Virus record (IMG/VR): IMGVR_UViG_3300032299_001146
Span: 1-33,201 of that record
DNA from: a virus
Length of the DNA stretch: 33,201 bases
Direction: 5' to 3' (one strand)
The position numbers were made by a program, and so were the translations under genes. The notes beneath the pieces were generated by a model that saw only the letters and a program-made list of their open reading frames with translations, made no database searches and had not been told where the DNA came from. Positions within the stretch are counted from its first letter, which is position 1, and every line of letters begins with the position of its first letter. This document shows positions 1 through 33,201 of this stretch, piece after piece.

Positions 1-123
1 CCGTCGTAGCCACTAAACTCGGCCAGCGCCAGCGCCTTGGCCGACATGAGTGTGCAGCCGAGGCCGCACCAATCGGACGGGACAATGGCCCCCTTGCCAA
101 TTCCGGGGTAGGCGAAATCCATC
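1..123. repeat. 123-bp terminal direct repeat, left copy
   Basis: These bases are identical to 33079-33201, compared base by base. The repeat lies inside a continuous reading frame that runs off both window ends, so joining the two copies gives one intact gene and a 33,078-bp circle. The simplest reading is the overlap of a circular or circularly permuted assembly, not a physical terminal repeat. Confidence 0.95.
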
Positions 124-821
124 CATCCGCGCCGACGCCATCCGTGCTTGGCTGTGACTTCAAACACGTTTCCGTCTGGGGCGCATTTCTTCACGCGCTC
201 ATGCAGTCGGCCAAGGCGCTTTCCCTCGCGCTTGCCAAGCTGCTTGTCTTTGCAGTCCTTGAGCCGCTCGCGGCAGACCTCCAGCGCACGAATGAGGCGC
301 GACGGCAGCTTCCTCTCCTTCTCGTTGAAGTCCTCCGCGATCGGGTGCTGCGGCGTCCCGTTGCCTCCAAGGAACAGGCCGTTCGGGTAGGTGACGGCGG
401 CAATGTCGTAATAACTTGACCCATCCGCCTGCGGCATTTGTAGCGTCCACTCGGCCACTCGGAGGGCGTCCGCAGGGACAAGGTTGTCGGCCTCCACGCT
501 CCACAGGGCGGTGGCGCGGATCTTCCTCGCGGCAGCAAACGCGGCCCCTTGCAGGGCGGCAATCCGCATTTGTGCCTCTATTTGGTAGTCTTTGCCCTCG
601 GCTCCCCCGTCATCCAGTGGCAGAGCTACGGCTTGGATTCGCCAGCCTTCAGGCAGTTCGTGCCGGGCCGCCTCAACGGCCTGCCTTGCCTCGTCACTCT
701 GGTCGGTCGCAAGAATGAAATGCGCCTCGGCGTGGTGCCCGGCTGCGGCGGCTATGCGTCGAAGGAACTGCGGCCAGCAAAAAAAATACGATTTGGTCGC
801 GTATGTAGCAATCGCCAACAC
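1..821 (-). CDS. Putative glycosyltransferase, 5' part (gene crosses the window ends)
   Basis: This is the N-terminal part of a gene that continues at 33078-32859 after circularisation; the joined product is 346 aa. The proposed start is GTG at 821-819 (TTG at 818 is possible). The beginning reads VLAIATYATKSYFF, a first beta strand typical of GT-A enzymes. Near residues 107-116 is WSVEADNLVP, a likely acidic metal and nucleotide-sugar site. The C-terminal part holds a DLFLCWHRW block and a later HV, as in GT-A folds. No Shine-Dalgarno is visible. The frame is the same as that of the large tail protein just upstream, whose TGA at 842-840 precedes the GTG by six sense codons, so translational coupling or rare readthrough is possible. 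The glycosyltransferase call is by motif and fold pattern only; substrate unknown. It may modify virion proteins, given its place in the tail operon. Confidence 0.7.
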   Translation of the reverse strand, partial: MLAIATYATKSYFFCWPQFLRRIAAAAGHHAEAHFILATDQSDEARQAVEAARHELPEGWRIQAVALPLDDGGAEGKDYQIEAQMRIAALQGAAFAAARKIRATALWSVEADNLVPADALRVAEWTLQMPQADGSSYYDIAAVTYPNGLFLGGNGTPQHPIAEDFNEKERKLPSRLIRALEVCRERLKDCKDKQLGKREGKRLGRLHERVKKCAPDGNVFEVTAKHGWRRRGWMDFAYPGIGKGAIVPSDWCGLGCTLMSAKALALAEFSGYD

Positions 822-839
822 TCGTGGGCGGGGCGGGTG

Positions 840-2711
840 TCAAAATAGCCCCGAGGCGGGCAGATTCGTAAGGTTGCGCGTAGTCGTTGAAAAAAAAGCC
901 CCGTTGTCATCGCCAACAATCCAAGCAGGAGCTTCGCTTTGCGCTGTGCGCGGCGTTTGCTGATTTGAGTCTAAAGTCTCTAGCGATGTTTCAGAAATTA
1001 CCATGCTGCCCGTGCTGGTTCCGAATGTGGTAAATTTTGTGCCCGGCATAACAAACAAAGCAGGAGAGCCAGTCGGCGCGGACAAAACAGGGTTGAGCTT
1101 AGAAAAAGAACCTTGGGTCAGAATGGCCCCCCCAGAGGCCACCCATGCTCCGCTTGTGGTTCTCGCCGATTCGGTCGTGTTGGATCGCGAAGACAGCGTT
1201 AATCCGCCCGCCCATGCAGACGCAGTAACAGAGGATGCGTTGGTCTGGTATGTCCAAGTCAGCGGGCTTTGGACAACAGCAGTTTGAGCGGCTTTGCTCT
1301 CGTTAAACGGCTTAAAGGTTATTCCTTGCGCTCGTGCATCTCTAGCAATGCGGCTCATTTCTGAAAGCGCGGCTCGTGCTTCGTAGAAAGAGGAAGCCGT
1401 CTGGCACGGATTGTTGGCAACCAGACGCATTAACTTAGGCGGAATCACTAGCGGGAAGGTCAAAGCTCGTATTGTTGAGCCATAAAAAAAGGTGCTTCCA
1501 TTGGATGCAACGTCGCCGGGCCCCAACTCAAAATCTGGCGCTATTGTGTCTGAAAACGAAAATGTTGAACTGCCAACGCCTTCCGCCGAGGTTGTTGTAA
1601 ACGACAAAACTCTTTTTGAATAAGTAGACTGCCATGACATTGCTCCAAAGCGGGCCGCCATAGTGTCTTTCGTAGACGTTGGAAGCGCCACAGTTGGAGT
1701 ATTGTTGTTGCTTAATCGCGCAAAACGTTCTTCTGTGACGGTTGTGGTCGTTATTGTTTGGATCGGTCGTGTTATTGTTTGCGGGATGACTGAGGCGCTT
1801 GAAGGACTCAGCGTTATTGTAGACTCTGAAACGGTTGAAACTGTGGATGTTTGCGTCAGAGTAGTTTCGTCGTAAAATGCGCTTGCGGTGTACGGCGCTG
1901 TGACGCCTGCGTGCGTAATAACCGCAGGGACCAACGTGTAAGGGGATTGCGTGACAAACGAGCAAAAGTCAGAAAGATTGTTGCCCATCCCCGTAGTCGT
2001 GGGAACCCATATCGCTTCGTTTTTTTCAAACAAGAACACTGTTGCGGTTGCCCTAATCCCGGTTTGACCATCGTAGGCAGTAATAGTTGAAGCTGTCGAA
2101 GTGACTATTGTTTGGGTCGTTTGGGCCGTTATTGTCTTCGCTACTTGCGCGCTGGTTTGTGTAGTGGTCGTAGAAACAAGTGTGCCGAGCCTTGTGCCAA
2201 CAACTGTTTGAGTTGAAGCAGATGTTAAGTATGTTGATAATCCTTCGTCGGTTTCCGTGGTAGTTGTTAGTTTGCTTGCGCTTAAAGTTGTAGATGTCGG
2301 CAAGGTTATGCCGTCGCTACGGCTGCGCGTGAATTGGCCGTCCCATGATTGCGTAATAGTCTGATTAGGGGCACCTAGTATTTGCGCCGATCCAATATAT
2401 TCCCACGCTGCATTAGTAACAACGGTGGTGAATGTCCTATCTTCTTCTTGTTCTGTTGCTACGGAGGCAGACGGCCAGGATGAATTTGTAAACCCGCCCG
2501 CCCCCTCAGTTAATGTTTGGGCGATGACAACGCCATCGCTCCTAAAGGAACTCGCCAACGTATAGGAAAGCCCATATTCCGCTTCTGCGTAATCTCCATC
2601 GCCCAAATAACGTTCAACTTTTAGCTGATATTCGCTTCCTTCCGTGGTATATTGAGACTTGACGGTAGACGCCGCCAGATTCGGGGGAGTAGTGATGGTG
2701 TAAAAGGTCAC
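840..2711 (-). CDS. Large Ser/Thr-rich tail protein of unknown family
   Basis: A 623-aa protein in the tail-tip position, after the tape measure and two 213-aa proteins. It is very rich in Thr and Ser, with runs such as TTTTQTSAQVAKTITAQTTQ near residues 175-195, and seems all-beta without membrane segments or a signal peptide. No gpJ-like, distal-tail or lysin domain is recognisable. Its DNA is visibly AT-richer than the rest (lines sampled at 1741 and 2221 are 48% and 43% GC, against a neighbourhood near 60%), which suggests recent acquisition. It is followed in the same frame by the glycosyltransferase gene. It may be part of the adhesion device and a possible substrate for O-glycosylation; both are inferences from position and composition. 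Confidence 0.75.
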   Translation of the reverse strand: MTFYTITTPPNLAASTVKSQYTTEGSEYQLKVERYLGDGDYAEAEYGLSYTLASSFRSDGVVIAQTLTEGAGGFTNSSWPSASVATEQEEDRTFTTVVTNAAWEYIGSAQILGAPNQTITQSWDGQFTRSRSDGITLPTSTTLSASKLTTTTETDEGLSTYLTSASTQTVVGTRLGTLVSTTTTQTSAQVAKTITAQTTQTIVTSTASTITAYDGQTGIRATATVFLFEKNEAIWVPTTTGMGNNLSDFCSFVTQSPYTLVPAVITHAGVTAPYTASAFYDETTLTQTSTVSTVSESTITLSPSSASVIPQTITRPIQTITTTTVTEERFARLSNNNTPTVALPTSTKDTMAARFGAMSWQSTYSKRVLSFTTTSAEGVGSSTFSFSDTIAPDFELGPGDVASNGSTFFYGSTIRALTFPLVIPPKLMRLVANNPCQTASSFYEARAALSEMSRIARDARAQGITFKPFNESKAAQTAVVQSPLTWTYQTNASSVTASAWAGGLTLSSRSNTTESARTTSGAWVASGGAILTQGSFSKLNPVLSAPTGSPALFVMPGTKFTTFGTSTGSMVISETSLETLDSNQQTPRTAQSEAPAWIVGDDNGAFFSTTTRNLTNLPASGLF

Positions 2712-2720
2712 GTCTAGCTT

Positions 2721-3362
2721 CTATCCCCAAACAAAGTAAACCGAGTATGGCAGTTCCCCGACATCGAGCGGCTGTTCTTTTTCCACAACATATTGCTGCT
2801 TTCCAGCAACCGTGATGTTGTCGCTAATTAACTGGTAAACGAAGCTATTGTAAACAACGCCTAAAAGAAACTGGACCGTTTGCGGAAGACCAAACGCAAC
2901 TGGCTCTTGCGGTGTAGGAGCTTGAGATTGTAAAGAAAGTTCGCAGCTAAGAAATTGTTGTCCGTCGCTTTCGCCTGTTAAAATAACGTGCTGCAAAGTG
3001 TCGGCAGGCAGAGACAGTTCACTTAAAACAGAGTCATCGAACAAGTTGGTCGGCAGTAATGCGTTTAACGAGCCCGGCCTGACGGTGACAAGATAGGAAG
3101 GGCTTTCTGGATCGCTGTCGGGATCTTGGCTGCTGATTATTTGGAACGGGTGGGTTGTTGCTGGGGCGGAGGTGCCGCCGCGTGGAAGCGAGGCCGCGAG
3201 GCCAATGTAGGTGCCTGTGCCGTCTTGTCTGACCGTGATGCCTTTCTCGCCCTTGGGCTTGTTGCGCTTGATTTCTTGCAGGATCGTGTTGAGACGATCC
3301 GCGCTTAGTTCGCGCAGGAGCGGCCTGTTTGGCTGAAAGCGGATTTGCGCGAAGTCGGACAT
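2721..3362 (-). CDS. Hypothetical tail protein (213 aa)
   Basis: The reading frame lies between two other tail genes, 2 nt after the upstream gene and 9 nt before the downstream one. The first 60 residues look alpha-helical then basic (LNTILQEIKRNKPKGEKGIT), a pattern seen in phage proteins that start with a short helical anchor before a beta-rich body. The remainder is beta-rich and ends in YSVYFVWG. No known domain recognised. Position suggests a baseplate or tail-tip component; the function is not shown by the sequence. Confidence 0.75.
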   Translation of the reverse strand: MSDFAQIRFQPNRPLLRELSADRLNTILQEIKRNKPKGEKGITVRQDGTGTYIGLAASLPRGGTSAPATTHPFQIISSQDPDSDPESPSYLVTVRPGSLNALLPTNLFDDSVLSELSLPADTLQHVILTGESDGQQFLSCELSLQSQAPTPQEPVAFGLPQTVQFLLGVVYNSFVYQLISDNITVAGKQQYVVEKEQPLDVGELPYSVYFVWG

Positions 3363-3364
3363 GA

Positions 3365-4006
3365 CTAATAAGAGTAAAGGGCTTCCACGTCCTCCCAGCC
3401 ACTAAAGCTCAAAGTGTATTCGCGGGTCACTTCGTAGCGCGTTCCGATCGGGTTGGCCGTGATGGCGGTGCAGATCCAAAAGGTTCCGTTTGGCGCGTCT
3501 AGCTCCGAAGGGTCGGCAACTTTGGCAATGGGTGACAAACTTGGCAGGTTTGATTCAATTTCCGAGACGCGCCCGACAACTGCCGGGGCAAGAAAGTATT
3601 CTGTGCCACGAAGGAGAAAACCGAAGAGCTTGGTCTGGGCTTCGTTTGGAAATGGCCCTTGGGTTTTATTTTCCACTGCCGTCTGCACGTCCTGAATCTG
3701 CTGCGGCGTTAATGCCTCAAATGTCGGATGGTTGTAAATCGGCACCTCCCGCGTCCCGCCTGTAAGTTCGATGCGTTTGCCGTAGACATTGTAAGACGCG
3801 CCCCCCTCGCCGCCTTGCGAGTATTCGGCCACGGCGCGGCGGATGCCGCCGGGCTCTTCGCTGGCGCTGACGGAGGACAGGGGAAAACCTTGCTCGGTCG
3901 CGGGGATGTTGACCAGTTGGCCGCCTGTCGTGACGTAGACCTTGCGGATCACCTTGCGGTCGCCGCTGTCGAGAAATCCGCCGCCTGTTGTTTCAATTTG
4001 TGCCAT
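3365..4006 (-). CDS. Hypothetical tail-tip protein (213 aa)
   Basis: This is the first gene after the tape measure, the slot where siphophages usually encode the distal tail protein. The sequence starts MAQIETTGGG, has a GGQLVNIPATEQG stretch and a central helix with PQQIQDVQTAV, and ends with WEDVEALYSY. I see no signature of the known distal tail families, so the assignment rests on gene order only. It has the same length as its downstream neighbour, but I see no clear sequence similarity between them. Confidence 0.75.
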   Translation of the reverse strand: MAQIETTGGGFLDSGDRKVIRKVYVTTGGQLVNIPATEQGFPLSSVSASEEPGGIRRAVAEYSQGGEGGASYNVYGKRIELTGGTREVPIYNHPTFEALTPQQIQDVQTAVENKTQGPFPNEAQTKLFGFLLRGTEYFLAPAVVGRVSEIESNLPSLSPIAKVADPSELDAPNGTFWICTAITANPIGTRYEVTREYTLSFSGWEDVEALYSY

Positions 4007-4009
4007 AGG

Positions 4010-5395
4010 TTATGAGGATGATTGAAGGTAAAGCCCGCCCGCATTACCGAGGTATTTGTTTGTCTTCTTCTGTTCGGAAACCATTTCCTGCATCAGTTTG
4101 CTTGGGTCTTCTTTGCGCCGCGTGTCGAAAAATTCGTTTGAGGCGAAGCCGATGCGTTGGAGTTGGGATGCGCCGAAGGAGCCAGTCATACCCCCCGAGG
4201 CCATAGCCTTCGCGGCTTCTTCTGCTTGCTGGCGGGCGAAGTCTGCCGCATCGACGCGGAATCCGCCGGCAGCGGCTTCGGCTGTGCCAGGGCCAAACTC
4301 AGGGCCAAGGGCGCGTCGGGCGGCCTCCTGCTCGCGCTCGAACTCGCGGATGCCCTCGATGCTGCCCGGGGATAATTGCTTGCCGATGACGTTGCCTTTT
4401 TGTGTGCCTGATTTTTGGCCCGAAGAGGCGCCTGGCGTGGTGTCCATGTCCTCGGGCGGCAGCATGGATGGCGGCTTTGTCGCGGGGTCGGACCAGATGT
4501 CTTTGAGCTTGGTCTTTAGTTCGTCGGCCGCGCGCAAAGCGTTTTGGACTGGGGCGGCTCCAATTTGCGCCGCGCCTCCGATAACGTTGCCCCCCAAGAT
4601 TGAACGCACTCCCAAGGCTGATTGCACAATCGTTCCGACAATCCCATCGACGCCGGCACGAATGGCCTCAAAAGATGAAAGAATGGCCTGACCGACGGGA
4701 ATTAAAACAGGTCCCAGGGCGGCAGTTAATTGCTGGCCGAGTCTGGCAAATCTGTCGCCCACCTCGTCGGCCTTGGCGATGATCTCGTCGCTGGCAACTG
4801 ACACTTGGCTGGCCTGCTCGAGGATGGCGGCCGAACCCTGTTGGAGCAGTGGGATCAGGTTGCGCTGCCGGGCTCCGATGATTGTCAGCACGTCGGCGTA
4901 TGCGCGCTGTTTGTCTCCCGATGCGACATAGGCATCGGCCAATTTTAGCAAGCCCTGCGAAGCGTCCACGTTGCCAAGCTGCTGCGCTGAAAGCCCAAGC
5001 CTTTGCAGCGCCTCGGCCTGCTCGCCTGTGCCGTCTTTTGCGGCCTGCACATTTCGCGTGAGTGTGGAAAGCGCCACCGCCACTTGCTCGATGTCGCTGC
5101 CGCTCTCGGAGGCCACTTGCCCGAAGCGTTGCAGCGTTTCGGCGGATATACCGAATTGCTGGCTCAGATCATTGATGCGCCCGAATTGCTCAAAGGTGGA
5201 GCGCACAAACTGGCCGATGCCGATGCCAGCAAGGGCGCCGACAAGCGAGGAGCGGATCTCTGAGCCGATGCCACCGAGGCCGCCGCCGATTGATTTGCGC
5301 GCCTCCTGGCCGAATTTGCGCGCATCGCCAAGTGCCTGCTGAAACCCGGTGCGGGTTTCGTTCTGCGCTGTGACTTTTACTCTTACGTCGCTCAT
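4010..5395 (-). CDS. Tape measure protein
   Basis: A 461-aa protein with an N-terminal half of amphipathic helices (NETRTGFQQALGDARKFGQEA), a Gly/Ala-rich hydrophobic stretch (roughly residues 37-60, SIGGGLGGIGSEIRSSLVGA) and long helices with FGISAETLQRFGQVASESG, all typical of phage tape measure proteins. A second hydrophobic region lies near residues 225-280. It follows the tube and chaperone genes and overlaps the upstream gene by ATGA. At about 1.5 angstrom per residue (a general rule) the tail would be about 70 nm, so this would be a short siphovirus tail. No lytic transglycosylase or peptidase domain is evident. Confidence 0.85.
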   Translation of the reverse strand: MSDVRVKVTAQNETRTGFQQALGDARKFGQEARKSIGGGLGGIGSEIRSSLVGALAGIGIGQFVRSTFEQFGRINDLSQQFGISAETLQRFGQVASESGSDIEQVAVALSTLTRNVQAAKDGTGEQAEALQRLGLSAQQLGNVDASQGLLKLADAYVASGDKQRAYADVLTIIGARQRNLIPLLQQGSAAILEQASQVSVASDEIIAKADEVGDRFARLGQQLTAALGPVLIPVGQAILSSFEAIRAGVDGIVGTIVQSALGVRSILGGNVIGGAAQIGAAPVQNALRAADELKTKLKDIWSDPATKPPSMLPPEDMDTTPGASSGQKSGTQKGNVIGKQLSPGSIEGIREFEREQEAARRALGPEFGPGTAEAAAGGFRVDAADFARQQAEEAAKAMASGGMTGSFGASQLQRIGFASNEFFDTRRKEDPSKLMQEMVSEQKKTNKYLGNAGGLYLQSSS

Positions 5396-5964
5396 GGGGC
5401 GGATGTTTCCTCGGGTTTGGCCGCCCGCGCCTTGGCTCGCGCAATGGCAAGGCGTTCGCTGTCGGAGACTATGTCAAGGCGCGACCCGCTCTCTGTCTCG
5501 TAGGCGGCGGCCTCATACCATGTCGCGGCGCCGACAGGTGTGGCCCAGGCTTGATCCTCGGTCATGCCGAGGCGCATCAGGCGCACAACAGTTGCTATGC
5601 CTGACGGAATGGCGGACGGCTCGTGCCTTTGCTCGCCCGGCTTGGGCGCTTTGTTCCACATCTGCGGAGGCGCGCAGTAATCGGCAACGTAAGTTTTCCA
5701 GCGCGCCACCTCGGCCACAAAATCCAATTTGCGGCACTTCCACAGGCGGCAGCGCCACCCATCCATCTGCGGCAAAGCCAACGGCGGGCGTGAGCAAATC
5801 CACGCGGCAAGGCGCAAGTCGGCTTCGCTGCCGAGCTCGCCGTGATAGAAGGGCGAGCCAATGGCCTCGAGGGCAAAGCTATGGCCCAGAGAAAGCGGAC
5901 GCATCCGCAGGCCACAGACCTTGTGTGGCGCGTTGAGAAAGGATTCTGCCGCGAGCGCGTCCAT
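5392..5964 (-). CDS. Tail assembly chaperone-like protein
   Basis: A 190-aa protein between the tube gene and the tape measure, where tail assembly chaperones are encoded. The C-terminal part has RLMRLGMTEDQAWATPVGAA followed by WYEAAAYE, which resembles the motif around an AW pair seen in chaperone-type proteins of tailed phages. The N-terminal part (MRPLSLGHSFALEAIGSPF) also fits. I looked for a slippery run giving a -1 frameshift product near the end but saw none that is convincing; the gene simply overlaps the tape measure by ATGA. Confidence 0.65.
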   Translation of the reverse strand: MDALAAESFLNAPHKVCGLRMRPLSLGHSFALEAIGSPFYHGELGSEADLRLAAWICSRPPLALPQMDGWRCRLWKCRKLDFVAEVARWKTYVADYCAPPQMWNKAPKPGEQRHEPSAIPSGIATVVRLMRLGMTEDQAWATPVGAATWYEAAAYETESGSRLDIVSDSERLAIARAKARAAKPEETSAP

Positions 5965-5980
5965 AGGGCGCTGTCGCGGA

Positions 5981-6541
5981 TTAAGTTCCGCTAAAGGCTA
6001 CGGCTGTGACTGTTTTGCGGGCGTAGTCCGTGTTGCTGATGCGGAGCTCAACGCGGATGGTCGAAGTGGAAGAATGGTCGCCCGTGGTCAGGCTTGTGCC
6101 GTCCAGCGAAGAGGTGGCGATGGCCGTGCCGCGGATCGAGGTCTTGACCACATCGCCTGACGTTTCCGACTTCTCGGCCGAAAGCGTGGTGAAACTGATG
6201 CCACCCAGTTGAAATGTAGTTGCCGTGAACGCCCCGAGGATGGTGGCCGAAGCTTCCACGCGCGGATTGTAGAAACGAACGGCCGGCGGCGCGGTGTTGG
6301 CGGCGCCGCTTTCAATAAGTTGCTCGTCTACTTGGGCGGTCAGGGTTGCGTTGAGAACGTCATCAGATCCGATGGCGTAGCCGCCGAAGGTCGTTCCCAC
6401 TGTCTCGGTCGTGGTTTCGGTGCGGACGTATTTGGAAATGATCGTTGTCGTGACGCCGTTCTTGTCGGCCACGAGCAATTTCTCAAAGGTCTTAGAGGTC
6501 TGGACGGAAAATCCGCCAGCTACGCCGTAGGTGATCGCCAT
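5981..6541 (-). CDS. Probable major tail (tube) protein
   Basis: A 186-aa, Thr/Ser-rich, beta-strand-dominated protein without cysteine, placed directly after the tail terminator and before the chaperone and tape measure. This is the usual site of the tube protein in long-tailed phages. Start at ATG 6541, preceded by GAGGGC on the minus strand. No diagnostic motif is visible, so the assignment depends on position, size and composition. Confidence 0.65.
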   Translation of the reverse strand: MAITYGVAGGFSVQTSKTFEKLLVADKNGVTTTIISKYVRTETTTETVGTTFGGYAIGSDDVLNATLTAQVDEQLIESGAANTAPPAVRFYNPRVEASATILGAFTATTFQLGGISFTTLSAEKSETSGDVVKTSIRGTAIATSSLDGTSLTTGDHSSTSTIRVELRISNTDYARKTVTAVAFSGT

Positions 6542-6557
6542 GCCCTCGCGGGCGATG

Positions 6558-7436
6558 TCAATTCTGCTGGCAATAGAGGGTCACGGCCAACACGTCCACG
6601 ATGCGGTTGTCGGATCGGTCAATCGTGTGGCCTGTCTCGAGCATCCCGGCCACGGTGACGTTGGCCGAGGTGTAATCCTGGGCCACGATGTCGCGCAGGG
6701 TGTCCTGCACCTGACGCACGGACTCGTCGTGCGTTGTCGCGTAAATGCCCTGGGTGATGACGTGGATGGTGACTTGCGCGGACCAGCGGGCCAACTGCGG
6801 GAACGGACGCTCGGCGGCCAAGCACGCGGCCACAATGCGGCGCTCGGGCACGACGGTCTCCGAATAGAAGGGATAGACGGAATAATCGTCGGTGACGGCC
6901 GACGGGAGCTCGGTGCCAAGGTGGGCGCCGACAATCTGCTCGACCTCGTGCCGCAGGCTGTAATTCTGCGGCGTGGCTGTCGGCCCGGTCGGTGTGGTGC
7001 CGATACGATCTCCTGCGATAAGGCTGATGCGGACGGTGTCGGTCTGGATGTTTGGCTCGGCCTCGGCGGCAAGTTCGACCAGGTGCCAGCCGTAAAGCGT
7101 GAAGTCCGTTTGCGCGCCATTGATCGAGGCCAGCGCGGCGTTGGTGTTGGTATCGTCCAGCCGGCGAGACAAGGCGGCCACGCGGTTCTTGTGGGCAGTC
7201 TGCCACCCGGCACCACCATTGGCCGCCGACATGACGGAAAAGTCCATGCTGACGCGGCTGGCCGCCCTCACCCCGCCCTCGAGGAGCTCGGCGCCGGCCG
7301 AGGCCACGATGACGCACGGCAGGGCCAGAGGATCGGCGGGCACGGCATGACGGATGGGAATGCCTGAAAGGCTGGTCCCACTCACGCCCGAGATGAGCCA
7401 AGTGGCAAAGCTGGATTCAAGTTCGCGGTGGATCAT
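6558..7436 (-). CDS. Tail terminator-like protein with two tandem copies of the domain
   Basis: A 292-aa protein made of two similar halves. The first (about residues 1-145) has MDFSVMS, a helix rich in Arg/Leu/Asp (HKNRVAALSRRLDDTN) and the strand DTVRISLIAG. The second (about 155-292) repeats the order: SAQVTIHVIT, a helix HDESVRQVQDTLRDIV and VDVLAVTLYC. Single-domain tail terminators or neck proteins of this family are usually about 130-150 aa, so the protein looks like an internal duplication or fusion. Start ATG overlaps the stop of the previous gene by ATGA. Its job, closing the tail tube and joining head to tail, is inferred from gene order. Confidence 0.65.
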   Translation of the reverse strand: MIHRELESSFATWLISGVSGTSLSGIPIRHAVPADPLALPCVIVASAGAELLEGGVRAASRVSMDFSVMSAANGGAGWQTAHKNRVAALSRRLDDTNTNAALASINGAQTDFTLYGWHLVELAAEAEPNIQTDTVRISLIAGDRIGTTPTGPTATPQNYSLRHEVEQIVGAHLGTELPSAVTDDYSVYPFYSETVVPERRIVAACLAAERPFPQLARWSAQVTIHVITQGIYATTHDESVRQVQDTLRDIVAQDYTSANVTVAGMLETGHTIDRSDNRIVDVLAVTLYCQQN

Positions 7437-8332
7437 GCGGCGGTCTGGAGCTTGCCGAGCTCGGCGTTTAGTTTGTTCTGGATGTCAGCCTTCATGCGGA
7501 TGACGCGGCCGCGCAGGGTTCGGGCCATGACCGAGCGGAGACTGCCGCTGATGCCAGGCGTGGAATTGATGGCGGTGAAAGCCGGGCTTTCTTGGTCAAG
7601 TTCATTGAGAAAGCTGCCGTTGTTGCGGAAATTGCGCGCAACGAATTTTGGCAACCCTGTGATTCCAAGGCTGCGAGCAGCCGGAACCCATCCTGCTTTC
7701 ATCGTGCCGACATTTTTTTGCTTCTGTTTGACGTAAGCGGCCACGGTGCCGCTTTGCAGCACGACGGCAGACCATTGGCGGCGAGAGACAAATTTGCGGT
7801 TGTTCTGCCGCGACTTGTGGATCGGGTGCGTGCCGGCTGCCGGGAGTGCCTGGATAATATCGGTGACGCGGCCGAGGCGGTTGCTTTTCAGGTCGATCTC
7901 CGTCGGGCGGCTTTGAACGTAGGAGCGCACGCGAACCGTCTTGCCGCCCTGGCTCCTTTGGTAGCCTTTTGTGCGAAAGTTTTTTTGCATCGTCCCATTC
8001 AACAATGCTTTGGCTTTCTCGTGGTCGCCCTCTCGGATGTAGCGGTTAAAGGCCGTTCCGGCCCCTCGAACACTAGAAAACTTGAGGATTTTTTTGACGT
8101 TAGAGAGCGAGCCAAAGACGCGGGAAATGTCGCGGCGCACGGCGTTTTCGCCCTGCTCCTGTCCTTTTGGCGGCGGCGTATAAGGAATCAGACCCTCGTC
8201 GGTTCCTGTGCCGCTGCCTCGGATGATTAGCCTGGCCTGTTGCTTGACCACCGAGCGGAGGGAACGCTTGGTCACATTGGCAAGCTGCGGGATTAGCCGG
8301 CCGAATTTGCTGATGTCTACCGCGATCTCCAC
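7433..8332 (-). CDS. HK97 gp10-like / minor tail completion protein
   Basis: I choose GTG at 8332, because GGAG stands 7 nt before it and the upstream stop TAA lies just before (8339-8337). The product is 299 aa: VEIAVDISKF, a helix LANVTKRSLRSVVKQQARLI, a long basic body and C-terminal ARTLRGRVIRMKADIQNKLN. The N-terminal helix and the basic, elongated body resemble HK97 gp10-type tail completion proteins, which are usually shorter (about 120-180 aa); this one is longer and its middle carries extra basic segments. Located between the connector and the terminator, as expected for neck assembly. Confidence 0.55.
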   Translation of the reverse strand: MEIAVDISKFGRLIPQLANVTKRSLRSVVKQQARLIIRGSGTGTDEGLIPYTPPPKGQEQGENAVRRDISRVFGSLSNVKKILKFSSVRGAGTAFNRYIREGDHEKAKALLNGTMQKNFRTKGYQRSQGGKTVRVRSYVQSRPTEIDLKSNRLGRVTDIIQALPAAGTHPIHKSRQNNRKFVSRRQWSAVVLQSGTVAAYVKQKQKNVGTMKAGWVPAARSLGITGLPKFVARNFRNNGSFLNELDQESPAFTAINSTPGISGSLRSVMARTLRGRVIRMKADIQNKLNAELGKLQTAA

Positions 8333-8336
8333 GGTG

Positions 8337-8645
8337 TTACTCCGCGAGGCCGCCGGCTGTGATCTCAATAACGGCCGCGTCCTGCGACACGTTAAGCACC
8401 TGAAGCTGTGTTCCTCGAATAGTGATGCGTGACCAGATGGTCGGAACGCTGGTCACGGCACTGCGCTTGAGCCCTACTCGCACCGAGCGTATCTGGCGCA
8501 CGCCGCCCTCGGCCAGTTCGTCGCGCTCGTCGATGTCGCCCACGATCGCCTTGTAGCCGGTGGCGCCGATCGTGATGGTCTCGCCGCCAACGTCAGCCAG
8601 GGCGCCAATCCCAAGGATGTGCGCGGTGTCGAGTTGCGTTGCCAT
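8337..8645 (-). CDS. Head-tail connector-like protein (102 aa)
   Basis: A compact 102-aa beta-rich protein (VGGETITIGATGYKAIVG early, then DERDELAEGG and ITIRGTQLQVLNV). It lies between the capsid-associated glycosyltransferase and the neck genes and could be a gpFII-like head-tail joining protein. This is suggested by position, length and the acidic loop DIDERDELAEGG; no family-defining motif was seen. Confidence 0.55.
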   Translation of the reverse strand: MATQLDTAHILGIGALADVGGETITIGATGYKAIVGDIDERDELAEGGVRQIRSVRVGLKRSAVTSVPTIWSRITIRGTQLQVLNVSQDAAVIEITAGGLAE

Positions 8646-8648
8646 GCC

Positions 8649-10403
8649 CTACTCCTTGGAGTCAAGGGCGTCGGGGTTGCGCCGCTTGAAGACTTCGGCC
8701 CCGAATTTGTAGGCATCGTCCGAGTTTTCCACGTCGTAGACGGCGTCTTTCGGAATCTTCGGATTGAAGAAGGGATGGTTGTGCAGAAATACAATGTCGC
8801 TGTCCAAGACGATGCCGGCCTTGCGGACGCGGTGGGAAAATTCCGTGTCGGAATAGATGCCGTGATAGTCATCGGACAAGATGCCCCCGCCATAGCCGAT
8901 CCATCCAAGCGTCGGGCGGGTGCAAATGAAGGTGACGAGCAGGCCGTCGTTACGGTGGCCGTCTTTCACACCAAGAACCTTTGGCCGTTTGAGGTGTGGT
9001 TCGAGGGCTTGCCATACCATCTCGTCCCAAAAAAGCGGAGGTTCTACGTCATCCTGCGCGGTGACGATGATTTGCCCGGAGGCCGCTTTCACGGCCGCGT
9101 TGTAGTTGGCGACAGCGTTGCCACCGATTTGGTCCATGAGACCGGCGGGAGACAGGCCGTGCTTAAATCGCCCGAGGATGTCGCGCGTCTCATCATCGTC
9201 CTCGGCAAAGCCAAAGATGTATTCCACGCTCTGCGGATCTTTGGCTGCCTCAAGCCACTTCTTGCGCGTCTCGGCGGCTTGCAGTGCGCGGCCTCGCGTC
9301 GGGTGGCACACGCTAATCTTGCCGCCGCATTTCTTGAACCATTCAAGCTCGAACTTGTCGGCCTTCTCGGTGTCGCCGTTGGCGCGCAGGCAGCAGGCAT
9401 AGAGCCCTACCCCGCCGAAACCATAGACCACCGGGCGGTGCGTCCACGGCACCACGTCGGGCACCGGGATCGCCATGAAAGCGCGCGCATAGGCCAGGGC
9501 ATCTTGCGGTTCGTTGTTGTCGAGCGACACGGCCGCCAGTTGGGCCAAGGCTTCGCGGCGCCACGGGCTCACTTTGTAGGCTTCATGCAGGAGCGACTTT
9601 TTCGGCGCAAAGTCGTGCGTCCGCATGGCGAGTTGCAGGTAGAGCTCGTAACGCTCGTTATCGTCCAGCCCTGGCGTTTTGAGAGCCTCGACCGCGTAGG
9701 CCATGCCGTTCTCGTCATCCTTGAACCCGAAATGCTCCAGGCTCGCGTAGAAAAGCCAACGCGGGTTTTTATTGAAGTCGGGGATGGATGAAATGATGCG
9801 CCAGTTGCGCTGGTTGCCCTGCTTGCCGTCGGCCTCGTCTTTGTGCGAGTCGGGCGCGTGGACGATGCGGCAGTCCTCCCAGCGGACGTGGCCGTCGCCC
9901 GACTTGTCCACCGGCTCGAGGTGCTCATGCACGGGGTCCGTCCAGACGGCCGTGCCTCGCCGCCAGATGCGCTCCCGCAGGAGATTGAGTCCGTTATTGG
10001 TCAGACGGTAAGGAACGAGCGCCAGCGTGGTTTCTGAAGCGGTAATGCGTAGATGCTCGCGGATGATGTCGGCGCTCTCGGGCTCGAGGATGTCATCGGT
10101 GTCGGCCCACATGAGCCACTCGTGGCCGTCGGCCTCGGCCATGTCGGCGGCCATTTGCCGGGCGGCGCCGAAGTTGTCCACATGGTCCCAAAATTGGTGC
10201 GCCTCGGCGTTCTTGTATTCGCCGACCTTGCACCCCATTTCGCGGGCGATCTCCAGGGTCTTGTCTGGATCTCGGCTGCCGCAGGCGCGGACGATGTAGA
10301 TGTGCAGCGTGAGCCGCTGGAATGATTCGATAAACCGCCGGATGTAGCTCTCGCAGTTGCCCGCAATCGCCACCAGCGCCAACGAGGGCTGTGTGTTCTC
10401 CAT
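8649..10403 (-). CDS. Two-domain family 2 glycosyltransferase
   Basis: A 584-aa protein with two GT-A type domains. The first, residues 5-210, has LVAIAGNCESYIRRFIESF and a DTDD motif at 101-104 (WADTDD), typical of metal- and nucleotide-sugar-binding sites. A helical middle, about 215-360, with LYLQLAMRTHDFAPKKS looks like TPR repeats. The second domain starts near 363 (ISVCHPTRGRALQAAETRKK), has AQDDVEPP at 449-456 and a C-terminal HNHPFF near 541-546. The gene lies between major capsid and connector genes, an unusual place for a sugar enzyme. No signal or membrane segment, so it acts in the cytoplasm, perhaps on assembling virions. Substrate unknown; it could also act on nucleotide bases or host surface sugars. 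Confidence 0.8.
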   Translation of the reverse strand: MENTQPSLALVAIAGNCESYIRRFIESFQRLTLHIYIVRACGSRDPDKTLEIAREMGCKVGEYKNAEAHQFWDHVDNFGAARQMAADMAEADGHEWLMWADTDDILEPESADIIREHLRITASETTLALVPYRLTNNGLNLLRERIWRRGTAVWTDPVHEHLEPVDKSGDGHVRWEDCRIVHAPDSHKDEADGKQGNQRNWRIISSIPDFNKNPRWLFYASLEHFGFKDDENGMAYAVEALKTPGLDDNERYELYLQLAMRTHDFAPKKSLLHEAYKVSPWRREALAQLAAVSLDNNEPQDALAYARAFMAIPVPDVVPWTHRPVVYGFGGVGLYACCLRANGDTEKADKFELEWFKKCGGKISVCHPTRGRALQAAETRKKWLEAAKDPQSVEYIFGFAEDDDETRDILGRFKHGLSPAGLMDQIGGNAVANYNAAVKAASGQIIVTAQDDVEPPLFWDEMVWQALEPHLKRPKVLGVKDGHRNDGLLVTFICTRPTLGWIGYGGGILSDDYHGIYSDTEFSHRVRKAGIVLDSDIVFLHNHPFFNPKIPKDAVYDVENSDDAYKFGAEVFKRRNPDALDSKE

Positions 10404-10429
10404 GCGGACGCGGAGAGCTTGTCAACCGC

Positions 10430-10465
10430 ACCAAAAGCAAAACCCCGGGGCGGATGCCCCGGGGC
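10430..10465 (-). terminator. Rho-independent terminator after the major capsid gene
   Basis: On the minus strand a hairpin with 9-bp arms (10464-10456 and 10451-10443; GC only, loop of four) is followed by TTTTGCTTTT. It stands about 20 nt after the capsid stop codon and before the glycosyltransferase. It would raise capsid expression relative to the genes beyond it. Confidence 0.85.
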
Positions 10466-10487
10466 GCTTGAACACACAAACCAGTGC

Positions 10488-11402
10488 TTAGGCTTTCTTC
10501 GCCAGAATCTTGAGACCGGCCGTGATGCCGTAGGTGAAGCCACCGACCACCTCGAAGTTGAGGAAGTGGGTGCCGTTCGCCGTATTGTAGTGGCGACGAT
10601 ACCCGAGACCGATGCCGCTGACGGGATCGACCACCGTGCGGGCCTCGAGGTATTCGCTCGGAGCCTGCGGCTGAAGGGTGCGGATCGCCACAGCGATGGC
10701 CGAGGGATGCACCGCGAAGCCAGCGAGAGTGATGCTGGTTCCGACGTTGGTGGCCGGGATCAGGGTGCTCTCGTAGACGTTCATGCCAGCCAGACGGCGA
10801 ACCACTCCCTCGCGGATGCCTTCCGAACCGAAGTTCAGGTTGGCGAGGATGTTGGTGCTGTCGGACAAGAGCGCGTCGTAGGCGTCGGGCTCGATGAACA
10901 GCGCGCGGTCGTTCTGAGGAGCCTTGGACTTGGTGAGCTCGAGGCGGGCCTTGCGAACATCAGCCATGCCGAAGCTGGCCGAGGTGAAGGAAACGACTGC
11001 CGCGCCGAAGTTGGCGGTGGTGATAAGGCCCCACGCGGACGAGATGAACGCCTGGGCAACCGCACGGCCCTGCTCTGCGCCGATGTCGGCCAGCATTTGC
11101 GGGGTGAGCGCGCTGGATTTGCTCCATTGCGTGTCGGTGAAATCGACCGTGGACAGGAAGTGCTTGTCGATGGTGACTTCGCGGGCCGTGAGAGTCACGT
11201 CTCCGTCAGCACCTTCGTAAGTGTTGTTGAAGGTCGAAGCCGTGATCGAGGAGATGAGCGGGATGCTCACAACCTCACCCTTGCGGGCGGCCTCGGCGTT
11301 GTAGTTCACGCTGAACGCATTCAGCGGATGGAGGGAATCCACGAACGCTTTGAGGGCGCTTGAGGAAATGATGTCGTCGTTAAGACCAGTGATGGAGGCC
11401 AT
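10488..11402 (-). CDS. Major capsid protein (HK97 fold)
   Basis: A 304-aa protein directly after the protease-scaffold gene. It starts MASITGLNDDIISSSALKAF, has central helices with ADIGAEQGRAVAQAFISSAWG and a domain with RLAGMNVYESTLIP, all consistent with the HK97-like coat fold found in phages with a lambda-type portal. The size agrees with a small capsid. Start at ATG 11402 is preceded by AACAAATAACTTATC, which has no Shine-Dalgarno but is A-rich. It is followed by a strong terminator, which fits a high-expression gene. Confidence 0.85.
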   Translation of the reverse strand: MASITGLNDDIISSSALKAFVDSLHPLNAFSVNYNAEAARKGEVVSIPLISSITASTFNNTYEGADGDVTLTAREVTIDKHFLSTVDFTDTQWSKSSALTPQMLADIGAEQGRAVAQAFISSAWGLITTANFGAAVVSFTSASFGMADVRKARLELTKSKAPQNDRALFIEPDAYDALLSDSTNILANLNFGSEGIREGVVRRLAGMNVYESTLIPATNVGTSITLAGFAVHPSAIAVAIRTLQPQAPSEYLEARTVVDPVSGIGLGYRRHYNTANGTHFLNFEVVGGFTYGITAGLKILAKKA

Positions 11403-11408
11403 GATAAG

Positions 11409-11789
11409 TTATTTGTTGGATTGTTTGAGCTTGGAGATGAGCGCGAAATCGCCGGCCTCGAGGGCTTTGCGGACGATTTCAAATTTGGTCGAGCGGTCGC
11501 CCGAGGTGTAAGCCTCTTCGACGGAGACGGCGGAACCGTTGCCCGTCACGGCGTTGTCGCCGCGAGCGGCGAGTTCGACTTCCAAAACGGAGAGCTTGGA
11601 GGTGACGGCTTCGAGCTTCGCGGCGAGTTCAGCGGCTTTGCTGTCCTCGACGGGAGCGGGAGCGGGTGCTTCGGGTGCCACTTCGGCTTTTTCTTCAAAA
11701 GCGGCTTTGATTTCGGCGCGGAGTTCGGCGGCCATCGCTTCGATGGCGGCCTTTGCGTCGAACTGTTCAGGAGCGGATTTTTGATCCAT
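11409..11789 (-). CDS. Possible nested scaffold protein from an internal start
   Basis: Residue 157 of the protease-scaffold is ATG at 11789, preceded by GAAAAGGGC, a weak Shine-Dalgarno. Translation from here would give the C-terminal 126 aa, starting MDQKSAPEQFDAKAA, which is the coiled-coil scaffold part alone. This mirrors the lambda C/Nu3 arrangement as known from that family. Nothing in the sequence proves that the start is used. Confidence 0.4.
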   Translation of the reverse strand: MDQKSAPEQFDAKAAIEAMAAELRAEIKAAFEEKAEVAPEAPAPAPVEDSKAAELAAKLEAVTSKLSVLEVELAARGDNAVTGNGSAVSVEEAYTSGDRSTKFEIVRKALEAGDFALISKLKQSNK

Positions 11790-12257
11790 GCCCTTTTCTG
11801 CGGTGTCAACCGCGACCGGCTTTTCGGCCTGCGGCAACGCGCGAAAAACTCCGTCAGGATTGGCGGCCGGGCGCGAGACAAGGTCCACGCTGACAAGTTC
11901 CGAAACGCGCGCCAGGCGGGTGCCGTCTTCGTTTTCGTCAGGCGTTCCGCTGAAGGTCATGCTGAAGCCAACGCGCTGCGGGGCTTTTGTCAGGATCTCG
12001 GAATAGAAAGACGCTTGGGGGTGTGAGCCGAGGAGCTCGAGGTCCGCGCGGAGTTGGTCTTCCTCGATACGGAAGTTGGCGAGAAAGCCGATCAGGCTGT
12101 CGATGCTTTCGTCGTGATCAACGAACACTTTGACCGGGCTGCCCACTTGGCCGGCCGCTTCGGCCTGCAACAGGGTCACATCGTCCACCAACATGGCATG
12201 ACCGAGCGCCGGGCCAACCGTGGCGACGGAGATGCCTTCAAATTTTAGCGCGTCCAT
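11409..12257 (-). CDS. Prohead protease fused to a scaffold domain
   Basis: A 282-aa protein with a protease-like N-terminal domain (about 1-140): VFVDHDESIDSLIG holds the likely catalytic His at residue 48, VGFSMTFSG the likely Ser at residue 99, and VDLVSRPAANPDGVF is a block common in prohead proteases. A flexible, charged Ala/Pro/Glu-rich region (roughly 160-282) with coiled-coil SKAAELAAKLEAVTSKLSVL looks like a scaffold. In such phages the protease matures the head and the scaffold is removed. An internal start near 11789 may produce the scaffold alone. Order protease-scaffold, then capsid, supports the call. Confidence 0.75.
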   Translation of the reverse strand: MDALKFEGISVATVGPALGHAMLVDDVTLLQAEAAGQVGSPVKVFVDHDESIDSLIGFLANFRIEEDQLRADLELLGSHPQASFYSEILTKAPQRVGFSMTFSGTPDENEDGTRLARVSELVSVDLVSRPAANPDGVFRALPQAEKPVAVDTAEKGMDQKSAPEQFDAKAAIEAMAAELRAEIKAAFEEKAEVAPEAPAPAPVEDSKAAELAAKLEAVTSKLSVLEVELAARGDNAVTGNGSAVSVEEAYTSGDRSTKFEIVRKALEAGDFALISKLKQSNK

Positions 12258-12274
12258 ACTCGGACGGGCTCATG

Positions 12275-13801
12275 TCAAGCAGTCGGCATCTCGATCTTCT
12301 TCCGGCGATACAGGCGCTTGCGCTTTTTCGGCAATGCCAATTCGGTCGGTTGGGTTGGTTCGGAAAGTTGTGGCGGTTCGGCGGCCGGCGCTTCTTCTTG
12401 CGGGAGAATCTCGGCCTGTGGCTGCGGTTGCTCCACGCCAATGCTGACGCCGAGCGATGCGGCAAATTCACGTTCGGCGGCAATCTCGGACACGGCCTCT
12501 TTCCAGTCGATGCCCTGCTCGCCAAAGAAATCGGAAAGCGTCATCAGCCCGGCCTTCACATCGTCCCGGCGGGCGACGGCCTCGCGGCCAACGTCCACGG
12601 TAATGGAGCGAGGTGTCTGCCAGCCGACTTTGCGCCAGTTGGGATTCATCGGAAGCTCGCGGCGGCGCATAGCGTTGGCGATGGCGTAGCCCCACAGTTT
12701 TGCCAGGAAAGCGTTGATCAGGACATCCTGGCGGCCCGCAAAACATCGCGCGGCCTTTTGGATGATGAATCGCTGCGCCACGCCACCGATCGCGCTGGTG
12801 TCCCAGACAAACTCATAAGGCAGCCCCAGGCCGATGGCCGCCGCGCGGATGTATTGCTCGAGGTGCTTGTCGAGCTTCTCGTTCGGGCGGTTCATCTGGA
12901 AGCTCTGGATGTCTTCCGTGGTCTTCAGGCGCGGCACCAGCCCGCCGCCGAACATGGATTCGCGGGTCAGGTTGCCGTTGCTGTCTTTGCTCAGATCGCC
13001 AAAGAACCCTTCGGCGCCGATCGTGCCGGTGTTGTTTTTGATGACGAGACCGATGCTGCTGCCTGCCTTGGCCGCCATCATCTCGAAGCGCAAAAGCTCG
13101 TCGCGGTCCAAGATGGAGTTGAGCGCCACACCGACGGCCGGATAGCCGCGCACCTGATCGGCGCGCTCGGGCTCGAAGACGTGAAGCATGGCCTCGGCTT
13201 TGATCTCCCGATGCCGGCGGGGGTATTCGTCGCCTTCTCCGATGAAGTAACTGAGCGGACGCTGGAACTTGTCGAGCTTTACGCCGTCCACCACGCCGCC
13301 ATTGTTGGCCGCCGTGTCGGGCGACTCAATGCGGTGGGCTTCGACAATCTGGACAGCAGGAGCGCCGTCTTGCCGGGCGGTGAGGATAGCAAAGATTTCG
13401 CCGTCGCGGTCGATGGCCTCCGAAACGAGCATTTGCAGGCCGCGCATATCGTGGCGGCCACTGATCTCAGGCTGCCGCGACCAATTTTCCCACCACGCTT
13501 CGGCTGCATCGTCCCACTCCTGGTCCCCGGTCATGGCCTGCGGCCGGATGCCGATGCCCGAGCCGACAGAATAAAGGGCTTTATCCCTGACAGCCCCGCG
13601 CACAATGGCGTTGTTGTAAAAGCATTTGCGGCTTAACGCCATCAGGCGTGTGCGGTCATAGGATGAAAGATCGACTTTGGAATCCTGCGCTTGAGCGTAG
13701 ACCCAGCCGCGCTCCTCGCTGCGGTGGTTCACGGCTTCGATCATGCGCGAAAAGCCAAAGCGCGCGGCGAGACGGTCAACAAATGTGGTCGGTTTAGCCA
13801 T
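12275..13801 (-). CDS. Portal protein, lambda type
   Basis: A 508-aa protein in the place of the portal, immediately after terminase and the gpW-like gene. The start reads MAKPTTFVDRLAARFG, followed by YDRTRLMALSRKCFYNNAIV, and later WENWSRQPEISGRHDM and SEAIDRDGEIFAI, which match lambda-family portals. The C-terminus is Pro/Glu/Lys-rich. It forms the head entry channel through which DNA is packaged by the terminase. It shares one base with the preceding stop (TAATG). Confidence 0.9.
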   Translation of the reverse strand: MAKPTTFVDRLAARFGFSRMIEAVNHRSEERGWVYAQAQDSKVDLSSYDRTRLMALSRKCFYNNAIVRGAVRDKALYSVGSGIGIRPQAMTGDQEWDDAAEAWWENWSRQPEISGRHDMRGLQMLVSEAIDRDGEIFAILTARQDGAPAVQIVEAHRIESPDTAANNGGVVDGVKLDKFQRPLSYFIGEGDEYPRRHREIKAEAMLHVFEPERADQVRGYPAVGVALNSILDRDELLRFEMMAAKAGSSIGLVIKNNTGTIGAEGFFGDLSKDSNGNLTRESMFGGGLVPRLKTTEDIQSFQMNRPNEKLDKHLEQYIRAAAIGLGLPYEFVWDTSAIGGVAQRFIIQKAARCFAGRQDVLINAFLAKLWGYAIANAMRRRELPMNPNWRKVGWQTPRSITVDVGREAVARRDDVKAGLMTLSDFFGEQGIDWKEAVSEIAAEREFAASLGVSIGVEQPQPQAEILPQEEAPAAEPPQLSEPTQPTELALPKKRKRLYRRKKIEMPTA

Positions 13802-14064
13802 TAAGTGCGGTTCGGGAAGCGGATTTGCGTGACGCGGGAAGATCCGATCTGCCCGGCTTTAATGCTCATGGCCGTCTCGATAAGGCCGAGCATATCCCAG
13901 CAAGAATAGGTTTGCTGAAGCGTGACGGAACGGCCGCCCACGCTGCTTGACACCACGAAAGCCTGTGACGCCCCGCCGGCCACGATTTGGCTTTTGCAGG
14001 CGGTCTTCAGGTCATTTAGTTCATCGCTGGAAAATACGGAAGCCAGCAGCGAGGCGTCGGTCAT
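13801..14064 (-). CDS. gpW-like head-tail joining protein
   Basis: An 87-aa protein between terminase and portal, where lambda encodes gpW. It starts with a helix (LLASVFSSDELNDLKTAC), then a beta turn (VGGRSVTLQQTY) and a second helix (LLETAM-like, MLGLIETAMSIKAG), the alpha-beta-alpha order known for gpW. In lambda this protein stabilises the filled head and prepares it for tail joining. Confidence 0.75.
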   Translation of the reverse strand: MTDASLLASVFSSDELNDLKTACKSQIVAGGASQAFVVSSSVGGRSVTLQQTYSCWDMLGLIETAMSIKAGQIGSSRVTQIRFPNRT

Positions 14065-14080
14065 GCCCTCGCGGGCTGTG

Positions 14081-15820
14081 TCAAGGAGTGGCGTTGGTCG
14101 CCTTGAACTGCGCCATGATCGAGTCGATCAGCACGAGAGCCATTTTCTCGCAGTCGGCCAAGTGGTTCGGCCCGAGGCGCTGCCACTTCGATTCTCCGTC
14201 TTTCTCGATAAGCGCCTCGCCCTGCAACTGGCCGACGTAATCCTTGGCGATGTCCCGAGGCAGATACCACCGGCCCCGCCCGTCTCGCAGGATGTCGTGA
14301 TACAATCTTGCCTGCCAAAAGTGCGCGTCAAATTGGACGGCCCACAGCACCGAGCCACCCGACACGATTTGCTGGAACTTGTAGGGCTCGCGCAATCCCT
14401 GGCTAACAGTTCGCCCCTTGGCCGCGACAAATAGACCGCCCGACTTGGCAACGAAATCATAAACACCCGCCGGTGTCTTGGCCGCGTAGCCTGCATCCAC
14501 AATGCCGCGATAGCATTTGTAGTGCTTGAACTTGTCCATGATCCCGTCCCATCCGACCATCGCCCCATAGTCCAAGAGGTAGCTGCTGCCGTCCTCGTGG
14601 AGCTCGCGGACGATCCACCACATTTCCGTCTGGCCTACGTCGATGGACATGAGGCGGCCAACCATTTTCCCCTCGGGCGCGGTTCCCATCGTGTAACGCG
14701 GCGAGGCGTCCACGCGGTCGCGGATCATGGCCGTCGTGATGAGTGCCCCCTGCGGCTTCCACGGTTCGGCCATCTCGCGATTCAGGAAGTCCTGCAATCC
14801 GCCCGGGGCTTCGTAGTCCTGCAAATACTTCACGGCCAGATCAGGCCAAGTGCGCCAGGGCGAGTAGAGCGAGGAGAGGTGATAGCTGCGGCGGCCGGCC
14901 TCCGCGGCGAACTCCGTTGCGCGCCACTCTCCGCGCTCGAGCCAGGTCTTTTTGTCGGCGTTCTCGTGGAGGTGCCCACACTTCGGGCAGGCATAGCGTG
15001 TAGTCTCGGCCACCCGCGCCATGTTCCATATCCCGTTGTCCTGCTTGGCCTCGGCGTCCCAGCGCACATTCTTCCACTCGAGGAACCGCCACTCGCCACA
15101 CCCGAGGCACGGCAGGAAATAGCGGCGCTGGTCTCCCTTCAGCCATTCGGTCCAGATTGCGCCGTCCTCATAGGTTGGCGTCGAGGTGCAAACGATCAGG
15201 TGATTCGGGAAGGTCGCCGTGCGCGCCTCGGCAAGTTGGATCGGGCTTGCCTCTTTGCCCGACTGCGCCGCGAATTTGTCCATCTCGTCCATCATCAGGA
15301 GCGCTATGGACCGACTGGAAAGGTTGGCCGGGCTGTTCGACCCGACGAAATACACGCTCATCCCTTTGAAATGCTGCTCGAGGATGGTCAGATCGTCGGC
15401 GTTGTCGGGCTTGTGCGTCTTCAAAACGTCCGAGCTCTCGACCATCGGCAGCCATCGCGACTTGCTGAATGACCGCGCCAGGTGCGTGGAGGGCATGACC
15501 CAGAGCGCGGGCGCCGGGTTTTGGTCGAGCCGATACCCCATGCCCGCAAGAATGGCCGTGGTCTTGGCCGTCTGGGCACCCCAGACCAGCGCCATGCGCC
15601 GGATGGATTCGTTGCCGAAACACTCGAGCGGCTCGCGGATGTAAGGCGTCTCCCGCGTCCGATACGGCCCGTGCAAATGCGCGGTGTTGCCGATCGTCAG
15701 ATTGCTCTCGGCCCACTCGACCACACCCTGCTTCGGCGGTGGTTGGGCCTTGCGGGCAATGGCGGCGCCGACATCGTCGGCCGTCAGGCTGCTCTTAATT
15801 TGTCCGAGAAAATCTGACAC
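14081..15820 (-). CDS. terL: Terminase large subunit (gpA/TerL family)
   Basis: A 579-aa packaging motor. Walker A is GAQTAKTT at residues 81-88, the Walker B region is IALLMMDEMDKF near 172-183, and two Cys pairs (PCLGCGEW near 238 and YACPKCGH near 273) match the lambda gpA type. The nuclease region begins with MSIDVGQTEMWW (about 368-380), which carries an expected Asp. Start at GTG 15820, 37 nt inside the small subunit gene. It cuts and pumps DNA into the head through the portal. Confidence 0.92.
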   Translation of the reverse strand: MSDFLGQIKSSLTADDVGAAIARKAQPPPKQGVVEWAESNLTIGNTAHLHGPYRTRETPYIREPLECFGNESIRRMALVWGAQTAKTTAILAGMGYRLDQNPAPALWVMPSTHLARSFSKSRWLPMVESSDVLKTHKPDNADDLTILEQHFKGMSVYFVGSNSPANLSSRSIALLMMDEMDKFAAQSGKEASPIQLAEARTATFPNHLIVCTSTPTYEDGAIWTEWLKGDQRRYFLPCLGCGEWRFLEWKNVRWDAEAKQDNGIWNMARVAETTRYACPKCGHLHENADKKTWLERGEWRATEFAAEAGRRSYHLSSLYSPWRTWPDLAVKYLQDYEAPGGLQDFLNREMAEPWKPQGALITTAMIRDRVDASPRYTMGTAPEGKMVGRLMSIDVGQTEMWWIVRELHEDGSSYLLDYGAMVGWDGIMDKFKHYKCYRGIVDAGYAAKTPAGVYDFVAKSGGLFVAAKGRTVSQGLREPYKFQQIVSGGSVLWAVQFDAHFWQARLYHDILRDGRGRWYLPRDIAKDYVGQLQGEALIEKDGESKWQRLGPNHLADCEKMALVLIDSIMAQFKATNATP

Positions 15821-16296
15821 GCATCAGCAACCAGTTTGCCGGCGTCGGAGTAGTCCCGATGCAGGCGTTTAAGGCACGAATCAAACGCCGCATCGAATGC
15901 GGACAATACAGCCGACTTTTCCATGAGAGCGCCGACGCGCTTTTGCCATTCGATGAACTCGGCCTCGGCTGCCGAGGCGTCTTTGCAGGAGAGAGAGTAG
16001 GCTTTTTGAAGCTCGCACGCCTCGCGGACCTGACCCTGCTCGGCGGCCCCCTGCCAGAGTGCGTAGTTTTTGCCCACCATCGCGTGCGCCTGCTCGACGC
16101 GACCGGCGGCCGTGCTGTCTTCGGGCGATGCGGATGCGGACACTGACCGCCTAGCGCGGCGGTTTCCCGTTACGTTGGACTCATACCACGCAACGGCGTT
16201 CTCCAAGGTGTCGAGCGGACAGCCTTTCTTCTTCAGTTGGCTGACCCGCTGGATCGTGATGCCCTTGGCTTCGGCAAGTTGGCTGGCGACAGTCAT
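15784..16296 (-). CDS. terS: Terminase small subunit (Nu1-like)
   Basis: A 170-aa protein with an N-terminal HTH (ASQLAEAKGITIQRVSQLKK, about residues 4-23) of the type lambda Nu1 uses to bind the packaging site, then a helical linker and an oligomerisation/large-subunit-binding helix near the C-terminus (LSAFDAAFDSCLKRLHRDY). It overlaps terL by 37 nt. Start ATG at 16296 sits inside the last of three AGTCTCAA boxes described next. Confidence 0.8.
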   Translation of the reverse strand: MTVASQLAEAKGITIQRVSQLKKKGCPLDTLENAVAWYESNVTGNRRARRSVSASASPEDSTAAGRVEQAHAMVGKNYALWQGAAEQGQVREACELQKAYSLSCKDASAAEAEFIEWQKRVGALMEKSAVLSAFDAAFDSCLKRLHRDYSDAGKLVADACQIFSDKLRAA

Positions 16297-16456
16297 GTTG
16301 AGACTGCCGCCCGAGTCAACTTAACTAAAGTTGAGCGAAAAACGCTTTATTTTCGCCAAAACGAAGCAAGTCGCAAGCTCCTCGCGCTCCGCCAACCAAA
16401 AAGATTCCTTTATCAAGTCTCAACAAGGAGCATTGTTGTTTACTCTTATTGAGACT
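16296..16456. promoter_or_regulatory. Gene-free control region with three AGTCTCAA boxes
   Basis: About 160 bp between the DUF3102-like gene and terS carry AGTCTCAACAAG at 16416-16427, its inverted, one-mismatch partner CTTATTGAGACT at 16445-16456, and a third box TGTTGAGACT at 16296-16305 at the terS start. The first two form an inverted repeat with a 17-nt spacer. Another imperfect palindrome (TCAACTT / AAGTTGA) lies near 16316-16335. Such boxes in front of the small terminase are expected for a cos or pac binding region, or for an operator. No strong -35/-10 pair could be assigned. Confidence 0.5.
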
Positions 16457-16458
16457 GG

Positions 16459-17031
16459 TCACGCCTCCCCTTTCAGCTGCACATACCTCTGTTCGTAGGC
16501 CCAGATGGCATCGCGCACCGGCTTGACCACTCGCAACGTCTCAACCACTTGCTCTTCGCTCATCTTGTCAGGCGGCATCTTGACTAATAGCTGACTGAAC
16601 CAGCGGCGCGCATCGTAAACCCAGCCCGCCGCAATATCGCGCACGCTCACCTCTGGCACCTCGTCTCTCGTCGGCGTGTCGCCTTCCGCTGTCTCAGCGT
16701 TGGCCTCGGCCTGCGCCTGCACGCTGGCCCGATCTTCAACAGGCTTGAAGCCGGGCAGAAACAACTGCCCAGGGTGATAGTTGCGGTGGTGGCGAATGTA
16801 TCGCTCGGCTGTCACGCCAGGCATCTCGACCTTCTCACGCAGCCAATGGTGGAACGCATCGCCCACAGTGTCGCGGGCGCTGGCAAGCAGCATCCCGACT
16901 TGGTTTGCCATCGACCCGATCTCGGAAGCCGTGGCCTTCACCGCGTCCACCTTTGCCATGATCTCGGCGTGGTCTTTATTAATTTGCGCGGCCAGATCGT
17001 CCGCTGCCCGTAGTTCAATCTCCTTGCTCAT
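16459..17031 (-). CDS. DUF3102-like phage/plasmid protein (190 aa)
   Basis: Start ATG 17031 forms TAATG with the upstream stop and is preceded by GAGGAGAACACACAC. The 190-aa protein has an N-terminal helical region with ANQVGMLLASARDTVGDAF, then HHWLREKVEMPGV, as in DUF3102-type proteins carried by phages and plasmids. An acidic linker follows (TAEGDTPTRDEVPEV), then a helical end. The function of the family is not settled; it is often found near replication and partition genes. Confidence 0.6.
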   Translation of the reverse strand: MSKEIELRAADDLAAQINKDHAEIMAKVDAVKATASEIGSMANQVGMLLASARDTVGDAFHHWLREKVEMPGVTAERYIRHHRNYHPGQLFLPGFKPVEDRASVQAQAEANAETAEGDTPTRDEVPEVSVRDIAAGWVYDARRWFSQLLVKMPPDKMSEEQVVETLRVVKPVRDAIWAYEQRYVQLKGEA

Positions 17032-17537
17032 TAGTGTGTGTTCTCCTCTTCGTGTCGTTTTGTCCAAGACCGATGCGCGGCCTTGCGGGAACTCTCCCGC
17101 GCCGCATCGCTCTTCTGAAAGTTGTTGTGCCCCTTCAGCCCCAGCTTGTCCTGCATCTCGATGACGGCCTTCGATAGTGCCGCCCTCGTGACGCCAATTT
17201 TTCGCGCCAGTTCCGAATAACTATGCGCCAGAGTTATGGACGTATCGCCGGCCGCGAGCAGGAAGGCGTAATACCGCAACGTCTTGTTGCCTCGCGGCTC
17301 GTTCAGATAGGTCAGGATGGGGATGAGCATCTTGCTCGCCGCCTCCCGTGCCTCGCGCATCTGGTATTCGGCCATGAGCAGGACGAGCGCCTTGTGCTGC
17401 CATTCTTCAAGGTCAAGCTCGTCGGCCCACTCGTCGGCCAGCGTGTCGATCTCGCCCGCCATGTCGGGTTTGTAGCTGGTTTCCAGCTTGTCTAAGGGGT
17501 TTTCGCCCATGCTGGCGAAGCGTCGAATGTCAATCAT
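17031..17537 (-). CDS. HTH protein, possible transcription regulator
   Basis: Start ATG 17537 is preceded by AGGAGGGCACT, one of the strongest ribosome-binding sites in the window. The 168-aa product has an HTH at 107-125 (YSELARKIGVTRAALSK), preceded by a long helical segment rich in acidic residues (DTLADEWADELDLEEWQHK) and ending in a basic tail. It lies before the late block and could switch on or repress late genes; this is position-based. Family not recognised. Confidence 0.65.
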   Translation of the reverse strand: MIDIRRFASMGENPLDKLETSYKPDMAGEIDTLADEWADELDLEEWQHKALVLLMAEYQMREAREAASKMLIPILTYLNEPRGNKTLRYYAFLLAAGDTSITLAHSYSELARKIGVTRAALSKAVIEMQDKLGLKGHNNFQKSDAARESSRKAAHRSWTKRHEEENTH

Positions 17538-17746
17538 AGTGCCCTCCTGATCCGCCGCAAAAACGTGTCGGCCATTTCCTGTTGGTGTTTTTTCCAATCG
17601 AATCCGGCCCGCATTTTGACCGCTTGCGGTATGGCGCGGTGCCACTTGTAGCAATGGTGGCAGAGGTAAACGTCCATGCCTTTGTGCTCTGCCGCCTGTT
17701 CGCGGGTTTCAAAAGCCAGCTTTCGTAGACAGGCTCGTAAGCTCAC
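17534..17746 (-). CDS. Small protein with a C-X2-C zinc-finger-like motif
   Basis: A 70-aa basic protein starting at GTG 17746, in GTGA overlap with the previous gene and ATGA overlap with the next. It has YLCHHCYKWH near residues 26-36, a Cys-X2-Cys with nearby His residues that could bind zinc, resembling short phage zinc-ribbon proteins. The body is Lys/Arg-rich. Function unknown. Confidence 0.65.
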   Translation of the reverse strand: MSLRACLRKLAFETREQAAEHKGMDVYLCHHCYKWHRAIPQAVKMRAGFDWKKHQQEMADTFLRRIRRAL

Positions 17747-17940
17747 CCCACCCTCCCTTCCGCCAACCGCAGCACCACCCCATCAGGCCAAGTCTCAACC
17801 GACTTGGCCTCAAAAAGAACAGCCGCATCAGCCGCCTCTTGGCCTACGGCCTCGATCAGCCATTCGGCCGGGTGGCCGTAGCTTAATATGGGTCGGCCTG
17901 TTCGTAGTTCGGCCAGTCTTGCTTTGCGTCTTTTTTTCAT
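17743..17940 (-). CDS. Hypothetical protein (65 aa)
   Basis: A small basic protein (MKKRRKARLAELRTGRPILS) coupled by GTGA overlap to the next gene. It is the first gene downstream of the hairpin cluster at 17983-18065. No domain recognised. Confidence 0.55.
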   Translation of the reverse strand: MKKRRKARLAELRTGRPILSYGHPAEWLIEAVGQEAADAAVLFEAKSVETWPDGVVLRLAEGRVG

Positions 17941-17982
17941 TGGCTATTGGTCAATTTGTCGGCCCTCCTACAGACCTTGAGC

Positions 17983-18065
17983 GGACGGGACGTAAGGCAC
18001 GTCCGTCCTTGGTCTTTCGGACCTACCACACACACACATTTCCCTATAGGGTGTGTGTGGTAGGT
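17983..18065. other. Cluster of three hairpins; candidate replication origin or structured RNA
   Basis: Three adjacent inverted repeats fill the 135-bp gap between the helicase stop and the next gene: GGACGGGACGT (17983-17993) with ACGTCCGTCC (17999-18008); GGTC (18011-18014) with GACC (18020-18023); and a perfect 15-bp pair at 18021-18035 and 18051-18065, whose loop contains the palindrome CCCTATAGGG. On the plus strand five T residues follow the largest stem; on the minus strand there is no T run. The place next to the primase and helicase genes makes an initiation site for the primase possible, as known for ssi hairpins of RSF1010-like systems. This is inference. Confidence 0.6.
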
Positions 18066-18075
18066 TTTTGGGGCG

Positions 18076-19314
18076 TTAAAACGGGTCACGGGTCGGCTTT
18101 TTCGGGGTTATCTTGATCTGCAAAATCGGGCTTCTGCCCGGCCCTTGGGCTACCTCCTCGATGCCCTCATCGGCCAAAGCGTTTTTGTGGCGATCCAAAG
18201 AGGCCAGCCAGGCTCGTTCGGTGTCGGCGTCTGATGGCTTTTTGCCTTCCGCTTCGACAGCCATTCGGATGGCCGTGGCGCGCAACATGGTGCCGTCATT
18301 AGCCTCCAGCACCTTGCGAATGGCCGCTGCCCGCTGCGGGGCTACGGTCTTGGCCGCTTTGCCGGGTTGTTTAAGTTTGGACGGATCAAGGTCAACCCGT
18401 GGATTCATCACGGGCGCTTGCCAGTGGAAGACTGTTGGCGGGACGGGTGCAAACTCCCGCAGGATCGCATCCAGCGTGTAGCAATCCTCCTCCTCGTGGT
18501 TCGTAAACGTCATGATGGCGTCAGGATCGCGTGCCATGACCCCGCTGCCCGAGATTCGGTCCATCGCCTCTTTGCCGCTTTGGTTGCCCTTGGAAAAGTG
18601 CGCCGCGAAGGCAATGGCCGCATTGCACTCATCGGCGAATCGCTCGATCTCCAACATTAGGGCCGCCATATCGCCGGCCGAGTTCTCGTCCTTGTCGCCG
18701 TAGGTCTTGTAGATCGGGTCGAGGATGATCAGGGCAAACTTCGGCGCGTCCTTGTCCTTCAGCCGCATCCGCGCCGTCGAAAGCATCGTCACCAAGTCGT
18801 AGCACTTGCCGCGCAAATTCCATGTGTGGATGGCCGCGCTGACCTCGGGCTTTAGTCCCGTGCCCTTGCACAGCCCCCGCTTCTCCGCGATCCACCGCAC
18901 CCGTCGGCCGGCGGTATGTCTGCGAAGCTCCAAATTCACATACAAGACCGCCCCTTGCTTGCACTGGAAATGCCCGAGCCACTTACCACCCGAGGCCACG
19001 GCCAAGGCCAGATCGACCAAGCACCATGTCTTGCCCATCTTTGAGCCGCCGCCCACCACCAGCTTGGAGCCGAGCCGCAGCACCGCGCCCTCCTCCGAGC
19101 CGTCCGGCCCGCAGATCAGCACTTCCGGCGCCTCTTCCTCATAGGCCAAAAGTTCATTGCCATTGACCCAAGGCGGCAGCGAGTCCGAGTCAGGCGCGTC
19201 ATCGGCGACCTCGAGCTTGTGGACATTGGCCGGCTCGCCCGCCGCGTCCATGTGTTCGGTTTCTTTTAAGGCTGCCGCCCCGACAGCTTGTGCATTTTTT
19301 GATTTATGCGGCAT
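18076..19314 (-). CDS. RepA-like hexameric replicative helicase (AAA_25/RecA-fold ATPase)
   Basis: The start is ATG 19314, 11 nt inside the primase gene; the longer upstream frame looks like a shadow. The 412-aa product has Walker A (VGGGSKMGKTW, about 87-97), Walker B (FALIILDPIYKTY, about 193-205) and AFAAHFSKGN near 236-245. The family includes RepA of RSF1010 and phage helicases. The C-terminus ends in RDPF, resembling the tip of SSB-like proteins. It likely unwinds DNA for the primase encoded just upstream. Confidence 0.8.
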   Translation of the reverse strand: MPHKSKNAQAVGAAALKETEHMDAAGEPANVHKLEVADDAPDSDSLPPWVNGNELLAYEEEAPEVLICGPDGSEEGAVLRLGSKLVVGGGSKMGKTWCLVDLALAVASGGKWLGHFQCKQGAVLYVNLELRRHTAGRRVRWIAEKRGLCKGTGLKPEVSAAIHTWNLRGKCYDLVTMLSTARMRLKDKDAPKFALIILDPIYKTYGDKDENSAGDMAALMLEIERFADECNAAIAFAAHFSKGNQSGKEAMDRISGSGVMARDPDAIMTFTNHEEEDCYTLDAILREFAPVPPTVFHWQAPVMNPRVDLDPSKLKQPGKAAKTVAPQRAAAIRKVLEANDGTMLRATAIRMAVEAEGKKPSDADTERAWLASLDRHKNALADEGIEEVAQGPGRSPILQIKITPKKPTRDPF

Positions 19315-20194
19315 CGAAAAACTCCACTCGTTGAATTGTCCCGTTCTCCCGCTGGCCGTTCGGCATCCGCACGAACTGCGACTTGAGCCAAGTCTTAGGG
19401 TCGCCGCCCAGGCGAACGGCCTCCTCCATAAATTTCCGGTCACTGACCTCATCGGTCGCCCGATACCAGCCATGCAGCGACTTGCTGCCGCTAAAGACCA
19501 CCATCCGCAAATCGCGGAACTCCGAGAGCCAGATGTGCCGCGCCGCCTGCTCGTCCAAAGTCGCCCCGTCATCAAACTCCACCACGATGTTTTGCCGCGG
19601 GCCCGTGTTGTCCAGGGTGTGCGCCGAAAGCTCGCCGTCGCTCTTGCGCTTGCCCTCGAGGGCCGACATCGCGTTCGGCACGACGAACTCCCACATCCTC
19701 AACTGCCCGGCAAAAGCCGACATCTCCGCCGTCTCGAACTTCGCCACCCCAAGCCCCACGCAGGCAAGAACCTCGCTGCCGCCCAACAATGCACCAAGGA
19801 ACCACTCAGGCGGCGTCTTTTCCATCGCCGCAGCATCCAGCGCCGAAGCATCCCGCAACTTGTCCAACGTCCACCCGCGAGCCTTCGACAGCCGGCGGCA
19901 CTCGCCTTGCAGTGTGCGGTTAGGCGCCGGCCACGGCCGCGTGCGTGCCGTCCCGGTGCTTGGCGTCACCTCGTAGGAATACTGAATGGCCGACAGGACC
20001 TCCCGATCCGGCACAAAACGCGCACCGGCCTCCCGCTCTGCGTCCAGCATCCGCCGAATGATATAATAGGCTCGTGCGTGGCCGACGCCATCGTCCCGCA
20101 GCAAACACGCCCAAAAATATATTTGACCGTGGATGCTGCTCCAGTCCCGCTTGCGCTTGTTCGGGTTGCGGCACCAGGCGAGGAATTTGCTCAT
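19304..20194 (-). CDS. RepB-family primase
   Basis: Start ATG 20194 overlaps the previous stop by ATGA. The 296-aa protein contains NIVVEFDDG (a metal-binding Asp cluster, about 206-215) and MVVFSGSKSLHGWYR (about 234-248), which match the SxH-type motif of archaeo-eukaryotic-type primases in plasmids and phages (RepB' type). The N-terminal region (WSSIHGQIYFWACLLRDDG) and the middle are helical. It makes primers for replication and, together with the next gene, forms a helicase-primase pair. Its preferred template hairpins may be those at 17983-18065. Confidence 0.75.
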   Translation of the reverse strand: MSKFLAWCRNPNKRKRDWSSIHGQIYFWACLLRDDGVGHARAYYIIRRMLDAEREAGARFVPDREVLSAIQYSYEVTPSTGTARTRPWPAPNRTLQGECRRLSKARGWTLDKLRDASALDAAAMEKTPPEWFLGALLGGSEVLACVGLGVAKFETAEMSAFAGQLRMWEFVVPNAMSALEGKRKSDGELSAHTLDNTGPRQNIVVEFDDGATLDEQAARHIWLSEFRDLRMVVFSGSKSLHGWYRATDEVSDRKFMEEAVRLGGDPKTWLKSQFVRMPNGQRENGTIQRVEFFDAA

Positions 20195-20388
20195 CGGCTG
20201 AACCTCCACTCATTGACCGCAATCATCTCATCCCGCTTACGCCGCGCCTCCTCGAGGTCGCGGGTCTTTAGGTTGAATGCCAGGCGTTCGGTCTTGACTG
20301 GATCGTAGGGCTGCACGCGCATCCACCAGCCCTTGCCATTACGAAAGAGGTATTTGTTGGGGTTGTAGCCCCATCCGCCCGGATTCAT
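20191..20388 (-). CDS. Small basic protein, possible DNA-binding (65 aa)
   Basis: The start at ATG 20388 overlaps the previous stop by ATGA. The product reads MNPGGWGYNPNKYLFRNGKG, then WWMRVQPYDPVKTERLAFN and LEEARRKRDEMIA. This pattern of a short beta sheet followed by a helix resembles the arm-site-binding N-terminal domain of phage integrases. It ends in ATGA overlap with the primase. It may be a stand-alone DNA-binding domain; function not shown. Confidence 0.55.
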   Translation of the reverse strand: MNPGGWGYNPNKYLFRNGKGWWMRVQPYDPVKTERLAFNLKTRDLEEARRKRDEMIAVNEWRFSR

Positions 20389-20576
20389 TCCGGCACCTCC
20401 GGGAGTTCCATCCAATGCGTGATGACGCTGTCGATCCCCTCGCTAGTGTGCGCGTTGATCCACGCCTCTTCTTCGTGTCCCTGGTAGCAGGCGATGAAGT
20501 GGCACTCCATGTCCGTGGCGAGAACGCAACGCATATTGCCCGGCAGTTCCTTGTCGGCCGGTATCCACTCACTCAT
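20385..20576 (-). CDS. DUF551-like protein
   Basis: A 63-aa protein with WIPADKELPGN at the start and ITHWMELPEVP at the end, the two blocks that frame DUF551 domains of phages and prophages. Starts at ATG 20576. Role unknown; family members are common in phage early operons. Confidence 0.65.
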   Translation of the reverse strand: MSEWIPADKELPGNMRCVLATDMECHFIACYQGHEEEAWINAHTSEGIDSVITHWMELPEVPE

Positions 20577-20766
20577 CGCCGCCCTCCTTCCACTCCCTGC
20601 TCGCCTTGATGAACGAGTAGTAAGCCGCGTTCACCGACTGCTCGTCCATGTGACCGCCGCCGGCCGGCAAGGCCCAGAACAACTGCTTCGCCAGATTCCG
20701 CGCCTCGTTGCGCTCTTTGGCGAGACGGAGGATGGCGCTGTCGATGGTGGGTTGGGAGGCGATCAT
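20569..20766 (-). CDS. Hypothetical protein (65 aa)
   Basis: A small, mostly helical protein (AILRLAKERNEARNLAKQLF) overlapping the next gene by 8 nt and the previous one by ATGA. No domain recognised; belongs to the early operon by position and coupling. Confidence 0.6.
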   Translation of the reverse strand: MIASQPTIDSAILRLAKERNEARNLAKQLFWALPAGGGHMDEQSVNAAYYSFIKASREWKEGGDE

Positions 20767-20960
20767 TCTTGTCCCTCCGCTTGAGCTTGAGTCTGAATAT
20801 AAGCGTCTTTGAGCTCTTCAATCTCCCAAGCGACTTCTTTGACGGCGCCAACCAGCGCAATAATGGCGCAAGTTTGCAGCGAGTATTTTGTGTTGTCTTG
20901 AAGCAACCGAACAACCTCAAGGGCGGGCTCTAAGCCTCCAGGCAACATCACGTTTCTCAT
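20763..20960 (-). CDS. Hypothetical protein (65 aa)
   Basis: A helical protein with a hydrophobic segment (TCAIIALVGAVKEVAWEIEE, about 30-49) that could be a membrane or core helix, and a Gln/Glu-rich end. Coupled to its neighbours by ATGA overlaps. No family recognised. Confidence 0.6.
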   Translation of the reverse strand: MRNVMLPGGLEPALEVVRLLQDNTKYSLQTCAIIALVGAVKEVAWEIEELKDAYIQTQAQAEGQE

Positions 20961-21799
20961 GCCGCCCTCCTCTCCCTGTATTGGTCCGGCCTCGGGTCAT
21001 ACCCCTTACGGAAGCGCCACACCGCGCACATCTGGCAGAAGGCGTGGTAAGCCTCCACCAGCCGCGCCTTGTCGTGCTTCACCACCTCAAGGCGCCCGGG
21101 TTCGGTGCTCGAGATGAAGAGATTCGCCGCCAGCACGCGGTCGAGATACTCGGCCCCGAAATGCGTGGCCGCGTAGGCCGCGAGTTGCAACGTGTGCTCG
21201 TCATAGGCTTCGACCTTCTCGTCGGGCTTCGTCTTCTTCGTCTTGAAGTCGAGGATGCCCATATTCGGCGCATCCACAGGCCCCCAGGTAAAAAGACTGT
21301 CCACCCGCCCGGCAAAGCCGTGGATCGGATTGACCAGGACAATCTCCGAGTGCGTCACGCGGATGCCCTTCTCCCGCATCCAAGTGATGACGGGTTTGAC
21401 GTAAGGGATGAGGTCGGCCGGCGCTTCCTCCGCGCTGCCGCGCATCAGATTCTCGATCGCCGTGTGGATGCGGCTGCCGAGATCGGCCGCCTCGCCCACT
21501 TGGCTCATTGCGTGTTCAATCGCCCGATCCGCGAACCGATCCAGCGGCTCCTCGCCCTGCGGCGGCGGCACGTTTAGCGCCGCCTTGGCCGCTTCCCTCA
21601 TTTTCCATTTGGTCAGTTGCGGTTTGTCCAGGATGCCGATGATCGTCGTGACCGACGGCAAGAGCCCCATCTTGCGCGCATCACGAATGGTCGTGGCGCG
21701 TGTTCCATCTCCGTCCTTGTTCGGCACCGTGTGGCACGGTTTGCCGTCCAGTGAATACCAATGACTCGACCCGAGGGTCGGCTTCGTTAGGATAGCCAT
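20957..21799 (-). CDS. RecB/Cas4-like PD-(D/E)XK nuclease
   Basis: A 280-aa protein with a PD-(D/E)XK layout: GSRIHTAIENL near 108-118 (motif I with His112), GRVDSLF (about 164-170, Asp167) and GILDFKTKK (about 181-189, Asp184 and Lys186), and a later Gln/Tyr-containing helix LQLAAYAATHFG typical of RecB-type nucleases. It probably trims DNA in phage recombination or replication, near the SSB-like and resolvase-like genes. No Cys cluster of Cas4 was seen. Confidence 0.75.
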   Translation of the reverse strand: MAILTKPTLGSSHWYSLDGKPCHTVPNKDGDGTRATTIRDARKMGLLPSVTTIIGILDKPQLTKWKMREAAKAALNVPPPQGEEPLDRFADRAIEHAMSQVGEAADLGSRIHTAIENLMRGSAEEAPADLIPYVKPVITWMREKGIRVTHSEIVLVNPIHGFAGRVDSLFTWGPVDAPNMGILDFKTKKTKPDEKVEAYDEHTLQLAAYAATHFGAEYLDRVLAANLFISSTEPGRLEVVKHDKARLVEAYHAFCQMCAVWRFRKGYDPRPDQYRERRAA

Positions 21800-21881
21800 C
21801 GCAATCTGCTAGGGTTGCGGGGCGGGGCGCTTGAGGATTCCCGTCGAAAGTTGTCCTCGATTGCGCTCCCGCCCCAATTCC

Positions 21882-22412
21882 TCAGAACGGGTCGTTGCTG
21901 TCTTTGACCGGCCCGAGAAATTCCAAGTCCGAATCATCCGACTTGGCCGGCGATCCGCCGACCGAGGCAAACGCCTCCGCCTTCGGCACCTTGTCCTCGA
22001 GGCCATCCATGACCGGCGCGATGCCGGTGATGTTGTTGTAGGTCTTCCCGTTGCGGGACTCCTCGGCCGTCACCGTGATCTGTGCGCCCTTGCCCTTCAG
22101 CTCCTCGGTGTCCATGCCCGGCTTCGGGTTCTCGCCCGTCCAGGCTTTGAGAAACTTGGTCAGGTTGGCCTTCGGCCCGCCCGTGATCTTCATTTCCCGC
22201 GTGGCGAGCTTGTGCAACGCGCCGCTCTTCGTCTTCATGCCGAAGACAAAGCGCGTCACGTCCACCTTCTCCATCTCCTCGCTCTGGTATTTCGGGCGGT
22301 CGACGCCGTAGCTGTCGATCACGTCCACGCACACCGCGAGGTATGTTCCTGCCGGTGGCGGTTCTCCCAGCGCGCCGAGGCCGCTGCCTGTTGATTGTGG
22401 TATCTTAGCCAT
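21882..22412 (-). CDS. Single-stranded-DNA-binding-like protein
   Basis: A 176-aa protein with a beta-rich N-terminal part (TYLAVCVDVIDSYGVDRP, VTRFVFGMK) and an acidic tail that ends DSNDPF, similar to the conserved acidic DDDIPF-type tip of SSB proteins. It is encoded between two nuclease genes in the replication block. Function is inferred from this tail and context; the OB fold cannot be proven here. The minus strand has AAAGGAG followed by GAAGAACACAC before ATG 22412. Confidence 0.6.
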   Translation of the reverse strand: MAKIPQSTGSGLGALGEPPPAGTYLAVCVDVIDSYGVDRPKYQSEEMEKVDVTRFVFGMKTKSGALHKLATREMKITGGPKANLTKFLKAWTGENPKPGMDTEELKGKGAQITVTAEESRNGKTYNNITGIAPVMDGLEDKVPKAEAFASVGGSPAKSDDSDLEFLGPVKDSNDPF

Positions 22413-22448
22413 GTGTGTTCTTCTTCTCCTTTTGGTGCTTAGTTTGAT

Positions 22449-22832
22449 TCAGCGATCCGGCGCACCAGGCGTCCCGCTGTTTTGCCCGCGGCGAAGTCGC
22501 TCGACTTCCTCCCGCAGGGCCAAAAGTTCTTTCCACATCGCCACGTAGTGATGGGCGCAAACAAAAGCGCACCACTTCCACCCGTTGCGCTTCCAAAAGA
22601 CCGCCGGCTGCAAAGCCGGATGCGCGTCCCGCTCGGCTTGCAGCAGATAGGACGGCGAGAAAGTCTCGGTGCGCTTTACCTCGACATGGCAGGGCAGATC
22701 GGTCACCACGTCGGGCGAGTCGTTGCCACCGGCAAACTGCTGGCCGCGCCTGGCCTCGAAGCCATGCTCGCGCAGGAGTTCGCAAAACTCGCGCTCGCCT
22801 CTCTTGCCTTTGTCGCGGCTCATCTTGCTCAT
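22449..22832 (-). CDS. Holliday junction resolvase-like nuclease
   Basis: Start ATG 22832 overlaps the previous stop by ATGA; a longer upstream start would lie inside that gene. The 127-aa product has KGKRGEREFCELLREHGF, NDSPDVVTD and CHVEVKRTE, giving likely catalytic Glu13, Asp41, Glu51 and Lys53, the PD-(D/E)XK order of archaeal Hjc-type resolvases. A C-terminal helix is Arg/Leu-rich. It may resolve branched DNA before packaging. Confidence 0.72.
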   Translation of the reverse strand: MSKMSRDKGKRGEREFCELLREHGFEARRGQQFAGGNDSPDVVTDLPCHVEVKRTETFSPSYLLQAERDAHPALQPAVFWKRNGWKWCAFVCAHHYVAMWKELLALREEVERLRRGQNSGTPGAPDR

Positions 22833-23200
22833 ATATTGCCCCACCCTCCATCTGCCGCCGCTTTGTCTCTGCACTTCTCAGCGCAAGCCTCATCCCGGGC
22901 GCGCTCGTCGGCCACCATTTCGCGCAGACGCTCGAGCTCGCGGACCAAGATTCCGCGCTCGACTTCCCAAGTCGCCAGCGTGGCTCTCGCCTCTTCGGCC
23001 TCCTGCTCCAGCCGAACAATGGACGCGCAGGCCACATCGTAAAGCTCGCGCAGGGTCGGCTCATCGTCTTGCCACATCGGCCCGAAGCCCACAGCGCCAA
23101 CCGCAAATTGTGCCGGAGCGGCGTTGTTATGCCCCCCAAAGGCCACCGCCCCGGCGTTGTGTCCCCCTACAGGACTCCTTTTGTCTTGCGACAAATTCAT
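22829..23200 (-). CDS. Coiled-coil protein (123 aa)
   Basis: The middle is a long helix with heptad-like Leu/Glu/Arg (SIVRLEQEAEEARATLATWE and VRELERLREMVADERARD), preceded by a Gly/Asn-rich start. Coupled to both neighbours by ATGA. No domain recognised; a structural or scaffolding partner in the early block is possible. Confidence 0.6.
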   Translation of the reverse strand: MNLSQDKRSPVGGHNAGAVAFGGHNNAAPAQFAVGAVGFGPMWQDDEPTLRELYDVACASIVRLEQEAEEARATLATWEVERGILVRELERLREMVADERARDEACAEKCRDKAAADGGWGNI

Positions 23201-23457
23201 AGATTCATTGCCTCCAATTCTTTCCTGCGAAGCGCGGCCAGTTGGATCTGCTTGTCCGCCTCATCGATGTGGCCTTGCAGCCGTTTTTGCAGTTCAAGAT
23301 TGTGGCGAGTCGCCGCTTGGGCAGCGCGGTAAAGATCCGACACCTCAGCCTCGAGGCGCTCCACGTTGTAGCGGGCAAGCTGCAACTCCTCGCGCAGCGC
23401 CGTGATCTCGGCATCTTTTGCCCTGGCAAAATCCTCCATCTCCATTTCGTAGCTCAT
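23197..23457 (-). CDS. Coiled-coil protein (86 aa)
   Basis: Almost entirely heptad-repeating helix (EITALREELQLARYNVERLE and onward). It overlaps both neighbours by ATGA and probably forms a complex with the next gene product, which has a similar profile. Function unknown. Confidence 0.6.
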   Translation of the reverse strand: MSYEMEMEDFARAKDAEITALREELQLARYNVERLEAEVSDLYRAAQAATRHNLELQKRLQGHIDEADKQIQLAALRRKELEAMNL

Positions 23458-23816
23458 GTAGTCACCCTCCGTGCGTCCACTGCGCGGGCCGCGTCCAGGG
23501 CGTCCATCGCGTAGTCGTAAGCCGCTTTCGTTTTGTAGACCGCAGCCAGCAACGTGACGCAGCCCGTCGCGTAGTATTCAAACGGGCGACTTGGCAAACG
23601 GACTTCTGCCGCTTGCTCTGTCGCCTCCAAGCGGAGGCGGCGCTCGCGCCGAGTCTCCGTAAGCAGGCCAAGCTCGCGCATGAGATCGTCTCGAATTTGC
23701 CGCGCCTCTTTGATGGCCTTGCCGGCAAAAATCTTGCTCTCGCGGTCGCCCTTGCGAAGGACGACAAAAAACTTGCCGCCGATAAGGCGGATATGGTGAT
23801 TGGCGCTGCTTTTCAT
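23454..23816 (-). CDS. Hypothetical protein (120 aa)
   Basis: Starts MKSSANHHIRLIGGKFFVVL, followed by a Lys/Arg/Glu-rich helix (KEARQIRDDLMRELGLLTET) and YEYY-like FEYYATGC with an Ala-rich helix. It resembles no family I know. Coupled by ATGA to the adjacent small genes. Confidence 0.6.
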   Translation of the reverse strand: MKSSANHHIRLIGGKFFVVLRKGDRESKIFAGKAIKEARQIRDDLMRELGLLTETRRERRLRLEATEQAAEVRLPSRPFEYYATGCVTLLAAVYKTKAAYDYAMDALDAARAVDARRVTT

Positions 23817-23911
23817 CGCGCCACAAATTCAACGATCAGGACCAAACCGATCGCCAAAGCGGTAAGAAGCAGCATCGCGCCAATAGCGTTGTCCGGGGGC
23901 GTCGGAGTCAT
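23813..23911 (-). CDS. Micro-protein with one membrane segment (32 aa)
   Basis: ATG at 23911 opens a 32-aa frame: MTPTPPDNAIGAMLLLTALA followed by IGLVLIVEFVAR. The stop overlaps the next gene by ATGA, and the start overlaps the previous stop by ATGA. One hydrophobic helix covers about residues 11-28. Tight coupling and clean hydrophobicity support a real gene; role unknown. Confidence 0.6.
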   Translation of the reverse strand: MTPTPPDNAIGAMLLLTALAIGLVLIVEFVAR

Positions 23912-24078
23912 GATGCGAGACGTTTGAGGAGTTCAGCCAGGGCGCGCTTCAACCGGTCGGCGAGCGTTGGGCGGTGGCCGTTGCAAATCGCTTCCATCAC
24001 GCGGCCAAGGGCCAACGGATCAAGGCACGGGCAGGCTCCGAGGTTGTCGGAGTAACGAAGACGCGGGTTGATGCTCAC
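23908..24078 (-). CDS. Hypothetical protein (56 aa), GTG start
   Basis: GTG at 24078 overlaps the previous stop as GTGA; the product is 56 aa with SINPRLRYSDNLGACPCLDP at the start and LADRLKRALAELLKRL at the end, the latter an amphipathic helix. The stop forms ATGA with the next gene. Two Cys (ACPC) could bind a metal. No family recognised. Confidence 0.6.
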   Translation of the reverse strand: MSINPRLRYSDNLGACPCLDPLALGRVMEAICNGHRPTLADRLKRALAELLKRLAS

Positions 24079-24278
24079 GCCCGCACCGCCTTCCGTTGCG
24101 CCTTGCGGCGGTTGCGCGCAGCCTTCGGGCGGCGAGGTTTCAGTTGGTTAACGAGTTCGGGCACGGTTGGCTGGCGCGGCTGTGCGTTCGCCTGGCCGAG
24201 TTCGTAGCCGCCCAACCACGCCAGACCGCCAACGGCGGCGAACGCGGCGATTGCGGAGATGATGCTTAGTGTGTCCAT
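24075..24278 (-). CDS. Small membrane protein with basic tail (67 aa)
   Basis: The start is ATG 24278. A hydrophobic segment (SIISAIAAFAAVGGLAWLGG, about 5-24) is followed by QPTVPELVNQLKPRRPKAAR and further Arg/Lys residues. The basic tail should stay in the cytoplasm. A longer frame upstream belongs to shadow reading and would overlap the HTH gene. Function unknown. Confidence 0.6.
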   Translation of the reverse strand: MDTLSIISAIAAFAAVGGLAWLGGYELGQANAQPRQPTVPELVNQLKPRRPKAARNRRKAQRKAVRA

Positions 24279-24285
24279 TGTGTGT

Positions 24286-24492
24286 TTAGTTGTTTCTGTT
24301 TGCTGCAGAAGCGCGGCGCGACTGCCACCACGCTTCAAAACTTGGGCGAACAATTTCCCAACCGCCGCGCCGACCACGCGGCATAGTCGCGGCAAACTCA
24401 CCGCGATGGGCAAATTGCCTAATCATGTAGACCGAGTATCCCGTCATCTCGGCGGCCTGCTCCGGGCGAATAATGAAATCGGTTGTGCTCAT
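24286..24492 (-). CDS. Excisionase-like HTH protein (68 aa)
   Basis: It has the HTH_17/AlpA-type pattern: RPEQAAEMTGYSVYMIRQFA at 9-28, then a basic turn RGRRGG and IVRPSFEAWWQSRR. Such small proteins act as excisionases or transcription regulators. It lies about 2 kb from the integrase with the RHH genes between, and begins in ATGA overlap with the last RHH gene. Upstream is the palindrome at 24513-24527. Excisionase role is possible but unproven. Confidence 0.7.
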   Translation of the reverse strand: MSTTDFIIRPEQAAEMTGYSVYMIRQFAHRGEFAATMPRGRRGGWEIVRPSFEAWWQSRRASAANRNN

Positions 24493-24662
24493 TTTTTGTC
24501 CTTCTTGCTACGAGCCGTCTGACGGCTTGAGTCAAAAAAAAGAGCCTCACAAATGGCAACCACTTGCTTGCTGAAGTTGCGGTGGTCTTTCGCCGCGCAG
24601 TGGGCGATTTCCTTCGCCAGTTGCGAAGGGAACGAGATGGTTTTGCGGGTCACTCCTTGCAT
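24489..24662 (-). CDS. Ribbon-helix-helix DNA-binding protein, fourth of the cluster
   Basis: A 57-aa frame from ATG 24662: MQGVTRKTISFPSQLAKEIA then HCAAKDHRNFSKQVVAICEA. The order strand (RKTISF), helix, turn and second helix is the RHH layout of Arc/CopG-type proteins. The stop overlaps the next start by ATGA. The region 24512-24526, part of its own 3' end, contains the palindrome that sits before the next gene. It is a likely repressor. Confidence 0.65.
   Translation of the reverse strand: MQGVTRKTISFPSQLAKEIAHCAAKDHRNFSKQVVAICEALFFDSSRQTARSKKDKK
24513..24527. promoter_or_regulatory. Palindrome AGCCGTCTGACGGCT before the HTH gene
   Basis: A 15-bp palindrome with 7-bp arms around one base, 21-35 nt upstream of the start of the HTH gene (24492). 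The same motif occurs before the RHH gene at 24662, and variants occur before 24934 and 28981. As DNA it may bind an RHH protein; as RNA it can fold as a 6-bp hairpin with a CAG loop. Confidence 0.6.
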
Positions 24663-24682
24663 CACGGTGGGGTTTTTACCAC

Positions 24683-24699
24683 CAGCCGTCTGACGGCTG
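24683..24699. promoter_or_regulatory. Palindrome CAGCCGTCTGACGGCTG before the fourth RHH gene
   Basis: A 17-bp palindrome, 21-37 nt upstream of ATG 24662, in the gap between the third and fourth RHH genes. It contains the complete 15-bp motif found at 24513-24527. No T run follows on either strand, so a terminator is unlikely. Confidence 0.65.
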
Positions 24700-24715
24700 C
24701 AAGGAAAAAAATGAA

Positions 24716-24934
24716 TTATTTTTTGGTCGAGAATTTTGAGGTGGTGTTCGTCCTCAAAAACTCGCGGGCAGACGGGAACTTTTTCGCCATCTCCTCAAGC
24801 ACTGCGCGGGTAAAGTCTCCACGATATTTCTCGTCTGCAATGCGCTGGATCTCATCGGCAAGCGTGTCCGGGAACGGAATAGTTTTACGTATTCGGTTGG
24901 CTGCCCTGTCTCTCGGCTTTGTTTGCTTCTTCAT
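24716..24934 (-). CDS. Ribbon-helix-helix DNA-binding protein, third of the cluster
   Basis: A 72-aa protein with an RHH pattern: NRIRKTIPFPDTLADEIQRI, then EKYRGDFTRAVLEEMAKKFP. The RKTIPFP strand and the two helices resemble the fourth RHH protein (RKTISFPSQLAKEIA), so the two may be paralogues. A palindrome-like element lies just upstream of its start. Probable regulator of the lysogeny/early switch. Confidence 0.68.
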   Translation of the reverse strand: MKKQTKPRDRAANRIRKTIPFPDTLADEIQRIADEKYRGDFTRAVLEEMAKKFPSAREFLRTNTTSKFSTKK

Positions 24935-25061
24935 GCCTTAAACCGTCACACACTGTCTGACGGTTTGCAATAGGCACTATACCCCATAAGACCTCCTCCG
25001 GGGCAAGGTTCTCTTTTTGAGCGACATACAACACGCACGCGATTGCTAGTTCTTCATTCAT
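24885..25061 (-). CDS. Possible small protein (58 aa)
   Basis: The start ATG 25061 gives MNEELAIACVLYVAQKENLA and then PEEVLWGIVPIANRQTV. The final part overlaps the third RHH gene by 50 nt in another frame, and the palindrome at 24940-24966 lies inside it. It could be a real short gene or a leader that ends inside the next gene. Not similar to any family I know. Confidence 0.4.
   Translation of the reverse strand: MNEELAIACVLYVAQKENLAPEEVLWGIVPIANRQTVCDGLRHEEANKAERQGSQPNT
24940..24966. promoter_or_regulatory. Inverted repeat AAACCGTC ... GACGGTTT before the third RHH gene
   Basis: Perfect 8-bp arms (24940-24947 and 24959-24966) around 11 nt, 6-32 nt upstream of ATG 24934. The right half is CTGTCTGACGGT, a one-base variant of the palindrome at the next two genes. 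A possible but weak promoter (TATAGT about 40 nt upstream of the start, TTGCCC further upstream with a long spacer) would place this element just downstream of it. Confidence 0.5.
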
Positions 25062-25110
25062 GGGGGAAGGATAGATCCAAGCATAGGACATTCGCTGTCC
25101 TAGGCCTTCG

Positions 25111-25272
25111 TTATTGGTCTGGTTCGGGTTTCACTGTGTCGGGCGTGTGAGATTGTGTGACACCCTGCGCCGATTTTAATAGCCTGTCGATATATTCTGA
25201 CCGAGAAACATCCCCCCGAACCTCGTCCAACAGACGGGTCGTTTCCTCATCAAGTTGAATTGTTTTTTTCAT
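25111..25272 (-). CDS. Ribbon-helix-helix DNA-binding protein, second of the cluster
   Basis: A 53-aa frame from ATG 25272 with MKKTIQLDEETTRLLDEVRG, then DVSRSEYIDRLLKSAQ. The KTIQLDEE strand followed by helix, turn with Ser-Arg-Ser-Glu, and a second helix is a textbook RHH arrangement. It overlaps the first RHH gene by 23 nt. A Pro-rich tail follows. Confidence 0.68.
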   Translation of the reverse strand: MKKTIQLDEETTRLLDEVRGDVSRSEYIDRLLKSAQGVTQSHTPDTVKPEPDQ

Positions 25273-25438
25273 TGGTTTTGCGCCTTTCTCTGAGTTTTTC
25301 GGCGGCAATCAACGTCCGCACAAAAGTGCTGAAGTCGTTGATGCCTCGCCGCCTTGCCTCGCCCATAGCCCACGCATACAAGTCCGCCCCCACCGTGATG
25401 GTGGTGCGCTTTACGCCGCTGGCTCGCTGGTTAGGCAT
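25250..25438 (-). CDS. Ribbon-helix-helix-like DNA-binding protein, first of the cluster
   Basis: A 62-aa protein with KRTTITVGADLYAWAMGEAR, then RRGINDFSTFVRTLIAAEKL. It fits an RHH domain (TTITV strand, first helix, INDFST turn, second helix). The start ATG lies 3 nt after the integrase stop, so it is co-transcribed with the integrase. It may regulate int or early transcription. Confidence 0.65.
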   Translation of the reverse strand: MPNQRASGVKRTTITVGADLYAWAMGEARRRGINDFSTFVRTLIAAEKLRERRKTNEKNNST

Positions 25439-25441
25439 GGC

Positions 25442-26458
25442 CTAAATCTTCCACCACGCCTTCCAATCAGCAAGCGCCGCCGGCACGGCATAGACCGACT
25501 GAACAAGGTGCGAGCTGGTGTGCCCCATTTGGAAGGCCGTCACGGGCGCTGACTTGCACCGCGCCAAGTGGTAGGTGGCGAAGCTGTGCCGCAGGCAGTT
25601 GTCCGGCCACGTTTTGAGCACTGGAGCGACAACCCTCCTCCGCAATGCGTGCAAAGTCTCGGAGGCCACGGGAATAATTTGCCCCTGTTTGCCCTTGAAA
25701 AACTTAGCCCGCCGCTTTAACGGCTCGGTGAAGTCGGTGATGCGCTGGTCGAATCCGCCAGGGCTTTGTTTGATTGCGTCGGGCGGCACATGGATCTGGC
25801 CCGTTGTGGCGTTGATGTTTTCCCAGCTCATCCGGCACACCTCTTCGGTTCGGATGCCAGCAAACCCTCCGAGTAAGAACAGGGCGCGCAAATAGTCGGG
25901 CATCTCCAATTTAAGCAGTGCCTTCATTTGAGCGGGCGTCAAGATGTTCTTGGTGGATTTTCCGCGTGGCGCTGGCACAGCTTCCATCGGGTCATGCTCA
26001 ATAAGGCGGTTGGCCGCAAGATATCCAAAGAACATCCTGGCGTATCTAAAATACATGGCTTGCGTGATGGCATTGGCTGATCTGGTCTTGACCCATCGGC
26101 GCAAGGCGGCCCCCTCGATGTGTCTCACGGGGCCACTGAAAGCCTTGGGAAAAGCCCTTTGGAATATCTGGATTTTTTCGCGGTGACTGTCGCTGCGCGG
26201 TTCCTGCTCGTTGACCCACATACGGACAGCCTGCGCCACGGTCAGCCCGCCTTCAGGCGCGGACAGCGAGGCCGTGCCTTTTTCGGTCACTTGGGCGGTC
26301 AGCTTCGCGCCCTCGGCCCAGGCTAATTCCTCGGCGGGGAAAAACTTTCTCAGTCTTTTCCCGTGCGCGTGGAAGTCGCAGACCCAACAGTTTTCGCCCC
26401 GTGATGCGTCCTTCCGCACCTTGAAGCGAACTGGGTTAATGTTGCGAGTCAGTGCCAC
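25442..26458 (-). CDS. int: Tyrosine recombinase integrase
   Basis: A 338-aa protein with an arm-binding N-terminal domain (residues 1-65, with WVCDFHAHGKRLRKFF), a core-binding helical domain (about 70-165) and a catalytic domain. I read Arg203 (GIRTEEVCRM), Arg290 (NCLRHSFAT), His313 (MGHTS) and Tyr323 (SVYAV). The usual His of the HxxR box is Asn287 here, which some recombinases tolerate. Start at GTG 26458. It acts on the attP at 26572-26629. Confidence 0.9.
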   Translation of the reverse strand: MALTRNINPVRFKVRKDASRGENCWVCDFHAHGKRLRKFFPAEELAWAEGAKLTAQVTEKGTASLSAPEGGLTVAQAVRMWVNEQEPRSDSHREKIQIFQRAFPKAFSGPVRHIEGAALRRWVKTRSANAITQAMYFRYARMFFGYLAANRLIEHDPMEAVPAPRGKSTKNILTPAQMKALLKLEMPDYLRALFLLGGFAGIRTEEVCRMSWENINATTGQIHVPPDAIKQSPGGFDQRITDFTEPLKRRAKFFKGKQGQIIPVASETLHALRRRVVAPVLKTWPDNCLRHSFATYHLARCKSAPVTAFQMGHTSSHLVQSVYAVPAALADWKAWWKI

Positions 26459-26675
26459 AAGTGCCAGAACCCTACCCTAAACGTGCAACTTTGTCCAATG
26501 ATAAGCAAAGACAAGCAAAGACAATGCAAGTGCGTAAGTCTTTGATGATTGGCACTTTCTACAGAGAAAAGTGGCGGAAGGGGTGGGATTCGAACCCACG
26601 GTTGGTTTAACCCAACGCTCGATTTCGAGATGAGGGCGCGACAAGTATTTTCAAGGACTTACAAGGCAAGTGCCA
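26451..26675. promoter_or_regulatory. Candidate integrase arm sites: repeated AGTGCCA
   Basis: AGTGCCA occurs at 26451-26457, 26460-26466, as the reverse complement at 26550-26556, and at 26669-26675. The second and fourth share the 10-mer CAAGTGCCAG. They flank the tRNA-Ser core. A tandem repeat AAGCAAAGAC at 26503-26512 and 26513-26522 lies between and may be another protein-binding site. Together with attP, this describes the 345-bp gene-free stretch 26459-26803; no promoter could be assigned. Confidence 0.45.
26572..26629 (-). other. attP core: 3' half of a tRNA-Ser(CGA)
   Basis: On the minus strand the sequence from the anticodon loop (CTCGAAA, anticodon CGA at 26627-26625) runs through the 3' anticodon stem, a variable arm with TTGG/CCAA, a T arm (GTGGG TTCGAAT CCCAC), the acceptor 3' strand CCCTTCC, the discriminator G and encoded CCA. 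The 5' half is missing: the 5' side of the anticodon stem pairs only partly and no D arm is visible. Phages carry such 3' tRNA halves in attP so that integration restores the host gene. The full host gene would end at CCA at 26574-26572. Confidence 0.9.
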
Positions 26676-26803
26676 GCGTGTGCCACAGCCTCACCGTTTT
26701 TGGAATCGAGTGTTTTGGTCAGAGAAAAAACCGCGTTTGCTCATTTTAATGATCTCGCAGATCTCAAAATGACGCTGCTGACTTTGACATACAACGACGC
26801 TTC

Positions 26804-27538
26804 GTGGCGAGCGTTACCCGAAAATTCCGCCGAGGATTGGCGGTTTCTTGCACACACGGCCACGAAGCCGATCCCAAAGCCCTCGCCGCCATGCTCAAGA
26901 TGCGGGAGAAGTGGAAGCCCGACACGGTGCTGCACCTGGGCGACTTCACCGACATGGCCGCGCTGCGGTCCTCGGCCAAGCCTGACGATCCTGACCGCGC
27001 CGAAAGCATGGCCGATGACCTTCTCGCCGGGCTCTCTTTCCTGCGCGAGTTGGAACCGACTCACATCCTGCTCGGGAACCACGAACATCGGCTGGTAAGC
27101 CTGGCACACAGCGGCAACGCCGTGGTCAGCTACGCGGCCGGCAACGTCCTTGGGCGGATCTCCGACGCGGCCAAGGAGATGAAAGCCAAGCTGATCCCCT
27201 ACGATGGCCTGCGCCCCTCGGCCTGCGTGCAGCTCGGCAACGCCCTTTTCCTGCACGGCGTGATGTATAACGTGAGCGCGGCCCGCGACCATGCCGAGGC
27301 GCTTGGGATGTCCTGCGTGTTCGGGCACACTCATCGTGTCGCCCAAGAACAGGGCCGCACTCAGCGCCCGGTGGTCGGCTACAATGTCGGCTGCGGCATT
27401 CGCCTCGATGTCGGCTATGCTCAGACCCGCCGGCAGACGCTTGGGTGGGCGCACGGCCTGTGCTGGTTTGAGTATTCCGATGATTTGACCGTGGTGCGGC
27501 TGGAGACACTTTCCCCCCACTACCGCCTGCCGCTATGA
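26804..27538 (+). CDS. Calcineurin-like metallophosphoesterase
   Basis: A 244-aa product from GTG 26804. Motifs in order: SCTHGH at 15-20 where DxH is expected (Cys16 in place of Asp), HLGDFTD at 44-50, LLGNHEHR at 89-96, FLHGV at 149-153 and FGHTHR at 173-178. The first metal ligand is thus replaced. No Shine-Dalgarno precedes GTG. An ATG at 26769 in another frame gives MTLLTLTYNDASWRALPENS, which looks protein-like, so the true N-terminus might lie there with a shift near 26850. First gene of a plus-strand cassette with two downstream genes in ATGA overlap; likely an accessory function in the lysogen. Confidence 0.75.
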   Translation: MASVTRKFRRGLAVSCTHGHEADPKALAAMLKMREKWKPDTVLHLGDFTDMAALRSSAKPDDPDRAESMADDLLAGLSFLRELEPTHILLGNHEHRLVSLAHSGNAVVSYAAGNVLGRISDAAKEMKAKLIPYDGLRPSACVQLGNALFLHGVMYNVSAARDHAEALGMSCVFGHTHRVAQEQGRTQRPVVGYNVGCGIRLDVGYAQTRRQTLGWAHGLCWFEYSDDLTVVRLETLSPHYRLPL

Positions 27539-27792
27539 GGAGCAAAAGCACTGCCGGCCTTGATCCCCACCTGGCCCAATGGTGCGCGGCCCTGGCATCG
27601 CCCGCCGTGACGGACGTTGTGCCGCCGGGCTGGTTTACCACCAAGCAACTTTCCGAAAAGCTCAACAAGCCCATTCCCACCATGAACCGCTTGCTGGCTG
27701 TGGCCGTGGCGGATGGCCGCTGTGAGGTTCAACGCTTTCGCGCGATTGCAGGGTCGGTCACTCGGCCAGTGCCGCACTACCGCCCCAAATGA
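27535..27792 (+). CDS. Small winged-helix/HTH-like protein (85 aa)
   Basis: An 85-aa protein with GWFTTKQLSEKLNKPIPTMN followed by RLLAVAVADGRCEVQRFRAI, a helix-turn-helix and wing pattern. Starts in ATGA overlap with the phosphoesterase stop and ends in ATGA overlap with the acetyltransferase. Probably the regulator or DNA-binding partner of the cassette. Confidence 0.7.
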   Translation: MRSKSTAGLDPHLAQWCAALASPAVTDVVPPGWFTTKQLSEKLNKPIPTMNRLLAVAVADGRCEVQRFRAIAGSVTRPVPHYRPK

Positions 27793-28208
27793 CCTACCGC
27801 ATCCAGCGCGCCGATACGCCTCTGGCGGTTCTACCGCTGGACGAGTTGTGCTTTCCGTCCGACCATCGCCCTGCGCTGGAAAACTCGCTGTGGTGGGTTG
27901 TCTGGCGGGGGAAAGAGCCTGTGGCATACGCAGGGCTTCGCCTTTGTCAGTATCACGAAAACAAAGGTCTGGGCTTTCTCTCGCGGGCTGGGGTGATTGC
28001 CAAGCATCGCGGGCGCGGACTACAAAAGCGACTGATCCGGGCGCGAGAGGCCGGGGCAAGGGCGCTTGGATTGAACGATCTTGTGACTTATGTGGCCCAC
28101 TGGAACTCGGCCTCGATCAATTCCCTGGTCGCGTGCGGCTACAAGTTCTATCGCCCCGCCGACCGATGGGCCGGGAGCAGTGTGGTTTATTTGAAGAAGC
28201 GCCTTTAA
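27789..28208 (+). CDS. GNAT-family N-acetyltransferase
   Basis: A 139-aa protein with a GNAT core: LGFLSRAGVIAKHRGRGLQK gives the R/Q-x-x-G-x-G/A acetyl-CoA loop (KHRGRGLQ), a following helix (KRLIRAREAGARALG) and a strand TYVAHWNSASINSLVACGYK, the usual late N-x-x-S/A-Gly-Y block. Third gene of the plus-strand cassette. The substrate is unknown; it may acetylate an antibiotic, a metabolite or a host protein. Confidence 0.8.
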   Translation: MTYRIQRADTPLAVLPLDELCFPSDHRPALENSLWWVVWRGKEPVAYAGLRLCQYHENKGLGFLSRAGVIAKHRGRGLQKRLIRAREAGARALGLNDLVTYVAHWNSASINSLVACGYKFYRPADRWAGSSVVYLKKRL

Positions 28209-28344
28209 TCCCGTCAAAATCCACGGGATTGTGCAACTCACAAGCAAAACTTGTGACTTGTCGATGTTTTGCGTTTCTTTCGACACGTTGTATCAACCGG
28301 GTTTAAGGTTTCGACACGTTGTCGATAGTGAAACGCGCTTCAGT
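28207..28344. other. Convergent intergenic region with hairpins and direct repeats
   Basis: Between the plus-strand acetyltransferase and the minus-strand amidase. AATCCCGT at 28207-28214 pairs with ACGGGATT at 28223-28230, and TCACAAG at 28238-28244 pairs with CTTGTGA at 28250-28256; neither has a clear T run. The 14-mer TTTCGACACGTTGT stands at 28278-28291 and 28309-28322, 31 bp apart, and the second is part of a near-palindrome with TCGACA/TGTCGA arms. These could be termination signals or protein-binding sites. Confidence 0.6.
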
Positions 28345-28794
28345 TTACACAACGGACGCCATCCGCGCAGACAGATACGTTTTGAAACGCGCAAACTCGT
28401 TCGGGTGCAGATCGTCTTTGCGCCCCGGTGAAACGGTGCGGTGGTCGGTAACGTCGGCCAGCGTCAGTCGGTAGCGTTGCATGATCGGCAGCAAATATTC
28501 GGCCATGCTCGCCATCTCGGCCTCGCCAAGTTGGCGCGTGTTCGTGTCGCCCTCGAAGGCCGCGCCGATGCTCCACGAGTTAAGGTCACGCTTGCCGCGC
28601 CAGGCGCTTTTGCCAGCGTGCCATGTCCGCTCGTCTGGATCGGCCAAGACGGTGCGCTTGCCGTCCTTCGCCACGATGGCGTGATAAGACACACGGGAGG
28701 CAGGGTCCATGCACCACGCCACGCTTCCCGCGTAGCTGCCAGCGGTGTGGTGCAATACAATAGCCTTTGGAACAATCCGACGGCCCTTCGACAC
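28345..28794 (-). CDS. N-acetylmuramoyl-L-alanine amidase (endolysin)
   Basis: The catalytic domain begins IVPKAIVLHHTAGSYAGSVA, then CMDPASRVSYHAIVAKDG, WHAGKSAWRG and VTDHRTVSPGRKDDLHP, the Amidase_2 blocks with zinc-binding His residues. The start is not certain: GTG 28794 gives 149 aa; CTG 28809 has GGAG 6 nt before it; a longer GTG at 28995 overlaps the lipoprotein stop as GTGA but its extra region reads better as the separate 50-aa gene. No signal peptide, so a holin must release it. It ends the late operon. Confidence 0.88.
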   Translation of the reverse strand: MSKGRRIVPKAIVLHHTAGSYAGSVAWCMDPASRVSYHAIVAKDGKRTVLADPDERTWHAGKSAWRGKRDLNSWSIGAAFEGDTNTRQLGEAEMASMAEYLLPIMQRYRLTLADVTDHRTVSPGRKDDLHPNEFARFKTYLSARMASVV

Positions 28795-28828
28795 GTTCGG
28801 CGTGTTCAGAAGTTTCTCCGGGTAAGAC

Positions 28829-28981
28829 TTAGGGCTTTTCGCCTTTGTGGCGGGGGCGCTTTTTGGTGGCGCGCTCGGCGTCTTTGGCTCGCTTATCAAG
28901 GATGGTCTTGATGGCGAGCAGGAGTTCGGCGAGATCGACGGTGGGCCATTTCGCAAGGCCGCGAATAAGTGACTGAACCAT
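28829..28981 (-). CDS. Small helical protein in the lysis block (50 aa)
   Basis: ATG 28981 opens MVQSLIRGLAKWPTVDLAEL then LLAIKTILDKRAKDAERATK, ending in a basic tail. Codons end in G or C far more often than in the overlapping amidase frame, which supports this frame as coding. No membrane segment. A palindrome variant of the early-region motif lies 22-36 nt upstream. Function unknown; its place between lipoprotein and amidase suggests a lysis accessory. Confidence 0.55.
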   Translation of the reverse strand: MVQSLIRGLAKWPTVDLAELLLAIKTILDKRAKDAERATKKRPRHKGEKP

Positions 28982-28991
28982 TTTAGCGGGT

Positions 28992-29126
28992 TCACTTCTT
29001 GTAGCCGTCTAACGGCTTCTCCAAATTCACGAAAAACTCCTTGGTCTGGAAGTTGTAGCCCCCGCCCAACTTGATCCCGGCACACCCGGTGAGCAGGAGC
29101 GCCAGCGCCAAAAATGCCAGGCGCAT
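28992..29126 (-). CDS. Small lipoprotein, possible outer-membrane spanin (44 aa)
   Basis: ATG 29126 gives MRLAFLALALLLTGCAGIKL, a signal peptide with lipobox LTGC and Cys15, then a 29-residue mature part. The size and position after the holin resemble an o-spanin, although it lacks the usual Pro-rich stretch. It could also be a superinfection-exclusion lipoprotein. It shares one base with the holin stop (TAATG). Confidence 0.65.
   Translation of the reverse strand: MRLAFLALALLLTGCAGIKLGGGYNFQTKEFFVNLEKPLDGYKK
29003..29017. promoter_or_regulatory. Palindrome variant AGCCGTCTAACGGCT before the 50-aa lysis gene
   Basis: One mismatch from the perfect DNA palindrome of the early region, at 22-36 nt upstream of ATG 28981 and inside the lipoprotein gene. 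As minus-strand RNA it reads AGCCGTTAGACGGCT, so the 6-bp stem is intact and only the loop changes from CAG to UAG. The spacing to the start codon matches the other sites. Confidence 0.5.
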
Positions 29127-29287
29127 TAGGACTTGCGGAAGACGTTGATCAGTCCAACCAAGGCCAGCCCGGCGGCAACAATGGCTTCACCCTGCGAAGG
29201 GTCGAGCTTCAGCCCGACTGCGGTGACGAGCATGATGAGGCCGCGCCAGGTGGAGTTTTCTTTGAGCCGATCGAGGACGTAGTTCAT
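29126..29287 (-). CDS. Holin
   Basis: ATG 29287 gives a 53-aa protein: MNYVLDRLKENSTWRGLIML, then VTAVGLKLDPSQGEAIVAAG and LALVGLINVFRKS. Two hydrophobic segments (about 15-27 and 35-50) are separated by an acidic turn DPSQGE. The STWRG and GLALVGLI blocks match a small holin family common in phages of Gram-negative bacteria. It forms the inner-membrane pore that lets the amidase reach the wall. Confidence 0.8.
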   Translation of the reverse strand: MNYVLDRLKENSTWRGLIMLVTAVGLKLDPSQGEAIVAAGLALVGLINVFRKS

Positions 29288-29312
29288 GCCCCCGCAGGGG
29301 TGTCAAAGCGCA

Positions 29313-29582
29313 TTAGGGGTTGAGAGCGGTTGCAGCTTCGATCACAACTTCGGCAAAAGTGTGCGGTGGCGGCGTTAAAGCAGCGGCAAGATTGTCGGGG
29401 TCGAGCGCGGCGGTGAAAACGATGGCGTTGATCCAGTCGCGGACGGCATTGGCTTTGGGTGATTGCGCGGCGGCAGCGGTCAGCATTTGCAGAAAGTAGA
29501 GAAGCAATGTCGGCCTGTTTCCGGCAAAGTCGTAGGTCGCCAAATGGGACTCGGCGGCGATGAGGGCGGCGTCGGTTGTCAT
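29313..29582 (-). CDS. Hypothetical protein (89 aa)
   Basis: A mostly helical 89-aa protein (SHLATYDFAGNRPTLLLYFL and AVRDWINAIVFTAAL) between tail fibre and holin. Start ATG overlaps the fibre stop by ATGA. I recognise no family; it might be a small chaperone or cofactor of the fibre. Confidence 0.6.
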   Translation of the reverse strand: MTTDAALIAAESHLATYDFAGNRPTLLLYFLQMLTAAAAQSPKANAVRDWINAIVFTAALDPDNLAAALTPPPHTFAEVVIEAATALNP

Positions 29583-31159
29583 GTCAGAGGAATAACGAGC
29601 ACGCGGCTTTGCGCCTTAAGCACGCTGGCGGCGGCATTGCTACCGTTTTGCGCGAAGCGGAATTTGGCCGTCCCGCTGGTGCTGCTTGTTCGGAATGCAA
29701 AGATGGAAAACACCGGACCAGTTTGCGCGGCGCCACGGTTGCCAGCGCGGACCTCCGTTGCGCCCCCCTGCGAAAGACCAGCCACGGTGTTGGCGCCGTT
29801 TACGGTCAGGCCATAGCCAGACAGCGAGGAACCCCCGGCGAAGACACTTGGGCAGTCGAGCACCATTTGAAATCCGCCAGCGCCGCAATCGACTTGCCAC
29901 GCGCAGGCGCACAAATAGGAAGTGTTAGCGGCCGCGGTCCAAGACATGCCGCTGATGTCGGCCAGCGTTGCGTTGCTGGTGACGCTCATGTCGGACGAGG
30001 GCGCGAGGACTACGGCATCTTTGAACGCACCGAGAAAATTCGAGAGGAGCGCGATGGTGCCAGAGGTGTCGGGCAGCGAAATCGCCCTATCTGCTGTTGC
30101 TGTTCCTGTGAGCGTGGTGCGCGTTCCGCTAACTCCAAGGCCAATAGAACCCGTGCCGCGAGTGTTTATGCTGCCTCCGCCGTCGCTGGTGTTGATCGAG
30201 CCTCCGGGCTCCGCACCCGCGCTTAGATTCAGCGATCCGCCGCTTTCGGTGTTAGAGCCAGCCGACGAGATTAACCCGCCACCATTACTGGTATCAATCG
30301 ATCCTCCACCCCCACCGCTGCCGCCACTCATGTTCAGCGTTCCGCCATTTTGACCAGATGCGCTCCCGCCTGTTGAAACAATGCTGCCACCTGACGAATT
30401 TCCGAAGTTCGCCGCGCCTCCCGCACTGAGATTGATTGAACCAGCACCGTGAATGGCGGCGCCGTCAGCATTTAATGCTCCGCGCATTGTGATGCTTCCG
30501 CCTCCGCCGCCATTTCTTCCGCTTAGATCAATGCTTCCTGCCGCTGTTCCAGCATGACCCTGTTCTTCGCCAGCATCATAGATAGCATTGCCGCCGCTTA
30601 AATCTATCGACCCCGCCGCGCCGCCAGCGCCTCTTCCCGCAAGCGCACTGCCTCCAGCCAGATTAACGCTTCCACCTGTTCCCCCAGTAAAAGCTCCATC
30701 AGCTTCTCCGCTTTTGAGAATGTTGACGATGCGCGTGTCGTTGCCCTGTGTCGCCGTTCCCGCTGTGGTTCCGTAAGAAACGGCCAGCGTGCGATCTGCG
30801 CTTAGGTCGCCGCCGCCTGTCAGGCCGGTGCCGGTGCTGATTTGGCGGCTGCTGCTGGCCGCACCCGAAACATCAGCCACAGCGAGGGTCACATCGCCCG
30901 TGCGGCCTGCGACCGAAGACACGCCCGACGCCCCGGCTGCACCCCACTCGGGTGCCGTGCCGCCAGAATTGACCTTGAGGACCTGGCCCGCTGTGCCGAT
31001 GCCAAGGCGCGCGGCGGCAGACGCCCCGCGATAAAGTAGGTCGCCCTGCGTGGTCAACACATCGGCTTGCGAAGCTCCCGCTGGTCCTTGCGGGCCTGTC
31101 GGCCCCGCGACTTCAACGACGGTCGCCGTGCCCTGAATGACTTCGATCGTGTCGGCCAT
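29579..31159 (-). CDS. Tail fibre with Gly/Ser-rich repeats and a C-terminal head
   Basis: A 526-aa protein. The N-terminus has GPTGPQGPAG (20-29) and a linker shared with many phage fibres (GIGTAGQVLKVNSGG, about 53-67). Residues 159-344 (30685-30128) contain many copies of GGSI(N/D)(L/T)S-type units, such as GSIDLSGGN and GSINLSAGG, which can form a beta-solenoid or a polyglycine fold. The C-terminal domain 380-526 resembles common fibre head domains and is similar to the secreted protein encoded at 31709-32185. It probably binds the host receptor. Confidence 0.75.
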   Translation of the reverse strand: MADTIEVIQGTATVVEVAGPTGPQGPAGASQADVLTTQGDLLYRGASAAARLGIGTAGQVLKVNSGGTAPEWGAAGASGVSSVAGRTGDVTLAVADVSGAASSSRQISTGTGLTGGGDLSADRTLAVSYGTTAGTATQGNDTRIVNILKSGEADGAFTGGTGGSVNLAGGSALAGRGAGGAAGSIDLSGGNAIYDAGEEQGHAGTAAGSIDLSGRNGGGGGSITMRGALNADGAAIHGAGSINLSAGGAANFGNSSGGSIVSTGGSASGQNGGTLNMSGGSGGGGGSIDTSNGGGLISSAGSNTESGGSLNLSAGAEPGGSINTSDGGGSINTRGTGSIGLGVSGTRTTLTGTATADRAISLPDTSGTIALLSNFLGAFKDAVVLAPSSDMSVTSNATLADISGMSWTAAANTSYLCACAWQVDCGAGGFQMVLDCPSVFAGGSSLSGYGLTVNGANTVAGLSQGGATEVRAGNRGAAQTGPVFSIFAFRTSSTSGTAKFRFAQNGSNAAASVLKAQSRVLVIPLT

Positions 31160-31512
31160 TAGCGTGTCACCTCCGGGGAAACCGTGACCACACCTTCCAG
31201 CAATCGCGTCACCAACCCGCCGCTGCTTACCAGTTCAAGATCATAAACATATCGGCCTGCCGCGAGAGCGGCGGTTTCGGTGGCCGTAAGCGAAAGCGTG
31301 ATGACTCCCGCGTTTGTGAGCGAGATGCGTCCGTTGGACGTTGTAAGTTCCAGCGAGGCCGATGCCGCCGAGTAGCTGGTGCGTAGCTGCATCCGGGCGG
31401 TAAAGCCCGTGGTGTTGACGAATGTTGGCGTCGAGCCCGTTTTCCAGTTAATGACCTGGCTATAGGTCGCGCCAGCCGGGATCGTGAGGTCATGCGAGGC
31501 AACTGCGCTCAT
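31159..31512 (-). CDS. Phage tail-associated protein (117 aa)
   Basis: A beta-rich protein with DLTIPAGATYSQVINWKTGS, TARMQLRTSYSA, YVYDLELVSSGG and LLEGVVTVSPEVTR. These blocks are widespread in small tail-fibre-linked proteins of phages, but their function is not established. It shares one base with the next gene (TAATG) and overlaps the previous by ATGA. Confidence 0.65.
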   Translation of the reverse strand: MSAVASHDLTIPAGATYSQVINWKTGSTPTFVNTTGFTARMQLRTSYSAASASLELTTSNGRISLTNAGVITLSLTATETAALAAGRYVYDLELVSSGGLVTRLLEGVVTVSPEVTR

Positions 31513-31712
31513 TTTCCGTTACCTCCGCGACGGTAGTAATCCACTTCAAGTCGCTCGATGCGCGGCGAAAGCAAGTCAAGCCGCTCCTCGTGGTTCGCCA
31601 CGTTGGATTGCAAAGTCGCGGCCCACCAAGACATTGCTGCGGTTTGAGCGATCAGCACCAAGGCAAAAGACGCCAGGGCCAAATTGACGGACTTGCGCTC
31701 TTGATCGCTCAT
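31509..31712 (-). CDS. Small membrane protein with coiled coil, possible inner-membrane spanin (67 aa)
   Basis: One hydrophobic segment (about 9-32, LALASFALVLIAQTAAMSWW) is followed by a charged helix (SNVANHEERLDLLSPRIERL). This N-in, C-out profile fits an i-spanin or an XhlA-like protein. It lies with the tail genes rather than next to the amidase, which leaves its role open. Confidence 0.6.
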   Translation of the reverse strand: MSDQERKSVNLALASFALVLIAQTAAMSWWAATLQSNVANHEERLDLLSPRIERLEVDYYRRGGNGK

Positions 31713-32185
31713 TGCGGAATCCTGTCGGCGCGGATGAATGACCCGGCTTTGATCGTGTTCGTGTTGCTCGCTACGCTGCTGCGGAATGTTAGCGAGATAC
31801 TTCCCGCGTTGGTTCCAGCGACAACGTAAAAACTTTGCAACACTGCGCGCTGCACTGTTATGGAAAGCCCGATTTCATTCGTAATTTGGTTCGTAGCGGC
31901 AAAGGAGGTTGCGGTTCCGTTCCATGTTCCAAACGCGGTGGCATTGCTTGCCACCACTTGCATCGCCGTGCTTGTGGCCGAGGCTTCGACTATAGGCAAC
32001 ATCGTCACCGCATACCTGGCGTTAGCCTGCGTATCGAAAGTCATCTCGGTGACAGTGGTGGCATTGGTCGTGTTGGTGATGCTTTGGTCGCTGGTTTTGG
32101 CGGCGAATACTGTGGCGGCGAAACGATTTGTTTGAGCGTGGCTTGTGGCGGCGGCGAGGAGCAGGATGGCAAGGATGGTTTTCAT
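31709..32185 (-). CDS. Secreted protein resembling the tail-fibre head domain (158 aa)
   Basis: I choose ATG 32185, because a classical signal peptide follows: MKTILAILLLAAATSHAQTN with a likely cut after SHA. The mature part has the same order as residues 380-526 of the tail fibre: SDQSIT (fibre SDMSVT), MTF (MSW), QANARY (AANTSY), SITVQRAVL and a C-terminal block with ISLTFRSSVASNTNT against AKFRFAQNGSNAA. By eye it is a free fibre head domain sent out of the cytoplasm. It might mask host receptors (superinfection exclusion) or be added to the fibre outside; both are inferences. Confidence 0.65.
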   Translation of the reverse strand: MKTILAILLLAAATSHAQTNRFAATVFAAKTSDQSITNTTNATTVTEMTFDTQANARYAVTMLPIVEASATSTAMQVVASNATAFGTWNGTATSFAATNQITNEIGLSITVQRAVLQSFYVVAGTNAGSISLTFRSSVASNTNTIKAGSFIRADRIPQ

Positions 32186-32189
32186 GGGT

Positions 32190-32828
32190 TTAGATTGTGG
32201 CTGTGGTAAGTGTTCCGTCGTTGGCGACTGAGAGCGTGTATCCAGTGCCATTTTCCGATCTCAGCGCGAGGCCGCTCGGCGCGGACGTAGAGGCAGACAA
32301 TACGGATTGCAGCATTCCCTCATTGTCGGCGCTGATTTCGTAGACGCTGCCATTCGGGGACATGAGGCGGAATCCGCTTGCTGTGGTAAAGGCAAGGGCT
32401 GCGCCCTCGTCGCCGCGAACTACGTCATTGTAGATCGTGGCCGTGCAAGGCAGCGTGGTTGTTGTTGTCCCGCTGACCGACCAGCTAATTTCAAATTTTG
32501 CGTCAACGCTGTCGGTCGTGGCGTCGGGGCTGAAAACAGCGTCAAGGTTGGCGGTGTTAAGATTAAGATCAAACTGATAGACGGTGCTTGTTCCCGTTCC
32601 GCTCTTTGTCCATGCGGTGTCGTTGGCAAGGAAGCTGCCGGTATAAGTTGTCTTCAGTCCGATCTGGCCCGTGGCTCCAGCGCCAAGCTCAACCACCGCG
32701 CCAGCACGGACAAACTGCACCTCGACGGGCACTGTATCGCGGCGTGTAAAAAACAAATTCGTGACCCGCTGCGTCAGGACGGGGGAAACGACAAATTCGG
32801 ATGAGTCGAGATTGATGTAGACGCGCAT
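32190..32828 (-). CDS. BppU-like baseplate or tail protein (212 aa)
   Basis: A 212-aa beta-rich protein starting MRVYINLDSSEFVVSPVLTQ, with RRDTVPVEVQFVRAGAVVEL near 29-48 and GQIGLKTTYTG, a block arrangement found in BppU-type and similar tail adaptor proteins. The C-terminus ends in YTLSVANDGTLTT. It follows the glycosyltransferase and leads the receptor-side tail genes. Confidence 0.65.
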   Translation of the reverse strand: MRVYINLDSSEFVVSPVLTQRVTNLFFTRRDTVPVEVQFVRAGAVVELGAGATGQIGLKTTYTGSFLANDTAWTKSGTGTSTVYQFDLNLNTANLDAVFSPDATTDSVDAKFEISWSVSGTTTTTLPCTATIYNDVVRGDEGAALAFTTASGFRLMSPNGSVYEISADNEGMLQSVLSASTSAPSGLALRSENGTGYTLSVANDGTLTTATI

Positions 32829-32858
32829 AGCCCTGCCCTCGCCGCCTGTGTCAAAGTG

Positions 32859-33201
32859 TCAGCATGGCATCCAAGGCTGTTGCCGTTGGCGAAGGTGGCC
32901 GCGATATTCCCCTTCTGTCTCGTGGTAAGCGCGGTAGTGAATGATTTCGGGGGCATCTGCCGGCGCGTCTTTGCCCTTTCGCTTCACATGGTCCGCCGCC
33001 GTGTGCGGGATGCAGGCAATGCGAAGTCCTGCCGGGTGCCAGCGATGCCAGCATAGGAACAGGTCTTGTGTCCCTCGCCCGTCGTAGCCACTAAACTCGG
33101 CCAGCGCCAGCGCCTTGGCCGACATGAGTGTGCAGCCGAGGCCGCACCAATCGGACGGGACAATGGCCCCCTTGCCAATTCCGGGGTAGGCGAAATCCAT
33201 C
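32859..33201 (-). CDS. Putative glycosyltransferase, 3' part (continues into the window start)
   Basis: This is the C-terminal piece of the 346-aa gene described at 1-821; 33079-33201 duplicates 1-123. It carries the end of the GT-A fold: DWCGLGCTLMSAKALALAEF, GYDGRGTQDLFLCWHRWHPA, GLRIACIPHTAADHVKRK, and a short C-terminal tail ending WMPC. The DLFLCWHRW block, the nearby RIACIPH strand and the HV pair are typical of GT-A enzymes that bind a sugar donor. The stop at 32859 lies 30 nt before the next gene. Confidence 0.7.
   Translation of the reverse strand, partial: MDFAYPGIGKGAIVPSDWCGLGCTLMSAKALALAEFSGYDGRGTQDLFLCWHRWHPAGLRIACIPHTAADHVKRKGKDAPADAPEIIHYRAYHETEGEYRGHLRQRQQPWMPC
33079..33201. 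repeat. 123-bp terminal direct repeat, right copy
   Basis: Identical to bases 1-123. It shows that the two window ends join and that the unique circle is 33,078 bp. It lies inside the glycosyltransferase gene, which becomes continuous on joining. Confidence 0.95.

Follow-up and report, generated by a model that had tools for sequence, protein, structure and literature searches.

A metallophosphoesterase-like gene and a winged-helix gene form a stable pair with an exchangeable third gene in phage cassettes

The closest characterised relatives of the phosphoesterase described here are the metallophosphoesterases (MPEs) of cluster A mycobacteriophages. A10ZJ24 gp48, Bxb1 gp47 and D29 gp66 have been grouped together as MPEs, and gp48 is described as having phosphodiesterase activity, which is lost in a D10G mutant, as disrupting host DNA and as countering host anti-phage genes (PMC12287305). 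The same paper reports that D29 gp66 acts on monoesters, diesters and cAMP, and that the MPE homologue Bxb1 gp47 is a directionality factor for a serine integrase and itself lacks activity (PMC12287305). Phage phosphoesterases are widespread; few have tested roles, and these conflict i.e. counter-defence nuclease, excision control and cAMP hydrolysis. A conserved partner gene shared by two MPE families that lack detectable profile similarity would give a direct handle on the targets of these proteins, and the variable third gene of such a cassette would list the enzymes that phages deploy alongside them. Precedents also exist for acetyltransferases and peptidases of phages: the GNAT Rac of phiKMV-like phages is cited as acting on host RNA polymerase, and a variety of targets in the host has been proposed for the SprT-like peptidases of phages (PMC7824862); GNATs and zincins have also been counted among the effectors of phage conflicts (PMC5512222). 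Searches of the open PMC literature yielded no description of a cassette of the form MPE-winged helix-X.

We analysed a siphophage-like virus record of 33,201 bases (the window), in which the genes for tape measure, capsid, portal, terminase, primase/helicase and exonuclease read leftward. An earlier note on this DNA had described three ATGA-coupled plus-strand genes at 26804-28208, alone in opposing the main direction of transcription. The coordinates are right (Table 1), the MPE/WH and WH/GNAT junctions are each a 4-base ATGA overlap, and a codon model trained on eight minus-strand genes of the window retained the trio as its sole plus-strand ORFs out of 46, with a weak score (8) for the winged-helix (WH) gene. 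The coupling extends to relatives, the gap between slot 1 and the WH being -4 in 116 of 155 distinct cassettes. The GC content of the trio is 0.631 against 0.595 for the window, and its composition is not foreign. No clear ribosome-binding site was seen by eye ahead of the GTG at 26804. The dN/dS values are low, 0.011-0.075 for the MPE (five comparisons) and 0.087-0.171 for the GNAT (four of five comparisons, those with equal length), indicating strong purifying selection, so that both genes are functional and constrained. That the trio is a separate, conserved and co-organised accessory cassette adjoining the attachment and integrase region is supported.

Table 1. Coordinates of the cassette genes and of other features of the window.
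Feature	Positions	Strand	Remarks
MPE, metallophosphoesterase-like (slot 1)	26804-27538	+	MPE-A, phrog_221; GTG start, 244 aa
WH, winged helix (slot 2)	27535-27792	+	ATG start, 85 aa; loose N-terminal helix 11-20
GNAT acetyltransferase (slot 3)	27789-28208	+	ATG start, 139 aa
Tyrosine integrase	25442-26458	-	neighbour; Pfam, PHROG
tRNA 3'-end fragment, attP-like	26572-26604	-	between integrase and cassette; T-loop GGTTCGAATCC and acceptor end
Imperfect direct repeats, CAAGCAAAGACAATGCAAGTGC-like	26502-26533, 26652-26673		flank the tRNA fragment
N-acetylmuramoyl-L-alanine amidase	28345-29085	-	convergent neighbour; Pfam, PHROG
Small terminase	15784-16296		window's own
Four small ORFs	24489-25438	-	58, 72, 65 and 62 aa; beside integrase
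Palindrome AGCCGTCTGACGGCT	24513-24527, 24684-24698, 29003-29017		first two exact, beside the small ORFs; third with 1 mismatch, near lysis genes
584-aa protein	8649-10403	-	between capsid and tail genes

The slot-1 protein of the window matches PF00149 (E 9e-8, 33.2 bits against a cut-off of 21.5) and has the MPE fold in its AlphaFold model (pLDDT 88.2). Its link to the cluster A proteins is through phrog_221, which is matched both by the window protein (E 1.2e-19) and by gp55 of Mycobacterium phage Elephantoon (E 1.7e-115), and a profile of its family (MPE-A) links to the MPEs of mycobacteriophages and of Aeromonas and Microcystis phages (98.9%, E 2.8e-17, 206 columns). A search of named phages gave a single weak match for the MPE, a single one for the GNAT and nothing convincing for the WH, and an MPE scan of genomes from 84,980 species gave one contig, a Verrucomicrobiota MAG. 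Motifs II (GDxxD), III (GNHE), IV (H) and V (GHxH) are present, with G46, D47, D50, G91, N92, H93, E94, H151, H175 and H177 invariant in 24/24 MPE-A proteins. Motif I, however, reads Cys16-Thr-His18, so that a Cys replaces the Asp of the Asp-x-His metal ligand; this Cys is also invariant in the 24 aligned proteins, and it aligns with the Asp of other MPEs e.g. Asp10 of the Elephantoon protein, whose motif I is Asp-x-Gln where the window family has Cys-x-His. In the Elephantoon genome the gene after gp55 is annotated as a sigma factor, and neither a winged helix nor a GNAT is annotated behind it. Because of this replacement we file the protein as MPE-like and not as a proven canonical enzyme. 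The strong purifying selection and the intact motifs II-V argue that the site is used, with the Cys perhaps acting as a ligand; a non-catalytic role, by analogy with that reported for Bxb1 gp47, is possible. The best fold neighbours of the MPE are the PolD DP1 exonuclease (Z 14.2) and Mre11 (Z 13.5), and Mre11/SbcD and PolD DP1 also have motifs II-V in common with it. In contrast to these nucleases it lacks the motif-I Asp and a capping domain, and the cassette has no partner of the Rad50/SbcC type. YfcE (Z 13.0) and LpxH (Z 12.7) follow about 1 to 1.5 Z under the best match, and because they score so near to the nucleases the fold does not settle whether the substrate is a nucleic acid.

The slot-2 protein of the window has no match in Pfam or PHROG, and its AlphaFold model (pLDDT 84.6) is a winged helix, with an HTH (helices 36-43 and 47-59), then a beta-hairpin wing (strands 63-72 and 75-84), and ahead of both a separate N-terminal helix of low pLDDT. 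Foldseek gave no match in the PDB at E <= 0.001, and 11 uncultured-phage proteins in BFVD. Sequence-profile searches of the PDB returned nothing significant for the WH, nothing for the MPE and generic GNATs for slot 3. No DNA-binding site of the WH was found. A role as terminase small subunit was considered for it and dropped; the window has a small terminase of its own, and the distant long slot-3 genes are methyltransferases or primase-like.

Scans of viral contigs with four baits gave 80 loci for the MPE, 22 for the GNAT, 79 for MPE-B and 61 for a zincin. MPE-B is a different protein of 271-275 aa carrying 'SDLHCGS', which replaces the MPE in L085, L087, L091 and L097-L101 (L numbers denote loci). 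It is weakly MPE-like by Pfam, where of two proteins tested one matched PF00149 (E 0.0017, below the cut-off); the MPE-A and MPE-B profiles do not align (hhalign 0.1%, i.e. no detectable profile similarity), and a PDB sequence-profile search gave nothing for either MPE-B or the zincin. Both families are followed by the WH. An HMM detected the WH in 75 of the 80 MPE-A loci (one too short, four HMM-negative) and in 60 of the 79 MPE-B loci (nine too short, ten HMM-negative), and therefore in 135 of the 149 loci of either type with sufficient downstream DNA. The 14 HMM-negative loci all carry, directly downstream, an ORF of 71-92 aa that is winged-helix-like by eye; Pfam, run on five of them, matched HTH families above cut-off in two, and the paired gene in L174 matches HTH_20 and HTH_24 above cut-off. 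When the WH itself was the bait, 91 of 104 new loci had MPE-A or MPE-B upstream and 10 were too short; of the rest, one was a truncated hit in which the HMM found no WH, and two lacked a complete MPE, i.e. L261, where a piece of MPE-B lies farther upstream, and L267, a true exception with WH and no MPE. The GNAT bait found WH and MPE together in 17/22 loci (four too short) and the zincin bait in 56/61 (four too short). The only GNAT locus without a WH, L102, has a third, different MPE-like gene (1461-2315; PF00149 E 7.5e-10) ending just before the GNAT. The stable unit is therefore the MPE-WH pair, and the trio of the window represents one arrangement within a modular cassette whose third gene is swapped. 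Looking for the trio in other phages, a check proposed in the earlier note, shows that the architecture recurs and that its content is not fixed, since the third gene is exchanged.

Two structural variants of the pair were also seen. On the one contig that holds L261 and L212, MPE-B and WH stand about 300 bases farther apart, so that the junction is interrupted. The MPEs of L244 (an Aeromonas phage) and L104 (a Microcystis phage) carry N-terminal extensions of ~90 residues that are HTH-like by eye and would amount to the pair in fused form; Pfam finds no HTH there.

We tallied the third gene over 155 distinct MPE+WH cassettes from viral contigs, a set from which only identical cassette cores were removed and in which loci of different scans often come from one contig. 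Slot 1 is MPE-A or MPE-B, slot 2 is the WH, and slot 3 (ORFs of at least 65 aa) varies. All four combinations of the two phosphoesterases with the two main third genes occur: MPE-A with GNAT (18) or zincin114 (47), and MPE-B with GNAT (20) or zincin114 (6). The remaining third genes are C5-MTase (16), zincin92 (12), zincin120 (5), an IACEYSG methyltransferase-like protein (4), primase-like (2), Mom-like (1), N6-MTase (1), other (17) and none found (6); these classes were set by short sequence motifs, and 'other' holds the zincin-like L114 and L240 and the GNAT-like L172. Zincins are the commonest third gene (70/155). Zincin114, a protein of 114 aa, carries HExxH with acidic residues further along the chain and is classed by motif as a zincin-type metallopeptidase (SprT-like at no better than E 0.015). 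The acyl-CoA motif of GNATs is Q/R-x-x-G-x-G/A. The window GNAT matches PF00583 (E 2e-8, 34.8 against a cut-off of 20.7) and has HRGxGL, in which G75 and G77 are invariant in 23/23 proteins and the first motif position is not Q/R in the window protein. Like Rac and the solo GNATs beside late genes in mycobacteriophages (PMC7824862, PMC5512222), it is small and stand-alone; the late-gene position of the solo GNATs is matched by the cassettes of MPE-B phages, whereas the window GNAT sits in a three-gene cassette. At one locus on a Verrucomicrobiota MAG contig (L242, 1731-2828), the gene after MPE-WH encodes a fusion of a P-loop ATPase with a GNAT domain.

Some of these third genes raise the question of DNA modification. 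In such a scheme slot 3 would modify and so protect the phage's own DNA, as an MTase, as Mom or, for the GNAT, as a Mom-like acyltransferase, and MPE-WH would cut unmodified DNA. The distant MPE-A phages supply the cases that fit i.e. the 16 C5-MTases, the four IACEYSG proteins, the N6-MTase and the Mom, which takes slot 3 after MPE-WH in L061 (PF25680, E 1.9e-33). However, the C5-MTases may merely be neighbours in an anti-restriction region, the zincins are poorly accommodated, and the window GNAT could not be aligned with Mom, showing no profile similarity to three Mom-like proteins (hhalign probability 0.1%). We consider this explanation quite unlikely for the cassette.

The WH varies beside closely related MPEs: among the first 102 loci, MPEs 92-99% identical to that of the window stand next to WHs of only about 40-70% identity, and the MPEs of L001 and L002 are 99% identical with WHs at 38-39%. 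Its first ~20 residues track the type of phosphoesterase, reading 'DPDLAxWCAAL' where slot 1 is MPE-A and 'TAEQxxxSAW' or 'TAEQIESSL' where it is MPE-B. In a nearest-neighbour comparison of 100 distinct WH proteins, the type of slot 1 was predicted for 99 by the N-part and for 82 by the C-part, and two pairs of loci, L083 (A)/L085 (B) and L093 (A)/L101 (B), have an identical C-part joined to a type-specific N-part. From these sequences and the separate helix of the model we infer that the N-terminal segment would be a docking helix for the phosphoesterase, a pairing that predicts matched MPE and WH N-termini. The linkage could also arise because the N-part is physically near the upstream gene in recombination. 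A coupling of slot 3 to WH subtype was also considered and is unsupported, nearest neighbours agreeing in 37-39 of 62 cases (45 zincin, 17 GNAT). That result and the strong mosaicism of L001/L002 would suit a loose hotspot of accessory genes, in which unrelated cargo gathers at a recombination site, the WH is a homologous hinge and the genes have no joint function. However, the MPE-WH pairing holds with two phosphoesterase families whose profiles do not align, at identities as low as 27% and at several locations in the genome, and we regard a mere hotspot as unlikely.

The surroundings of the cassette bear on whether it serves lysogeny. ARAGORN found no whole tRNA. The window integrase reads away from the attP-like fragment. 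The same T-loop motif was found in 7 of 25 loci tested: 140-190 nt upstream of the MPE in L009, L011 and L012, and upstream of the integrase in L004, L089, L092 and L093, where the integrase is on the cassette strand and 35-40 nt before the MPE. The direct repeats lie on either side of the fragment as integrase arm-type sites would. This setting would suit a lysogenic-conversion or defence (moron) cassette, which would have its own promoter in the lysogen and protect the host from other phages; the trio comprises the only plus-strand genes and lies next to attP, pointing away from the early operon and towards the lysis genes, and it would form the terminal block of a prophage opened at attP. 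The wider sample does not favour this. Of the distinct close MPE-A cassettes, 39 had sufficient DNA upstream; in these the integrase is leftward in 12, rightward on the cassette strand in 17 and not found nearby in 10. Six of those ten records, searched over their whole length for PF00589, gave no match, which is no proof of absence because an integrase-like ORF of L163 (by eye) escaped the same search. Related cassettes also occur elsewhere: between terminase and scaffold genes, both called by eye, in L119 and L099 (MPE-B); after lysis-like genes (by eye) in L163, L170 and L173, where the pair is found; and in L036 at the close of a rightward early region, before a C5-MTase. Because its positions vary between head-gene, lysis and early regions, no single expression class contains the cassette. 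A consensus promoter for the cassette was searched for and 0 were found, with 0.4 expected, a count that is no proof of absence, and PADLOC models gave no match for MPE or WH and no significant one for the GNAT (KwaA, E 0.058). We judge a moron role unlikely.

Comparison of 32 integrase-bearing loci, type A only, gave a direct view of inheritance. MPEs that are 96-98% identical stand beside integrases that are 26-28% identical in L001/L008, L197/L209 and L232/L083, and in L014/L031 the WH is 100%, the MPE 98% and the integrase 26% identical. The integrase is exchanged independently of the cassette. The tie to lysogeny that the earlier note had suggested is unsupported in view of these near-identical MPEs beside unrelated integrases, of the 10 of 39 cassettes with no integrase nearby and of the relatives in head and lysis regions. 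Excisionases are often winged helices, and the cassette adjoins an integrase and attP, so that MPE and WH might together act as a recombination directionality factor or excisionase for the adjacent integrase. Bxb1 gp47 would be the precedent (PMC12287305), and a weak residual correlation was detected (Mantel r 0.14, p 0.02). However, the pairs above reveal no co-inheritance with a particular integrase, and the cassette is kept in relatives without a detected integrase, which makes excision control very improbable.

The cassette probably manipulates the host cell, rather than serving the dormant virus in particular. Because of the cluster A MPE data, the fold neighbours and the precedents for phage GNATs and peptidases, taken together, we tentatively favour a module for host takeover or counter-defence in which a nucleic-acid phosphodiesterase or nuclease pair is joined by an exchangeable enzyme, a reading that we hold to be plausible but short of probable. 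The N-terminal helix of the WH would contact the phosphoesterase and the winged helix would bring it to nucleic acid; the pair might then act as a phosphodiesterase or nuclease in host takeover or against host defences, and the co-translated third gene, here the GNAT, may be an exchangeable modifying enzyme that acts on a host protein or on DNA in the same struggle. Several points run counter to this reading, among them Cys16 in place of the motif-I Asp, the zincins, which fit a pure DNA-modification scheme badly, and L267 with no MPE. A more specific form, possible though doubtful, is that MPE-WH is a previously undescribed two-subunit phosphodiesterase core directed at nucleic acid, with a Cys-for-Asp site, in which the WH would be a matched adaptor, made of a docking helix and a variable DNA reader, and the third gene, be it GNAT, zincin, methyltransferase or Mom, a plug-in effector. 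If this were true, phages would build weapons for host takeover and counter-defence from one platform, some of them with a logic like that of restriction-modification.

Three further features of the window were noted. The four small ORFs beside the integrase are ribbon-helix-helix (Arc-like) by eye. The palindrome found next to them has three matches against 0.15 expected, a number reached in 0 of 100 shuffles, and is an operator candidate. The 584-aa protein encoded between the capsid and tail genes matches the phage beta-1,4-glycosyltransferase family phrog_13126 (E 2.5e-16).
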